From Methanofollis fontis (GTDB lineage: Archaea; Halobacteriota; Methanomicrobia; Methanomicrobiales; Methanofollaceae), in the NCBI RefSeq assembly GCF_004297185.1, contig NZ_PGCL01000007.1, forward strand, positions 1 through 59,488: a DNA stretch of 59,488 nt. The letters run 5' to 3'. The translations under genes and the position numbers were made by a program. Below are positions 1-59,488 of the stretch, in pieces (positions within the stretch are counted from its first letter, which is position 1; every line of letters starts with the position of its first letter). The notes under the pieces are model-generated. The model had not been told where the DNA came from. It saw only the letters and a list, made by a program, of their open reading frames with translations, and searched no databases.

Positions 1-120
1 TAGCGGCCATAGCAGTGGGGATACACCTGGACTCTTTCCGAACCCAGAAGTTAAGCCCACTTACGTATTGTCCGGTACTGAGTTGTGAGAACACTCGGGA
101 ACGACAGTGCGCTGCTATCC
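1..120 (+). rRNA. rrf: 5S ribosomal RNA
   Basis: The 5' segment TAGCGGC pairs, with one G-U, with GCTGCTA near base 117, forming the terminal helix. The interior holds the conserved 5S loop text (CCGAACCCAGAAGTTAAG at about 39-56). The length of about 120 nt is normal. The gene starts at the window edge, so a few 5' bases and any upstream 16S/23S genes may lie outside. No tRNA follows it before ppcA. Confidence 0.93.
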
Positions 121-252
121 CATCCTTATTACATTGAAAATGTCTATTCTGGTTCGATTATCTCTTGATTCAGCCGAATCTTTATTGTGTTCATGTGTCC
201 ATATCATACCGTCCTCGCGAACTGAAGCGGGGGTGTTGTATGGAGCAGGTCA

Positions 253-1719
253 ATGTGTGACATTCCGGATTTCTCGCGGGTCATGAGCACCCAGCATCCT
301 GATAATGTTCATCTGCCGTTCTTTGCCGAGAGCACCGAACTCTGCGGTGATGATGAAGTTCAGGAGGCATACTATAGTTACTCTCATCTGGGATGCAGGG
401 AACAGATGTGGGACTGTGAGGGAAAGGAAGTTGATAATTTCGTCGTCAAGAAACTTCTCTCCCGCTACGATCAGTTTTTCCGTGATCACCAGCTTGGAAA
501 GGACGTATTTCTCACCCTGCGCGTGCCCAATCCAGAGGTGGAACGGGCGGAGGCGAAGATCCTGCTCGAAACGCTGGAGAGTATCCCCCGCTCCTTTGAT
601 ATCGCCCATCTCTTCTACGGGAACGACATACCCCCGATATTTCAGGTCATCCTGCCGATGGCCTCTTCGTTCGCTGCGATCGACAATATCTACCAGTATT
701 ACCGCGACTTCGTCATCGGACGCCAGAACAATCGACTCGGAGGCAGGGAGATCACCATAGCAGACTGGATCGGTCGTTTTGCTCCCGAACGGATCGATGT
801 AATCCCGCTCTTTGAGGACTATGAGAGCATGCTCAATGCCGCCGGGATTGTGGGGCGCTATTTGCAGGACAAGGACCTTGCCTATCAGCGCGTGTTCCTT
901 GCACGATCCGATCCGGCGATGAACTATGGGATGATCCCTGCCATTCTCCTCAACAAGATCGCCCTTTCACGACTACACGATCTTTCCCAGGACAGCGGAG
1001 TCCCGGTCCTGCCGATCATCGGTGTGGGTTCGGCCCCCTTCCGCGGGAACCTCCGTCCGGACACGGTGGAGCGATGCACTGCCGAGTACCCGAGTGTGCA
1101 TACCTTCACGGTCCAGTCGGCTTTTAAATACGATTATCCCCTGGATCAGGTGCGCAATGCTGTCAGAAACCTCGAATCCAGGACGCCGTCCAAACCCCTC
1201 CGTATCGATGCCGAAGAGGCGGTCAGGATTGTGGACGCCATGGGTGCGGCATACCAGAAGGCACTTGCCGAACTCTCTGATCCCATCAACCGGGTTGCGG
1301 GATGTGTGCCCGGGAGGCGGAAGAGAAAGCTGCATATCGGTCTTTTCGGATACTCCCGGAGCGTGGGCGGGATCACGCTGCCGCGGGCGATCACCTTCAC
1401 CGCAGCACTCTACTCCGTTGGTCTCCCCCCCGAACTCCTCGGTCTGGATTCCCTTGACCAGAGTGATATCGATTATCTGCGGGATGTCTATGTCAATTTT
1501 GATGCCGATCTCTCTGACGCTGCACGATTCTTTGATCCTGATTCAGAGTATGTGCCCCCCTCCCTGGCGAGAGCGGTGCTTGATTGCGTGGATGTCTGTC
1601 CTGACCCGGAGCACCAGGCGATCGCCGCGGACATCAGGGAGGCGATCAGAATGAACCGGACCTCGGAGATCCGGTCGGGGACGATCAGGGCGGCAAACCT
1701 CAGAAATTTCCTCGGCTGA
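253..1719 (+). CDS. ppcA: phosphoenolpyruvate carboxylase, archaeal type
   Basis: This is the archaeal-type PEP carboxylase, which carboxylates PEP with bicarbonate to oxaloacetate and feeds the incomplete reductive TCA branch and aspartate-family synthesis. The 488 residues match the short archaeal family rather than the roughly 900-residue bacterial and plant enzyme. The N-terminal family signature MSTQHPDN is at residues 11-18 and a conserved GYSRSVGG-like segment lies near 365-375. The ATG is preceded by GGAG and AGGT within 12 nt. It is monocistronic, between the 5S gene and convergent surface-protein genes. The call is very secure from the N-terminal signature and the length. Confidence 0.95.
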   Translation: MCDIPDFSRVMSTQHPDNVHLPFFAESTELCGDDEVQEAYYSYSHLGCREQMWDCEGKEVDNFVVKKLLSRYDQFFRDHQLGKDVFLTLRVPNPEVERAEAKILLETLESIPRSFDIAHLFYGNDIPPIFQVILPMASSFAAIDNIYQYYRDFVIGRQNNRLGGREITIADWIGRFAPERIDVIPLFEDYESMLNAAGIVGRYLQDKDLAYQRVFLARSDPAMNYGMIPAILLNKIALSRLHDLSQDSGVPVLPIIGVGSAPFRGNLRPDTVERCTAEYPSVHTFTVQSAFKYDYPLDQVRNAVRNLESRTPSKPLRIDAEEAVRIVDAMGAAYQKALAELSDPINRVAGCVPGRRKRKLHIGLFGYSRSVGGITLPRAITFTAALYSVGLPPELLGLDSLDQSDIDYLRDVYVNFDADLSDAARFFDPDSEYVPPSLARAVLDCVDVCPDPEHQAIAADIREAIRMNRTSEIRSGTIRAANLRNFLG

Positions 1720-1781
1720 ATCTCCGGTAGTATCAGGTGGTGGGTGTCTCCCCGCCGGTAAAAATGGATATTGATCCTCTC

Positions 1782-3074
1782 TCAGCGACGCCGCAGGCAG
1801 AGGGCGATGCCGATGGCCACCACCCCGAAGATGCATGCCGGGAGCGGGGCGGACTCGGCGGGTGTGGTGGTCGGCACCATATTGAGGGAGGCGTTCACTG
1901 CTACGGTTGCGCCCGTCGAGACCGAGACATCGCCCCTCCATGCCGAATATCCCTCGAGTTCGAGGAGCACGGCATAGGTTCCCGGAGCCAGGTCGCCGAC
2001 GGTGAGCGGGGTGATGCCTACATACCGGTTGTCGATGTGCACCTGTGCGCCGGGCGGCACCGAGGAGATCGCAAGTGCACCCGTTGCAACGGTTGTCGGC
2101 GTGGTGACCGGGGGCGCTACCGTTGTCTCGGTCGTCACCGGGGGCACGCTGTCGACCTGATAGGCCCTCACGATATTGTCGTCCCCGCCATAGACTGCTG
2201 TTCTGCCGTCCGTGGCGATGGCAGCCCCCCTCACCGCCGCCGCCACCGGTTCGCTCCAGACAACTGTGCCGTCATGGTCCAGCAGATAGGTGTTCTGGTC
2301 GAGCGATCCGGCGGCGATCAGGGCGGCCCCGCCGCTCGCAGAGACGGCACTGACCGATCCGCGGGTCGGCACCGACCAGAGAAGGTCGCCGTCGCGGTCA
2401 TAGAGGTAGACCTTTGTATCGGCCGAACCGGCAGCGATATGGGACCCGTCCGGGGTCAGGGAGACACTCAGCACATCTGCGAAGGCGACCTTCGACCAGA
2501 GCATGCTGCCGGCCCCGTTAAAGAGGTAGACACGGTCGTCCTGTCCTCCTGCCGCAACATACGCCCCTTCGGGGGTGATCGATACCCCGAGCACGTCTGA
2601 ACCCGTGGCATAGGACCAGAGGATCTCACCGGCGCCGTCGAGCAGATACACCCTGTCATCGGCGCATCCGGCAACGGTATAGGCCCCGTCGTTCGAGACC
2701 GCCACGGCGTAGACGCGGGTCTGCATCACCGTGCTCCACCGCAGGGTGCCGTCGGCGGCATCATAGAGATACACCCTGTTGTCCGAGGCGCCGGCGGCGA
2801 CCACGTGCCCGTCCGGCGAAACCGAGACGCTGTTCACCGTGGCGGCGGCGCTCCGGTCCCAGAGGTGGGTGCCGTTCACGGCGACCAGGGAGGTCTTTGC
2901 ATCGTCACCCCCTGCAGCAACCAGCGTGCCGTCAGCGGAGACCGAGACCGACCGCACCGTCGCCTGCCCGGTCCATGTCCAGTCAGGGGAGACGGTGACC
3001 GCTGCAGCTGTACCGGCCAGTATGCAGAGGGCAACTGCCAGAATTGCTGTTTTCAGGATAAAATGAGATTTCAT
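1782..3074 (-). CDS. secreted beta-propeller protein with PEGA domain and C-terminal membrane tail
   Basis: The start was set at the Met that begins a clean signal peptide (MKSHFILKTAILAVALCILAG), giving 430 residues. Seven repeats of about 38 residues follow (pattern VxSVSVSPDGxxVAAGxxDxxVYLYDxxGxLLWS), as expected for a seven-bladed WD40/PQQ-like propeller. A short linker then leads to a PEGA domain (SSVPPGAQVHIDNRYVG region) and a hydrophobic C-terminal helix ending in RRR. It is probably an outward-facing, membrane-tethered surface protein. The ligand is unknown. The tail resembles that of the next gene upstream, which suggests shared anchoring. Confidence 0.85.
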   Translation of the reverse strand: MKSHFILKTAILAVALCILAGTAAAVTVSPDWTWTGQATVRSVSVSADGTLVAAGGDDAKTSLVAVNGTHLWDRSAAATVNSVSVSPDGHVVAAGASDNRVYLYDAADGTLRWSTVMQTRVYAVAVSNDGAYTVAGCADDRVYLLDGAGEILWSYATGSDVLGVSITPEGAYVAAGGQDDRVYLFNGAGSMLWSKVAFADVLSVSLTPDGSHIAAGSADTKVYLYDRDGDLLWSVPTRGSVSAVSASGGAALIAAGSLDQNTYLLDHDGTVVWSEPVAAAVRGAAIATDGRTAVYGGDDNIVRAYQVDSVPPVTTETTVAPPVTTPTTVATGALAISSVPPGAQVHIDNRYVGITPLTVGDLAPGTYAVLLELEGYSAWRGDVSVSTGATVAVNASLNMVPTTTPAESAPLPACIFGVVAIGIALCLRRR

Positions 3075-3143
3075 GGAAGGGAATATCTGGGTGCTCGTAT
3101 TTATGCTGTTTGCCGCCAGCGCTGCTCCGGCCATATGGGGGGT

Positions 3144-3680
3144 TTACCGCCGGCGCCATACACAGGCTGCAGACACAATGAGGGCCAGAGCGGTCAGGAA
3201 GGGGGGCAGATCCGCCTCTGTCGGGGTCGTTCCCGTTGGCGTCTCCGGGGGCGTCATCGTCGTCTCCGGCAGTGTGGTCGGCATCGGCGTTTCCACCTCC
3301 GTCACCGCCCCGTCGGTGAGAGTGAACCGCCCGCTCGCCTCTGTCCCGCTCTCTGCATGGGTGACCGTCACCAGATAGGTGTCGGGCGGGAGAGGTGTGT
3401 CGATGCTGAACCTCCAGGTATTGTACGGCTGCCCCTCCTCCACGTCCACGGTGCCTGACGCCCCGGCAAATTCCCGGGGTTCGGTCTTGTCCGTCGGCGC
3501 AAAGGAGGCCGAGATCACCTCGACAAGAAGCGTATTTCCTGCCGCCAGGTTTGTCGTGCCGCCGATGACGATGGTGTCGTTCTCCCCGTCTGCCACCGTC
3601 GAGATCTCCAGCCATCCGGCCGCTGCCGCCCCTGCCGGCAGGAGGGCCAGCACCAGGACAAGGAATGCCATCCGTCGCAT
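3144..3680 (-). CDS. secreted surface protein with C-terminal hydrophobic-RRR tail
   Basis: The start at the MRRMAFL codon gives a signal peptide (residues 1-20) and a 178-residue protein. The body is one beta-rich, Ig-like module (GGTTNLAAGNTLLVEV through TYLVTVTHAESGTEASGRF), similar in style to domains of Methanomicrobiales S-layer-associated proteins. A Thr/Pro-rich stalk and a hydrophobic helix ending WRRR follow. A longer reading frame extends upstream to 3782 but would bury the signal peptide. The protein is probably anchored at the cell surface; its function is unknown. Confidence 0.75.
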   Translation of the reverse strand: MRRMAFLVLVLALLPAGAAAAGWLEISTVADGENDTIVIGGTTNLAAGNTLLVEVISASFAPTDKTEPREFAGASGTVDVEEGQPYNTWRFSIDTPLPPDTYLVTVTHAESGTEASGRFTLTDGAVTEVETPMPTTLPETTMTPPETPTGTTPTEADLPPFLTALALIVSAACVWRRR

Positions 3681-3832
3681 GCGGCAGATGAGGGTGTTAT
3701 TGCATATGAAGGGTTCGAAGGAAGTCCAACAGTTGCCCCCCCGAATAGGTCCTCCCGAATCCGGAGGTGTGCGTTCTTTCATGAAAAACGATGGCTGGAG
3801 TGGCCGAAACCCACTCCAGTGTCTGTGGGTGG

Positions 3833-6082
3833 TTACGGCCTCGGAGGGCCCCTGATCAGGATAGTATCCCCACAGACACCGGTCACGATATAGCCGTCGT
3901 CATTGGTGCATTGAACGGCACTTCCTGTGCTTGAACCTGATGAAGACCGAAAGAAATGCTTCATGAGAGTGCTCCCGGATGTCGACATCTCCCATATGGT
4001 CCCCCCGCCGGAAAAATCTGTGGTTTCCCGGCCGGTAATCACATAACTGCCATCCGAACGATAGGAGATGTCGTTAAAAGAGCTGTTGAGAAGTCCCATT
4101 GACTCCCTTACACTACTTCCTGCCTCATCGATGAGAATATATTTTCCTCTTCCGTCTGAATGGCCTACAATGGCATATCCTGAAGGAACTGCCGGTTTAA
4201 TGGAGTTGCCGCACCCGATGCCTGCGGTCCTGTTCCACACCACATCTCCTTCTTCATCGATGTGCATCAGGTACACCGACTGATCGGATGCATCATCGGA
4301 CTCACCTGTTCCTGTGATGAGATACCCGCCTTCACGGTGGATGCAGGCCGAATATCCTCTGCAATCCGTTTCACCTCCATAGTGCCGTGACCAGCGTTCG
4401 GTGCCATTAGCGTCGGTTCGAATGACCAGGATGTTCGGCTGGCCTGAACCTGTCGTCGTTGTCCCGGCGATCAGGTAACCCCCGTCAGAAAGTTTCAGGA
4501 CCGACTGCCCGGACTCGTCTCCCTGACCGCCGTATCTGGTCTCCCCCAGTATCTCCCCGTCAAGGCTGACATTCATCAGGAAGATGTCGAAATCTCCGTT
4601 CGGTGTTGCGTTTGTATGCCCTGTGATCATCACCGTGGTGTCTGATCCCGGTGCAATAGAGCGGGCGCCCTCCCATGTGAACAGGTTGCCGACTGTGCGT
4701 TCCCATGTCATGTTCCCTTCCATATCCGTATGGATGATATGGATGCTGTCTGCAGCCTCTCCGGCTATCATATATCCATCCGGTGTCTCCATCACCGCCT
4801 CTCCAGACTGACCTGGTGATACTCCATAGTTTTTGCACCATTCCGCACTTCCCTCTTCTGATGCTTTCAAGATGAAGGAGTCAACATTGCCTTCGCGTCC
4901 ACAGAGGAGATATTTGCCATCTGTCGTGTCTGTCATTCCACCAAAAGAATTGCACTCTGTGTACGATTCTTCCTGAATCAGATTGCCGTTTTCGCTGATG
5001 TGCCATAAAATGGCCTTTTTTGAAGTGCTGCGGCGCCCGTAACCGCCCAGAACATATCCTCCGTCGGCGGCAGGGAAAATTTCGTATGCCTTCCCATCTT
5101 CAATGGTTTTCTCCCACCGGACGGAACCGTCGAGATCTGTTCTTACGATATACAGATCCTCATTGCCGGTCCAATCCGTTCCCATCCAGCCCACAACGAT
5201 ATATCCATCGTCAACTGGCAGGACATCCCTGCCGTGATCGTTATACTCACCACCAAAGGACCGATTCCATTCAATCTCTTTCTCCGCATCCAGTTTTATC
5301 AGGTAGGCGTCTTCATACCCCTCAAATGATTCTGAAGATCTGCCTGACAGGATGAACCCTCCATCCGGGGTTGCATGAATTGTTGAAATATAGTCTGTCC
5401 CCTCTCTACCGGAGGTGCGCTCGAAGATGGTCGATCCGCAACTGTTGATACAGAGGATATACGTGTCTTTATCGTCGTCCTCTGCTGATGTGGTCCACCC
5501 CACGATGAGGAAGTCTCCTCCCCCGGTTTCTATGGCGTCGTACCCTTTTTCATTGCCCGATCTCCCGTAAGTGTTCTCCCACATCATATCCCCGGTGGGT
5601 GTGACTTTTACGACATAGAGGTCACCTCCGATTCCATATGAGTCGGTCGTGCCAGTCAGGAGGTAATTCCCATCTGAGGTGGGTTCAATATCCAGTGCAA
5701 ATTCGTTGCCCGATCCACCAAACGTTCTCTCCCTGATACTATTCCCATCGGCGTCCGTTTGCATCAGGAGAACGTCGTATCCGCCCGCACCGATCGCGTC
5801 GGTCCCTCCGATAAAGAGATACCCATCACCGCCGGTGGTCTGGATACAGTCATACAGAATGATGCTGGAACCGTGATCAAAATATCTGCTCCAGGAATCC
5901 TCTGTTGATGTAGTTTCTGATATGTTCTGAAATTTTGAATCGGAGCTGTATAAATCCAAAAATGGTTCTTCGGGTGTCGATATCGCAGAAGTCAAACACA
6001 CAATCAGAATACAGAAAATACTGCACCATAAAAACGGCCTCGCCAACATGCATCGCCATGTGGCTATGTGATATTTATTCAT
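3833..6082 (-). CDS. large secreted repeat protein of beta-propeller type
   Basis: The 749-residue protein begins, on the chosen start, with a hydrophobic signal segment (residues about 12-34). It is then almost wholly made of repeats of 45-55 residues with the pattern DGGYLIxGxTxSxGxGxxDxYLxKxDxxGxxxWxxTYGG, at least a dozen copies. This is the methanogen/bacterial repeat seen in secreted propeller-like proteins. Unlike its two neighbours it has no C-terminal anchor; it ends in ILIRGPPRP, so it may be released or held by other proteins. Its codon use is less GC-rich than its neighbours, which suggests later acquisition or relaxed selection. Confidence 0.8.
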   Translation of the reverse strand: MNKYHIATWRCMLARPFLWCSIFCILIVCLTSAISTPEEPFLDLYSSDSKFQNISETTSTEDSWSRYFDHGSSIILYDCIQTTGGDGYLFIGGTDAIGAGGYDVLLMQTDADGNSIRERTFGGSGNEFALDIEPTSDGNYLLTGTTDSYGIGGDLYVVKVTPTGDMMWENTYGRSGNEKGYDAIETGGGDFLIVGWTTSAEDDDKDTYILCINSCGSTIFERTSGREGTDYISTIHATPDGGFILSGRSSESFEGYEDAYLIKLDAEKEIEWNRSFGGEYNDHGRDVLPVDDGYIVVGWMGTDWTGNEDLYIVRTDLDGSVRWEKTIEDGKAYEIFPAADGGYVLGGYGRRSTSKKAILWHISENGNLIQEESYTECNSFGGMTDTTDGKYLLCGREGNVDSFILKASEEGSAEWCKNYGVSPGQSGEAVMETPDGYMIAGEAADSIHIIHTDMEGNMTWERTVGNLFTWEGARSIAPGSDTTVMITGHTNATPNGDFDIFLMNVSLDGEILGETRYGGQGDESGQSVLKLSDGGYLIAGTTTTGSGQPNILVIRTDANGTERWSRHYGGETDCRGYSACIHREGGYLITGTGESDDASDQSVYLMHIDEEGDVVWNRTAGIGCGNSIKPAVPSGYAIVGHSDGRGKYILIDEAGSSVRESMGLLNSSFNDISYRSDGSYVITGRETTDFSGGGTIWEMSTSGSTLMKHFFRSSSGSSTGSAVQCTNDDGYIVTGVCGDTILIRGPPRP

Positions 6083-6515
6083 GTTGCAAAATGCATGACA
6101 TGTCGGATCTGGAATGCCCTTCATTTGTGTGGTAATTATCTCAAATTATTGCTGATTTGCGCCATATTGTTCTGTTTATGATGTCTGCCCGTTATGCCAT
6201 AATTTCGGATTATTGTTTGGTTGCATTGTTTGCTAATGGGGCCTGAATGGATGGAATTGTTCGATTGGTGATTGCTTGGGTCTATACGTGGGCGGTGATA
6301 TTATGATGCATTTTTAGTCGGCTTCTTTCCCTCCTGTTGGTTGGTGTCTGATGACCGAACCAACATCCATCTGATGGGTTTTGCTCTAATGGGTACGAAT
6401 TCTGAGTTATGTCTTGTAAGTGGAGATCTGATTTTTTTGTCCACGGCTTTTCCTGAATCACGCCCTTCCCGCAAGAGCGCTGGTATGATAACAGACGGGC
6501 CCAAACCTGATCCCC
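6083..6515. other. AT-rich intergenic region without a convincing gene
   Basis: This 433-base stretch is clearly more AT-rich than the flanks and contains only short open frames with no recognisable protein. It must hold the promoter of the peptidase gene (plus) and of the repeat protein (minus). The GATATTATGATGC segment near 6297 is TATA-like but not decisive. No RNA gene or repeat was recognised. Confidence 0.5.
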
Positions 6516-7709
6516 ATGGTTGCCCGTGTGCCGTCTGCAGAACTGGCGGATCGAATGGAGCGTTTCAGGGCCAGAATGGAGAGGGAAAATCCGGACTGGG
6601 AGCTCGCTGTCATCTTCGGCAAGATCAATCTCTACTATTTCACCGGCACCATGCAGGACGGGATGCTGCTAATCCCCCGGGATGGCGATACCGTGTTCTG
6701 GGTGCGCCGGAGCATTGAACGGGCGTTCGATGAGTCGAACTTCGAGGATATCAGACCGATGCGCAGTTTCCTCGACGCCGCAGAGGGGTGGGGTGCGGTC
6801 CCCGACACCGTGTATATGGAGACCGAACTGGTCTCCCTCGCCCTGCTCGAGCGGTTCAGGAAACATTTCCCCTGCACCGATATCCGCTCCGTCCACCATC
6901 CGGTGATGGGAGTCCGGGAGGTGAAGAGCCCCTATGAACTCGCCCTCATGGAGCGCTCCGGCGAGATCCACCGTCATGTGCTCGAGGATCTCGTCCCCGA
7001 GATCCTGCGGGAGGGGATGAGCGAGGCCGGTTTTGCCGCTGAACTCTATGCGGTGATGGTCAGGGAGGGGCACCACGGTATTGCACGCTTCGGGATGTTC
7101 GACACCGAGATCACCATCGGGCAGATCGGGTTCGGAGAAAACTCCCTCTACCCCACCAGTTTCGACGGTCCGGGCGGGTGTGCCGGGATGGGACCGGCGG
7201 TGCCGACTCCTGGCAGCCATGAACGCCGCCTGAGGAAAGGGGATCTCGTATTCGTGGATGTGGGCTGCGGCGTCGAGGGGTATCACACCGACAAGACCAT
7301 GACCTATCAGTTCGGCGCCCCCCTCCCCGCGGACGCTGTCGAGGCCCATGAACGGTGCGTGGAGATCCAGGACCGCGCCGCATCGCTCCTCCGTCCCGGC
7401 GCCCTCCCCTCCGGGATCTACGAGGAGATCATGGACGGGCTGGAGCCCGCATTTCTCGAGAATTTCATGGGTTACGGGAAGCGGAGGGTCCGGTTCCTCG
7501 GCCATGGCGTCGGGCTTGTGATCGATGAGACGCCGGTGATCGCCCGGGGTTTCGACGAACCCCTGCAGGAGGGGATGGCAATCGCCCTCGAACCCAAGAA
7601 GGGGATCAGGGGCGTCGGCATGGTGGGGATAGAGAACACCTTTGTGGTCACGCCCGGTGGAGGGCGCTGCATCACCGGACGGAACCGGGGCTTGATCCCG
7701 GTTTTCTGA
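6516..7709 (+). CDS. M24 family metallopeptidase (Xaa-Pro dipeptidase-like)
   Basis: This 397-residue protein has an N-terminal creatinase-like domain (about 1-150) and a C-terminal pita-bread domain. The five metal ligands of the M24 family are visible in order: Asp in FVDVGCG, Asp in HTDKTMT, His in GHGVGL, Glu in ALEPKKG and Glu in GIENTF. Family knowledge predicts cytosolic hydrolysis of Xaa-Pro dipeptides, with two divalent metal ions. The substrate is not proven. It is a single gene followed directly by the 250-bp repeat element described separately. Confidence 0.88.
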   Translation: MVARVPSAELADRMERFRARMERENPDWELAVIFGKINLYYFTGTMQDGMLLIPRDGDTVFWVRRSIERAFDESNFEDIRPMRSFLDAAEGWGAVPDTVYMETELVSLALLERFRKHFPCTDIRSVHHPVMGVREVKSPYELALMERSGEIHRHVLEDLVPEILREGMSEAGFAAELYAVMVREGHHGIARFGMFDTEITIGQIGFGENSLYPTSFDGPGGCAGMGPAVPTPGSHERRLRKGDLVFVDVGCGVEGYHTDKTMTYQFGAPLPADAVEAHERCVEIQDRAASLLRPGALPSGIYEEIMDGLEPAFLENFMGYGKRRVRFLGHGVGLVIDETPVIARGFDEPLQEGMAIALEPKKGIRGVGMVGIENTFVVTPGGGRCITGRNRGLIPVF

Positions 7710-7732
7710 ATCTCATTGTATCCGATCCCTCT

Positions 7733-8027
7733 GACCGGGAGGGGAGGACCCCTCCCGGACCCTCCCCCCGTGCGATAGGAGCGGATCGGGAAAATAGTGC
7801 AGGGGGGATGCGGGTTATTTTGGTTGATGTTCTCCTGTTTGCTGAGTGAATTGGGGGGCGGCCCTCTTCCTTCTCCTCCGATGTTCGCCCTGACCCGCCC
7901 CGGTCCCTATCGTATTGACGGGGGGAGCGGGGGGTGGAACCCCCCGTCCCGTGCTTTCTGAGAATAGTGATCCGCTCCTGACCAGGAGGGGAGGACCCCT
8001 CCGTGACTCTCCAACCCGAGATAGGGC
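7733..8027 (+). repeat. degenerate copy (about 1.2 units) of the 250-bp G/C-rich intergenic repeat
   Basis: The segment GACCGGGAGGGGAGG at 7733 recurs as GACCAGGAGGGGAGG at 7980, a period of 247 bases. Read on the plus strand, the unit matches the minus strand of the array at 47.9-48.7 kb in the same order of blocks: GGGAGGGGAGACCCC-like, GATAGGGAGCGGATC-like, GATGCGGATTATC-like, and CCCTATCGTATTGAC followed by the G6/C6 hairpin. Hairpins GAGGGG-AGGA-CCCCTC and GGGGGGT-GGA-ACCCCCC-type are visible. It fills the gap between the peptidase stop and the end of gltX. No coding function is seen. Confidence 0.8.
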
Positions 8028-8041
8028 AGAAAATAAAAAAG
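8028..8041 (-). terminator. T-rich terminator after gltX
   Basis: On the minus strand, 12 bases past the gltX stop, the run reads TTTTTTATTTT. Oligo-T tracts of this kind terminate archaeal transcription. It would end the long ribosomal/isoprenoid superoperon. Confidence 0.6.
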
Positions 8042-8052
8042 AACTCCGCCCT

Positions 8053-9732
8053 TCACCGGTGGGTGAAGTAGCAGAACACGCCGTCAGGGCCGGCGCTGTC
8101 GATCCGCACAAACCCGAACCGCTCGAACTGGACGGTCCGCCCCTCGAAATTCGCCACGTCGGGCTCGCACAGCCCGGACACATCGCCCTCCGGCGTACGG
8201 ACCGTGCAGGGTATGCCGTAGCCCTCCGGCATCCACTGGATGATCGGCGCCTTTACGGCCCGGACAGCGGCGAGATCGTCTCCCGCATAGGATGCCCTGT
8301 CTCCTGCACCGATGCGGATATTGAAGAGGTCCTTGAGGCGCACAAGATCGGCCCCGGTCGTCTCCCCCTGTGGGAGGACCACCGTACCGCTGAATGCAAG
8401 CGTCCTCACACCGCGCTCGGCATTACCCGGATAACGAGGGATCTCGGCGACCGCCGCCGGTGCATCGGCGACCGTCACCGTGACCGGGTCCGGCACAAAG
8501 AAGAACCGGTCTGAGGACTCGTCGATGAGGGCCTTGTTCTGTGCGAACAGGTTCTCCCATGAGAACGAGATGTCGGTCTCGCCGATCCCGATCTCCAGCA
8601 TGGCGTTCCTGACCGCCTCCGGCAGGATACCGCGTCGTGCGATCGCCCGCAGGGTGCCCAGATGGATATCGTCCCACCCTGTATAGGTGCCCTCTATGAT
8701 CCCCTCGCGCATCGATGAGGTGGAGAGCACCACGCCCTCGATGCCCATCCGGCCGTAATGCCGGTATACCGGCGGCTTCCAGCCGAAATAGTCATAGATA
8801 TAGCGCTGGCGCCGTGTGTTGGCGATATGGTCCTTGCCCCGGATCACATGGGTGATCCCGAGCAGGTGGTCGTCCACTACCACCGAGAAGTTCATCAGGG
8901 GATAGACCCGCGTCCCGCTGATCCTGGGATGCGCCGGTGCGTCCACGATCCGGAAGATGGAGAAATCCCGGATCGCCGGGTCCGGGTGCTCAAGATCGGT
9001 CTTCACCCGCACCGTGACCTGCCCCTCGGCAAAACCGCCGGAGAGCATCCGGTCCCAGAGGGCCAGGTTCTCTTCGACCGTCTGTGAGCGGCAGGGGCAG
9101 GGCTTCTTTGCGAGCTTCAGGTCCCGGAAATATTCGGCATCGCAGGTGCAGACATAACACCCGCCCTGTTCGATGAGCTGCCGGCAGTGCTCATAATAGA
9201 TATCCATCCGGTCGCTCTGGTAGACGATCTCGGTGATCGAGAGCCCCATCCATTCGATGTCCTCGGGCACCATCCGGTAGGCCTCCGGGTCCACGCGCCT
9301 GGGATCGGTGTCCTCGATCCGCAGCACATACCGCCCGCCGTACCGCCTCACATAGGCGTCGTTTAAGAAGGCGGCGCGGGCATGACCGAGGTGGAGGGGG
9401 CCTGAGGGGTTGGGGGCAAAACGCATCACCACGCCGCCATCAGTCTCTTCAAGCGTAGGAAGATCTTTTTTGCGCTCCTTTTTCCCGGTATCGGCCACAA
9501 TCAGGTCGGGTGCGAGCCCCTCCAGGCGCCCCTTCCATTCCTCGTGCGGGATCGCCCCCACCTCGGCAAGCACCTCTGTGAGAATGGCCGGGATCTCCTT
9601 TGCATGCGGGCGGAGGTCGGGGCGGGCGCCGAGCACCTTCCCCATCACTGCCTTTGCATTCGGGACATTGCCATGCCGCACGGCGTTTTCGAGGGCATAG
9701 ATAAACAGGATCTCCCTGATCCGCTCATCCAT
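8053..9732 (-). CDS. gltX: glutamyl-tRNA synthetase (archaeal GluRS)
   Basis: The 559-residue class I synthetase charges tRNA-Glu (and probably tRNA-Gln for later amidation, as usual in archaea). The HIGH box is PSGPLHLGHAR near residue 110, and a KMSKS-like LSTSSM is near 335. An IEDTDPRRV substrate motif follows the HIGH region. The C-terminal half is the beta-barrel anticodon domain typical of archaeal/eukaryotic GluRS. It is the last gene of the superoperon, one base after the idsA stop, so translation is probably coupled. Confidence 0.95.
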   Translation of the reverse strand: MDERIREILFIYALENAVRHGNVPNAKAVMGKVLGARPDLRPHAKEIPAILTEVLAEVGAIPHEEWKGRLEGLAPDLIVADTGKKERKKDLPTLEETDGGVVMRFAPNPSGPLHLGHARAAFLNDAYVRRYGGRYVLRIEDTDPRRVDPEAYRMVPEDIEWMGLSITEIVYQSDRMDIYYEHCRQLIEQGGCYVCTCDAEYFRDLKLAKKPCPCRSQTVEENLALWDRMLSGGFAEGQVTVRVKTDLEHPDPAIRDFSIFRIVDAPAHPRISGTRVYPLMNFSVVVDDHLLGITHVIRGKDHIANTRRQRYIYDYFGWKPPVYRHYGRMGIEGVVLSTSSMREGIIEGTYTGWDDIHLGTLRAIARRGILPEAVRNAMLEIGIGETDISFSWENLFAQNKALIDESSDRFFFVPDPVTVTVADAPAAVAEIPRYPGNAERGVRTLAFSGTVVLPQGETTGADLVRLKDLFNIRIGAGDRASYAGDDLAAVRAVKAPIIQWMPEGYGIPCTVRTPEGDVSGLCEPDVANFEGRTVQFERFGFVRIDSAGPDGVFCYFTHR

Positions 9733-9733
9733 C

Positions 9734-10702
9734 CTAAAAACTCCGCCTGACGAAAAATTCCACCAGTTCCTCGAGATATTTCCGCTCCTGGCTCTCGGGC
9801 AGCACCTGGAGCGCCTGCCGCGCCGTGGTCACCCGTTCGGCGGCGATCCGGCGCACCTCGTCGAGCACTCCCGCTCCCTCGAGTTCGGCGATGGCGGCGT
9901 CCACGTCCTCCGGGGTGAGGGGGCGGCGGTATTTCGAAAGGTCCACGCCGCGCTCCCGGGCGACGATGGCGATGAGCGTCTGTTTGCCCTCGCGGAGGTC
10001 GGACCCGCGGTCCTTCCCGCTCTTCTCGGCCGGGGCAAGGAGGTCGATGAGGTCGTCCTGGATCTGGAAGGCGATGCCGGCGTTCATGCCGTACTGGTAG
10101 AGGGCGTCCGCCTCCACCGGTCCGCAGCCGGCAAGGATGGCGCCGATCGACGCCGATGCGGCATAGAGTGCCCCGGTCTTCTTCGCCGCCATCTCGATAT
10201 AGTCGCCGGCCTCAACCTCGGCCCCCCTCTCTTCAAAGGCCATATCCTGGTGCTGCCCTTCGCAGATCTCCGCGCAGGTGCGGGCGAGCATGTTCACCGC
10301 CTTCACCCGCGCCCGGTCCTCGGCGGCGGCCAGCGTGATGTACTCAAACGCCTTCGCATACAGCACATCGCCGGCCAGGATCGCAGTCGGTTCGTCCCAG
10401 AGCGTGTGCACCGTCGGCACGCCCCGCCGGGTGGTGTCGCCGTCCATGATGTCGTCATGGACCAGGGTGAAGGTGTGGGTGATCTCCAGGGCGAGGGCCG
10501 CCGTCATCAGGTTGTCCGAGCTCCCGTGCCGCACCGCATCGGCCGAGAGGAGCAACATTGCCGGCCTCAGCCGTTTGCCGCCTGCAAGCAGGAGGTGCGC
10601 CCCTGCCCTGTAGAGATCGCCGAATACGTCACCAAAATACCGTCCGAGGGCAATGTCAACCTGCCGGGCGGTTTCCTCGAGATAGGTTTCCAGATCGCTC
10701 AT
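9734..10702 (-). CDS. idsA: polyprenyl (geranylgeranyl/farnesyl) diphosphate synthase
   Basis: This 322-residue trans-prenyltransferase condenses IPP with allylic diphosphates to make C15/C20 chains for archaeal ether lipids. The first Asp-rich motif DDIMD is near residue 83 and the second (QDDLID) near 214. The GGKRLRP substrate segment is near residue 41. It closes the isoprenoid gene run (mvk-ipk-fni-RNase J-idsA). Product chain length cannot be read safely; C20 is expected for the lineage. Confidence 0.93.
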   Translation of the reverse strand: MSDLETYLEETARQVDIALGRYFGDVFGDLYRAGAHLLLAGGKRLRPAMLLLSADAVRHGSSDNLMTAALALEITHTFTLVHDDIMDGDTTRRGVPTVHTLWDEPTAILAGDVLYAKAFEYITLAAAEDRARVKAVNMLARTCAEICEGQHQDMAFEERGAEVEAGDYIEMAAKKTGALYAASASIGAILAGCGPVEADALYQYGMNAGIAFQIQDDLIDLLAPAEKSGKDRGSDLREGKQTLIAIVARERGVDLSKYRRPLTPEDVDAAIAELEGAGVLDEVRRIAAERVTTARQALQVLPESQERKYLEELVEFFVRRSF

Positions 10703-10714
10703 AATCGTTCACTC

Positions 10715-12052
10715 TTACTTGATCAGCACCCGCTGTCCGTTCCTCAGGATATGGAGGTCATTGTTCAGGGTGTAGCCGCACCCCTCTGCAAACTTCAGGT
10801 AGCCGCCGGTCATGTCCACGTCGCCGTGTGACGGGATGATATGCTGCGGGTTTAAGAGGTGGATCAGCTCGTAGTGGTCCTCGCGGTAGGCGTGACCGGA
10901 GACGTGGAGTTCGTCGAAGATCCTGGCGCCTTTCTGCCGGAGCAGTGTCTCCACAAGATACCGCTGCCCGTAGTTCATCGGGTTCGGGATCACCTTTGCG
11001 GAGAAGAGGATCTTGTCTCCCTTCTCCAGCCGATAGGGGGTGTCGCCGTGTGCCACCCGCGTGAGGATGGCGCCGGGTTCGCCCTGATGCCCGGTGACGA
11101 TCGGGAGGAACTTCTCCTTGCCCGTCTTCATCATGTTCCGCAGGGTGCGGTCGACGGTGCGGCGGTTGCCAAAGACCGAAAGGGTCGGCGGGAATGCGAC
11201 GAGCTTGAGCTGTTCAGCCGTCGTCGAGTAACGCTCCATTGAACGTCCGAGCAACACCGGTTTTCGCCCGATCTCATGCGCACACTCGGCGATCGTCTTG
11301 ATACGGGAAATATGGGAGGAGAATGTCGAGACGATGATGGCGCTCTTATCGTCCTCATAGCTGCTGATCGTATCGCGCACCAGATCGCGGGCGATCCGTT
11401 CGCTCGGGCAGCGCCCCTTCCGGTCGATATTCGTCGACTCCACGATCAGGGCGAGGACGCCGTCCTTGCCGATCTGGCGGAGACGGGCAAAGTCCGGGGG
11501 CTCGCCGATCACGGGCGTGCGGTCGAACTTGAAGTCGTTGGCATAGATGATCGCCCCGCGCTTAGTGTGGAGTACGGCCATCACCGTGTCGATGATCGAG
11601 TGCTGCATCTTCACGAACTCAAGGGTGAGGTTCTGGGAGATGCGGTAGCGGTGCCCTGCCCTGAGCACCTGGACCTTGTTGTTCACCCCGAATTTTTGCT
11701 CCCCCTGGATCTGCTGCTTGATCAGTTCGACGGTATAGGGTGTGCCGATGATCGGTGCATTGTAGCGGTGGGCGAGTTTCGGGATGGCGCCGATATGATC
11801 GAGGTGACCGTGCGTGCTGACGATCGCCTTCACGCTCCCCTCGACGGTATTCATCATCGTGTCGTCGGGGATCGCCTTCATCTCGATCAGGTCCAGAGAA
11901 TGCATGTTCTCCAGTTCGGCATCCTCGTGGATCATGATCTGGTCCAGGCGGATGCCCATGTCGAAGATGACAATCTCCTTATCGCAGCGGACGGCGGTCA
12001 TGTTTCGGCCGACTTCGTTGTAGCCGCCCACTGCCACTATTTCAATATCCAT
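10715..12052 (-). CDS. rnj: ribonuclease J (archaeal aRNase J, metallo-beta-lactamase/beta-CASP)
   Basis: The 445-residue protein has the zinc motif STHGHLDHIG near residues 76-85. Family members of this length are archaeal RNase J, a 5'-3' exoribonuclease acting in RNA decay. The beta-CASP motifs follow (VESTN, STFSSHISR, KPVLLGRSMER), and a late conserved HVSGHA motif lies near residue 385. Its place between fni and idsA is a common euryarchaeal arrangement. It lacks the long C-terminal domain of bacterial RNase J, as archaeal forms do. Confidence 0.93.
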   Translation of the reverse strand: MDIEIVAVGGYNEVGRNMTAVRCDKEIVIFDMGIRLDQIMIHEDAELENMHSLDLIEMKAIPDDTMMNTVEGSVKAIVSTHGHLDHIGAIPKLAHRYNAPIIGTPYTVELIKQQIQGEQKFGVNNKVQVLRAGHRYRISQNLTLEFVKMQHSIIDTVMAVLHTKRGAIIYANDFKFDRTPVIGEPPDFARLRQIGKDGVLALIVESTNIDRKGRCPSERIARDLVRDTISSYEDDKSAIIVSTFSSHISRIKTIAECAHEIGRKPVLLGRSMERYSTTAEQLKLVAFPPTLSVFGNRRTVDRTLRNMMKTGKEKFLPIVTGHQGEPGAILTRVAHGDTPYRLEKGDKILFSAKVIPNPMNYGQRYLVETLLRQKGARIFDELHVSGHAYREDHYELIHLLNPQHIIPSHGDVDMTGGYLKFAEGCGYTLNNDLHILRNGQRVLIK

Positions 12053-12068
12053 TTTTGTTCTCCATATA

Positions 12069-13115
12069 CTACTTGTTCTGTATCATTTCTCGCGTTGTTC
12101 CGGTGATATATGTCCTGGATTTTCGTAAGCCGTCAATCGAGGCCGATCCAGTCAGGAACATGGCGCTGCGCAGTTCGCTCAGCACCGCACCCACAGCCCT
12201 CTCCAGCGCTTTATCGGACTCCATCGCCGCAGGGAGGAGGGGGAGTGCCATGCCGGCGAGGTCGGCGCCGAGTGCAATCGCCTTTGCGGTGTCGATACCG
12301 CTCCGCACACCGCCGGTGGCAATGACCGGACCGTCGCCGGCGACCTCCATCAGGCTGACGACCGTGGGGATACCCCAGTCCAGGAAACGCTCCCCGAGCG
12401 CCTTCTGGCGTTCGTCTTCGGCACGCTGGATCTCGACGGCAGCCCAGGAGGTGCCGCCGAAACCGCCGATATCGATCGCATCGGCGCCGGCGCCCCGGAG
12501 AAGACGGGCGGTCTCGCGGGAGATGCCGGCCCCGGTCTCCTTAACAATCACCGGTGTCCTGAACCCGGAACAGAGATCGGCGATCGCCGCAAGGCAGCCG
12601 CGTGCATCGCGGTCGCCCTCTGGCTGGATCGCCTCCTGCAGAAAGTTCAGGTGGATGCAGAGGGCATCGGCGTCGATCATCTCGACCGCACGCTCCGCCC
12701 ATTCTGCTCCATGGTCTCGCAGCTGCACCGCCCCCAGGTTGGCGCAGAGGAAGGCGTGCGGGGCCTCCTCCCTGACGGCCGAAAAACTGGCCGAGAGGTC
12801 AGGGTGTTCGAGGGCGGCGCGCTGTGAACCCACGCCCATCCCCAGTCCGAGGCGTTCAGCGGCGCGTGCAAGCCTCCGGTTCACCTCCTCGGTCTCCGGA
12901 TGACCGCCGGTCATGGCGGCGATGAAGAGTGGTGCGGAGAGGTCTGCCCCGAGGAAACGGGTCTTCATTGAGATCGCGCCCAGGTCGCACTCGGGGAGCG
13001 CCTCATGCACCAGCCTGACGTCAGAAAAACCGGTGTTCCCCACCTCAACCTGATGATCGCGGCAGATCAGGAGATGGTCGAGCTTCCGGGAGGACGTCTG
13101 CGTCTTGTTTCCGAT
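12069..13115 (-). CDS. fni: type 2 isopentenyl-diphosphate delta-isomerase, apparent non-canonical start
   Basis: This FMN-dependent enzyme interconverts IPP and DMAPP. Visible motifs include AAMTGG, the glycine-rich ATGGVRSG phosphate-binding segment and TGSASIDGLR. The first ATG/GTG/TTG in frame is a GTG at 13043, but the 24 codons before it encode the family's conserved substrate-binding N-terminus (SSRKLDHLLICRDHQVE). An in-frame stop lies at 13167-13169 with no standard start between. GGAGGT at 13122-13127 is six bases before ATC at 13113-13115; ATA at 13119-13121 is the other candidate. From ATC the protein has 348 residues, the normal family length. Confidence 0.85.
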   Translation of the reverse strand: MGNKTQTSSRKLDHLLICRDHQVEVGNTGFSDVRLVHEALPECDLGAISMKTRFLGADLSAPLFIAAMTGGHPETEEVNRRLARAAERLGLGMGVGSQRAALEHPDLSASFSAVREEAPHAFLCANLGAVQLRDHGAEWAERAVEMIDADALCIHLNFLQEAIQPEGDRDARGCLAAIADLCSGFRTPVIVKETGAGISRETARLLRGAGADAIDIGGFGGTSWAAVEIQRAEDERQKALGERFLDWGIPTVVSLMEVAGDGPVIATGGVRSGIDTAKAIALGADLAGMALPLLPAAMESDKALERAVGAVLSELRSAMFLTGSASIDGLRKSRTYITGTTREMIQNK

Positions 13116-13166
13116 ATATATACCTCCGTAGGTCGAATCTGGTGTGCCTGACCCCTGTTTTTGCCT

Positions 13167-13922
13167 TTACCTTCTGACTATCGTTCCGCCGTGCTCTTTC
13201 CCGTCAAGGAAATCGGCTATATGGGACACATGGAAGATATGTGATTCTATTCCGCTATCCGCGAGCTTCAGGAGCTCCTCGATCTTCCCTTTCATCCCGC
13301 CGGTGACATCGGTGTTCCCCGAACACCCGATAGACAGACGTTTGACATGTTCCCTTGTGATCACCGGCACCACGGCGCCCCTGTCGAGCACGCCCGGGAC
13401 ATCGGTTGCAAGCCCGACCCGACCGGCCCCAAGGGCCTGAGCAAGATACCGGATGATCTGATCGCCTGAGATGATGCAGGCACCGCGGCTCGTATCCATC
13501 ACCACATCGCCGTGAAGCACCGGGGTGATGCCAAGCCGCACCAGTTGATCTATAGATTGGTGTTCACAGGATAAGAGTTGTCCGTTATCGGCATGGCATG
13601 CGGCGAGTGGATGGATGCCGACGGCGTCAACCCCCTCTGCTCTGAGCGCTGCAACAACGCTCCGGTTCAGTCCGGCCACCGCTTCATGGGTGATGGCGAT
13701 GCCGGCACGGTTTTGCAGATCGACGCCCTCCTGAATCCTGTACTCCTGTGCCTCGGGGTGGCCGCATGAGCCCGCCCCATGGACGATCACCAGGTGTGCA
13801 TCCCCGCGCTCTGCAATCTCCCGGGCGATGGCGGCCAGGCGCGCATGGTCGATGCCACCGCCGCCACCCTTGTCGGTGACGATGCTGCCGCCAAGTTTCA
13901 GCAGTCTGATCTCTTCAACCAT
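13167..13922 (-). CDS. ipk: isopentenyl phosphate kinase
   Basis: This 251-residue amino acid kinase family member phosphorylates isopentenyl phosphate to IPP with ATP, the step that defines the archaeal alternative mevalonate pathway. Motifs seen are KLGGSIVTDK (residues 9-18), VHGAGSCGHP with the family's essential His, and a C-terminal GGMKGKIEEL segment. A longer frame reaches 14153, but it runs inside mvk. The ATG at 13922 fits the family N-terminus and overlaps the mvk stop by 8 bases, indicating translational coupling. Confidence 0.94.
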   Translation of the reverse strand: MVEEIRLLKLGGSIVTDKGGGGGIDHARLAAIAREIAERGDAHLVIVHGAGSCGHPEAQEYRIQEGVDLQNRAGIAITHEAVAGLNRSVVAALRAEGVDAVGIHPLAACHADNGQLLSCEHQSIDQLVRLGITPVLHGDVVMDTSRGACIISGDQIIRYLAQALGAGRVGLATDVPGVLDRGAVVPVITREHVKRLSIGCSGNTDVTGGMKGKIEELLKLADSGIESHIFHVSHIADFLDGKEHGGTIVRR

Positions 13923-14784
13923 TCTTCTCCCGTCTGATTCCTTCGGTGTCCAGTGTGGTGATGATGGAACGCGCCCCTGTTGCGTCGATCGCTCCAGCCA
14001 CCCGGCTTTTCGCATTTTTCGGGCAGAGGGCAACCATACACCCGCCGCCGCCGGCGCCGGTGATCTTCGCCCCGAACGCCCCGGCGGCGCGCGCCGTGAG
14101 CACGAGCTTCGAGAGTTCGGGGTGGCCCACGCCCAGTGCATCGAGGAGGGCATGGTTGATGTCCATGCACCGCCCCAGCGGTTGCGGTTTGTTCAGGCTC
14201 TTCACCGCCCGCATTGTCACCGCCCCGATCGCCTCCAGGATCGGATCGACGATCTCGGGCGTGCGCTCCCGCCCCCGCGCCACATGCTCCACCATCTTCG
14301 CCGTGGAATGGGAGACGAGGGTGTTGCCGATGACCAGGTTGAGGTTCTGGGGAGGGAGGCGACGTTTGGAATCGCCGGTGATCAGCACGATGCCGCCGAA
14401 GGTGGTGACATAGGTGTCGGTGGGGCTTGCCCGCCCCTTCTGGACCTTCCGCTCGATCTCGTGGGCCCGCCGTGCGATCTCATCCCGGGAAAACCCGAGC
14501 CCGAACTCGTCCGAGATGGCGGCCAGTGTTGCGGCCGTTACCGCCGCCGAACTGCCAAGACCGGACGAACTCGGGAGCTGTGACCTGATATAGACGCTCC
14601 CCTGCACCCCGGTCGAGCGGAAACACTCCTCGATATAGGGCGAGCGGGCATGCGATGGGTTCCTGCTCTTCCTGACGGTGACGCTCACGCGGGGGCGGAT
14701 CGCCATCGCCACTCCGGGTTTCCCGTAGACAACGGCGTGCTCGCCAAAAAGAAAGACTTTGCCGGGGGCGCTCCAGGTTGCCAC
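13915..14784 (-). CDS. mvk: mevalonate kinase
   Basis: The 289-residue GHMP kinase phosphorylates mevalonate at the 5 position with ATP. The N-terminal APGKVFLFGEHAVVYG motif, the ATP-binding loop PSSSGLGSSAA near residues 69-79 and the C-terminal KITGAGGGGCMVAL motif are all present. It starts two bases from the Memo stop and overlaps ipk, so mevalonate to IPP is encoded contiguously except for the decarboxylation branch, which is not in this window. Confidence 0.95.
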   Translation of the reverse strand: MATWSAPGKVFLFGEHAVVYGKPGVAMAIRPRVSVTVRKSRNPSHARSPYIEECFRSTGVQGSVYIRSQLPSSSGLGSSAAVTAATLAAISDEFGLGFSRDEIARRAHEIERKVQKGRASPTDTYVTTFGGIVLITGDSKRRLPPQNLNLVIGNTLVSHSTAKMVEHVARGRERTPEIVDPILEAIGAVTMRAVKSLNKPQPLGRCMDINHALLDALGVGHPELSKLVLTARAAGAFGAKITGAGGGGCMVALCPKNAKSRVAGAIDATGARSIITTLDTEGIRREKNG

Positions 14785-14785
14785 G

Positions 14786-15571
14786 CTACACCACCGCTAT
14801 GGCGGCGTAGCCGACCACCTCACGATCGCCGGTGACGTCCCCGCTCGTTGCATAGGCGAGGAGTTCCCCGCGGCCGGCGCCGAGGTTCTTGCATGCGCCC
14901 ATCATGGCGGCGATCGGGCCGTAGCCGCATGTCGAGATGCCATAGGCCGCAATCCGCCGGTAGAGTTCGTCGATATCGAGACGTTCGATCGCCTCGATGG
15001 CGGTCCTGTCGAGACGTCGCGCCTCTGCATCCGGAATATAATGGGAAAAATCGCTGGATGCAACAATCCTGACATCACGTCCGGTCTTCTGGATCGCCTG
15101 ACCGATCTGCCATGCAACCTCGGCGGCGGCCTGCTGGCTCTGATCACCCATCATGACGGCGACCATCCTCGCCCTCGGGAAAAAGTGCTTGATGAAGGGG
15201 ACCTGGACCTCCAGGGAATGCTCGTCCTCCATCGCCGCCTCGTCCGTCCTGATCTCCAGGGCCGAGACGAACTCTGTGTCCACATCCACAATGCCCAGGG
15301 GTGTCTCCCAGGGTATCGCCGATGTGCATGTCATATACCCGCGGTGACTCGGCCCGATCACAATAATCGTGCCGTCAAAGTCGGGTTTGATGGCGGAAAA
15401 AGCCGCCGCCGCCACCGCGCCTGAATATGGATATCCTGCGTGGGGGGAGACAATGCCGAGGGCGTCCTCTATGGATCGCGTCCCGGGAACGACCGAACCG
15501 ATGAACTGCTCGAGATGGCTCGGTTCGCCGGGATAGAACATGCCCGCGAAGACGCAGGGTCGTGTTTCCAT
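14786..15571 (-). CDS. Memo family protein (AmmeMemoRadiSam system protein B)
   Basis: The 261-residue protein starts with TRPCVFAGMFYPGE, the Memo family N-terminus, and contains the conserved SPHAGYPYSG and SSDFSHY segments with His residues that bind metal in characterised relatives. The biochemical role in archaea is unsettled. The family often travels with radical SAM and AMMECR1 proteins, but here it sits between rps2 and mvk, an arrangement common in euryarchaea, which hints at a link to isoprenoid metabolism. Confidence 0.88.
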   Translation of the reverse strand: METRPCVFAGMFYPGEPSHLEQFIGSVVPGTRSIEDALGIVSPHAGYPYSGAVAAAAFSAIKPDFDGTIIVIGPSHRGYMTCTSAIPWETPLGIVDVDTEFVSALEIRTDEAAMEDEHSLEVQVPFIKHFFPRARMVAVMMGDQSQQAAAEVAWQIGQAIQKTGRDVRIVASSDFSHYIPDAEARRLDRTAIEAIERLDIDELYRRIAAYGISTCGYGPIAAMMGACKNLGAGRGELLAYATSGDVTGDREVVGYAAIAVV

Positions 15572-15591
15572 CCGTCATCCCTCCGTTGTCC

Positions 15592-16203
15592 TTACAGCTC
15601 GGTCTCGAAGTCTTCCTGGGTGAGGGAGGTCGAAATGCCGCGGATGCGGAGCATCTCCTTGGTGAGCAGGTAGTAGATGAGCGAAAGCGCCTTTCGTCCC
15701 TTGTTGTTTGTCGGGATGACCAGGTCGAGGTTGCTCGTCATGTTGTTGGTGTCGCAGAGACCGACGACCGGGATGCCGTTCTGAACGGCCTCGCGTACAG
15801 CCTGGGCGTCGCCCATCGGGTCGGTGACGATGACGACCTCGGGCTCGATATAGTGCTCGAAGTTCGGGTTGGTCAGCAGACCGGGGATATAGCGCCCGAT
15901 TGCCGCCATGCCGCCGACGGTATCGGCGAACCGCTTTGCCGGGAACTGGGCGTACTGGCGGGATGCCACGACCAGGACCTTCGGGGCGTCGTACTGGGAG
16001 AGGAACTTCGCAACCGTCTTGATCCGCTCATCGGTCGACCTGATGTCGAGGATATACAGTCCGTCCCCGCGCACGCGGTAGATGAACTTCTTCATGTCCT
16101 GGCTCTTCTGCTGGGTACCGATGTGGACACCGGCGGCCAGGTACTCTTCAACCGGAACGAGGGGCTCGTTCAGCACAATTTCCATCTCATTCTCTTCTGC
16201 CAT
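15592..16203 (-). CDS. rps2: 30S ribosomal protein S2 (uS2)
   Basis: The 203-residue archaeal S2 is recognised by [12 protein letters not shown] (about residues 23-34), IPGLLTNP and the conserved [16 protein letters not shown] and GLCDTNN segments. It binds the small-subunit head/body junction. Three bases after the eno stop, it continues the superoperon. The length is normal for archaea, which lack the longer bacterial C-terminus. Confidence 0.96.
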
Positions 16204-16205
16204 TG

Positions 16206-17393
16206 TTAGATCAGCTCCTCAATACGTATGAGTTCGTTCAGTTTTGCAATTCTTTCGCCGCCCACGACCCCGGTCTTCAGGAGTCTGCACTCGAATGCCG
16301 TGGCAAGGTGGGCGATGGTCTCGTCGGTCGTTTCGCCGGAACGGTGACTCATCACCGTGTCCATTCCATGGGAGCGGGCGAGGTGCACCGCCTCAAAGGT
16401 GTCGGTCAACGTGCCGATCTGGTTGGGTTTGATGAGCACGCAGTTGGATGCACCCACCTCGATGCCGCGGGTGATCCGCTCGGCATTGGTCACATACAGG
16501 TCGTCGCCGCAGATCATGCAGCGGTCACCGACCTGGCGGGTGAGTTCGGCAAACCCGCCGAAGTCCTCCTCCTGCATGGGGTCCTCGACATAGACCAGAT
16601 TGTAGCGGTCCACCAGTTCGGCGAGATAGGCGATCTGGTCCTCAGGAGAGCGCTTCGCATCCCGATAGACATAGGCGGTGCCGTCCCACATCTCGGTGGA
16701 GGCGACGTCGACGCCCATGGATATGGAGAAGTTCAGTTCGTCGGAGACGGCGCCGACCGCCTCTGCCAGGATCTCAAATGCCGTGATGTCCGGGATTGCG
16801 GGTGCCCATGCGCCCTCGTCTCCCTTTCCGCACCCCTTTCCGGCTGCAAACAGGAGTTCCTTCACCTTTTTGTGCACGGCTGCGTTTGCAAAGACCGCCT
16901 CGTCCGCGCTCGGCGCACCGGTCGGGACAACCAGGAATTCCTGGATGTCGGTGGCGTTTGCCGCGTGCGCTCCACCGCCGATCACGTTTCCGAGTGGGAG
17001 AGGCGTGCACTGGGTGAAGGCCCCGCCGAGATACCGGAAGAGGTCGATGCCGGTTGCATCCGCCGCTGCCTTTGCGCATGCAAGTGAGAGGGCAACGGCC
17101 ACATTCGCACCGATCTCGGAGAAATCACCCGTGCCGTCGTTTTCCCTGAGGGCACAGTCAAACCCGGCCTGATCGGCCGCTTCGAGCCCGATGAGTGCGG
17201 GTACGAGGTGTTCACGGGCGGCAGTGATCGCCTGGCGCGGTGGCCGCGTCTTTGCCTCCCATGTGCCGGTTGAGGCCCCGCTCGGGGCTGCCGCCCTGCC
17301 GTGCCCGAAGGCGGTGAAGACCTCCGCCTCAACGGTCGGGTTCCCCCGACTGTCAAGGATCGTCCTCAATACGATTCTCTCAATTTCTGTCAT
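16206..17393 (-). CDS. eno: enolase (phosphopyruvate hydratase)
   Basis: Enolase interconverts 2-phosphoglycerate and PEP, the substrate of the PEP carboxylase at the window start. The N-terminal [11 protein letters not shown] motif, the APSGASTG loop, the metal ligands around VYVEDPM and CGDDLYVTN, and the signature [19 protein letters not shown] are all visible. At 395 residues it is a little shorter than the usual 410-430, but no motif is lost. It lies between rpoK and rps2, as in many archaeal operons. Confidence 0.96.
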
Positions 17394-17397
17394 GTGA

Positions 17398-17571
17398 TCA
17401 CACTTTCTTCTTCACGGTGATGGGAGTCCGATCGTCCGCAAACTCCTCGAGTGCAATATTGAGGGGATCAACATTGACTGTCTGGATCAGCACGGGAGCA
17501 CCCATCGAGATCTGGAGCGCACGCGCTCCGATGATCCGGGCTTTCTCATAGCGAGTATATGGGTTCGTCAT
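17398..17571 (-). CDS. rpoK: DNA-directed RNA polymerase subunit K (Rpo6)
   Basis: A 57-residue protein was translated by hand from the minus strand. It begins [20 protein letters not shown] and continues through SMGAPVLI to a basic end, TPITVKKKV. These are the hallmarks of archaeal RpoK, the homologue of eukaryotic RPB6 and bacterial omega, which stabilises the polymerase clamp. The TGA stop is four bases before the eno start and the gene follows tRNA-Pro. It is easily missed because of its size. Confidence 0.95.
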
Positions 17572-17600
17572 ATATCATCAAAACACATAATAGTAGATAA

Positions 17601-17675
17601 TGGGGTCGCTGAGATTCGAACTCAGGTCAGAGCGTCCCGAACGCCCTAGGATAGTCCAGGCTACCCCACGACCCC
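17601..17675 (-). tRNA. tRNA-Pro (anticodon CGG)
   Basis: The acceptor strands GGGGTCG and CGACCCC pair perfectly. The anticodon stem GGGCG/CGCTC encloses the loop TTCGGGA, giving anticodon CGG (Pro). The T arm contains GTTCGAATC. No CCA is encoded. The 5' end falls on the base directly after the rpoN stop codon, so the tRNA is embedded in a protein operon and must be cut out of the mRNA by RNase P and RNase Z. Confidence 0.95.
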
Positions 17676-17864
17676 TCACTGGTATGGATTGACGTCGTCC
17701 ACAGTCTCCTTGTGTGTGAGCAGCATCCGCCTGCAACAGTAGCGCTCTAAACCGAGATCGTCGAGGATCTCCTTTGGATCCTCGCCGGCATCGCGCCGCT
17801 TCTTGAACTCCTCCCATGCAGAGGAGATCACCTTGCCGCATGTAAAGCATCGAACCGGGATCAT
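17676..17864 (-). CDS. rpoN: DNA-directed RNA polymerase subunit N (Rpo10)
   Basis: This 62-residue zinc protein is homologous to eukaryotic RPB10. It has the CFTCGK motif near residues 6-11 and the [10 protein letters not shown] motif near residues 43-52; together they form the zinc site. The small size is normal. It sits between rps9 and tRNA-Pro. A longer frame begins upstream in another register and is not used. The archaeal RpoN is unrelated to bacterial sigma-54. Confidence 0.97.
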
Positions 17865-17897
17865 GTCTCGATTTTCCTCCTAGGTATTCTCCCAAGG

Positions 17898-18299
17898 TTA
17901 ACGATAAGACTTTTGGAACTTCTTACGTGCACCACGGCCGTGTGGCTTCTTCGCTTCCTTCTGACGGGAATCGTTGACCAGAAGCGTGCGGTCGTAGGTG
18001 ATGAAGGTGTCCTTGATCCTGGGGTCGTTGTGCCACTTCAGGATGCCCCGTGCGAGGGCGGTCCTGATCGCCTCGGCCTGGCCCATAAAGCCGCCGCCGT
18101 TCACCTCGATCGAGACATCGACGCCCTCGATCCCGTTCGGGACCAGGATCAGGGGCTCGGAGATCTTCATACGGGACAGTTCTGACCCGTAGATCTCAAG
18201 GGGTACGGAGTTGATGCGGATCCGGCCCTTTCCTTCCTTCAGGGTGGCCCGTGCGATTGCAGTCTTCCTCTTTCCACTTGTGTTAATGACCTTTGCCAT
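17898..18299 (-). CDS. rps9: 30S ribosomal protein S9 (uS9)
   Basis: The 133-residue archaeal S9 starts with INTSGKRKTAIARATLKEGKG and ends in the basic tail KKPHGRGARKKFQKSYR that reaches the P-site tRNA. Both ends are diagnostic. It is in its usual place after rpl13 and before rpoN. Confidence 0.96.
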   Translation of the reverse strand: MAKVINTSGKRKTAIARATLKEGKGRIRINSVPLEIYGSELSRMKISEPLILVPNGIEGVDVSIEVNGGGFMGQAEAIRTALARGILKWHNDPRIKDTFITYDRTLLVNDSRQKEAKKPHGRGARKKFQKSYR

Positions 18300-18310
18300 C
18301 TCTCGTCACC

Positions 18311-18733
18311 TCAGTACTTCGCCCCGAGTGAGGTGCTGATCTCTCCGATCGTCACATACCGCGGGTTGTTCAGCCGTTCGATCCCGGCACTCTCGATTGT
18401 CTCGAACTCCTTGCCCTGGAATTCCACCGGAACGCCGACATAGACCCTGACGTTCTTGAACGCCTCGGCGCCACGCTGGCGCTTGTACGGGAGCATGCCG
18501 CGGATCGTGCGCTTTACGATGTGGTCGGGCCGCCGCGGGAAGAACGGACCGCCCTCGCGGGAACCCCGCTGGCGCTTGACGTCGTAGTGCGCCAGCACCG
18601 TGGCGCGCCTGCCCGAGACGATTGCCTTCTCTGCGTTCACGATCGCGAATGCCTCTCCCTGAAGTGAACGCTTTGCGACGTTGCTTGCAAGCCGCCCGAG
18701 CAGCATTCCGTCTGCATCAATAATCGTCACCAT
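18311..18733 (-). CDS. rpl13: 50S ribosomal protein L13 (uL13)
   Basis: The chosen ATG gives [17 protein letters not shown], the normal archaeal L13 start, five bases after the GAGGTGA Shine-Dalgarno. A GTG at 18742 and another ATG at 18736 are possible but lie too close to that motif. The body contains [20 protein letters not shown] and MLPYKRQRG, typical of the family. The 140-residue protein follows rpl18e in the conserved archaeal order. Confidence 0.95.
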
Positions 18734-18738
18734 CATCT

Positions 18739-19107
18739 TCACCTCAGGATCCTCACGCTCGAGCCCTTCGGGTTCTTTGCCACCAGCTCTTCGATGGTCA
18801 GGCAGTCGCCCTCGAGTCCGGTGATCTTGCTGATCGCCGACTCCGAGAAGTTCAGTGCCGCCACCGATACCCGCTGGTCGAGCACACCGCTTCCGAGCAC
18901 CTTGCCGGGCACAAGGATGATCTCTCCATCCTGTGCATAGCGGTTGATCTTTCCAATGTTTACCTCAGCATAGTTCTTGCTGGGTGATTCCAGATTTTGT
19001 GCGATGACCCTCCAGATCTTCGCATCGTTCTCGCGTGCGGTATCCTTGAGCATCGCGATGAGATGGGAGAGACGGGGGTTCGTCTTCTGGTTTGTCCTCT
19101 GTGCCAT
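18739..19107 (-). CDS. rpl18e: 50S ribosomal protein L18e (eL18)
   Basis: This 122-residue protein belongs to the archaeal/eukaryotic eL18 family, related to bacterial L15. It shows [20 protein letters not shown] at the N-terminus and [20 protein letters not shown] in the core. It is absent from bacteria, which confirms the domain of the organism. Its start codon directly abuts the rpoD stop. Confidence 0.96.
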
Positions 19108-19932
19108 CTAATTCACTCCGGCTATCTCATTCAACGTATCGGCCAGATCCGTCGATTGTTTCCTGATATATTCGAGTCCTTTCTGTATGATCGTCTGAAC
19201 AGGCAGCGAACCGTCGCTTTCCACAACAAAGATGAACCGTGAGGTGTCTGAACGGACGGATATTGCGGGTTCTTCTCCGATTCCGGTAGTCAGACATGCC
19301 TTTTCGCAGAGTCTGCAGAGCGAACACTCCTCGATCTTGCCCTCGACCACGCGGGCTGTTCGGCCCTGCAGTTCGAGCACGCCTCGGGGGCATTCGTCGA
19401 TGCACATGCCGCAGCCGTCGCACTTCTCGGCGATTTCGATGACGGGGTAGGTCTTGTAACCGCAGGCGGTGGTCGGCTGCCACTTTGCATGTGTGCTGCC
19501 GACGTTCACGACCGCCCGCGCCTCGAGCACTACCTTCTGCCCCTCAAACAGCCTGGCGATGGGTATGTCGTCCTGAACCGGTCTGGTTTCCGGGTCGTCG
19601 GAGATGAGATCCCCGGAGTACACGGTCCTGGGCCCTTCGACGCTCATCGTGAAGGTCACAAGGCAGAGGGGGCAACCCACCCCCTCGCACGAGCATTCGT
19701 CCTGTTGTCTGAATCTGGAAAGATCGGTCTTTATTGGGATGAGTCCGAGCCTGTGTGCCAGAATCTCATCGAAGAGTGTGCTGGAATTGTCGTAGATCTT
19801 GACGTCTTCGATGGCAAGCGTCGGCACCTCACCGATCATGGCTCGGCGCAGGGCATTGGCGAACGCTGGAGTGGCACCCGAGAGCACGAAGCGTGCGATG
19901 CCGTCCTCAATTCTGGCGGATTCGATCTGCAT
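19108..19932 (-). CDS. rpoD: DNA-directed RNA polymerase subunit D (Rpo3), with two Fe-S cluster motifs
   Basis: The 274-residue archaeal subunit D is the equivalent of eukaryotic RPB3 and half of the bacterial alpha dimer, and it nucleates polymerase assembly with subunit L. The dimerisation domain is split by a ferredoxin-like insertion. Two complete C-x2-C-x2-C-x3-C motifs are seen: CDGCGMCIDEC near residues 170-180 and CSLCRLCEKAC near 202-212. Relatives with such motifs bind [4Fe-4S] clusters. The CSCEGVGCPLC segment near 83-93 adds more cysteines. Confidence 0.96.
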   Translation of the reverse strand: MQIESARIEDGIARFVLSGATPAFANALRRAMIGEVPTLAIEDVKIYDNSSTLFDEILAHRLGLIPIKTDLSRFRQQDECSCEGVGCPLCLVTFTMSVEGPRTVYSGDLISDDPETRPVQDDIPIARLFEGQKVVLEARAVVNVGSTHAKWQPTTACGYKTYPVIEIAEKCDGCGMCIDECPRGVLELQGRTARVVEGKIEECSLCRLCEKACLTTGIGEEPAISVRSDTSRFIFVVESDGSLPVQTIIQKGLEYIRKQSTDLADTLNEIAGVN

Positions 19933-20327
19933 CAGACTCTCCTTCCGCGTCTCCCGCCCTTCTGGCGAATCGAGTCGTGGGGGACGGGTGTGACGTCCTC
20001 AATCTTGCCGATGCGCATGCCGGCACGGGCAAGGGCGCGAATGGCTGCCTGGGCGCCGGGCCCGGGGCTGCGCTGCTTGCCCTGTCCGGGTGCGCGCACC
20101 TTCACATGAAGCCCGACGATGCCCTTCTCCTTTGCGGCCTGGGCGACGTTGATTGCCATCTGCATGGCGGCGTACGGCGAACTCTCATTGCGGTCCTGCT
20201 TGACCACCATGCCACCGCTGCTCTTGGTGATCGTCTCCGCCCCCGAAAGGTCGGTGACGGTGATGATCGTATTGTTGAAGGAGGCGAAGATGTGTGCGAC
20301 GCCCCACTTTTCCTTCTCTGCTGCCAT
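19932..20327 (-). CDS. rps11: 30S ribosomal protein S11 (uS11)
   Basis: The 131-residue protein has [25 protein letters not shown] near the N-terminus and ends [14 protein letters not shown], both diagnostic. The stop overlaps the rpoD start by one base (TGATG type), so translation is coupled. The order S13-S4-S11-RpoD is conserved from archaea to bacteria. Confidence 0.97.
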
Positions 20328-20329
20328 GA

Positions 20330-20869
20330 TTACCTCCCGACAACCCGTGCGCGCTCAGCGTGAGACTCTGCCGCAATCGGTGACGGCCCGTAGTAGTCGA
20401 CGCCTGCCTCTTCGCTTTTCGGCACCAGGTAGCCCGGAATGGTGACCTTTCGCCCATTGACGGCGATATGGCCATGGGTGATGAACTGGCGGGCCTGCTT
20501 GGGTGAACGGGCAAGCCCTTTCCGGTAGACCATGGTCTGAAGGCGGCGTTCAAGCTCCTGCTCCACGCGGAGGGCGAGGATGTCGTCGATATCGACCTCG
20601 CCGGAGACCAGGCCGTAGCGCTCAAGGTGGTTGATCATCTGCTGCTTCTTGGCCTCGGCGCGTGCAGGGTCGGTGCCGGCGGACTCGAGGGCAAGGATCT
20701 CACGGGTGGCCTTGCGGTATTTGCGAAGGACGCTCTGGGCCTTCCAGAGTTCCCGCTTGTTTCGCAGACCGTATTCGATGATGATCTTTGCTTCCTCCTC
20801 AATGCGCGTTTTTTCGAACCGGCGCTTCGGGGTGGAATACTGTTTGTGGTTCTTTCCTGGATATCCCAT
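20330..20869 (-). CDS. rps4: 30S ribosomal protein S4 (uS4)
   Basis: The 179-residue archaeal S4 begins [20 protein letters not shown] and contains the S4 RNA-binding domain, with [20 protein letters not shown] near residues 112-131. It is a primary 16S rRNA-binding protein that starts 30S body assembly. It lacks the zinc-binding N-terminus seen in some bacteria. Spacing to rps11 is two bases. Confidence 0.97.
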
Positions 20870-20885
20870 GCTTCACCTTGTGCGA

Positions 20886-21338
20886 TCAGTTCTTCTTCCT
20901 CTTCACGCCGACGGTCGTGCCGGTCCTGCCGGTGGACTTCGTGCGCTGTCCGCGAACCTTCTGCCCGGTCTCATGGCGGATGCCGCGGTATGAGCGGATC
21001 TTGCGCATGATATTGATGTCTTCCTCAAGGGTCAGGGGGACCTCGCTCGCCATGAGGTGCCGCGGCTTGCCGGTGTAGATGTCGACCGGACGGTTGAGCA
21101 TCCAGGTCGGGACGGTAGCGGTGTAGTTCTCGACGGCCTCGCGGATCCGCTCGACTTCCTCGTCCGGCATCAGGCCGAGGATGGCGTGGGAATCTACATT
21201 GGCCTGCTGTGCGATGATGCGCGCCGCATGCCGGCCGACACCATTGATTCCGGTCAGGGCAATCTGCACCTGTTTGGTGCCGTCCAGGTCGGTGTCTCTG
21301 ACCCGAACAAAGTACTTAATCTCTTCTTCTTGATCCAT
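20886..21338 (-). CDS. rps13: 30S ribosomal protein S13 (uS13)
   Basis: The 150-residue archaeal/eukaryotic-length S13 is recognised by [20 protein letters not shown] and the C-terminal [20 protein letters not shown] segment with a basic tail. It is the first protein gene of the superoperon, 28 bases downstream of tRNA-Ser, leaving no room for a separate complete promoter outside the tRNA. Confidence 0.97.
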
Positions 21339-21366
21339 CCAATCGCCTCATCAGATGTGTCATAAG

Positions 21367-21451
21367 CGCTGAGGGAGGGATTTGAACCCTCGAGTCCCAG
21401 GGGGACACAGGTTTAGCAAACCTGCGCCATACCAGGCTTGGCTACCTCAAC
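21367..21451 (-). tRNA. tRNA-Ser (anticodon GCT)
   Basis: The acceptor strands GTTGAGG and CCTCAGC pair, with one G-U. The anticodon stem CAGGT/ACCTG holds the loop TTGCTAA, anticodon GCT, reading AGC/AGU Ser codons. The long variable arm (about 14 nt with GTCCCCCTGGGAC) is the class II feature of tRNA-Ser. The T arm is GAGGGTTCAAATCCCTC. The discriminator is G and no CCA is encoded. It leads directly into rps13. Confidence 0.95.
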
Positions 21452-21514
21452 ATGGTAATTTCGCATCCATCGATACTCGCAACGCCAGGGCGCTGCTCCA
21501 TGAATGATGTTCAG

Positions 21515-21521
21515 ATATATT
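21515..21521 (-). promoter_or_regulatory. TATA box for tRNA-Ser and the ribosomal superoperon
   Basis: The minus strand reads TTCGAATATATCTG. AATATAT is a good archaeal TATA box, and a start site about 26 bases on, near 21492, would leave about 40 bases ahead of the tRNA 5' end. It is the only clear promoter seen between the dys stop and rps13. Confidence 0.55.
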
Positions 21522-21548
21522 CGAAAGAATCTCTAATAAGGGTTGTGG

Positions 21549-22514
21549 TCAGCCCCGGTTGCGGACCGGGGAACGACCGACCAGGGCCGAGGTGACGATG
21601 GGGAGGGCGATGGTGGCATCGCAGAAACACTGCACCTGCCTGGTCTCCGGGGATTCCTTCCCCCATGAGATCGCCTCCTCGAAGGTGCAGCCCGAGAGTC
21701 CCCCCCAGTGCGGGGCGTCGGTAGTGTACTGGATGGCATAGGCATGACCGCCCAGCTCCAGGTTGTGCATCGAGGCGATCACCTGCGTCTGCTGGATGAA
21801 GTTCTTCGGCACGCCGCCGCCGACATAGACCACGCCGGTCCGTCCTGATGCCTCGACGATGGCAGTGAGTTCGTCGGCGTCGGCGATCTGGTCGATACCG
21901 ATATCAACGCCCCGCCGCCGTGCGACCGTGAGGGCGATCCCGATCGAGGAATCGCAGAGGGCCGGAACGAAGATCGGCACGCCCGCCTCTGCGGCGGCGG
22001 CGGTGATCGACCGACCTTCGGGTGCGAGGCAGGTGATCAGTCCGGCCAGGCGCTCCACGAATCGGGCGGAAGAGGCATTGAATGGGGCTATTTCAGCGGC
22101 AAAATCGGCGACCTGCCAGTCAACGCTCCGAAATTGCTCTTCGTATGCAAACACATCATATATCCGGTCGATCCCCTCCCTGTAGAGGGCGGCGTCATCG
22201 GCGACATGGTGGCCCAGGAAGTGGCGGATGCCAAGGTGTTCGGCGATGTCATGGAAGATGTTCGCCCCGGTGGAGACGATCACATCCACATATCTCCGCC
22301 TGACAAGTTCGATGAGGCATTCCTGCATGCCGGCCGGCACCATCGCCCCGGAGAGGCCCAGGATGATCGTGCACTCCGGGTCCCGGATCATCTCCTCCCA
22401 GATGGCGACCGACTCTCCGAGTTTTTTGCCCTGAAACCCGCTGGTGCTCATTTCGGCAAGGAGTGAAGATACATCGTTTGTCGGACTGACCGATCGGCGC
22501 GGTTTCATCTGCAT
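21549..22514 (-). CDS. dys: deoxyhypusine synthase
   Basis: The enzyme transfers the aminobutyl group of spermidine to a lysine of aIF5A, giving deoxyhypusine. The 321-residue protein has the SGAMVPAGM nucleotide-binding turn near 56-64, STGANIFHD, and the catalytic lysine in GGGVPKNF (Lys237). HWGGLSGCTFEEAISWGK is also family-typical. GGAG lies nine bases before the ATG; a second ATG two codons later is possible. It is monocistronic, between the superoperon promoter and the CBS operon terminator. Confidence 0.94.
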   Translation of the reverse strand: MQMKPRRSVSPTNDVSSLLAEMSTSGFQGKKLGESVAIWEEMIRDPECTIILGLSGAMVPAGMQECLIELVRRRYVDVIVSTGANIFHDIAEHLGIRHFLGHHVADDAALYREGIDRIYDVFAYEEQFRSVDWQVADFAAEIAPFNASSARFVERLAGLITCLAPEGRSITAAAAEAGVPIFVPALCDSSIGIALTVARRRGVDIGIDQIADADELTAIVEASGRTGVVYVGGGVPKNFIQQTQVIASMHNLELGGHAYAIQYTTDAPHWGGLSGCTFEEAISWGKESPETRQVQCFCDATIALPIVTSALVGRSPVRNRG

Positions 22515-22697
22515 TGCTCGTGCTCCTGAGTATAATGGGGTAGAGCAGGGATTAATTCATTGGTATTTCAGAGGAGTGGCGAGAGAAACGCCTTCTGAGC
22601 CTTAAACCGATCTGACGGTTCAAGGGTGGCATCCGGTGGGTCTGCCAAAATTCAAAGACATGACCGCCTCGAAGGGCCGGAACGGCGCTCTTCTGAG

Positions 22698-22709
22698 AGA
22701 AAAAAGAAG
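22698..22709 (-). terminator. T-rich terminator of the CBS operon
   Basis: Just past the stop of the last CBS gene the minus strand reads CTTCTTTTTTCTCTC. The oligo-T core is at 22700-22705. Beyond it, up to the dys leader, about 190 bases hold no gene that could be recognised. Confidence 0.55.
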
Positions 22710-22716
22710 ATGTTTG

Positions 22717-23502
22717 TTACATCGCCTGGATCAGCGACGAACGCGTGATGATGCCGGCAAGCCGGCCGTTTCCATTCTCGATCGCAATCGAGCTGATCTT
22801 CTTCTTGAGCATCAGGTCGATCACCTCAGAGACCGGTCTGGCCGCATCGGCGGTGATCAGCGGTGAGGACATGATGTCACGGACGATCAGGTTCCGGATC
22901 CGGTGGTCCTGGTGTTTGCTCTCCACCACCTCGCGGAAGGCCCGCATCGACCTGGCCACATCGGTCTCGGTCACGATGCCGACAGGGCCGTTGTCGTCGG
23001 TGACGATAAACCGGGAGCAGCCCTCGTCCACCATCCGGCGCCGCAGGTGGACGACCCGCTCGTCGGCGTTGATGGTGATGATCGGGTCCAGCACCTCCGT
23101 CATCTCCTTGGAGGGTTGCATGACCCGCAGGAGGTCGCCGTAGGCCACCTGCCCGATCAGTTTGTGGTCCTCATCAAAGACCACCACGATCTTTGCATGC
23201 TGCAGGAGGGCAGGCAGGATCTCGATCCCCTGGTCCGGGTATGCCACGGTGAAGTCCTTTGAAACACTGTTGGCGACATGGATCTTTGTCGGCGGCATAT
23301 CGGAGTTGCGCTTCTTGCCCAGGATGTCCGCGATCGCCTGGCGGGAGATGGTGCCGATCACTCCGCCGTTGTCGGTGACGATCAGGGGGTCGACGCCCTC
23401 CTCGAGCATCCGGTCGAGGGCGTCGGTGATCGGTGCCGACTTCGAGATGGTGACGGGTCTGGCCATTATGTCCCTGATATAGATGTATGTGTCTTCGCTC
23501 AT
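22717..23502 (-). CDS. CBS-domain protein, four CBS motifs (operon gene 5)
   Basis: The 261-residue cytosolic protein consists of four CBS motifs, that is two Bateman modules. Each ends with a [V/I]GI[I/V]T-type turn (VIGTISRQAI, LIGQVAYGDL, PVGIVTETDV, LAGIITRSSL). Such modules bind adenosine nucleotides and usually regulate a partner. No catalytic or membrane domain is fused. It overlaps the upstream gene as ATGA and is the last member of the five-gene run. Ligand and partner are unknown. Confidence 0.88.
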   Translation of the reverse strand: MSEDTYIYIRDIMARPVTISKSAPITDALDRMLEEGVDPLIVTDNGGVIGTISRQAIADILGKKRNSDMPPTKIHVANSVSKDFTVAYPDQGIEILPALLQHAKIVVVFDEDHKLIGQVAYGDLLRVMQPSKEMTEVLDPIITINADERVVHLRRRMVDEGCSRFIVTDDNGPVGIVTETDVARSMRAFREVVESKHQDHRIRNLIVRDIMSSPLITADAARPVSEVIDLMLKKKISSIAIENGNGRLAGIITRSSLIQAM

Positions 23503-24338
23503 TTTGCCACTTCCTGTAGAATGTTGTCCCTTTTCACGATACCGAGGATCTCGGATCCGCGTGCAATGACCACACTGTTGATGTGGTGGTTGATCATCAG
23601 CCCCACCGCCTCGGCGGCGGTGGTCTCCGGCGGGGCCGTCAGGACCGGATGTGTCATCACGTCCTCGGCGATGGCCGAAACTTCTGTTACATATCTGTAT
23701 GACTTCCTTCCACCAGATGCTTCTTTTCTCAGCATTTTTATATCTTTTTCGGGGATGCCACCGGTCTCGTTGGCGTACTCGAAGAAGGCCAGGTTGGTTT
23801 CGGTGATGATCCCGGCAAGTGTGCCGTCATTGTTGACGACGATCAGCTTCTCGTCCCGCTCAGAGAGCAGGTCGATGATATGGTCGAGCGAGTGATATCT
23901 GCTGATCGTCACCGGTTCCTCCATCAGCCCGGTGACCGGGATCTTCAGGGCGCCGGCGGCTTCGGACCGGAGAATATCTGATTTGGTGACAATGCCGATG
24001 ACACTGCCCTCATTGACGACCGGCAGTCCACTGACCATGCGGTCGAGCATGAGTGCGGCGATCTCGCGGACGGGTGTCTCCGGGCCGATGGTGACCGGCG
24101 ACTCTGTCATCAGAATGGATACAGGGATGCGGTCGATGGGGCGTCTCCGCCAGATCGGTTCGGTCTGCCGCAAGCGGTATACCAGGTCCTTCTTGGTGAG
24201 GATGCCGGCGAGGCGGTCGCCCTCCATCACCAGAATACGGGAGACCTTGTGTTTGATCATCAGGTTCCTCGCATGGGCCGCGGTATCCTCGGGCGTCACC
24301 ACCTGTACCGGGGATGACATCACATCCTCTGCCATCAT
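23499..24338 (-). CDS. CBS-domain protein, four CBS motifs (operon gene 4)
   Basis: A start at MMAEDVMSSPVQV gives 279 residues; a GTG at 24347 overlapping the upstream stop is an alternative, but GAGGAG sits better for the internal ATG. Four CBS motifs are visible (LAGILTKKDL, VIGIVTKSDI, LAGIITETNL, ILGIVKRDNI). A basic, Gly/Ser-rich linker (LRKEASGGRKSYRYV, about residues 206-220) separates the third and fourth motifs, which is unlike the neighbours. No effector domain is present. Confidence 0.87.
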   Translation of the reverse strand: MMAEDVMSSPVQVVTPEDTAAHARNLMIKHKVSRILVMEGDRLAGILTKKDLVYRLRQTEPIWRRRPIDRIPVSILMTESPVTIGPETPVREIAALMLDRMVSGLPVVNEGSVIGIVTKSDILRSEAAGALKIPVTGLMEEPVTISRYHSLDHIIDLLSERDEKLIVVNNDGTLAGIITETNLAFFEYANETGGIPEKDIKMLRKEASGGRKSYRYVTEVSAIAEDVMTHPVLTAPPETTAAEAVGLMINHHINSVVIARGSEILGIVKRDNILQEVAK

Positions 24339-24343
24339 ATTTT

Positions 24344-25285
24344 TCACTCCTCTGAAAACGCTTTAACAAGATCAAATTCGGTTATCAGGCCGATCAACCG
24401 CCCGTCCTCGATAACCGGAAGGGCACCGACCTTCTTCTGCAGCATCTTCAGTGCCGCATCATTGATGTTTGCACCAGGAACCGTGGTGAACAGGTCGCCC
24501 GAAACAAGGGTGCGTACCGGCAGCGCCATCACTTCTGCGACGTCGCCGGTCGAGAGGCGTCTGAAGACCTCTCCGCTCCCGAGATATTTCATGATGTCGG
24601 ATGCAGAGACGATGCCGTAGAGGACATCGTCTGAGACGAGCGGGAGACGCCTGAAGCCATGGGTGATCATCCTGCTGGTCACCGTGCCGATCGGGGTGTC
24701 AGGACCGGCGACACGGAGCGAGGTGCTCATGATCTCCTCGACGATCACGTCGGTCTCCTCGGTGGCGAGCGCCTTCATGACGTCGCGTTCGGTGACGATG
24801 CCGGCGAGCGCCTCCTCATCGTCCACGATCGGCAGTCCCCCGATCTTTTTGTCCACGATCATCCGGGTCACCTCGGCGATCGAGGCGGTGTGCGGGATGG
24901 TAGTGACCCGCTGGGTCATGATCTCCCGCACACTCTCGTTGATCGCCGAAAGGAGGTTGCCATTGTGTTTGACTCTGACCAGATTGAACCGGTCGCCGCC
25001 GCCCAGGAAGTCGATTGAGTCGCGGGCCGTGACGATGCCCCGGAGCCTCCTTGTACCGGCATCGGTGATCGGAAGCCTCCGGAACCCGTACTCGGTCATC
25101 GTCTCGACGGCGCTGAGGATGGTCATCGTCGGCGGGACCGATATCACGTCCCGTGTGGCGATCCCCATGATCTCACCTTCGGACTCGGCGATATGTGATC
25201 TGAACTCAATCGGGCCCCTGTCAAGTTTGCCGGGCATTTTCAGGAGTTTGTCCCCCTGTTTCACACTCTGGTTGTTCTTATGCAT
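24344..25285 (-). CDS. CBS-domain protein, four CBS motifs (operon gene 3)
   Basis: This 313-residue protein has a 40-residue basic N-terminal extension (MHKNNQSVKQGDKLLKMPGK), which could contact nucleic acid or a partner. Four CBS motifs follow (LRGIVTARDS, LAGIVTERDV, LYGIVSASDI, LIGLITEFDL). The first pair is interrupted by a loop containing DRFNLVRVKHNG. AGGAA is located about 7 bases before the ATG. It overlaps gene 4. Confidence 0.87.
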   Translation of the reverse strand: MHKNNQSVKQGDKLLKMPGKLDRGPIEFRSHIAESEGEIMGIATRDVISVPPTMTILSAVETMTEYGFRRLPITDAGTRRLRGIVTARDSIDFLGGGDRFNLVRVKHNGNLLSAINESVREIMTQRVTTIPHTASIAEVTRMIVDKKIGGLPIVDDEEALAGIVTERDVMKALATEETDVIVEEIMSTSLRVAGPDTPIGTVTSRMITHGFRRLPLVSDDVLYGIVSASDIMKYLGSGEVFRRLSTGDVAEVMALPVRTLVSGDLFTTVPGANINDAALKMLQKKVGALPVIEDGRLIGLITEFDLVKAFSEE

Positions 25286-25289
25286 GCCA

Positions 25290-26048
25290 TCATTCCTTTG
25301 CAGAGAGTCCGTTCAGCACGCCGTGCCTGTCGATGATGCCGACGAGTGTGTCCCCGTCCATCACCGGGATCTGGGAGAGGTCGTGCTTCACCATCATGCT
25401 GGCGGCTGCACTGACCTCCTCATCCTTTTCAATGGCGATCGCCGGTGTGATCATTACACTCTCCACCGGAATTTTTCCGCCGGACTCCAGGCTTTTCCGT
25501 ACCCTCCCCGTATTGAGGACATCCCTCCGGGATATGACTCCGGTCAGGGTCGATCCTGACATGACGATATAGGCTGATTTGTTCCCCTCCACCATCCGGG
25601 CATACACTCGTCCGAGGTGTTCATCGGGTGCGCAGACAGGCGGGTTATGTTCCATATAATCCGCGACGGTCCCGCGGAGGGCCTCGCGCGTGCACAGGAT
25701 CGGAAAGATGTCGGAGAGCATAACGCCCCCGAGCACGATGCCGTTCCCGTCCGTGACGACGGCCATGTCGGTGCCTGCGATGCGAATCGCGCTGGCGATT
25801 GTGGTGAGGGGGGCGTCCGGCGCCACCGCCGCCCCCTCTCTGACGAAGCCCTCGATGAGGACATTCGACTTGGTGTCGGTTACTTTGAGGGCATCGGTGA
25901 TGTCGATGTAGCCGACATACCGGCCCCTGGGATCGGTGATTGCGACCTCGCGGAATATGTCATCCCGCAGAACCTGGCGCGCCCTGGTCATCAGGTCGCC
26001 TGTGGTGAGGGACGGAATCCTCACCATCATATCTCTGGCCAGTTTCAT
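25290..26048 (-). CDS. CBS-domain protein, four CBS motifs (operon gene 2)
   Basis: The start at MKLARDMMVRIPSLTTG forms an ATGA overlap with the preceding gene and gives 252 residues; the longer frame adds 11 residues inside that gene. Four CBS motifs are seen (YVGYIDITDA, VLGGVMLSDI, LTGVISRRDV, LVGIIDRHGV). The first two are more divergent than in the sister genes. Function is regulatory by family, with no known partner. Confidence 0.87.
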   Translation of the reverse strand: MKLARDMMVRIPSLTTGDLMTRARQVLRDDIFREVAITDPRGRYVGYIDITDALKVTDTKSNVLIEGFVREGAAVAPDAPLTTIASAIRIAGTDMAVVTDGNGIVLGGVMLSDIFPILCTREALRGTVADYMEHNPPVCAPDEHLGRVYARMVEGNKSAYIVMSGSTLTGVISRRDVLNTGRVRKSLESGGKIPVESVMITPAIAIEKDEEVSAAASMMVKHDLSQIPVMDGDTLVGIIDRHGVLNGLSAKE

Positions 26049-26608
26049 CTCAAGTGCTCCTCCTCCCTGCATTCCTTGCACAGCATGATCGAGTCGAGAG
26101 ATACCAGTTCGTCACTCATCTTTCCGCACCGGTCACAGACGCCCATGGTGTAACTCTCCTCCCGGTTGATCACGATGAGATCAGACATGATCTCATTCAG
26201 TTCGTTGGCGACGCCGAGGAGGTCCCTGACGGTGACGATGCCGGTGACCTTCCCGTTGTCAACGACCGGGAGTCTCCGCACCCGGTGACTGATCATCATG
26301 TGCGCAGCTTCCCCCACGGTCATATCGGCATCGATGGTGATCAGGGGAGTGCTCATGATGTCTTTGACACGGACCTCGCTCGGTCTGAGGTCCTGTGCGA
26401 CAACTTTGCAGTTCATATCCTGTTCGGTGACGATGCCGATCGGGACGTTCCCTGACAGGACGATGCAGCTCCCAACCTCATCACGGCACATCATGGCCGC
26501 GGCTTTTGCGACTGTTGCCTCTGCCTCGATGGTGGTAGGGTTGACCCTCATCACTTCCTTCAGCGGAACCCTGGTTTCTACGTACATTGTGTCTCTCGTG
26601 TTGGACAT
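26045..26608 (-). CDS. CBS-pair protein with C-terminal zinc ribbon (operon gene 1)
   Basis: The start at MSNTRDTMYVETR follows GGGGTGA by four bases and gives 187 residues. One CBS pair (PIGIVTEQDM and VTGIVTVRDL, about residues 20-140) is followed by a small zinc ribbon, CDRCGK...CKEC, near residues 159-183. The ribbon offers a nucleic-acid or protein contact that the other four members lack, so this may be the specificity subunit of the set. It is the promoter-proximal gene. Confidence 0.87.
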   Translation of the reverse strand: MSNTRDTMYVETRVPLKEVMRVNPTTIEAEATVAKAAAMMCRDEVGSCIVLSGNVPIGIVTEQDMNCKVVAQDLRPSEVRVKDIMSTPLITIDADMTVGEAAHMMISHRVRRLPVVDNGKVTGIVTVRDLLGVANELNEIMSDLIVINREESYTMGVCDRCGKMSDELVSLDSIMLCKECREEEHLR

Positions 26609-26673
26609 GAGTTCACCCCAGAGGGTCGCTGTTCTCCGGAATAATCCAGATACCACAAACTATGTGATTCCCC

Positions 26674-26681
26674 TATAAAAG
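26674..26681 (-). promoter_or_regulatory. TATA box of the CBS operon
   Basis: The minus strand reads TTCTTTTATAGGGG; TTTTATA is the TATA element. A start about 26 bases on, near 26651, leaves a 42-base leader with the GGGGTGA ribosome site. It is divergent from the GTPase promoter 70 bases away. Confidence 0.6.
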
Positions 26682-26749
26682 AATACTGTAGGAAATTTTG
26701 GCAATTGCGCCCGTATGCGTCGAGGTTATATCGCCGACAATATGGGCGG

Positions 26750-26758
26750 ATATTTATA
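26750..26758 (+). promoter_or_regulatory. TATA box of the GTPase operon
   Basis: ATATTTATA precedes CCGG on the plus strand. The predicted start near 26781 gives a leader of about 34 bases that contains GGGGATGA just before the ATG. The site shares a 158-base gap with the divergent CBS promoter. Confidence 0.6.
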
Positions 26759-26814
26759 CCGGAGCGGGCAATCATCTATTGAGTAGCTGTATACTCACCA
26801 ATAGGGGATGAACG

Positions 26815-27456
26815 ATGAGTTTTCTTGTTCGGGCAAAGCAAAAGGTATCAAAATTTCTCAAGTCGTTTTTCAGCAAAAAACGCTCCAGAATCGGTATTTA
26901 CGGTCCTCCCAATGCCGGTAAGACCACCCTTGCCAATAGGATCGTGCGGGACTGGACCGGCGATGCAGTGGGGCCGGTTTCAGAGATCCCGCACGAAACC
27001 CGGCGGGCACGGCGGAAGGAGGATATCACCATCACGGGCACGAACGGCAGTTCGGTGGTGATTGATATCGTGGATACGCCGGGCGTGACCACGAAGATCG
27101 ACTACAATGAGTTCCTGGAATATGGTCTTGAGAAGGACGAGGCGGTCAAGAGGGCCAGGGAAGCAACCGAGGGCGTTGCCGAGGCGATGCACTGGCTCAG
27201 GGACGACATCGATGGTGTGATCTACATGCTGGACTCCACGCTGGACCCCTTCCTGCAGGTGAACATCATGATGATCGGGATCATCGAGAGCCGAAAACTC
27301 CCGGTGGTCATTGTCGCCAACAAGATTGATCTCCCTGATGCCGCTCCCCAGCGGATCAGGAGTGCTTTCCCCCAGCACCCGGTGATCTCGATCTCCGGGA
27401 TGGAGGGCGACAATGTTGAGGAGCTCTACGAGAAGATGACCGAGATGTTCGGGTGA
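26815..27456 (+). CDS. arvA: Era-like small GTPase (ArvA family)
   Basis: This 213-residue GTPase has a basic N-terminal helix (residues 4-25), the P-loop GPPNAGKTT (30-38), DTPG near residue 92, NKID near 165 and a final ISG motif. It heads a three-gene operon with the DUF2073 and zinc-ribbon proteins. The same trio is called Era-like/OapB/OapC in archaea and ArvA/B/C in Haloferax, where, as I recall, the GTPase drives extracellular vesicle formation. A role in vesicles here is inferred from family and context only. GGGGATGA precedes the ATG. Confidence 0.85.
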   Translation: MSFLVRAKQKVSKFLKSFFSKKRSRIGIYGPPNAGKTTLANRIVRDWTGDAVGPVSEIPHETRRARRKEDITITGTNGSSVVIDIVDTPGVTTKIDYNEFLEYGLEKDEAVKRAREATEGVAEAMHWLRDDIDGVIYMLDSTLDPFLQVNIMMIGIIESRKLPVVIVANKIDLPDAAPQRIRSAFPQHPVISISGMEGDNVEELYEKMTEMFG

Positions 27457-27833
27457 TCAGGATGATCCAGGGAGTACAGATAGATTTCCTCTCGGCCGAG
27501 AGACTGGACAGGCTGACGATGATGGAGAAGATCCGGCTGATCCTCGATGATGTGCGCTCAGGGACCATCGTGGTCCTGGAGAAGGGTCTTGCCCCCGAGG
27601 AGCAGAGCAGGCTGATCGAACTGACGATGCTGGAGATCAAACCGGACGGCTTTTCGGGGATCGAGCTCGAGACCTATCCTGCCCGGGGCGGAAACGAGGG
27701 TCTGGGTGGTTTCTTCTCCCGCCTCGTCGGGAAGAAGTCGGAGTCCCGCCTGACGGTGATCGGTCCGGCCAACCAGCTCAAGACCCTCAAGAAGGATGAG
27801 GACCTGATCAGCGCCTGGGTTTCGTCCCGGTGA
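27453..27833 (+). CDS. arvB: OapB/ArvB family protein (DUF2073)
   Basis: This 126-residue protein is of the DUF2073/OapB type (VQIDFLSAERLDRLTMMEKI, then IVVLEKGLAPEEQSRLIE). Residues 60-100 contain the conserved GIELETYPARG segment. A GTG start overlaps the GTPase stop (GTGA); the ATG at 27462 is the alternative. Members occur almost only beside this GTPase and the zinc-ribbon gene. The biochemical function is unknown; an accessory to the GTPase is likely. Confidence 0.85.
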   Translation: MIRMIQGVQIDFLSAERLDRLTMMEKIRLILDDVRSGTIVVLEKGLAPEEQSRLIELTMLEIKPDGFSGIELETYPARGGNEGLGGFFSRLVGKKSESRLTVIGPANQLKTLKKDEDLISAWVSSR

Positions 27834-27840
27834 TGGAGCA

Positions 27841-28221
27841 ATGCCGCACAAGTGCACCAGATGCGGAAGGGAGTTCGAAGACGGTTCTATCGAGATCCTG
27901 AAGGGCTGTCCGAGCTGCGGGGGAAAGAAGTTCCTCTACATCAGGGAAGCGAGGCGGCACGAGGATGTGCTCGAGGAGAAGACAATCCCGGAGATCGCCG
28001 AGGAGACCGAGGAGGAGGAGCTCGAGGTCCGGGAGGAGGCGCCCAGACCGGTGGAATGCTATGACCGGGTGGAGTCGATCCGGATCCTGGGTCCGGGCTC
28101 CTATGAGCTGAACATCGAGAAACTCGCACAGAGCGATGAAATGGTCCTCGGCCATGGTGAGGGCAAATACAGCGTTGATATCCTTTCCATGAATAAAAGG
28201 TTCCGGAAACAGAAGAAATAA
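27841..28221 (+). CDS. arvC: OapC/ArvC family zinc-ribbon protein
   Basis: A 126-residue protein with an N-terminal zinc ribbon (CTRCGR near residue 5 and CPSCGG near residue 23), an acidic middle (EEETEEEELEVREE region, about 53-67) and a C-terminal module ending in a basic tail (NKRFRKQKK). The layout fits OapC. It starts seven bases after the previous stop and is followed by a T-rich terminator, so the operon has exactly three genes. Confidence 0.85.
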   Translation: MPHKCTRCGREFEDGSIEILKGCPSCGGKKFLYIREARRHEDVLEEKTIPEIAEETEEEELEVREEAPRPVECYDRVESIRILGPGSYELNIEKLAQSDEMVLGHGEGKYSVDILSMNKRFRKQKK

Positions 28222-28249
28222 GGGCATTGCCTCTTTCCCTCTGCCGGTC

Positions 28250-28263
28250 CCAATTTTTTTATA
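28250..28263 (+). terminator. oligo-T terminator after arvC
   Basis: CAATTTTTTTATATTC lies 30 bases after the stop, with seven consecutive T at 28254-28260, a standard archaeal termination signal. Confidence 0.6.
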
Positions 28264-28409
28264 TTCTCAGCTCCATAAAGAAATACACCAAACGTCTTCG
28301 GCACCGCTTTTTCCTTTGATATGATCGGTGCCGTTTTTAGCCCGGATACATCTATCTGACCCCCTTCTGGAATATGTTTGAGGACCGGGTTGACGGAGGT
28401 GAACCTATC

Positions 28410-29534
28410 ATGAAACCGCGATACCTGACACAGGTCGACCAGATCGAACTTCTTGACAACGAAGACCGGGCCGCACTGCGGCGGGTTGAGGAAAAGTTTG
28501 CCTTCCGATCAAACGAGTATTACCTCTCGCTCATCGATCCCGATGATCCGCTCGATCCGATCCGCCGGATCGCCGTCCCTGACGTGAGGGAGCTGGAGGA
28601 GTCGGGGGTGCTCGATCCCTCCCGAGAATCAAACTATACTGTGGCGCCCGGACTGCAGCACAAGTACCGGGAGACCGCACTGATGCTCGTCTCCGATATG
28701 TGCGGGACTTTCTGCCGGTTCTGCTTCAGGAAACGGCTGTTCATGAACCGTGGCGCCGAGGTGACCCGTGATGTGACCGAGGAGATCGCCTATATCAGGG
28801 AGCATCCGGAGATCACGAATGTGCTCCTGACCGGCGGGGATCCCCTGATCATGGCCACCTCAAGGCTCGAACCAATAGTGGCAGCGCTCCGGGAGATCGA
28901 GCATGTGGGGATCATCAGGATCGGGACGAAGATGCCGGCCTTCAACCCCTACCGGATCCTGGACGACCCCTCCCTGCCCGAGATGATCAGGCGGTATTCG
29001 ACGAACGAGAAGCGGATCTATTTCATGGCGCAGTTCAACCACCCGCGAGAACTCACCCCGCAGGCGGTGGAGGCGCTCAATATCCTGCTGGCGGCGGGTG
29101 CGATCGTGGTGAACCAGACGCCCATCCTCCGGGGGGTGAACGATGACCCGGCGGTGCTCGCCGAACTCTTCAGAAAACTCTCGTTCATCGGTGTGCCGCC
29201 CTATTATGTCTTCCAGTGCCGCCCGACCCTGGGGAACCGGATGTTCCAGGTGCCGGTGGAGGAGACCTACTGTATCGTGGAGACGGCGAAATCGCAGGTA
29301 TCAGGACTCGCCAAACGGGCGCGGTTTGTGATCTCCCATGCCACCGGCAAGATCGAGGTCGCCGGCCTCACCGACGATCACATCTTCTTCAAGTACCATC
29401 AGGCGGCGGACCAGGAAAACATCGGGAAGTTTATGTGCTTCAGGCGGAACTCGACCGCCCTCTGGTTCGACGACTATACCGAACCGGTGAGTGATGTGCC
29501 GGTGCCGCAGGAGATCGGGGAGGCGTCGGGGTAA
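28410..29534 (+). CDS. KamA family radical SAM protein (lysine 2,3-aminomutase-like)
   Basis: The ATG at 28410 follows GGAGGTGA by seven bases; an upstream ATG at 28374 has no such site. The 374-residue enzyme has the radical SAM cysteines in CGTFCRFC (Cys98, Cys102, Cys105) and the GGDP motif near 150. A late Lys in the HATGKIEVAGL segment is a candidate for the PLP lysine. Family enzymes move an amino group between carbons of lysine or related substrates. In methanogens the AblA branch makes beta-lysine for the osmolyte N-acetyl-beta-lysine, but no ablB acetyltransferase lies adjacent, so the substrate is open. Confidence 0.85.
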   Translation: MKPRYLTQVDQIELLDNEDRAALRRVEEKFAFRSNEYYLSLIDPDDPLDPIRRIAVPDVRELEESGVLDPSRESNYTVAPGLQHKYRETALMLVSDMCGTFCRFCFRKRLFMNRGAEVTRDVTEEIAYIREHPEITNVLLTGGDPLIMATSRLEPIVAALREIEHVGIIRIGTKMPAFNPYRILDDPSLPEMIRRYSTNEKRIYFMAQFNHPRELTPQAVEALNILLAAGAIVVNQTPILRGVNDDPAVLAELFRKLSFIGVPPYYVFQCRPTLGNRMFQVPVEETYCIVETAKSQVSGLAKRARFVISHATGKIEVAGLTDDHIFFKYHQAADQENIGKFMCFRRNSTALWFDDYTEPVSDVPVPQEIGEASG

Positions 29535-29796
29535 TTCCCCATACCTTCCTGCATGTCCTCCAATTGAGCTGGAAATTGGGTGAATCGCCTCTCTCCCCTA
29601 TGCGATGGAGGTGGAATTCCTGAATTGCTCTGGATATCTGAATGTGTTTTGCCTGCCTCTGTTCTGCTGTTGCTTTTGAGGACTATTCTGGCCTCATTTG
29701 TTGTGGGGTGACGAACCCTGCCACCGCTACCGGGAGAACCGTCTGGTTTCATCCCGTATGCTTCACAGGCCTCCTGAATCTGATGCGATCAAATGG

Positions 29797-29803
29797 AAAA
29801 AAA
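29797..29803 (-). terminator. oligo-T terminator of the pilin-like operon
   Basis: Seven T in a row on the minus strand lie four bases after the end of the LamG/PKD protein. The remaining intergenic stretch back to 29535 holds nothing recognised. Confidence 0.55.
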
Positions 29804-29806
29804 GGG

Positions 29807-31894
29807 TCAGTTGAGGGTATAATCTGTAATCGATCCGGTAAACCAGATGGTATTTGATGGGTTATCCAGGTTCATCACACCATCTGTCCCTGGCATCAGG
29901 TTGGAGAGGGTGATCTCCTGATCGTCGTCGGTTCTGTCGATGATGGGAGTGCCGTCCACCCTGAAGTCTGTCCATTTCTCCTTTGAGGGTACGATCAGCG
30001 TGAGTGTCGATATGAGAGAGTCGTGGCTCCTGATGTAGATGCTTTTCATATTGCCGTTTTCTCTCTCGTCTCCGTTGATATACAGTGTTACATCGTTGTA
30101 GTTGAACTCTGAGATCATCTGGTCGATGATGTCGATATGGCCATTGCCCTCCTCTCCGATCTCAAGCCTGACGGTGTCACCGATAGAAAGGTCAAAACGT
30201 TCATTCTTGATTGATATATAGGAGTCGGCACCAGTCACCCTGAATTCCAGGTACCCTCCTTCTTCGAGATATCCGGGTTTTCCGTTTTCTGTGTTGAGCA
30301 GGGTGTCATGACCCGTGGCGGCTGCTGTGACCGTGATGTAACCTGCCTTTGTTTCGGTATCAGATCCGAAACAGTTCGTCGCAGTCAGCGCCACCGTATA
30401 GGTGCCGGCGTCGGTGTAGGTGTGGGTGGAGTTCTGTTCGGTGGATGTGGCGCCGTCCCCGAAGTCCCAGAGCCATGCGGTCGGGTGGCGGTCTGAGAGG
30501 TCGGTAAAGTTCACGGTCAGGGGTGCGTTGCCGCTCAGGACGTCGGCGCTGAAGGCCGCATCTGCCGGGCACCCGACAGGGGTGTAGGCGGCATGGTGTG
30601 CACTGACCTCCTGCGGGCTGAGGGCGGTGCTATAGATGGAGACGTTTGCGATCGAGCCATTGAACCATTTCTGGCGGTTGGCGTCTGAACCGATGTATAC
30701 CGGATCGGTGCTCGTCGTCAGGGTGCCGGTGAGTGATGTCGATGACTTCTCCTCGCCGTCCACATACAGACGCAGGGTGCTGCCGTCATAGGTGAGGGCG
30801 ATATGGTACCAGCGGTTCAGGGTGGGTCGTCCATCGTCCCAGTGGATGGTGGTCTTGCCCGATGCGGTGGTGACGCCGCCCTGCCAGCCCTGCCAGATGT
30901 CCAGGTCGATGCCGTGACCGTTCCAGTCCCGCTTTTCGATCACCTTTGCCGTGGCATATTCGGTCGGGTAGGCCCATGCCTCGTAGGTGACGGCGTCTGT
31001 GGGGTTGAGTCCGGCGCGGTTCGGGATGGAGACGCTGTCGCCGTCGCCGTCGAAGACCAGGTAGCCGCGGTTCGGGCAGGAGATCCAGGCGGCGCCGGTG
31101 ATGGTGCCGTCGTCGTCGTTCCCGCTCCTGTCATAGACGATTGTTCCGGACCCCTCGTCCATCGGCCAGAAGCCTTCGGTGACGGTTGGCGGACCGTTCA
31201 CGGTGATGGTCTGTGTGGTGGTGTCCTGTTCGCCGCCGCCGTTTCGTGCCGTGAGGCGCACCGTATACTCCCCGGCGGTCTCGAAGGTGTGGGTGGGATT
31301 CTGCTCACCTGATGTGGTGTTCTCGTCAAAGACCCAGTACCACCGGTCAGGTCCGCCTGTGGAGGTGTCGGTGAACGTCACCTCCAGGGGGGCGGTGCCG
31401 TTCAGCGGTGTTGCGGTGAAGGAGGCGATCAGTTCCTCCGGCGCATCTGTTTGTGTCGGCACCGCCGTCACGATCCCGTCATCCCCCACAAGGTGGAGCA
31501 CCCATCCGGTCCCGCCTCCACTGCCGCTGGCGGTGACCAGCACCCCATCGGGTTCGGGGTCGTTGCCCATCGCCAGGGTGAGCGTCTGCCCGTTCTCCCA
31601 GAGTGTCCAGTCCGTCGATCCGCTTTCGTCCACGAGATCGGCGGTCCGGTCCTGATCGTCCACATATACCACGAATGCGCCCCGCTCCAGCGGGTCGCCA
31701 CCGTCATGGAGGAGGACGAGGCGGTGGTCGCCGTCGGTGGTATTGTCAAAGGCCACGCTTGCAAGCATGGCCGGCGCCTCCTCTGCCGGGGGGTCTGAGA
31801 GGATGGCGACGCCGATGACCGTCACCCCCACCACCGATATGACGATCAGGGTGACGACGGCGATGAGTTCTGATGTTGCGGTGTCGTTCTGCAT
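29807..31894 (-). CDS. pilin-like surface protein with PKD-LamG-PKD domains
   Basis: The 695-residue protein starts like an archaeal type IV pilin (DUF1628): a short charged segment, then a hydrophobic helix (LIAVVTLIVISVVGVTVIGV, residues 10-29). After an N-terminal beta region come a PKD domain (about 155-240), a LamG/concanavalin-type domain (about 245-440, with WYHIALTYDGSTLRLYVDGE), a second PKD (about 455-535, WLWDFGDGATSTEQNSTHTY) and an unrecognised C-terminal domain of some 150 residues. PKD and LamG suggest carbohydrate or protein binding outside the cell. It is the last gene of a three-gene operon. Confidence 0.85.
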   Translation of the reverse strand: MQNDTATSELIAVVTLIVISVVGVTVIGVAILSDPPAEEAPAMLASVAFDNTTDGDHRLVLLHDGGDPLERGAFVVYVDDQDRTADLVDESGSTDWTLWENGQTLTLAMGNDPEPDGVLVTASGSGGGTGWVLHLVGDDGIVTAVPTQTDAPEELIASFTATPLNGTAPLEVTFTDTSTGGPDRWYWVFDENTTSGEQNPTHTFETAGEYTVRLTARNGGGEQDTTTQTITVNGPPTVTEGFWPMDEGSGTIVYDRSGNDDDGTITGAAWISCPNRGYLVFDGDGDSVSIPNRAGLNPTDAVTYEAWAYPTEYATAKVIEKRDWNGHGIDLDIWQGWQGGVTTASGKTTIHWDDGRPTLNRWYHIALTYDGSTLRLYVDGEEKSSTSLTGTLTTSTDPVYIGSDANRQKWFNGSIANVSIYSTALSPQEVSAHHAAYTPVGCPADAAFSADVLSGNAPLTVNFTDLSDRHPTAWLWDFGDGATSTEQNSTHTYTDAGTYTVALTATNCFGSDTETKAGYITVTAAATGHDTLLNTENGKPGYLEEGGYLEFRVTGADSYISIKNERFDLSIGDTVRLEIGEEGNGHIDIIDQMISEFNYNDVTLYINGDERENGNMKSIYIRSHDSLISTLTLIVPSKEKWTDFRVDGTPIIDRTDDDQEITLSNLMPGTDGVMNLDNPSNTIWFTGSITDYTLN

Positions 31895-31902
31895 TTTAAC
31901 CC

Positions 31903-32754
31903 CTATGTATCCAGCGTACCAAGCACAGATTGGTAGGCGATCACCGAGTTATTTATGTCATATACAATTGCTGTTACGGAAATCAGATCCCCATCGGCTC
32001 CTAGGTTTTCTGTGGTTTTTAAGGTGTGATTGTAATAGAAGGCCTCTGCCTCGCTCTGAGTCAGGTTCAGTGCAATGATATGTGAGGAGAGCTCGCCCTT
32101 GTTACTTTCTTTAAGATCATTATAATTGTAGATGGCCATATGGACGTAATGTGCAGAGGGTGTCGATATGTTTACGGAAAACGTAAAGTCCTTGCTTGCA
32201 TCTATGACATAGTTGTTCACGACGTCAGGACCAACAATCATCTCAGACGACGTTTCATTCTCTCCTCCTTCAGGCGTCACCGTCACCACCGGCCACGTCC
32301 CGGCCCCGCCCTCGTCCACAAACCCACCTGCGTCCACCGCTGCCGCCGCATATCGTGGTTCGGCGATCACCATTTCGCCCCCGCTTGAATCGACGACCGA
32401 GACCACCACGCGCTCGATCTGGGCGACGTCGCCTGTATAGGTGAGGTTCTCGCCGATCGACCAGATGCCGTCCCCGGAGAGGGTGAATTCATCGGTCCGG
32501 TCCTCAAGACCGCTCCCATTGTCCACATAGATCCGGTATTCCCCCTCCGAGAGGGTGTCGCCCCCCTCGTGGAAGAGCACGAAGGTGGTGTTGTCCGTCG
32601 AGGTCGCCGCTACCACGCTCACCCGCGGGACCTCGGCCGGCGGGGGCTGCGAGAGGATTGTCACCGCCACGATCGCCACACCAAGCACCACCAGCGAGAT
32701 CAGCAGCACGGCCCCGATCACCTCGGAGACGCCTTCTTCATAGATTCTGTCCAT
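31903..32754 (-). CDS. archaeal type IV pilin N-terminal domain protein
   Basis: The start at MDRIYEEGVSEVIGAVLL follows AGGTGA by five bases; the frame also has a GTG at 32763 and ATG at 32760. The motif EEGVSEVIGAVLLISLVVLGV is the classic archaeal pilin/flagellin-like segment: charged residues, cleavage before the hydrophobic assembly helix. The 283-residue body is beta-rich and shares its layout (VLFHEGGDTLSEGEYRIYVDN) with the next gene's N-terminal region, so the two are paralogous. A minor pilin or adhesin subunit is likely. Confidence 0.83.
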   Translation of the reverse strand: MDRIYEEGVSEVIGAVLLISLVVLGVAIVAVTILSQPPPAEVPRVSVVAATSTDNTTFVLFHEGGDTLSEGEYRIYVDNGSGLEDRTDEFTLSGDGIWSIGENLTYTGDVAQIERVVVSVVDSSGGEMVIAEPRYAAAAVDAGGFVDEGGAGTWPVVTVTPEGGENETSSEMIVGPDVVNNYVIDASKDFTFSVNISTPSAHYVHMAIYNYNDLKESNKGELSSHIIALNLTQSEAEAFYYNHTLKTTENLGADGDLISVTAIVYDINNSVIAYQSVLGTLDT

Positions 32755-32764
32755 CGTCATCACC

Positions 32765-33658
32765 TCACTCGATCAGGGATGCGGAGGTCGCAATGCTCAC
32801 CAGGTAATCGGCCCGCTCGGCCAGGAGGGTGACATGGTCGCTCCCATCGATCCGGATCCATGCAACCCCCGAACTCAGGGAGGACTCCGGGCTGACCTCA
32901 TACCATGCCGTCGGGATCCCTTCCCGCACTGGCGCCGCCGCAAACGCCCGCCGCCATGCCCGTGCCGTGCCTTCGTCACCGGTGTCGATCGAGATGTTCA
33001 CTGCACTGAACGTCCCGGTGATGTTTGCATAGGGAGGCATGTTCCGCAGACGGCTCTCGATCCGCACCGGTCCGGACCCGGCGAGAAGGGACGATCCCGT
33101 GATGTTCACCGGCGTGATCGAGACCGAGGCATTCCCGCCGGTATTGTAGACCGAAAAGGGCGGGGAAACCCGCACCGTCGTCCCGCCGGTCTGGGTGAGG
33201 AAGACGCCCCCCATCTCATAGGTCCAGGTCTGGTCCACCCAGTAGTTGTTCCCTGAGACATACTGGAGACTGCCGAGCGGTATTTCCTGTTCATCCGAAT
33301 CTGCCGTGATCGTGAGCACACTCCCGCCCGATGCGACGCTCACCGCCCCCGACGACCCCACCGGGGAGAGCAGGGGGATCGAGAGACCGCTCCCTGTCGT
33401 GGTCGCCGATCCGGACCCGAGGTCGAATGCCATCGAGAGGGTCACCCCGGTGGCATTGTTCACCCAGAGCGAGTCGAGGGCGATCTTGTAGTCGGTGAAC
33501 CGGTCCTTCACCAGGTTCATGTGCATGATCTCGTTCTCCCTCCCCTGCGCCGGGACCGCATAGACCTGATAGACGGAGAGGGCGAGCACGATCACGCCAA
33601 GGAGGAGGACGAATCCGACGACCTCGGACAGTGCCTCCTCGTCTCGGGGGGGTGCCAT
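32765..33658 (-). CDS. pilin-like secreted protein with N-terminal helix
   Basis: The start at MAPPRDEEALSEVVGFVLL gives 297 residues. DEEALSEVVGFVLLLGVIVLALSVYQVYAVPAQ is a pilin-like N-terminus; the body is Ser/Thr/Gly-rich and beta-like, with no domain recognised. No Shine-Dalgarno is seen and a TATA box ends about 25 bases upstream, so the mRNA is probably leaderless or nearly so. It is the first gene of the three-gene surface operon. Confidence 0.78.
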   Translation of the reverse strand: MAPPRDEEALSEVVGFVLLLGVIVLALSVYQVYAVPAQGRENEIMHMNLVKDRFTDYKIALDSLWVNNATGVTLSMAFDLGSGSATTTGSGLSIPLLSPVGSSGAVSVASGGSVLTITADSDEQEIPLGSLQYVSGNNYWVDQTWTYEMGGVFLTQTGGTTVRVSPPFSVYNTGGNASVSITPVNITGSSLLAGSGPVRIESRLRNMPPYANITGTFSAVNISIDTGDEGTARAWRRAFAAAPVREGIPTAWYEVSPESSLSSGVAWIRIDGSDHVTLLAERADYLVSIATSASLIE

Positions 33659-33683
33659 GATACGGGAAGTTTTTTTCCGGGCT

Positions 33684-33692
33684 GTATATATT
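33684..33692 (-). promoter_or_regulatory. TATA box of the pilin-like operon
   Basis: The minus strand reads GGAATATATACAGCC. The distance to the ATG at 33658 is about that from TATA to the start site, which implies a very short leader or none. Confidence 0.55.
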
Positions 33693-33783
33693 CCTTTCAG
33701 AATCACCACGCCTGCAGATGTGGATAATGTTAAGAAAGCGCCGGTTCATAGGTAGGGTAGAATAAAGTACGGGGAATGAAGAC

Positions 33784-34797
33784 GTGTCCGGATCCATAGA
33801 CCATACTACCCGTCTGGCGCGGGGCTGCGTCCTCTGTTATGAGGGCGCCAAGATGGTGCTGTTCGTGACCGGCAGGTGCGGGAGGAACTGCTGGTACTGC
33901 CCCATCTCTGAGAAGCGGCGGAACGGCGACGTGATGTATGCCAACGACCGGGTGGTCGCTTCTCCTGCCGACATCCTGGACGAGGCCGAGATGATGAGCG
34001 CCCGCGGCAGCAGCATCACCGGCGGCGAACCCTTCCTGGTGCTCGACGAGGTCGTCCATGCCTGCCGTCTCCTCAAGGAACACTTTGGGCCCGACCACCA
34101 CATCCATCTCTACACCGGCATCGCCCCCTCTGAGGAGCAGCTGCGTCCCCTCATCGGGTGTGTGGACGAGATCCGTCTTCACCCCCCGCAGGAGGAGTGG
34201 GGGCAGATCCTGGACACCCCCTTTGCAGAATCGGTGCAGACCGCCCGGAGACTCGGGTTCTCCGTTGGGTTTGAGGTGCCCTCCCTTCCCGGCATCGAGG
34301 CCCTCGGGGCGATCCTGCCCGACCTCGACTTCCTGAACATCAACGAACTCGAGTGGAGCGAGACCAATGCCGCCGCCATGCGTTCCCGGGAACTCGATCT
34401 CGAGGACGGCCTCCACAATGCCGTCGGTGGGGCCGCGGAGTGGGCCGCCCCCCTCCTCTCCGACGAACGGGTCCACCTCTGCACCTCATCCTTCAAGGAC
34501 TCGGTCCAGCTCAGGGAGCGGTTGAAACGGATCGCCCACAATACCGCCCGCCCCTTCGACGAGGTCACCGACGACGGGACGATCATCTACGGTCTCCTTG
34601 AACTGGAGGACGGGGCACTCCCCCCCGTTCTGGAGGCGGGGCGCAGGGAAGGTATTTATGATCTTGAGGTAGTGGGTAATCAGGTAGAGATGGCCTGGTG
34701 GGTGCTCGCCGACCTGAGGGACGACCTCCCCGGCAGAAAATCGGTCATCGAGCGCTACCCCAATGGAGGAATTATTCTGGAGGTGACGCCGCTCTGA
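33784..34797 (+). CDS. radical SAM protein of archaeal COG2108 type
   Basis: The 337-residue protein starts at GTG after GGGGAATGA. The radical SAM cluster cysteines are CGRNCWYC (Cys32, Cys36, Cys39), preceded by an extra CVLC pair at 15-18 that may bind a metal. SITGGEP near residue 77 is the SAM-contact motif. The reaction is not known for this archaeal family. It overlaps the cis-prenyltransferase gene as CTGA, so the two are co-translated, which ties this enzyme loosely to lipid carrier synthesis. Confidence 0.82.
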   Translation: MSGSIDHTTRLARGCVLCYEGAKMVLFVTGRCGRNCWYCPISEKRRNGDVMYANDRVVASPADILDEAEMMSARGSSITGGEPFLVLDEVVHACRLLKEHFGPDHHIHLYTGIAPSEEQLRPLIGCVDEIRLHPPQEEWGQILDTPFAESVQTARRLGFSVGFEVPSLPGIEALGAILPDLDFLNINELEWSETNAAAMRSRELDLEDGLHNAVGGAAEWAAPLLSDERVHLCTSSFKDSVQLRERLKRIAHNTARPFDEVTDDGTIIYGLLELEDGALPPVLEAGRREGIYDLEVVGNQVEMAWWVLADLRDDLPGRKSVIERYPNGGIILEVTPL

Positions 34798-35555
34798 ATC
34801 TCAGGGAACAGATCGAACCGTTCTATGAACGTTACCTGCGCTGGCAGTGCAGGCAGATTCCCGATCATATCGCCATCATCATGGACGGCAACCGCCGCTA
34901 TGCCCGCATGCTCGGCGCCGGCACCATCACCGGACACCGGGCCGGTGCGGAGACGACGACGCGGGTGCTCGAATGGGCGCAGGAACTCGGGATCAGGACG
35001 ATCACCCTCTACTCCTTCTCCACCGAGAACTTCAGGAGGGACCGGGAGGAGGTGGCATATCTCTTCGAGCTCTTCAAGGAGAAGTTCATCTCGATCCTCA
35101 GCGACGAACGCGTGCACAAAAACCATATCAGGGTGCAGATGATCGGCGACCGCTCGATGGTCCCCGCCGACCTCCTCCAGACGATCGAGGAGGCCGAGGC
35201 GGCGACCCGCCATTACAGCCGTTTTTTCCTGAACATTGCCCTTGCATACGGGGGGAGAAACGAGATGGTCCACGCCGCCCGGCGGGTCGTGGAGGGTGTG
35301 CGTGACGGGCAGATCGACCCGGCGTCCATCACGCCCCGCACCGTGGAGGACTACCTCTATGACGGCATCCATCTGCCGCCGGTGGACCTGATCGTCCGGA
35401 CCGGCAATGAACGGCGGACCTCGAATTTCCTGCCGTGGATGGCGAACGGGAACGAGTGTGCGGTCTATTTCTGTGCACCTTACTGGCCGCTCTTCAGGAA
35501 GATCGACCTGTTGCGTGCGATACGGGTCTACGACCAGCGCCTGCGGTCGGCCTGA
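34794..35555 (+). CDS. uppS: cis-prenyltransferase, catalytic subunit (UppS/DHDDS type), apparent CTG start
   Basis: The family makes long-chain polyprenyl diphosphate, the precursor of dolichyl glycosyl carrier lipids. The catalytic motif IIMDGNRRYA is at residues 28-37 (Asp31), with SFSTENFRR near 80, and RTGNERRTSNFLPWM near 200. The protein stops at YDQRLRSA with no C-terminal RxG motif. GGAGGTGA at 34779-34786 is seven bases before CTG at 34794; the only standard start in frame, a GTG at 34698, would add 32 unrelated residues inside the upstream gene. From CTG the protein has 253 residues. Confidence 0.88.
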   Translation: MNLREQIEPFYERYLRWQCRQIPDHIAIIMDGNRRYARMLGAGTITGHRAGAETTTRVLEWAQELGIRTITLYSFSTENFRRDREEVAYLFELFKEKFISILSDERVHKNHIRVQMIGDRSMVPADLLQTIEEAEAATRHYSRFFLNIALAYGGRNEMVHAARRVVEGVRDGQIDPASITPRTVEDYLYDGIHLPPVDLIVRTGNERRTSNFLPWMANGNECAVYFCAPYWPLFRKIDLLRAIRVYDQRLRSA

Positions 35556-36146
35556 TCACGCCCCGAACCGGCGTTTTCGTGCCGCATAATCCCTCAATGC
35601 CCTGAGAAAATCGATTTTTCTGAACTGTATCCAGTTTACGTCCAGGAAGAAGAACTCCGAGTAGACCGATTGCCAGATCAGAAAGTCGGTGAGATAGTTG
35701 CCGCCGGTCTTGATCACCAGGTCGGGTGCGCACCTGAAGGTGAGGTGACGTTCGATCACCTCTTCGTCGATCTCCCCGGGCTCGATCCCCTCGGCGGCGA
35801 TCCGCCGGATCGAATCGGTGACCTCGTCCCGCCCGCTCTTCCCGACGGCGACGGTCACCAGCATTCCCTTCCCACCGGTCTCCACCCGGTCGCCGATATA
35901 GAGGTGGAGATTGGCGTTCTCTGATATCTGTTGGATCTGGGGGATATATGGCTCGATCCGGGCGGGATCGTCGGTCGAGATATGGAATGTGACGCTTGAA
36001 AGCCCCACCTCCCGGCACCAATCCGCCACCTCGACGATCCGCGCCGGGGCGCCGGTCATGTCCTCCTCGGTGATCATAAAGCAGATATGTTCGGGAAGGG
36101 AGGTGAGGCGCCCCTGAAGCATCCGCTCATACAGCCAGCGGATCAT
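35556..36146 (-). CDS. non-catalytic cis-prenyltransferase paralogue (NgBR/Nus1-like subunit)
   Basis: The 196-residue protein aligns end to end with the cis-prenyltransferase fold: LPEHICFM (17-24) matches the strand before the catalytic loop, and IKTGGNYLTDFLIWQSVYSE (about 143-162) matches the RTGNERRTSNFL region. But the catalytic MDGNRR is replaced by MITEED, so the essential Asp is lost. It ends RKRRFGA, keeping the RxG motif (Arg193, Gly195) that the neighbouring UppS lacks. Its stop abuts the uppS stop (convergent, TGA|TCA) and its start overlaps polX as ATGA. A heteromeric partner is the best reading. Confidence 0.85.
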   Translation of the reverse strand: MIRWLYERMLQGRLTSLPEHICFMITEEDMTGAPARIVEVADWCREVGLSSVTFHISTDDPARIEPYIPQIQQISENANLHLYIGDRVETGGKGMLVTVAVGKSGRDEVTDSIRRIAAEGIEPGEIDEEVIERHLTFRCAPDLVIKTGGNYLTDFLIWQSVYSEFFFLDVNWIQFRKIDFLRALRDYAARKRRFGA

Positions 36147-37828
36147 TCATCCGCCCTCAGAAGCGCCGAAAGGGGGCGGGTGTTCAGGATGTCGGACGGA
36201 CCGCACCAGCCGCGTCTGGCCAGGGCGACGCCATAGCGCATCGCCTCAAGGTCGCTTCGCCGGTGTGCATCGGTCCCGATCGAGAGGTTCACGCCCTGTT
36301 CTTTTGCCTGCCTGATATAAATATCATCGAGATCGAGTCTGGCCGGCGAGGCGTTGATCTCCAGTGCGGTCCCCGTCGCCGCCGCCGCATCGATGATCCG
36401 GTCCATATCGACGGCGGTGGGGGGTCGACGGCCGATGAGGCGGGCCGTGGGGTGGCCGATGATGTCGACGTGCTCGTTCTCGATCGCCACGATCATCCGT
36501 CTGGTCATGGTGTCGGCGTCCTGCCCGAAGGCCGTATGCACCGATGCCACCACCAGGTCGCATGCCTTCAGGGCGGTATCAGGGAGGGAAAGATGGCCGT
36601 CGGCCAGGATGTCGACCTCGATGCCGGCGAGCAGGGTGCAGGCGGCGTTCCGGTTCACCCGCTCGATCTCATGCCGCTGCCGCTCCAGGCGGGCGGCATC
36701 GAGGCCGTGCGTCACCCCGATCCCGGCGGCATGATCGGTGATCAGGATATACTCATACCCCTTCTTCTCCCCTTCGTCGGCGATATCCGGAAGCGAAAGC
36801 GTGCCGTCGCTCCACTCCGAGTGCACATGCAGGTCGCCCCTGATCGCACCCGCATCCACCAGGTCGGGGAGTCGCCCCTCCAGTGCATACTCCACCTCGC
36901 CCCGGTCCTCCCTGAGTTCGGGCGGCACCGGCACCATCCCGAGGGCCCCGAACACCCCCTCCTCGGTCGGGAAGGTCCGCACTTCCCCGCTCTCCCGCAT
37001 CAAGAGGCCGTATTCGTTCAGCCGCATCCCCTGTTCTGCGGCAATACCCCTGAGCCTGATGTTGAATGCCTTTGAACCGGTGAGATAGAGCAGCATCGTC
37101 CCCAGTTCGGCGGTATCAGCGTACCTGATATCGGCCCGCCGCCCCTCGATGCGGACCGAGGTCTTCCGCTCCCCCTCGTCGATCATGCTGTCGGCAATCC
37201 GTCTGAGCGCCCGGTTCGTCTCTCCCGGTGGTGCAGTGGTGACGATGTCGATGTCGCCGATGGTGGAGCGCCCCCGGCGGAGGCTTCCGGCCACCCACGC
37301 CTCTCCCGGTATCGCCGCCATCAGCACCGCAGCACGCCTCTTTGCCCCGGAGACATCCATCCTCTCCGTCATTTTTCCGGCGGTTTCTGCGGCCCTGAGG
37401 ATGTCGCTTTCCTTCTTTGCCCCGAATCCCTTCAGGGCCCTGACCCGCCGGTTTCTGGCGGCGGCGATCAGGCTGTCGGTATCCTCCACCCCGAGTTCGG
37501 TCCAGAGGCGCCGCACCGTCTTCGGGCCGACGCCGGGCAGGTCGAGGAGAGGGATCAGCCCGGGCGGGGTCGCATCGATCAGCCGCTCCCGCTCGGTGCA
37601 GGTGCCGGTCTGGACGATCTGATGTATTTTGCCTGCAAGTGCCCGGCCGATCCCGGGGATCGCCTCGAGTTCCTCCTCGGTCAGGTCGCCGACCGGCCCG
37701 GTGAGGTGGCCGATCCGGTCTGCCGCCGCCATATATGCCCTGACCTTGAACCGGTTCTCGCCCTGCACCTCCAGCAGCTGCCCGATCTCCTCCAGGACCC
37801 GGGCCACCTGCCGGTTGGTCATCTCCAT
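36143..37828 (-). CDS. polX: DNA polymerase X family with PHP domain (PolX)
   Basis: PolX performs gap filling and 3'-5' exonuclease trimming in repair. Order seen: N-terminal helix-hairpin-helix repeats (AIPGIGRALAGKI, LPGVGPKTVRRL), the polymerase palm with GSLRRGRSTIGDIDIV (Asp pair), then a PHP domain from about residue 325 with HVHSEWSDGTLS and later ITDHA, HPTAR and GTDAHRRSD motifs. The start is probably at 37828 or two codons later; no clear Shine-Dalgarno is seen. The 561-residue length is normal. It is co-transcribed with the non-catalytic prenyltransferase subunit. Confidence 0.93.
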   Translation of the reverse strand: MEMTNRQVARVLEEIGQLLEVQGENRFKVRAYMAAADRIGHLTGPVGDLTEEELEAIPGIGRALAGKIHQIVQTGTCTERERLIDATPPGLIPLLDLPGVGPKTVRRLWTELGVEDTDSLIAAARNRRVRALKGFGAKKESDILRAAETAGKMTERMDVSGAKRRAAVLMAAIPGEAWVAGSLRRGRSTIGDIDIVTTAPPGETNRALRRIADSMIDEGERKTSVRIEGRRADIRYADTAELGTMLLYLTGSKAFNIRLRGIAAEQGMRLNEYGLLMRESGEVRTFPTEEGVFGALGMVPVPPELREDRGEVEYALEGRLPDLVDAGAIRGDLHVHSEWSDGTLSLPDIADEGEKKGYEYILITDHAAGIGVTHGLDAARLERQRHEIERVNRNAACTLLAGIEVDILADGHLSLPDTALKACDLVVASVHTAFGQDADTMTRRMIVAIENEHVDIIGHPTARLIGRRPPTAVDMDRIIDAAAATGTALEINASPARLDLDDIYIRQAKEQGVNLSIGTDAHRRSDLEAMRYGVALARRGWCGPSDILNTRPLSALLRADE

Positions 37829-37909
37829 AGATGGAGGTGGTCGGCATGCCCTATAGGCCTGACGGGGTGGCGGTGCAGGGAAGCAAATCCATAAGACCGC
37901 CCACTCCAA

Positions 37910-38635
37910 ATGGATGATATGAACTCCTCCGTCCGTGAAGACTGTCTGGAGGCGATCCTCTCCCTGGGGCGGCCTGACGGCTGCCCGGTCCCACGAGAGG
38001 GGGTCGTGGCGGCAGTGGACGCCGACCCTGCCGATATCGATTCGTCACTTGCAGGGCTCATCGCGGAGGGTGCCGTCCTGGAAGAGGACGGCGGCCTGTT
38101 CCTCTCCCCGGAGGGGCGGGCGATCGCCGAACTGATCCTGAGAAAGCACCGCGTTCTGGAATGTTTCCTGACCGAAATGCTTGGCATGGACACCGGGACC
38201 GCCTCAAAGGAGGCCTGTGTGCTCGAACACGATATCTCGGACGAGGCGATCGACCGTCTCTCTACCTATATCAGGGGGCCGCGCCGGAATGTCCGTCCCC
38301 CCTGGCGTTCAGGGAGGTGCGGCGACCGCCATATGGGCGCGTCCCCCCTTCCCTGCACTGAAAACGCCCTTCCTTCCGGCGGATACCGACGATGTCCGGA
38401 GGCCGAGGGTCTGCATTCCCTGCTCGAGTTTGCAGAGGGGGACGAACTCCAGGTGGCGATGATCCGGTGCATCGGCCGGAACACCCGCCTGATCGACCTC
38501 GGCGTGCTGCCGGGCGAGCACGTCACCCTGGTCCGGAAACTCCATAACAATGCCGTCGTCCTCAGGGTGAAGGGGGCGGACATCGCCCTTTCGCCCGAGA
38601 TCGCCTCGACCATTTTTGTGGAGCGCCGTGCATGA
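37910..38635 (+). CDS. DtxR/IdeR-type metal-dependent regulator fused to a FeoA domain
   Basis: The 241-residue protein has an N-terminal winged-helix DtxR region (residues 5-70), a dimerisation and metal region (RKHRVLECFLTEMLGMD, about 78-94, then ACVLEHDISDEAIDRLSTYI) and a C-terminal FeoA/SH3-like domain (about 167-241, DELQVAMIRCIGRNTRLIDLGVLPGE). Metal-dependent repressors of this type control iron uptake; FeoA interacts with FeoB. The linker at 122-166 is Arg/Pro-rich and unlike the family, discussed as a finding. Its stop overlaps feoB. ATG at 37919 is an alternative start. Confidence 0.85.
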   Translation: MDDMNSSVREDCLEAILSLGRPDGCPVPREGVVAAVDADPADIDSSLAGLIAEGAVLEEDGGLFLSPEGRAIAELILRKHRVLECFLTEMLGMDTGTASKEACVLEHDISDEAIDRLSTYIRGPRRNVRPPWRSGRCGDRHMGASPLPCTENALPSGGYRRCPEAEGLHSLLEFAEGDELQVAMIRCIGRNTRLIDLGVLPGEHVTLVRKLHNNAVVLRVKGADIALSPEIASTIFVERRA

Positions 38636-40482
38636 GGTGCGCCCTTATCGGAAACCCGAGTGTTGGAAAATCGCTCATCTTCAACCAGCTCACCGGTCTC
38701 GGTGTCGAGGTGAGCAATTATCCGGGCACGACGGTCGAACTGATGTCGGGCACCCTCTGCTTCGAGCGCACCGCCCTCTCGATCGTCGATCTCCCCGGCA
38801 TATACTCGATCGACGGCGGATCGGCAGAGGAGGAACTGGTCCGCACCCATCTTCTCACCGACCCGCCCGACATGCTTGTCGTCGTCCTCGACGCCACCCG
38901 GATGGAGCGGAACCTCTACCTCCTTCTCCAGGTGATCGAGTACGCCATTCCGACGCTGGTCGTGCTGAACATGATCGACGAGGCGGCGGCACAGGGGATC
39001 GTCATCGACCGTCAGCGCCTCTCCTCCCTCCTCGGTCTGCCGGTGATCGAAACCGCCGCCTCCCTCGGAAAGAACATCGGGGAGATCATCCCGACACTCC
39101 TCTCCGAGGGCCGCACCACCACGTTCTCGGTCCCCTATGCCCCGCAGATCCAGGCAGCCGTCCGGAGCCTTGAGCGGTTCTATGGTGCCGAGCGACTTCC
39201 CGCCCTGCAGGCCCTGCAGGGGATAGGGGCATCGGCCGAACTGATCGAGGGTGCGCGGACCATCGCCGCCGAGATCGAGGCGCGGGACCACATCACCCCC
39301 CAGCAGATCATCGCCGCAAACCGGCACCTGGCCGCCCGGCAGATCGCGGGGGAGGTGGTGGGATCGCAGGAGCCAGACCGCCGGTTCTCGGCGGACCGTC
39401 TGCTCACCCGGCTCATGCCCGGCATACCGATCCTCCTTGCCGTGCTGCTCTCGATGCTGTTTATCGTGTTCACCCTGGGCTCCTTCCTGGAAGAGGCGAT
39501 CGTCGAGACCTTCACCCTCTATGTGATCGATCCCTTCATGGCCCTCGGTCTGCCGCCGCTTGCCGAGTCCCTCGGACAGGCCGCCCTGCTTGCGATTGTC
39601 GCCGGTCTCGGGATCGCCTTCCCCTTCGTCCTGATCTTCTATATCCTCCTCTCGATCGTCGAGGATACCGGCTACCTGACGAGGGCAGCGTTCCTTGCAG
39701 ACCGGGCGATGCATGGTCTCGGCCTCCACGGCGGTGCGATCATCCCGATGGTGATGGCATTCGGCTGCAACGTGCCGGCAGTGATGGCCGCAAGCCAGAT
39801 GCGGACCGGCCGCGAGCGCACGATCGCCGCCTTCCTGATCACCATGGTCCCCTGTTCGGCGCGGACAGTGATCATCACCGGGATCGTGGCAGCGTTTGTT
39901 GGTATCTGGGCGGCGCTTTCGATCTATGCGATCGTTCTCGTGCTCATCCTCATCACCGGCCTCCTCCTCGCCCGGCACATCCCCGGCGGGCAGTACGGCA
40001 TGATCCTTGAGATGGCGCCGCTCCGCCGCCCTGATCCGGTGCTGGTGCTGAAGAAGTCATGGACCCGGATCGGCGAGTTCCTCTTCATCGCCATGCCCCT
40101 CCTGCTCGTCGGGAGCGTCATCCTCGGCGCCCTTGACTATTATGGAGTAACCGATGCCTTTGCCGCGATGGTCGCCCCCATCTCCGAAGGGGTGCTGGGT
40201 CTTCCCTCCTATGCCGCCACCGCCCTTCTCTTCGGGATCCTCAGGAAGGAGATGGCGTTTGAGACGCTGGCCGTTCTGGCCGGCACCGCCGACCTGGGGG
40301 CGGTGATGACCGGCATCCAGCTCTATACATTTGCCGTGATCAGTGTGCTGTTTGTCCCCTGTATCTCGACGATCGCCGTCCTGTGGCGACAGATGGGAGC
40401 CCGCGTGACCATCGCAGTCTCGGCATACACGATCATGCTCGGCTTTTTAATAGGTGCGCTCATACACTTGATAGCGGGATAG
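38632..40482 (+). CDS. feoB: ferrous iron transporter FeoB
   Basis: The 616-residue membrane protein has an N-terminal G domain with GNPSVGKS (residues 7-14), VSNYPGTTVE, DLPG near 60 and NMID near 117, then about nine membrane helices from residue 265. GCNVPAV and MVPCSART are in the conserved gate regions. It takes up Fe(II). It is co-translated with the DtxR-FeoA gene (ATGA overlap). No separate feoA or feoC is present; the FeoA function is supplied by the fused regulator. Confidence 0.95.
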   Translation: MRCALIGNPSVGKSLIFNQLTGLGVEVSNYPGTTVELMSGTLCFERTALSIVDLPGIYSIDGGSAEEELVRTHLLTDPPDMLVVVLDATRMERNLYLLLQVIEYAIPTLVVLNMIDEAAAQGIVIDRQRLSSLLGLPVIETAASLGKNIGEIIPTLLSEGRTTTFSVPYAPQIQAAVRSLERFYGAERLPALQALQGIGASAELIEGARTIAAEIEARDHITPQQIIAANRHLAARQIAGEVVGSQEPDRRFSADRLLTRLMPGIPILLAVLLSMLFIVFTLGSFLEEAIVETFTLYVIDPFMALGLPPLAESLGQAALLAIVAGLGIAFPFVLIFYILLSIVEDTGYLTRAAFLADRAMHGLGLHGGAIIPMVMAFGCNVPAVMAASQMRTGRERTIAAFLITMVPCSARTVIITGIVAAFVGIWAALSIYAIVLVLILITGLLLARHIPGGQYGMILEMAPLRRPDPVLVLKKSWTRIGEFLFIAMPLLLVGSVILGALDYYGVTDAFAAMVAPISEGVLGLPSYAATALLFGILRKEMAFETLAVLAGTADLGAVMTGIQLYTFAVISVLFVPCISTIAVLWRQMGARVTIAVSAYTIMLGFLIGALIHLIAG

Positions 40483-40484
40483 GC

Positions 40485-41198
40485 ATGGATCCGTTTCGGA
40501 GCGGCATTGAAAAGATAGATGGGGAGATCGGAGGGATCCGGCCAGGATCCAACATTCTTCTGCTGGCTCCTCCCTTTGCTGACGCCGAGAGGCTTGCATA
40601 TTTCCTGACCGAACCGGGCGATTCTGATTATACCATCGTCATTTCGACCGACCAGGACGCGCAGGACATTGTCGCCTCGTACAATCTGCCGGATTCCGCC
40701 TCGCACCGTCTCTGGATCATCGACTGCATCACCAAGACGATGACCCCGACGGTCCCTGACGAGGAGCAGGTGAAGTTCGTTGGCAGTCCGGTGGACCTCA
40801 CCGGCATGGGGATCAAGTTCACCAAGATCCTGGACGCCATCCAGCGCACCGAGTCGGCGAATGCGACCATCCCGGGCACCCCCAGGATCCGTGTCTGCAT
40901 CAATTCCCTCTCCAGTTTTCTGGTCTATACCAAACTTGAGTCAATATACCGCTTTTTTCATATCCTCTCGGCCAGGATCCGGCGGATGAACGGGATCGCT
41001 GTCTATATCCTCAACCCGGAGGGTGTGGATGAGAAGACCCTGTCGACCCTGAAACAACTGATGAACGGTCTGATCGAGGTGAAGGAGGACGAGAACGATC
41101 CTGGTCTCCACACCCTCCGTTTCCAGATGACCTCTGGCGGCGGTGTATCGCCGGTCAGGTACCGCTTTTCGGGCAACGACCTGGTGGTGGAGACATGA
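40485..41198 (+). CDS. KaiC/RAD55-like pseudo-ATPase
   Basis: The start at MDPFRSGIEKIDGEIGGI, two bases past the feoB stop, gives 237 residues. The fold pattern is that of RAD55/KaiC RecA-like ATPases, but the P-loop region reads PGSNILLLAPPFADAERL, with no GKT/S, so ATP hydrolysis is unlikely. The Walker B-like strand is RVCINSLSSFLV. The ATGA overlap with the next gene, which has its own degenerate KaiC-like domain, indicates a complex. Function unknown; archaeal relatives often serve in signalling. Confidence 0.72.
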   Translation: MDPFRSGIEKIDGEIGGIRPGSNILLLAPPFADAERLAYFLTEPGDSDYTIVISTDQDAQDIVASYNLPDSASHRLWIIDCITKTMTPTVPDEEQVKFVGSPVDLTGMGIKFTKILDAIQRTESANATIPGTPRIRVCINSLSSFLVYTKLESIYRFFHILSARIRRMNGIAVYILNPEGVDEKTLSTLKQLMNGLIEVKEDENDPGLHTLRFQMTSGGGVSPVRYRFSGNDLVVET

Positions 41199-42367
41199 TC
41201 TATACCGGTGTTGAGGCGCTCGACGAGATGCTCGGGGGGGGCGTACCGAAGGGCAGGAGCGTCTTCATCTCCCTCGAACCGGGTGTCGACGGGCAGGGGT
41301 TCATGTTCAGCGCCCTGAAGAGTGCCTGTGCGATGGGCAAGCGCTGTCTGGTGATCGCCCCCTTCACCACACGGGAGGCATTTCTCTCTGATCTGGCGGC
41401 AACGCCCTATCGTCTTGACGCCATTGACCGACTCCGGTTTCTCGACTCCTCCGACTATGACGAGATCGATGCCCGTGCCGTCGACGAGGACGCATGGCGC
41501 TCCTCCTTTGATGCCAGGATCGACCGGTGCTGTTCTGAGGGGGGGTTCGATGCGGTCTTCATCTACTGCAACCGCATCTGCGACGAGATCGGGACCGAGG
41601 AGACGCTGAAACTCTTTCTTTCGAGGTGCAGGGGGAAAAAGGTCAACCTGTTTGTGGAATACCTCAACCTCTACGACGACGACCACCTTGACGACCTCAT
41701 CGCCGCCGCCCCCTTCGACCTCTCTCTCTCGATAGGCGAGGGCTACGGAAACCTGCTCTTCATCAACCATTTCAGGATCCACCATGCCGCATGGACCCCC
41801 CTTCCCTCGCGGCAGATCCCGTTTGTGGTGCGCGACGACGGTTCCCTCTCACCCCAGATCCCGAAGATCGTCGTCACCGGACCGGTGGATGCCGGGAAGA
41901 CCACCTTCATCCAGACCGCCTCTGAGACCTGGGTCTCATCCGATCGGCTGGGGATGTCGGGCAGTCCGACGACGGTGGCGATGGACTTCGGTCACCCGCT
42001 GGTCACCTGCCGGGGCTTTGAGATCACCCTTGTCGGGACGCCTGGACAGGAGCATTTCGGTCCGATCATCGCTCATCTGCTCACAAATGCCACGGGCGTC
42101 ATCTTTGTCGTGGATGGGAGATGCCCGGACGACCTTGGGCGCGCCCGGCAGATCCTGAATCTGGTGCGGGCGAAATCCATTCCTTTTGTGATGGCGGCAA
42201 ACAAACGCGACCTCCCCGGCATGATGTCGGAGGACACCATACGACGACTGCTCTCCCTCCCTCCAGACGCCCCCGTGATCCCGATCTCGGCCCTGCGGAG
42301 GGAGGATACCATGGCGGTGATCGACAGGCTTATCCGCCTGATCACCCGCGAACCGCTATCGGAGTGA
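41195..42367 (+). CDS. KaiC-like domain fused to a CvnD/COG2229-type small GTPase
   Basis: This 390-residue fusion has an N-terminal KaiC-like domain (about 1-215; begins [19 protein letters not shown] but has LEPGVDGQG where GxxxxGKT belongs). The C-terminal GTPase shows G1 GPVDAGKT (229-236), TVAMDFG (switch I type), G3 GTPGQEHF near 281 and G4 NKRD near 336. GTPGQE and TVAMDFG are hallmarks of the COG2229 GTPases, the CvnD component of Streptomyces conservons. The roadblock partner usual there is not adjacent. A signalling switch is the likely role. Confidence 0.8.
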
Positions 42368-42374
42368 ACCTGTT

Positions 42375-43124
42375 ATGCTGACATTTATCGGGCTCGGTCT
42401 CTATGATGAGACCGACATATCTCTGAAGGGCCTCGAACGGATACGCCGCTCTGAGCATGTATTTCTGGAACGATATACCTCCATCCTCACCGGCACCGAC
42501 CCCGGTCGCCTTGAGGCGCTGTTTGGAAAACCGCTCCGGATGCTCGATCGGGAGGACGTCGAGAACCATCCGGAGACCTTTCTCACCCTCGCAAAGGATG
42601 CGGACGTCGCCTTCCTCACTGCAGGGGACCCGATGGTCTCCACCACGCATATCGACCTGCGGATCAGGGCGGCGTCGATGGGGATCGAGACCTCGATCAT
42701 TCATGGTGCCTCAATCGTCAGCGCCGTCTGCGGGCTGACCGGGCTCCAGAACTATCGGTTCGGGAAGTCCTGCTCCCTGCCGTTCCCCTACGGGCGATGG
42801 GCGCCGACGACACCGATCGAGGTGATCGAGCACAACATGGCAGAGAACCTCCATACCCTGGTCTATCTCGACATCCAGCCCGGGCGGTATATGACCGTCC
42901 ATGAGGCGGTGGGGATGCTCGAGGGGATGGCGGCGGAGCGCGGCCTCTCCATCCCGGTGTATGTGGGGGTGGCGCGGGCGGGTTCGCCCTCGCCGGTGGT
43001 CGCTGCCGGCGATGCCGCCGCCCTTGAAGGTGTGGATTTTGGCGACCCCCTCCATATCCTGGTGGTGCCCGGCGACCTCCACCTGATGGAGCGCGACTAC
43101 CTGGAGACCTTTGCCGGGCTATGA
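42375..43124 (+). CDS. dphB: diphthine synthase
   Basis: The 249-residue SAM-dependent methyltransferase adds methyl groups to the modified histidine of elongation factor 2. It has [16 protein letters not shown] at the start, [13 protein letters not shown] near residue 75-87 and [21 protein letters not shown] near 115. The fold is that of tetrapyrrole methylases. It starts seven bases after the previous stop and overlaps the next gene as ATGA. Confidence 0.95.
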
Positions 43125-43675
43125 GCGCCCTGCTCGACGCCCTGGAGGCGGCACTCCTCAGGACCGGATCGCTCCCGTCTGCCGATTCGCCCCTTGGCGC
43201 CGTCTCCGGTGTGATCCTGAGGATGGCGACCTCGTATCTCTCCGACGGGCGGACGTTTGAGCACCGGGGTGACGATGTGAATGCCCATGCGAGCGCCGTC
43301 TATGCATTCGGCTGGCTGGATGCAGGTATCTATCTTGGTTATCTCACCTCCTCCGGCGTTCCGCTCCCTTCCTTCGGGGCGGCGATACCCGCCGATCAGG
43401 CGGAGCACCTTGCCGAGAAGAGCGGGCGCTACCGCCGTCTGCTCGATCAGGCGATCGCCGCCCTCGAACCGGCCCCTGATCCCGAGACGCCGATGCACCC
43501 CGCCGCCTCCCGGTTACTCGCCGAGGGGCGTGCCGCCCTGCTGCGCGGGAGTGCGGAAGGAGATGATGACGCCGCTGCCCTTGCATGGTATTCGTACGGC
43601 TTTGGCTGGCTTGATGCCGGTGTGCAGGCAGGCCTCTTCAGGATCATCGCTTCCCGTGAAATCTTCACTGTATGA
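43121..43675 (+). CDS. DUF357 protein, duplicated domain
   Basis: The 184-residue protein contains two copies of the DUF357 helical motif: [31 protein letters not shown] (about 40-70) and a weaker second [36 protein letters not shown] (about 130-166). The family is archaeal and uncharacterised. It is translationally coupled to dphB (ATGA), which is seen in other archaea and suggests a translation-related role. Confidence 0.82.
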
Positions 43676-43772
43676 GTCTTTCCGGCCATTCCATTCCTCA
43701 AAGCGTTTATACTATGCTCCATAACCTTATGGAACAGGCGGCATGCCACTCCGGGGCATGCCCGGGGGCTGA

Positions 43773-44816
43773 ATGAAGCGGTCTCAGTGGAAGTGGCTGT
43801 TTGTCTCTCTGGGTTTCAGTACGGTCGTGCTCGCGCTCGTCCTCTATTTCACCTTTGACGAGTCGACGATCGACTACCTCAAACAGCTGAACCCCTGGTG
43901 CCTGCTCCTGGCGCTGCTGGCCCATGTCGTCGCCCTCGGTTTCTGGGCCGGTCGGATGAAGTCCATGTCGCGGTCGCTCGGCTACTCGGTCGGTTTCTTC
44001 CACTGTCTCAATGCCGTGTTCGCCAACCTGCTTATCGCCGCCATCACGCCGTCGCAGGCAGGCGGCGAACCGGTGCGCATCCATGAGCTCTACCGCGCCG
44101 AAGTGCGCCTCGGTGACGCCACGGCCGTCGTGATCATGGAACGTATCCTGGACGGGGTCGTCCTTGTAGCGATCAGCCTGGTCTCGATGCTCCTTCTCGG
44201 GCAGCAGTGGCAGAGCATGGCACCCGGCCTTGCAGCATTCATCTATCTCTCCTGGGGCCTGATCGCCGTTCTCGTGTTCTTCTTTGCGTACTCGGTGAAA
44301 AACCCGCAGATGCTCAAAGACCTGCTCAGACGCATCTCAGTCTGGCTGGAACGCCGGAAACGGCGTCGCAACGCCGAAAAATTAAACGCACTCCTGGAGC
44401 GGATCGACAATGAGGTGGACAATTTCCACGACAGCCTCGGGCGCTTTGTCAACCACGGCAAGGCGGGTCTGGTCTGGGGAACCCTTTTTACCGCCATCTT
44501 CTGGACGATCGAGTTCCTGATCCCCTCGGTGATCCTGGTGGGTCTCGGGGAGAAACCCTATTTTGTCGAGTCCTTCATCGCCCAGATCATCATCGCCCTG
44601 CTGATGATGATCCCCCTCACGCCGGGCGGGTCCGGGGTGGCCGAGGTGTCGGCGACCTCGATCTACGGCATGTTCGTAAACTCTTCGATTCTGGGGGTGT
44701 TCGTGCTGTTATGGCGGATGATATTCTACTACTTCAACATCTTCCTCGGCTTTGCTGCCAGTATCGGGATCCTGCAGCGCGAGGTGAAGCGGGACCGCCG
44801 GTGCCGCAACCATTAA
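43773..44816 (+). CDS. flippase-like (UPF0104 / LPG synthase membrane region) protein
   Basis: This 347-residue polytopic membrane protein has about eight hydrophobic segments. The family motif ITPSQAGGEPVRIHELYR (near residue 92-109) and PLTPGGSGVAEVS (near 285) are visible. Members are related to the membrane domain of lysylphosphatidylglycerol synthase and are thought to move or flip lipids. A basic cytoplasmic loop (RRISVWLERRKRRRN, about 188-202) is between helices. Substrate unknown. Confidence 0.85.
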   Translation: MKRSQWKWLFVSLGFSTVVLALVLYFTFDESTIDYLKQLNPWCLLLALLAHVVALGFWAGRMKSMSRSLGYSVGFFHCLNAVFANLLIAAITPSQAGGEPVRIHELYRAEVRLGDATAVVIMERILDGVVLVAISLVSMLLLGQQWQSMAPGLAAFIYLSWGLIAVLVFFFAYSVKNPQMLKDLLRRISVWLERRKRRRNAEKLNALLERIDNEVDNFHDSLGRFVNHGKAGLVWGTLFTAIFWTIEFLIPSVILVGLGEKPYFVESFIAQIIIALLMMIPLTPGGSGVAEVSATSIYGMFVNSSILGVFVLLWRMIFYYFNIFLGFAASIGILQREVKRDRRCRNH

Positions 44817-44840
44817 CCATGATGAGGCGATCTCCTCTTC

Positions 44841-45290
44841 ATGGTTGCCGTCGATGCCTCGGTGCGGGGTGTGTTCTTTACTGCCGCCTCCGGAGGGGCG
44901 GTGCCGGCCGTTCTTCTTGAACTCTCACCTGGCAGGGCGCTGCCGATCTATATCGGGCTCTGGGAGGCGATATCGATCAATAATGCGCTGAATAATGATC
45001 TCCTCCCCCGCCCGGGCACCCACGACCTCTTCATGTCGATGCTCGATTCCTATGACATCAGGGTGGAGGGGCTCCATATCGACGATCTCAGGGAGGGCGT
45101 CTTTTATGCCCGCCTGCTCTCGGTCAGGGACGGTGGAGAGGAGAGTCTTGACTGCCGGCCAAGCGACGGTATCGCCATCGCCCTCCGGGCCGGTGCCCCG
45201 ATCACCATTGAGGAGGCGGTTGTCGAGGCGGCGGCGGTGGACGAGGCCGATCTCCCCGACTATGTTGACCTTGCCTCCTACCTCTCCTGA
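44841..45290 (+). CDS. bifunctional nuclease family protein (DUF151)
   Basis: The 149-residue protein shows the DUF151 layout: LPIYIGLWEAISINNALNN (near 34-52), RPGTHDLFMSMLDSY and CRPSDGIAIALRAGAPI (near 95-111). Plant and bacterial relatives have RNase/DNase activity; archaeal function is untested. It is convergent with hisE, with five bases between the stops. Confidence 0.87.
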   Translation: MVAVDASVRGVFFTAASGGAVPAVLLELSPGRALPIYIGLWEAISINNALNNDLLPRPGTHDLFMSMLDSYDIRVEGLHIDDLREGVFYARLLSVRDGGEESLDCRPSDGIAIALRAGAPITIEEAVVEAAAVDEADLPDYVDLASYLS

Positions 45291-45295
45291 ACTGC

Positions 45296-45589
45296 TTATC
45301 GTCTTCGTGCCGCCAGTTCGGCCAGCACCTCATCGAATGTCAGGCCCGCCGCCTTGAGGGCGATCATCAAATGAAACAGCAGGTCGGCGCCCTCTTCGAT
45401 GCTCCGCTCTGGCACGCCGTTCTTGACGGCCAGAATGAACTCGGTCGCCTCCTCGCCGACTTTTTCCAGGGACTTGTCGATCCCCTTCCGGTGGGTGAGC
45501 ACCGAACTCACATAGGAATCGGTCGAGGGGTGGTCGGCCCGTTCGCAGATCACCGCCCAGAGGTCGGCGAGCACGTCTGAATCGCTCAT
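45296..45589 (-). CDS. hisE: phosphoribosyl-ATP diphosphatase
   Basis: The second step of histidine synthesis: hydrolysis of PR-ATP to PR-AMP and diphosphate. The 97-residue protein has the MazG-like helices with KVGEEATEFILAVKN (near 43-57) and EEGADLLFHLMIAL (near 65-78), whose Glu/Asp residues bind Mg2+. It is separate from HisI, as is common in archaea. ATGA overlap with the NusA-like gene makes an unusual two-gene operon. Confidence 0.94.
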   Translation of the reverse strand: MSDSDVLADLWAVICERADHPSTDSYVSSVLTHRKGIDKSLEKVGEEATEFILAVKNGVPERSIEEGADLLFHLMIALKAAGLTFDEVLAELAARRR

Positions 45590-46053
45590 GCCTCCTCTTC
45601 CTCCCCCTCCGCCGCGGCCGCCGGGGTGAGCACGACGTCCCCGATCTCATCAGAGAAGAAACGCTTCACCAGCATCCGTGCCTTCTCGATGGTGCTGCCC
45701 CCCTTCCCGATCGCAATGCCGAGGTCGGTCTTTCTGCAGACGACCACATTCATCTTTCCGCTCTCCTCGTCTATGGAAACTCCGGCCACCTCGACCGGCC
45801 TGAAGATGTTGGCGATGAAGGTCTCCTCGTCTTCGGCGTACTCCACCATCTCGATCCGCCTGCCGAGCACCTTCTGCATTTTTCTGATATTTTCACCTTT
45901 TTTTCCGATTGCAAGTCCCATGTCGCCTGGTTTGATCACATAGATCACCCGGTCGAAGCGGTCGTCGATCAGGCAGTCCACCGCCACTGAACGTGTGAGA
46001 ATTCTCAGTTCCTCGATATATCGTCGCTCTTTAAATCCAATATTTCTGTCCAT
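45586..46053 (-). CDS. nusA: NusA-like KH-domain transcription factor
   Basis: The archaeal NusA-like protein has two KH RNA-binding domains and no S1 domain. The 155 residues carry GxxG loops GKKGENIRKMQKVLG (about residues 49-63) and GKGGSTIEKARMLV (about 116-129). The acidic tail EGEEEEA is typical. It is thought to act in transcription elongation or rRNA synthesis. AGGATATC lies before the ATG. Confidence 0.92.
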   Translation of the reverse strand: MDRNIGFKERRYIEELRILTRSVAVDCLIDDRFDRVIYVIKPGDMGLAIGKKGENIRKMQKVLGRRIEMVEYAEDEETFIANIFRPVEVAGVSIDEESGKMNVVVCRKTDLGIAIGKGGSTIEKARMLVKRFFSDEIGDVVLTPAAAAEGEEEEA

Positions 46054-46296
46054 TGTTGATATCCTTTTGAATTTTGATATACTCTAATATCTGTTCTGTT
46101 TATGGTTGAGTGGTCTGTGATGTGCCCATATATATTTTCTCTGGAGCAAAAAAAGGTCGCCTGACCGGTGATATGCCGGTCCGGCGGGAATGGCACTACG
46201 ATGATGGTTCTGTTACTGTGTGGCATGTCCCGTCAGATGGGTGTGTCCGACCATCTGCCGGGGACAACCGCCCGTATTGTCGGTTGTCGTATATAT

Positions 46297-46974
46297 TTAT
46301 TTCCGTTTGGTCTGGACGGTGTGGTGGGCCCCCACGCCGCCCTGACGACACCGCTCCGCGTTTTCCCCGATAATGAGGGCGAGTGCATCGGTGCAGTGCG
46401 AGGGCGCCAGATAGGGCAGGGTGCGGAGGGCGGTTCGGTCGGTGTTGGAGACGGCGTGGAAACCGCCGATCGCCCCGTGGACGGTGCCGTGCCCCCGCAC
46501 ATCCTCGATGATCGTGCTGATGTGCGGATGGGCGCACCCCGTGATGATGAAGAAACCATCCGCTCCCTCCAGGGCCAGCGCCTGTTCTGGAATGGCGCCG
46601 GCCAGTGGACCGGTGGAGAAGATGCCGGGAGCGATTTCCTGCCAGTCCCTGACGATATGCATCCGGGCGACGCTCTGTACTGCGGTCTTTGTCTCATCAG
46701 AAAAGGTATCCAGGAGGTAGACGTCGAGATCGGGGTTTCTGCCGAGCACGGCGGCGAGTCCGCCGATATGGTCCCAGTGGTCATGGGAGAGCACAAGTGT
46801 GCGGATATCTGCGGGATCGATCCCCAGGGCCGCCATGTTGGAGGCGAGGACCGCCGCATCGCCGCCGGTGTCAAAGAGGAGGGCGGCCTCCTTGATATAG
46901 CAGGAAAATCCCCACTCCGTCTTGAGGCGGGAGTCGCCGGGGATGTTGTTGTAGATCTCGGTGATGGTAAACAT
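46297..46974 (-). CDS. MBL-fold metallohydrolase (COG1237 type)
   Basis: The 225-residue protein has FDTGGDAAVLASNM and the zinc motif LSHDHWDHIGG (near residues 72-82), plus GCAHPHI near 145 and a HAVSNTDRT-like GGFH segment near 170. The family is annotated as 7,8-dihydropterin-6-yl-methyl-(ribofuranosyl)aminobenzene 5'-phosphate synthase because of a methanogen enzyme of methanopterin synthesis, but assignment for this member is uncertain. It is a single gene with a TATA-like AATAAATA about 35 bases upstream. Confidence 0.83.
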   Translation of the reverse strand: MFTITEIYNNIPGDSRLKTEWGFSCYIKEAALLFDTGGDAAVLASNMAALGIDPADIRTLVLSHDHWDHIGGLAAVLGRNPDLDVYLLDTFSDETKTAVQSVARMHIVRDWQEIAPGIFSTGPLAGAIPEQALALEGADGFFIITGCAHPHISTIIEDVRGHGTVHGAIGGFHAVSNTDRTALRTLPYLAPSHCTDALALIIGENAERCRQGGVGAHHTVQTKRK

Positions 46975-47006
46975 AGCAGATCGAGCGCTCTATCCCTGCA
47001 TAACAG

Positions 47007-47015
47007 TATTTATTG
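47007..47015 (-). promoter_or_regulatory. TATA-like element of the MBL gene
   Basis: The minus strand reads CCCCAATAAATACTG. A start site near 46985 would leave a leader of about 10 bases before the ATG at 46974. Confidence 0.4.
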
Positions 47016-47038
47016 GGGTAATTGCCGGGATCGGGGAG

Positions 47039-47049
47039 AAAAGAAAAAA
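47039..47049 (-). terminator. T-rich terminator after the SIMPL gene
   Basis: After the stop, the minus strand reads CCCCCCTTTTTTCTTTTCTCC. It lies just upstream of the MBL promoter, so the two genes are separate units. Confidence 0.55.
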
Positions 47050-47055
47050 GGGGGG

Positions 47056-47787
47056 TTAGCGGCAGAGGTAGGTGATGCTCACCGATGCCGTGACCTTCAC
47101 ATCGCCGGTCTCGATGGGGGTCGGCACCGCCCCGGCAGCGCTCTCCACCATGTCATAGGCGCGGTAGTTGCCGTACATCGGGACATATGTCCCGCCGATG
47201 GAGATCTCCTTGACGCCGGTGATGGTCATGTCGGCAGCGACGGCGACGGCATCGGCATCGGAGCGTGCCTGATCAACTGCCTTTGTCAGCGCCTCGCTCC
47301 TGAACTGCTGCTGCCGCTCGGTGCTGAGCGTGAAGTAGAGGTTGTTCACCCGGTTTGCCCCGTTTGAGACCGCCAGATCGATGATCTCGCCGGTGCGGGT
47401 GACATCGTTCAGGGTGACCTCCAGCGTGTTGGTGACATGGTAGACGATGGTGCTCCCACCGAAGGGTCTTGTTTCGTCCTGTTTTTCGGGATAGATGTTG
47501 TAGCCGGTGGTCTTCAGATCTTCAGGGGCGATTCCGGCCGCCTTGAGGGCCGCGATCACGCCGTCCATTGCTGCGGCGTTTGCCGTCTGGGCTACCTTCG
47601 GATCGGTGTTCTGGGTCTCGACGGCAAAGGATATCACGGCGCGGTCCGGGGTTGTGGTGACCTCGCCGGTGCCGGACGCATGGATCAGGCGTTCGTCGGT
47701 GCTGTCGGTGGCGGCGCTGGCGCTCCAGACGCCTGCCGCCAGCAGCACCAGCAGTGCCGCACAGAGTGCGAGTGTTCGGGTCTTCAT
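47056..47787 (-). CDS. secreted SIMPL-domain protein (DUF541)
   Basis: The start at MKTRTLALCAALLVLLAAG gives a signal peptide and 243 residues; an ATG three codons earlier is possible. The SIMPL/DUF541 domain is shown by TTTPDRAVISFAVETQNTDP near 45-64 and LKTTGYNIYPEKQ near 95-107. The family is exported; its function is unknown, with suggested roles in the envelope or stress. No C-terminal anchor is present. Confidence 0.87.
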   Translation of the reverse strand: MKTRTLALCAALLVLLAAGVWSASAATDSTDERLIHASGTGEVTTTPDRAVISFAVETQNTDPKVAQTANAAAMDGVIAALKAAGIAPEDLKTTGYNIYPEKQDETRPFGGSTIVYHVTNTLEVTLNDVTRTGEIIDLAVSNGANRVNNLYFTLSTERQQQFRSEALTKAVDQARSDADAVAVAADMTITGVKEISIGGTYVPMYGNYRAYDMVESAAGAVPTPIETGDVKVTASVSITYLCR

Positions 47788-47911
47788 GACAATCATACCC
47801 TATTCTGGCATCTGAATAGAAATACCTTCCCAAGAGTTCAAAAAAATTCGCAGTTAATATCTCATGGATCGCGGATCAGGGGGATTTTTGTGGGTTTTTG
47901 TGGTGTGGTGG

Positions 47912-48715
47912 ATGGGGGTTCCGCCTCCCGCCCCCCCCGGTCATTATGATAGGGGCGAGGACAGTATTCGGGCTCGTCCCCGGGTGAAGGATTCGTCCCG
48001 TCAATCATCATGGGACAGAGGAAACCACCAGCAGAATAACTCACCTCCTCTTCATACCCGCGGTTTCAACGATCTGCTCCCTATCCTATCGAGGGTGTGG
48101 GCCCGGGCGGGGTCTCCCCTCCCGGTCCGGGGCGATTAATTGATCGCGAACAGCATGGGACGGGGGGTTCCACCCCCCGCTCCCCCCGGTCAATACGATA
48201 GGGGACGGGGGCAGTATTCGGGCTCATCCCTGGGTGAAGGATTCGTCCAGTCAATCATCATGGGGCAGAGGAACCCACCAACAAAGATAATCCGCATCAG
48301 CCCCATTTCCACGGCTTCAACGATCTGCTCCCTATCCCGTCGAGGGGGGGGGTCCGTGCGGGGTCTCCCCTCCCGGTCCGGGGCGATTAATCGATCGCGA
48401 ACAGCATGGGACGGGGGGTTCCACCCCCCGCTCCCCCCGGTCAATACGATAGGGACGGGGACGGTTCTGCGGAGCATCCCCTCATACGTGGGTTCGTCCC
48501 GTCAATCATCATGGGACAGAGGGACCCACCAGCCAGAATAACCCACATCCTCTTCATATCCACGGCTTCAATGATCCGCTCCCTATCCTATCGAGGGGGT
48601 GGGTCCGGGAGGGGCCTCCCCTCCCGGCCAGGTGCGATTAATCGATCGCGAACAGCATGGGACGGGGGTTTCCATCCCCCGCACTCTCCATATATCTACA
48701 CGGGCAGGGGCCACC
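47912..48715 (-). repeat. tandem array of 251-bp non-coding repeats (three units plus a fragment)
   Basis: Units at 47912-48154 (more diverged), 48155-48405, 48406-48656 and a partial at 48657-48715. The junction text GATCGCGAACAGCATGGGACGGGGG recurs three times at 251-base spacing. Each unit has the hairpin GGGGGGT-TCC-ACCCCCC, then CTCCCCCCGGTCAATACGATAGGG, a GGGTGAAGGATTCG block, a CAATCATCATGGGACAG block, a CTCCCTATCCTATCGAGG block and a GGGTCTCCCCTCCCGG block. The period is not a multiple of three, so the open frames across it are not genes. It fills the gap between the SIMPL gene and the ion channel gene. Confidence 0.92.
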
Positions 48716-48784
48716 CCTCAGGAAAATGCCCGGAATGTGCCTATTCAGCCCGACAATCCCGCATGCACCTGGCTTTACGCTCAA

Positions 48785-49501
48785 CTATTTCCGATCGCCC
48801 TCATCGGCGCCTGAGGAGAGGGACCCGATCAGGCGGGCGATGAAGACTGCCATGAAGAGCGAACCGGAGATCGCCTCGAGATAGGCGAGGGAGCGTACCG
48901 GTGCGGTGAGGGGGGTGATGTCGCCGTAGCCGACGGTCGTGAGGGTGATGAAGCTGAAGTACAGGAAATCAGAGAAGACCATGATGCCGCCGGGACCACC
49001 CCCGCCGGAGAGCATGAAGGTCTCCGGGCTGATCGCCGCTGCAACTGAATAGGCGTTTGCCCAGGTGATCCCCATCAGCAGGTAGATGGCCACGGCCCCG
49101 AAGATCATGTCGTCGGTCAGTCTGCCCCTGATGATGGACCGCAAAATGGCCAGGGTGGTGAAGCTGTAGAGCAGGATGGAGGAGATCCCCTGCGCCAGGA
49201 CAATGTGGGGGTACTGGAAGAAATAGTCAGACCAGCCGATGCCGATCGCCGGCACCGCCAGAAACACGGCAAAGTAGAAGGGCCCTCGCCGTTCGCTCAC
49301 AGAGAAGACTGCTGTTATCAGGGTGGCGGTGGAGACGATCTTCAGGGCGAGCATCCCGATCGCCGAATTTTCGAGGTAGGGGTAGAGCACCAGCAGGAGG
49401 ACGAGCGGGAGGGCGAGCAGCAGATATTTATGCCCTTCAAGCCGCCGGTGCACCCGCATGCCGTGGGCCACGATATCATCCGCATCCCCGTTTCCCGTCA
49501 T
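48785..49501 (-). CDS. potassium-channel-like ion channel protein
   Basis: The 238-residue membrane protein has about five hydrophobic segments followed by a pore loop with the selectivity filter TTVGYGDI (near residues 189-196) and a last inner helix. The shape fits the small two-TM-pore ion channel family (Pfam ion_trans_2) with extra N-terminal helices. There is no RCK or cyclic-nucleotide domain. K+ selectivity is expected from the filter. Confidence 0.9.
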   Translation of the reverse strand: MTGNGDADDIVAHGMRVHRRLEGHKYLLLALPLVLLLVLYPYLENSAIGMLALKIVSTATLITAVFSVSERRGPFYFAVFLAVPAIGIGWSDYFFQYPHIVLAQGISSILLYSFTTLAILRSIIRGRLTDDMIFGAVAIYLLMGITWANAYSVAAAISPETFMLSGGGGPGGIMVFSDFLYFSFITLTTVGYGDITPLTAPVRSLAYLEAISGSLFMAVFIARLIGSLSSGADEGDRK

Positions 49502-49694
49502 TTATCGCCCTCTTCAGTCCGCAGTATCCCTCTGGTCTCTTCTGATATGGTCTTTTTCTTTTTTCAGCAGTCCGCACCGCCAGGAAACGACTCAATCCTG
49601 TATGCGTGGGTGAGCGGTTCCATCATGGATTCACTCTGCCTGGACGGGCGACCGGGTGGTGCCGTGAAAACCTTAATCGTCCGGTGAATTTGAG

Positions 49695-50051
49695 ATGTAT
49701 ATGGAAAATATGCCGAAAAAAAAGCATTCTTCGTCCGGTGACGCTGCCGGGCCCTGTGGGATGGTGTCCGATCCCCCCATCGGAGACCTCCACGCACCAC
49801 GCGGCCGTCGGCGGTGCGATCTCTGCGGGGAATGGTATCTGCCGGACTCCTCTTCTGACCAGAATGCCGATCTCTGTCCGGTCTGCCGGCGCACCTCTGT
49901 ACGCATCTGCCCCTACTGTGAACGCCCGTTCAGGACGGACGCATGGCTGCACGATATCTGCCCGGAGTGTTATGATGAGCAGGAGTGGCGGCAGTGCGGC
50001 GGCCGCGGGGATGAGGGCGAAGAGGATTTTGACAGCCTGGACGGCTACTGA
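49695..50051 (+). CDS. small protein with four CxxC zinc motifs
   Basis: The 118-residue protein has four cysteine pairs: CDLC (residues 41-44), CPVC, CPYC and CPEC, enough for two zinc ribbons, with an acidic tail (DEGEEDFDSLDGY). The N-terminus is low complexity. No family was recognised. It overlaps the end of the convergent membrane protein gene by seven bases. ATG at 49701 is another start. A competing frame of 170 residues covers the same stretch and is taken as a shadow. Confidence 0.65.
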   Translation: MYMENMPKKKHSSSGDAAGPCGMVSDPPIGDLHAPRGRRRCDLCGEWYLPDSSSDQNADLCPVCRRTSVRICPYCERPFRTDAWLHDICPECYDEQEWRQCGGRGDEGEEDFDSLDGY

Positions 50052-51151
50052 CCCGCTCTTTTATTCCCCTTCTGCCGCAGGATCAACCGCAGGTTCGGGA
50101 CGATCATATACACTGTGAACCCCCCGCCGATACGGTGACTCTCCGGCCGATAGACCGAGAGGCGCATGAATTCGTTCTCCAGGTCTTCAAGTTGAGCACA
50201 GTATTCATCCCCGTCCTCCCTGCTGGACCGTGCGATGCGCTCTGCAGCGGGGAGGATCCGTTCCCTGAGCGCTGATACGCGTGTCTGGTTTACATCGGTC
50301 AGGAGCAGGCGTGAGGCCCGCCCCTGCAGGGTCCGAACGATGATCAGCTGGGCGAGCAGGATCGGGACGATCGGGAGCAGGCTTTTAAAGAGGGTGATAT
50401 TCTCAAAGTCCATCAGGGTGTTCAGCGTCATGCCGGGCAGGAGCATGGCGGCGATAACCAGGGTGCCGGCAATGGCGGCGCCGACGCCGATGAATGCCAG
50501 AATCGTCACCGTGGAGCGGATCCCCCCCTGGATCCCCTCCTTCACGTCCTGCCTGATGTCGATGACATTGCGGAAAAAACCCGGGGAATAGGGCTTCATC
50601 CCCCAGATCACCGCATAGAAGAGGATGATTGCGATCGACTGCACCGCAATGATCAGGGTGATCATCAGGTCGAATTTGCCGGTGATGGCGCGGAAGAGGG
50701 CGAAGAGGATATCGATGGAGTATATCAGCCAGAACCCGGGTGCGAGGGGCTGACTGTTGATGAAGAAGAGGTTCCAGACGATCTCGATAATTCCGCTTGT
50801 GTTTGAGGTGACCGCACCCTTGATCGCTCCGATCTCCTTGAGTTTCCCGATATACTCAGTAATCTCCGATCGTTGCGGGAGCGCCGGACCCGCCCCGCCA
50901 GAGGGGATGAACATCATAAAGGGGTTGACCATATACAGCAGAAAACTCGCCACAATCCAGAACATGAAAAAGTCCGGAAGGGCAAACAGGAGAACCAGGA
51001 TCACGCCGACCGAGACGGTGATCACCGCCCGTTCGCCAACACCCGCTCTCCTGTCCTCTCTGAGGGCAGACCCATACTCTTCGGCATCTTTCAGCGCCTC
51101 CCTGACTCCGGCGCAGAACTTCTCCGCTGCTCCGGCACAGCCCTCATTCAT
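50045..51151 (-). CDS. multi-pass membrane protein of unknown function
   Basis: The 368-residue protein has an N-terminal cytoplasmic helix rich in acidic residues, then about seven hydrophobic segments (for example ITVSVGVILVLLFALPDFFM and STVTILAFIGVGAAIAGTLV), and a C-terminal soluble part of about 90 residues that could form a coiled coil (about 290-340). The ATG at 51151 was chosen over a TTG two codons upstream. No family was recognised and no partner is adjacent. A channel or transporter is possible but not supported by a motif. Confidence 0.7.
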   Translation of the reverse strand: MNEGCAGAAEKFCAGVREALKDAEEYGSALREDRRAGVGERAVITVSVGVILVLLFALPDFFMFWIVASFLLYMVNPFMMFIPSGGAGPALPQRSEITEYIGKLKEIGAIKGAVTSNTSGIIEIVWNLFFINSQPLAPGFWLIYSIDILFALFRAITGKFDLMITLIIAVQSIAIILFYAVIWGMKPYSPGFFRNVIDIRQDVKEGIQGGIRSTVTILAFIGVGAAIAGTLVIAAMLLPGMTLNTLMDFENITLFKSLLPIVPILLAQLIIVRTLQGRASRLLLTDVNQTRVSALRERILPAAERIARSSREDGDEYCAQLEDLENEFMRLSVYRPESHRIGGGFTVYMIVPNLRLILRQKGNKRAGQ

Positions 51152-51189
51152 ACACAAAATGAAGCCTGATGCCGATTAATTCTTTCCAT

Positions 51190-51660
51190 TTATCCCTCTC
51201 TGCCGCGCCCTCCGTGAACGAATCTCAGTGATGCCGAGTTTATGCAGAAACGCCTGGAGGTCGGTGGTGGACCGTCGTCGAAGACATGACCGAGGTGGGC
51301 ATCGCAGCGGGCGCAGAGTACCTCGGTTCTGATCATGCCGAATGTGCGATCGATACGCATCTTGAGGTTGAGTGCGGAGACCGGGGCGGTAAAACTCGGC
51401 CATCCGGTGCCTGAGTCAAACTTTGCATCTGAACTGAAGAGATCGGTGCCGCAACAGATGCACCGGTAGATCCCGTTCTCGTGGCAGTCATGGTAACGCC
51501 CGGTAAATGGCGCCTCGGTGCCCCCCTGCCGCGCAATCCTGAATGCCTCCGGGCTGAGGCGCTCCCTCCATTCGTCCTCGCTCAGGCGGCAGCGTTCCAC
51601 CTCGAGGGTCTCGCCGGTCACCGCCCGGTAGATGGGTATCCGCTCCTTCTCCTCCTCCAT
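51190..51660 (-). CDS. msrB: peptide-methionine (R)-S-oxide reductase
   Basis: MsrB reduces methionine-R-sulfoxide in proteins. The 156-residue enzyme has two zinc CxxC pairs (CICC near residue 68 and CARC near 118), GTGWPSF and the catalytic Cys in FCINSASL near residues 138-145. The [12 protein letters not shown] text replaces the more common RYCINS, a conservative change. It is a stand-alone MsrB, not fused to MsrA. Confidence 0.93.
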
Positions 51661-51705
51661 GCTCCGGGGTGGTGCCGGCAGATAATAAAGAGGGGGGTCG
51701 TGCTC

Positions 51706-52134
51706 CTATTCTCCGATGATTGCGGTGAGGGTGATGGTGAAGGTGAGATCCTTTCCGGCCAGGGGGTGGTTGGCGTCCACGACTACGTGCCGCCGGTCGA
51801 CCTTCCGGATCGTCACAAGGGACTGTTTTCCGTCTTTCAGGCTGATGCGTGCGACCCCGCCGGGAACCGGTTCTTCGGGGAGGTTCAGTTCGCTCCGTTT
51901 CAGCCTGAAGATCAGCCTCCTCCTGTACGGTCCGTAGGCCAATTTTGCAGGAAGCACCACACTTTTTGTCTCGCCCGGGGCCATGCCGTCGAGCGCCCCT
52001 TCAAAGGCGGGGTTGACCTTCCCCTCCCCGATCACCACCTCCTGCGGCTCTTCGACCTGATCGAAGATGGTGCCGTCGTCCAGGCGGCCGATATAGGTGA
52101 CGAGAACGGTATCCCCCCATGCTGCATGGCGCAT
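51706..52134 (-). CDS. FKBP-type peptidyl-prolyl isomerase (SlyD-like, short)
   Basis: The 142-residue cytosolic protein has VLVTYIGRLDDGTIFDQ (near 10-26), PQEVVIGEGKVNPAFEGALDGMAPGE (near 30-55) and the C-terminal VVDANHPLAGKDLTFTITL. The insertion between these is the IF chaperone domain seen in archaeal FKBPs. Family activity is cis-trans isomerisation of prolyl bonds and folding assistance. Confidence 0.92.
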   Translation of the reverse strand: MRHAAWGDTVLVTYIGRLDDGTIFDQVEEPQEVVIGEGKVNPAFEGALDGMAPGETKSVVLPAKLAYGPYRRRLIFRLKRSELNLPEEPVPGGVARISLKDGKQSLVTIRKVDRRHVVVDANHPLAGKDLTFTITLTAIIGE

Positions 52135-52191
52135 GGGATCCGCGTGCGCCGGGAGGGGTATTAAAGGTTGTATGGGGTGATTCCCCTCTCC

Positions 52192-52689
52192 TCAGAGGCG
52201 GACGAGGCGCACCTCTCTCCTCTCTGTCTCGAGGAGGGCGACCGTCGGCGTCCCGCTCAGGTATCCGCACGCTTCACCCGGGTTGATCTGGAGGCAGGTC
52301 CCGGACCGACCGATGAGGGGACGATGGGAGTGGCCTGAAACGATGGCGTCATATCCTCCCTCCTCGAGGAGGACGTTGTGGAGGGCGGTATCATGGCCAT
52401 GGACCAGTCCGATGCGCATGGACCCGATCTCCACCTCTGCAGAATCGCCTCGCAGATCGATATTCTCCATCTCTGCAGCCGTTCGCATCAGGTGGTCCCG
52501 ATCGCCGTCATTGTTACCGAACACCCCGATCAGAGGGGTGTTCAGGCGACCGAACTCTTTCAGGGCAAAGGGGGAGATGAAATCACCTGCATGGAGATTG
52601 AGGGCGGTGCCCTCCCGGTTGAACACGCCGATCGCCTCTCTAATCAGGGGGATGTTGTCGTGGGTGTCTGCAATGATGCCGACGAGCAT
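52192..52689 (-). CDS. metallophosphoesterase, YfcE/MJ0936 family
   Basis: The 165-residue phosphodiesterase carries the family metal motifs in order: IADTHDN (7-13), HAGDF near residues 34-38, GNND near 58, and VHGHD and SGHSHRP. The length and lack of extra domains place it with the small archaeal YfcE-like phosphodiesterases. The natural substrate is not known. Confidence 0.92.
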   Translation of the reverse strand: MLVGIIADTHDNIPLIREAIGVFNREGTALNLHAGDFISPFALKEFGRLNTPLIGVFGNNDGDRDHLMRTAAEMENIDLRGDSAEVEIGSMRIGLVHGHDTALHNVLLEEGGYDAIVSGHSHRPLIGRSGTCLQINPGEACGYLSGTPTVALLETERREVRLVRL

Positions 52690-52784
52690 ACATCTGCCTC
52701 TGCACCGGTGGCAAAGAGGCTTTGCCCGGTCACCTGCAAATGAAAAAAATTATCAATAATGGAAGGAAACTTCTTTCTAATAAT

Positions 52785-53804
52785 ATGCGGACACCCGACC
52801 ACACCCCCCCGACAGGCATGCCTGCCCGCCCAGAGCCCGATCAGGCGGTCATTGACGCCATCGGCGATGGCATCTGTATCATTGATGGGGGCGGGCGGGT
52901 GGCGCGGATCAATGCCGCCATGGAATCCCTCTTCTCTGTGGAGCGGAACCATGCGGGAGGGATGCCGACGTCGCACTTTTTCAGGGAATATCTCCTGCCC
53001 GCCCTTGTCTCTCCGGCAGGGGTTCCCCCTGATCTCCTTGCATCAGATGAAGTGTTTGAAATGTGCGTCGATTCCGGGGATGACGGGCATATCTGGCTTG
53101 AATATTCGGTTTCATCTCTCCCCCATGCCGCGGGGAGAATTGCTCTTTTCCGGAGGATCACGCGCTGGAAGGCGGCGGAGGAGCATCTGCGCCTCAGTGA
53201 GGAGCGATACCGCCTGATCTTCAACAGGAGTTATGACGCCATCCTGGTGTTCACACTCTCTGCCGATGGGCTTCCTGACCGGTTCGTTGAGGTCAATGAG
53301 GCTGCCTGCCTGCGGTTTGGCTATTCCCGGGAGGATGTGCTCTCTCTTTCGCCGCTCAGTCTCGTCCCCCCTGATCGTATGGGGCATCTTCTCGCTGTCA
53401 TGAAGGGTCTGCTCCATGATCGCTCCGCCCTCTACAAATCGGCCCAGATCGCGGCCGATGGGCGGATCATCCCGGTTGAGATCAGTTCCCATCTTGTTCA
53501 CATGGGTGACTATCCTGTTGTTATCTCAATATCCCGGGACATCTCTGAGCGCCAGCGGATCGATGACCTGAAGAGGCGTGCGTTCAACCAGATCGATGCA
53601 AACATCGAACAGTTTGCCACACTTGGCGATCATATCAGGAATCCGCTGGCGGTGATCGTGGGGTTATCCTCGCTGGAGGAAACGCCGTCATCGGTGCGAA
53701 TCCTGGAGGCGGCAGAGCGGATCGACGCCCTTGTGGATGAACTGGACCGCGGCTGGATCCATTCGGAGAATGTCAGGCAGTTCCTCAGAAAACACTGTGG
53801 CTGA
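52785..53804 (+). CDS. PAS-domain sensor protein with orphan H-box-like C-terminus
   Basis: Two PAS domains are seen: the first at about residues 20-115 (AIGDGICIIDGGGRVARINAA) and the second at about 140-260 (RYRLIFNRSYDAILVFTL, VNEAACLRFGYSREDVLSLS, ISRDISERQRIDDL). The end holds a helical segment FATLGDHIRNPLAVIVGL resembling a histidine kinase dimerisation box, but there is no HATPase domain before the stop. The protein is cytosolic. Upstream ATG at 52740 and TTG at 52722 are alternatives. It is probably a sensor partner rather than a kinase. Confidence 0.82.
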   Translation: MRTPDHTPPTGMPARPEPDQAVIDAIGDGICIIDGGGRVARINAAMESLFSVERNHAGGMPTSHFFREYLLPALVSPAGVPPDLLASDEVFEMCVDSGDDGHIWLEYSVSSLPHAAGRIALFRRITRWKAAEEHLRLSEERYRLIFNRSYDAILVFTLSADGLPDRFVEVNEAACLRFGYSREDVLSLSPLSLVPPDRMGHLLAVMKGLLHDRSALYKSAQIAADGRIIPVEISSHLVHMGDYPVVISISRDISERQRIDDLKRRAFNQIDANIEQFATLGDHIRNPLAVIVGLSSLEETPSSVRILEAAERIDALVDELDRGWIHSENVRQFLRKHCG

Positions 53805-53893
53805 GGGCGCCTCCCTGGTTGAACGGATCTGATTAATTGATATTGGATTTCTTTTCCCTCTCCGGCCTTCCGGTGCGCTCCCCGCACAATGGC

Positions 53894-53902
53894 TATATAA
53901 AG
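53894..53902 (+). promoter_or_regulatory. TATA box of the first amino acid ABC operon
   Basis: The text GGCTATATAAAGTACG is a near-ideal archaeal TATA box. Its centre is about 26 bases before the ATG at 53923, so the mRNA should start at or next to the start codon (leaderless). Confidence 0.7.
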
Positions 53903-53922
53903 TACGGGCAGAACAATAGTTT

Positions 53923-54723
53923 ATGAATTCACGTTCTATTGCAATGCTTATTGCGATGGTCATGGTCTGTGCTGTCGCCTTCTGCGGCTGCACTGGCAGT
54001 CCGTCGACCGAAGAACCAACCACTACTGCTGCGCCGGCTGAAACACCTCTGTATGTTGTGGGAATAGACGGCGACTACCCGCCCTACACCTACATCGACG
54101 AGAACGGTGACCCGACCGGTTTTGATGTCGAGTCGATCCAGTGGATCGCCGACGAGATGGGCTTCGAAGTGACGATCCAGCCGATGGCCTGGGACGGGAT
54201 CATCCCCTCGCTGCTGCAGGGCAAGATCGACATGGTCTACTCGGGCATGACGATCACCCCCGAGCGCCTGGAAAAGGTCAGCTTCTCCACGCCCTACTGG
54301 GTTGTCAACCAGTCGGTGGCCGTCCGTGAGGACTCTGAACTGAGCCTCGATGATTTCACGGCCGGGACAGTCGTCACCGGTACCCAGCGCAGCTGCACCG
54401 CCAACGACTGGATCGAGACAAACCTGGTCGAAACCGGCAAGCTCCCTGAGGAGGACCTCAAGCTCTATGACAACATCCAGCTCGCCCTTACCGATCTCCA
54501 GAACAAGCGTGTCGATGCCGTGATGTACGATGTCCCGGTCATCCGCACCTCCATCGAGGGCAAGCCCCTGAAGGTGCTCGGCACCATCCAGACCGATGAG
54601 GAATACGGCGTCGCCATCCGCAAGGAAGACACCGAACTCCTCGCCACCGTCAACGAAGGTCTCGCCAGGCTGATGGCCTCCCCGAAGTGGGATGAGCTCA
54701 AACAGAAGTACGAGATGGAGTAA
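53923..54723 (+). CDS. polar amino acid ABC transporter, substrate-binding lipoprotein 1
   Basis: The 266-residue periplasmic-type (PBP class III, SBP_bac_3) receptor has a signal sequence and a lipobox AFCGC (Cys23), then a Thr-rich linker and the domain beginning YVVGIDGDYPPYTYIDENG. Family motifs GFDVE, MAWDGIIPSLLQGKIDMVYSGMTIT and GVAIRKEDTELL are visible. It is tethered outside the membrane and hands an amino acid to the permease. It is paralogous to the receptor at 57066. The gap to the permease suggests partial uncoupling, for extra receptor. Confidence 0.92.
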   Translation: MNSRSIAMLIAMVMVCAVAFCGCTGSPSTEEPTTTAAPAETPLYVVGIDGDYPPYTYIDENGDPTGFDVESIQWIADEMGFEVTIQPMAWDGIIPSLLQGKIDMVYSGMTITPERLEKVSFSTPYWVVNQSVAVREDSELSLDDFTAGTVVTGTQRSCTANDWIETNLVETGKLPEEDLKLYDNIQLALTDLQNKRVDAVMYDVPVIRTSIEGKPLKVLGTIQTDEEYGVAIRKEDTELLATVNEGLARLMASPKWDELKQKYEME

Positions 54724-54840
54724 TCCCGGAGGGGGATTCCCCTCTATCTTTTATTATCATGGTGCCCAACCTATATCCGACGTGAATCCTCCCGACAGCA
54801 CCAGGATGCCGGCTCCTGCCCCCAGATGTGGTGAGGCCGG

Positions 54841-55518
54841 GTGACGGATACGCTTTCTCTTGTTCTTGCAGCGGTCCCCTACATGCTCTCCGGTGTAGTG
54901 GTCACCCTCGGTCTGGTAATCGCCTCACTCGCCCTCGGGCTGCTGATGGGGGTTCCGATGGCTGTCGGTCAGGTCTACGGGCCGCGGCCCCTGCGGTGGC
55001 TGATTGCGGTCTATGTCTGGATCTTCCGCGGCCTGCCGAACCTGGTGCTGCTGTTTCTCTTCTTCTTCGGGATCTATCCGATCTTTGGTGTCGAGGTCCC
55101 CCCGTTTCTGGTGGCGATCACGGTGCTCGGGCTGCGGTCGGGCGCCTACCAGTCGCAGATCTTTCGGGGTGCGATCCAGGCGATCGGCGAAGGCCAGATG
55201 ACGGCGGCGCGATCCCTCGGGATGAGCACCGGGCAGGCGATCCGGAGCATCATCCTGCCGCAGGCAATACGCATCGCCCTGCCGGGATGGTCGAATGAGT
55301 ATCCGATCCTGCTCACCGACTCGGCGATCTGCTACGCGATCGGGGTGATGGAGATCCTGACGCGCGCGAACCAGATCGTTTCAAGGACGGCAGAACCGAT
55401 GACGATCTATCTCGTTGCCGCCGTGATCTTCATCCTGCTGAACTATGGCGGCATCCGGGTGTTCTCGCGCCTGGAAAAGCGGATCAGCATACCAGGATTC
55501 GGAAAGGGAGCTCTGTAG
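54841..55518 (+). CDS. polar amino acid ABC transporter permease 1
   Basis: The 225-residue HisM/GlnP-type inner membrane protein starts at GTG and has about five hydrophobic segments. The EAA motif that docks the ATPase is at about residues 135-165 (MTAARSLGMSTGQAIRSIILPQ). It is a close paralogue of the permease at 58188, with a nearly identical nucleotide block around 55147-55220. Confidence 0.92.
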   Translation: MTDTLSLVLAAVPYMLSGVVVTLGLVIASLALGLLMGVPMAVGQVYGPRPLRWLIAVYVWIFRGLPNLVLLFLFFFGIYPIFGVEVPPFLVAITVLGLRSGAYQSQIFRGAIQAIGEGQMTAARSLGMSTGQAIRSIILPQAIRIALPGWSNEYPILLTDSAICYAIGVMEILTRANQIVSRTAEPMTIYLVAAVIFILLNYGGIRVFSRLEKRISIPGFGKGAL

Positions 55519-55522
55519 CCAT

Positions 55523-56284
55523 ATGGAAAACGGCGACTATATCCTGCGAGTGGAGGACATCCACAAACGCTACGGTGACCGCGAGGTGCTGCGCGGCGTC
55601 TCGTTCAATGTTCGGAAGGGCGAGACAAAGGTGTTCATCGGCCCATCCGGGACCGGGAAGAGCACGCTTCTGCGCTGCATCAACCAGCTGACCCCGCCCG
55701 ACCAGGGTCGGGTGTTCCTGCATGACGAGGAGGTGACGAACTCGGGTTCCCGGATCAACGCCTATCGTCAGCGGATGGGGATGGTGTTCCAGAACTTCTA
55801 CCTCTTCGACCACCTGACGGCATTGCGGAACGTGGAGATCGCCCTTTTGAAGGTGAAGCGGATGGAAGCGAAGGCGGCGCGGGAAAAGGCGCTCTTCGAA
55901 CTCCGTCGTGTGGGGATGGAGGACTGGGCCGACAACTATCCTGCCGAACTCTCGGGTGGTCAGGCGCAGCGGGTCTCGATCGCCCGTGCGCTTGCGATGG
56001 ACCCGGACGTGATCCTCTTCGACGAACCCACCTCGGCGCTGGACCCGGAACTGACCCGGGAGGTGATCGAGGTGATGAAGAACCTCTCTCGAGACGGCAT
56101 GACGATGCTCGTGGTCACCCATGAGATGGGGTTCGCCCTCTCGGCAGCGAGCGAGATCCTGTTCATGGAGCACGGGCGGATCGTCGAGCAGGGGTCGCCG
56201 GCCGAGGTCAGGTCGGGCAGCGGCTTCGAGCGCACCCGTGCATTTGTCGGAAAACTCGGGGATTCTGGAATGAGCAATGAGTGA
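55523..56284 (+). CDS. polar amino acid ABC transporter ATP-binding protein 1
   Basis: The 253-residue ATPase has the Walker [10 protein letters not shown] near 37-45, the signature LSGGQAQRV near residue 145, Walker B VILFDEP and the switch His in VVTHEMG. The start at [12 protein letters not shown] was chosen over a longer frame inside the permease. Its coding bases from 55530 to 56145 are identical to those of the second copy at 58873-59488. It overlaps the second permease by 8 bases. Confidence 0.95.
   Translation: MENGDYILRVEDIHKRYGDREVLRGVSFNVRKGETKVFIGPSGTGKSTLLRCINQLTPPDQGRVFLHDEEVTNSGSRINAYRQRMGMVFQNFYLFDHLTALRNVEIALLKVKRMEAKAAREKALFELRRVGMEDWADNYPAELSGGQAQRVSIARALAMDPDVILFDEPTSALDPELTREVIEVMKNLSRDGMTMLVVTHEMGFALSAASEILFMEHGRIVEQGSPAEVRSGSGFERTRAFVGKLGDSGMSNE
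55530..56145 (+). repeat. 616-bp identical duplication, copy 1 (ATPase gene)
   Basis: This stretch is base-for-base the same, as read by eye, as 58873-59488, a shift of 3343 bases. Identity begins at the fourth codon of the ATPase and runs to the window edge, so the true length is at least 616 bases. Confidence 0.9.
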
Positions 56285-56942
56285 AGCGGATTTTTTCCTG
56301 GATGTCCTCCTCCCCGCCCTCTCGAAGGGGGCGCTTATCTCGGTCGAGATGATCGCCCTTGCCGCACCCTTCGGACTCCTCGCGGGGATTGCCATCGCCA
56401 CCGGGCGCACCTACGGCGGGTGGGGGATCATGCAGGTCTGCCGCTGGTACGTGATCCTGATCAAGGGCTGCCCGCTCCTGCTGTTGCTCTTCATCATCTA
56501 TTATGGTCTGCCGTCCCTCGGGATCGTCTTCGAACCATTCGTGGCGGCGGTGATCGGGTTCATCCTCTGCAACGGCGCCTACAACTCCGAATATATCAGG
56601 GGCGCCATGCTCTCGGTGAAGGAGGGGCAGATGACGGCCGCCGAGGCGCTCGGGATGAGCCGCGCCCAGGCGATCCGCTATATCATCCTGCCGCAGGCGC
56701 TCAGGCGTGCCATCCCAGGGATTTCGAATGAGTTCATCTACCTGATCAAGTACTCCTCCCTCGCCTACATGATCACGGTGATCGAGCTCACCGGCGCCGG
56801 CAAGATTGTCGCTGCCAAGTACTTTGCCTATTTCGAGACCTTTGCAGTGGTGGGGATCTTCTATCTGGTGCTGGTGAGTCTTGCCACACTCGCCCTCGGG
56901 TATCTGGAGCGGAGGCTTGCCGTCCCCGGGCTGATGTCGTAA
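56277..56942 (+). CDS. polar amino acid ABC transporter permease 2 of system 1
   Basis: The 221-residue permease is of the same family (EAA motif MTAAEALGMSRAQAIRYIILPQ, about residues 119-140) but belongs to a different branch from the other two permeases in the window, judging by its N-terminus (FLDVLLPALSKGALISVEMI). It completes a heterodimeric channel for system 1. It starts inside the end of the ATPase gene. Confidence 0.92.
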   Translation: MSEADFFLDVLLPALSKGALISVEMIALAAPFGLLAGIAIATGRTYGGWGIMQVCRWYVILIKGCPLLLLLFIIYYGLPSLGIVFEPFVAAVIGFILCNGAYNSEYIRGAMLSVKEGQMTAAEALGMSRAQAIRYIILPQALRRAIPGISNEFIYLIKYSSLAYMITVIELTGAGKIVAAKYFAYFETFAVVGIFYLVLVSLATLALGYLERRLAVPGLMS

Positions 56943-56962
56943 GAGGCGGTGTCCGGCGACGG

Positions 56963-56970
56963 AATATATC
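56963..56970 (+). promoter_or_regulatory. possible TATA box of the second ABC operon
   Basis: AATATATC lies 20 bases after the permease stop. A start near 56992 would give a leader of about 70 bases to the ATG at 57066. An independent promoter fits the presence of a second receptor gene. Confidence 0.35.
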
Positions 56971-57065
56971 TCTATTGTTTAACTCATTATAATCCTATAG
57001 TGATGTCCGATTTTATGTCCCTCCTCGGGTATTGCGCCCGTCACACACCGATTCATAAAAATTAA

Positions 57066-57896
57066 ATGAACCTCCTGCCAAACTCATCACGAATGCATTC
57101 CAAGATTGGTGGTGCCCTGCTGGTCCTCGTTCTTGCATGTGCAGTCTGTCTTGCAGGCTGTACCGGGAGCGAGGGTTCAGAGACTCAGGGTCCAGAGAAC
57201 AGCGGCGTTACCGAAACGCCGGTGTATGTGGTCGGTGTCGACGGCGAATATCCTCCCTATTCCTACATCCAGAAGGACGGGAGCATCACCGGGCTTGATG
57301 TCGAGTCGATCCAGTGGATCGCCGAACAGAAGGGCTTTGAAGTGACGATCCAGCCGATGGCATGGGACGGGATCATCCCGGCACTCCAGCAGGGCAAGAT
57401 CGACATGGTCTACTCAGGCATGACGATCACCCCGGAGCGGCAGGAGCAGGTGAACTTTTCCATCCCCTACCTGACGATCAACCAGTCGTTTGCCGTCCAT
57501 GACGACTCGTCTGTCACGATGGACGACATCATGGCCGGGAAGGTCGTGATCGGTGCCCAGCGCGGGACCACCGGCGCCTTCTGGGTCGAGGAGAACCTGA
57601 TCGCCAACGGCACGATGCCCAAGGAGAACCTGAAACTCTATGACAGCTTCCCGCTTGTCATCACTGATCTCCAGAACCAGCGGATCGATGCCTCGGTCTA
57701 TGACCGCCCGCCGCACATGAAGGCGATCGAGGGCAAACCGCTCCACATCGTCGGTGAGATCTACACTGGAGAGGAGTACGGCGTCGCCATCCGCAAGGAG
57801 GACACCGGGCTGCTCATCACGGTCAACGAAGGGCTTGCCGAACTGATGGCATCCCCGAAATGGCAGGAACTCCTGACCAAGTACGAGATGGACTAG
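57066..57896 (+). CDS. polar amino acid ABC transporter, substrate-binding lipoprotein 2
   Basis: The 276-residue receptor has a signal sequence with a classic lipobox LAGC (Cys32), a short linker and the SBP_bac_3 domain from YVVGVDGEYPPYSYIQKDG. It is a paralogue of receptor 1 over the whole domain, sharing MAWDGIIP and GKIDMVYSGMTITPER text. The second ATG at 57093 is also possible and still leaves a signal peptide. Ligand preference could differ, since the binding-site flanks diverge (for example YDRPPHMKAIEG against YDVPVIRTSIEG). Confidence 0.92.
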   Translation: MNLLPNSSRMHSKIGGALLVLVLACAVCLAGCTGSEGSETQGPENSGVTETPVYVVGVDGEYPPYSYIQKDGSITGLDVESIQWIAEQKGFEVTIQPMAWDGIIPALQQGKIDMVYSGMTITPERQEQVNFSIPYLTINQSFAVHDDSSVTMDDIMAGKVVIGAQRGTTGAFWVEENLIANGTMPKENLKLYDSFPLVITDLQNQRIDASVYDRPPHMKAIEGKPLHIVGEIYTGEEYGVAIRKEDTGLLITVNEGLAELMASPKWQELLTKYEMD

Positions 57897-58187
57897 GCGG
57901 CCGAACCGGCTTGCCGATCCCTTTTTTTAGTGTTCAGGTGATGGGTGCCTGTCAGGGCTGCTGTCGATCATCCTTCTCATGCATTGAAGATGTTCCGGGA
58001 GTGAAACCCTCCATGCGAAACGGGGCCACATTGGGCCGGATGCGCGGTCTGTCACCCGTTAAGGTCGCAATTTCCCCTCGCCCCGGATAAATCCCAAACC
58101 TTTTCTAAAATGCCGCAATAATATGAGTATTTGAAAACTGCCCTTTGAAGGCGCCGAATGTCGCCCGGGCGGTTGAAAGGGAAAAAT
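57897..58187. other. leader region between receptor 2 and permease, with a T-run
   Basis: This 291-base gap holds an oligo-T run at 57922-57928 that could terminate or attenuate transcription after the receptor gene, and an AT-rich stretch (GATAAATCCC, AATAATATGAGTATTTG) near 58086-58135 that may be a second promoter. No gene was recognised. Confidence 0.45.
57922..57928 (+). terminator. oligo-T terminator after receptor 2
   Basis: Seven T in a row follow 25 bases after the stop. As this lies between receptor and permease, it may limit read-through and keep receptor in excess. Confidence 0.5.
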
Positions 58188-58862
58188 ATGGACGTCTTTA
58201 CGATCCTGATGGAATGGTCCCCGTATCTCCTCGAGGGGATCTTTATGACGCTTGCTCTTGTTCTGGCCTCTCTTGGTCTCGGTCTGCTCTTCGGGCTGCC
58301 GATGGCGCTTGGCCAGGTCTATGGGGGCAGATCCCTCCGGAGTGTGATCTCGGTCTATGTCTGGTTTTTCAGAGGTCTGCCTGTCCTCGTCCTGCTTTTC
58401 CTCTTCTTCTTTGGGATATTCCCCTCGATGGACCTTGACCTCTCCCCCTTCATGGTGGCGGTCGTGGTGCTCGGTCTCCGGGGCGCCGCCTACCAGTCGC
58501 AGATCTTTCGGGGTGCGATCCAGGCGATCGGCGAAGGGCAGATGACGGCGGCGCGATCGCTCGGGATGTCCCGCCTGCAGGCGATCCGCTATATCATCCT
58601 GCCGCAGGCGGTGCGGATCGCCCTGCCGGGGTGGTCGAACGAATACCCGACGGTGCTGACCGACACCTCGGTCTGCTATGCGATCGGTGTGGCCGAACTG
58701 CTGACCCGGACGACCCAGATCGTCTCACAGACCTATGTCACGATGCCGATCTACCTGGCGGCGGCGTGCATCTATATCCTGATGAACTATGCGGGCATGC
58801 GGGCGTTGAATCATATCGAAAAACGGATCAGTGTCCCGGGATTCGGACAGGGAGGTGCATAA
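58188..58862 (+). CDS. polar amino acid ABC transporter permease of system 2
   Basis: The start at MDVFTILMEWSPYLLEG follows GAAAGGG and gives 224 residues. It is a paralogue of permease 1 (54841), with the same EAA segment MTAARSLGMSRLQAIRYIILPQ. The N-terminal half differs more. It leads directly, with three bases between, into the second ATPase gene. Confidence 0.92.
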   Translation: MDVFTILMEWSPYLLEGIFMTLALVLASLGLGLLFGLPMALGQVYGGRSLRSVISVYVWFFRGLPVLVLLFLFFFGIFPSMDLDLSPFMVAVVVLGLRGAAYQSQIFRGAIQAIGEGQMTAARSLGMSRLQAIRYIILPQAVRIALPGWSNEYPTVLTDTSVCYAIGVAELLTRTTQIVSQTYVTMPIYLAAACIYILMNYAGMRALNHIEKRISVPGFGQGGA

Positions 58863-58865
58863 CCA

Positions 58866-59488
58866 ATGGAACACGGCGACTATATCCTGCGAGTGGAGGA
58901 CATCCACAAACGCTACGGTGACCGCGAGGTGCTGCGCGGCGTCTCGTTCAATGTTCGGAAGGGCGAGACAAAGGTGTTCATCGGCCCATCCGGGACCGGG
59001 AAGAGCACGCTTCTGCGCTGCATCAACCAGCTGACCCCGCCCGACCAGGGTCGGGTGTTCCTGCATGACGAGGAGGTGACGAACTCGGGTTCCCGGATCA
59101 ACGCCTATCGTCAGCGGATGGGGATGGTGTTCCAGAACTTCTACCTCTTCGACCACCTGACGGCATTGCGGAACGTGGAGATCGCCCTTTTGAAGGTGAA
59201 GCGGATGGAAGCGAAGGCGGCGCGGGAAAAGGCGCTCTTCGAACTCCGTCGTGTGGGGATGGAGGACTGGGCCGACAACTATCCTGCCGAACTCTCGGGT
59301 GGTCAGGCGCAGCGGGTCTCGATCGCCCGTGCGCTTGCGATGGACCCGGACGTGATCCTCTTCGACGAACCCACCTCGGCGCTGGACCCGGAACTGACCC
59401 GGGAGGTGATCGAGGTGATGAAGAACCTCTCTCGAGACGGCATGACGATGCTCGTGGTCACCCATGAGATGGGGTTCGCCCTCTCGGC
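58866..59488 (+). CDS. polar amino acid ABC transporter ATP-binding protein 2 (partial at window end)
   Basis: The gene starts [16 protein letters not shown] and runs off the window. It differs from the first copy only at the third codon (His for Asn) and in the flanking leader. Walker [10 protein letters not shown], signature LSGGQAQRV and Walker B are present; the frame is intact to the edge. The following permease, if any, is not visible. Confidence 0.93.
58873..59488 (+). repeat. 616-bp identical duplication, copy 2 (ATPase gene)
   Basis: Second copy of the duplicated ATPase stretch, same strand. The flanking permease and receptor genes are clearly related but far from identical, apart from short blocks. 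Confidence 0.9.

Follow-up and report, generated by a model that had tools for sequence, protein, structure and literature searches.

Two convergent cis-prenyltransferase genes of Methanofollis fontis very likely encode the catalytic and non-catalytic subunits of one heteromeric enzyme

Within the window (the whole stretch of DNA that was analyzed, 59,488 nucleotides of Methanofollis fontis contig NZ_PGCL01000007.1), two genes of the cis-prenyltransferase (cPT) family face each other tail to tail, and it is very likely that together they encode a single heteromeric enzyme. We read the two genes in this way because the motifs of their products are complementary, because they are the sole family members in the genome, and because the two types co-occur 1:1 in related genomes; from these features we infer the complex, the transverse position of the small subunit's tail, the activity and the product. 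Heteromers of this kind have been described in archaea before, which makes the present one less novel than first thought. What is new here is the 1:1 pairing throughout the phylum, the conservation of the convergent junction, and features that hint at a shared origin with human NgBR (NUS1).

The catalytic (large) subunit of 253 aa is encoded on the plus strand (34794-35555; PF01255, 2.3e-69), from a CTG start at 34794 to a TGA stop at 35553-35555. The non-catalytic (small) subunit of 196 aa is encoded on the minus strand (35556-36146; PF01255, 1.1e-26), from an ATG start at 36146 to a stop at 35558-35556. Direct reading confirmed the abutting stop codons of the original prediction, which form the junction TGATCA (35553-35558) without any spacer. 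Upstream of the large-subunit gene lies a gene encoding a radical SAM protein (33784-34797, plus strand; PF04055, 1.1e-9), the TGA stop of which overlaps the CTG start (CTGA), and upstream of the small-subunit gene lies a gene encoding a PolX family DNA polymerase (36143-37909, minus strand; NF006375 PolX, 1.8e-146), the stop of which overlaps the ATG start (ATGA). Since each cPT gene is the second of an overlapping pair, the locus probably comprises two operons facing tail to tail. The radical SAM gene adjoins the catalytic cPT gene across the order Methanomicrobiales and is also found upstream in several other families, and this coupled protein may have a role in the modification of polyprenyls or lipids. 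PolX adjoins the small gene in only part of Methanomicrobiales. Elsewhere in the window, three adjacent genes encoding archaeal type IV pilin-like proteins were observed on the minus strand (29807-33709), one of them with PKD and laminin-G-like domains.

The large subunit apparently starts at a CUG codon overlapping the upstream stop (window 34779-34797). A Shine-Dalgarno-like sequence, GGAGGTGA (34779-34786, plus strand), is located 7 nt 5' of this codon, and a similar context is kept in relatives. In 11 loci of relatives (L012, L013, L032-L036, L045, L092, L094 and L114), no in-frame ATG, GTG or TTG was present before the first conserved helix, so that CUG is the only plausible start there; in the window, a GTG lies 96 nt upstream of the CTG as well.

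The protein encoded by the large gene carries the catalytic motif D31-G-N-R-R (34884-34898, plus strand; Asp31 codon at 34884-34886) within IIMDGNRRYA and terminates in VYDQRLRSA, which bears out the earlier claim of a plus-strand protein with MDGNRR that ends in QRLRSA and lacks RxG. The residues D31, N33, R34, R35, H48, S76, N79, R82, E86, R202, R208 and S210 are all present, with D26, N28, R30, H43, S71, N74, R77, E81, R194, R200 and S202 as the E. coli UppS equivalents. Nearly all of these are invariant among 23 large subunits drawn from across the phylum, and the equivalents of D26, N28 and R30 are invariant in 23 of 23. DGNRR was found in 160 of 161 distinct large-protein relatives, the sole exception being a fragment at a contig end. 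We also considered that RxG might be missing from all large subunits in any form, and rejected this: in 11 of the 161, an R-x-G tripeptide occurs close to the C-terminal end, apparently never in the canonical register. Beyond the last conserved helix, the tail of the large proteins is unconserved and ranges from 2 to 84 residues. A model of the large subunit built from the family alignment had a mean pLDDT of 90, and a fold search with it gave human DHDDS (TM 0.87 by query length) and bacterial UppS as the best matches, with 35-38% identity to several UppS in the structure alignments.

The protein encoded by the small gene has CFMITEEDM where the large protein has MDGNRR, and its C-terminus reads RKRRFGA, as described for the minus-strand paralogue in the original prediction. 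In the alignment, MITEE (36063-36077, minus strand) replaces the catalytic MDGNR, with Thr26 at the position of the catalytic Asp, and the terminal RxG motif is R193-F194-G195 (35562-35570, minus strand). The protein has two large deletions and has lost about 57 residues relative to the large-type protein, and both the H43 segment (E. coli UppS numbering) and most donor-site residues are lacking. None of 167 small-protein relatives has DGN, and 163 of them have a C-terminal RxG; RRxG (R241, R242 and G244 in E. coli UppS numbering) is kept almost without exception in the family. An alignment of 43 sequences has 29 invariant columns, which cluster in the C-terminal half. The nearest named relatives are proteins of Methanofollis, with 65-72% identity. 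A model from the family alignment reached a pLDDT of 84, with an unsure segment at 152-164, and in a fold search it matched NUS1 and UppS alike (TM about 0.6 to both), with no clear preference. Two departures from the usual gene were observed. In family f15 (L221, L222), the small subunit is shortened to open frames of 164-168 aa that still end in RRFG. In L225 (G325:C1:2055464-2056120:-), a single in-frame TAG interrupts the small-subunit frame, and coding sequence continues on either side of it; this is the only small gene with an internal stop among those listed, and the TAG is possibly a pyrrolysine codon or the mark of a disrupted gene.

The complementary motif split that had been proposed for the window pair thus recurs in the two families and is not a product of chance. 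Homodimeric bacterial UppS, which the large subunit resembles in fold and active site, combines Asp and RxG in a single chain, whereas in Methanofollis these are split over two chains and neither protein has both. We propose that the catalytic center resides entirely in the large subunit, where Asp31 would serve Mg2+ and the donor diphosphate, Arg34, Arg35 and Arg82 would bind the donor, and Arg202, Arg208 and Ser210 would bind IPP. Ending before an RxG tail, the large subunit should be unable to complete the active site of a partner. The small subunit would be a pseudo-enzyme that has lost Asp, the His43 segment and most of the donor site and has kept the dimer-interface half and RRFG. In the heterodimer, its RRFG tail would be expected to reach over the interface to the large subunit and close the active site there, as the NgBR tail does on DHDDS. 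The loss of catalytic residues and of about 57 residues would also fit a small gene that is a functionless, decaying copy of the large gene, yet this is extremely unlikely in view of its retention in 181 of 185 genomes of the order, its 29 invariant columns in 43 sequences, and a clade as old as the phylum, which shows that it is not a recent copy.

To describe the distribution of the pair, genomes of the order and of the phylum were surveyed. The Methanofollis fontis genome (98.5% complete) has only these two PF01255 genes. Exactly one small gene was counted in 181 of 185 Methanomicrobiales genomes (family profile A1, E below 1e-40), and both genes are absent from the same 4 of the 185. A large gene without a small gene was found in none of the 185. 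Only a small gene was seen in two genomes (90% and 84% complete), both of them incomplete: just 205 nt of contig remain beyond the small gene of G061, and G067 is 84% complete. G050 and G165 were considered as small-only genomes and rejected, both having fragments of a large gene. The co-occurrence survey suggested with the original prediction therefore came out in its favor. Across the phylum, PF01255 members occur in 294 of 296 genomes, almost always as exactly two genes, and nearly all of these genomes give a strong small-type match. Family f12 lacks both genes: no PF01255 gene was found in G190 and G198, two f12 genomes of a single genus that are each 91% complete, which suggests that this genus is a lineage without this cPT family. 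In a maximum-likelihood tree, all small proteins form one clade (98/99) and all large proteins another (98/93). Since both clades are phylum-wide, the pair is as old as the phylum and the split is ancestral, and a recent duplication within Methanofollis was rejected.

The two proteins might instead be independent enzymes, the large one an active homodimer and the small one with another role, for example as a regulator or a lipid-binding protein. MM_0014 of Methanosarcina mazei is an active homodimer that lacks RxG and has a TLGG tail (PMC8131916); the window large subunit lacks RxG as well, though MM_0014 is only distantly similar to it (47 bits by sequence). Loss of RxG alone is therefore no proof of partner dependence. 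The location of the two genes in separate, opposed operons also speaks for independence, and this location counts against the heteromer, as do the out-of-register R-x-G in some large relatives, the unsure segment of the small-subunit model and the failure of its fold search to favor NUS1 over UppS. Nevertheless, we consider independence unlikely: the strict 1:1 co-occurrence of large and small genes extends through order and phylum, the parts retained by the small subunit are precisely the interface half and the RxG tail, and the two M. mazei proteins MM_0618 and MM_1083 are described in PMC8131916 (citing Emi et al. 2019) as a heteromeric cPT with C45-50 products. The statement on an M. mazei heteromer in the original prediction was accordingly right. 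The Methanofollis pair resembles MM_0618/MM_1083 in that two cPT paralogues would form one enzyme for the glycosyl carrier lipid. In the genomes of f8, the family that most likely holds Methanosarcina, there is one gene of each type, orthology with the M. mazei pair being assigned by family membership; the two genes are unlinked within 5 kb in the f8 loci read, whereas those of Methanofollis are convergent neighbors.

Judged from sequence, the heteromer is the better supported reading, the motif split, the sole family members, the 1:1 pairing and the near-invariant residues all being as predicted. As for its product, we favor a medium-length polyprenyl diphosphate, most likely the precursor of the polyprenyl or dolichyl phosphate carrier for N-glycosylation, because a gene for an STT3/AglB-type oligosaccharyltransferase is present in the genome and no other cPT is. 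That the heteromer makes some other cis-prenyl product is distinctly unlikely. Archaeal cPTs can indeed give unusual products, as MM_0014 does by O-prenylation and head-to-middle condensation (PMC8131916), but the absence of a further cPT and the presence of the STT3 gene both point to the N-glycan carrier, and the chains made by the M. mazei pair match the length of the cell's glycosyl carrier according to the same paper.

A tail-to-tail order with abutting or overlapping stops is an unusual layout for the subunits of one enzyme. We agree with the original prediction on this point, and found that the order is in addition conserved, occurring in 80 of 82 loci with both genes linked on one locus, a number that includes near-identical loci of close relatives. 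Convergent loci make up 59 of the 60 linked loci in Methanomicrobiales and 21 of the 22 in other families. The intergenic distance ranges from overlapping coding frames up to 2.8 kb; in 46 loci among those listed, the stops lie at most 40 nt apart, abut or overlap. At L005, L009, L041, L047-L053, L057, L067 and L173, the two genes share 13 to 54 nt at their 3' ends, and at some overlapping loci the RxG codons of the small subunit are antisense to the variable tail of the large subunit. Such antisense 3' ends are a possible reason why the tail-to-tail order has been kept. Outside the order, about 21 of some 55 sampled genomes have the genes linked, the others having them unlinked within the range read, and the acidic proteins of some linked families give these a haloarchaeal look. 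Convergent loci outside the order almost always lack the radical SAM and PolX neighbors, so the convergent junction outlives its surroundings.

The pair was further compared with human DHDDS/NgBR, in which the RxG tail of NgBR crosses into the active site of DHDDS and completes both substrate sites (PMC7573591). The division of labor is alike, with an active subunit that lacks RxG and an inactive subunit that has it. D34, R37, R38, R85, R205, R211 and S213 of DHDDS match the invariant residues of the large subunit, and these equivalents line both substrate sites (PMC7573591). Like the small subunit, NUS1 has an 'ITE' in which Thr takes the place of the Asp, and the two share a deletion of 13 columns: LPVHMGLVITEVEQEP of NUS1 aligns with LPEHICFMITEEDMTG of the window small protein, and in both proteins the deletion follows. 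The human proteins also carry parts that the archaeal ones do not. The Methanofollis large subunit is without the C-terminal helix-turn-helix of DHDDS, and the small subunit has no N-terminal transmembrane extension like that of NgBR, its open frame being exactly 196 aa with no extension upstream.

When the N-terminal half of the small profile was compared with all solved structures, DHDDS (1.7e-4) and NUS1 (4.9e-4) came first, before every bacterial enzyme. With the full small profile the match spans nearly all of NUS1 (50 bits), whereas with the large profile it is confined to the C-terminal part of NUS1 (28 bits). In the tree, human NUS1 has an end branch of 4.9 and joins Rv1086 at 92/73, a branch too long for the tree, and the clade of small proteins plus NUS1 has an AU p of 0.218. 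The topologies small+NUS1, NUS1+DHDDS, small+Rv1086 and DHDDS+large were all unrejected by the tree tests, and the deletion of the same dispensable segment in NUS1 and the small subunit could have arisen twice. We therefore offer only as a tentative idea, somewhat less probable than its opposite, that the small subunit and NgBR/NUS1 descend from one ancestral pseudo-subunit, that the human heteromer is an archaeal inheritance, and that the tail-to-tail order is ancestral in part of the archaea.

An Archaeoglobus fulgidus heteromer was reportedly described in 2022. The human counterpart DHDDS/NgBR is a disease-linked enzyme pair, and the NUS1 mutation R290H hits the activation step by the RxG tail. 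The archaeal pairs are soluble and single-copy, which makes them suitable for studying how a partner is activated by the RxG tail, and they bring the origin of NgBR within reach of a test. It is misleading to annotate the two genes as independent 'UppS', and, as far as the gene sequences indicate, nearly every genome in the phylum probably uses a split, two-chain enzyme for its glycan carrier lipid.
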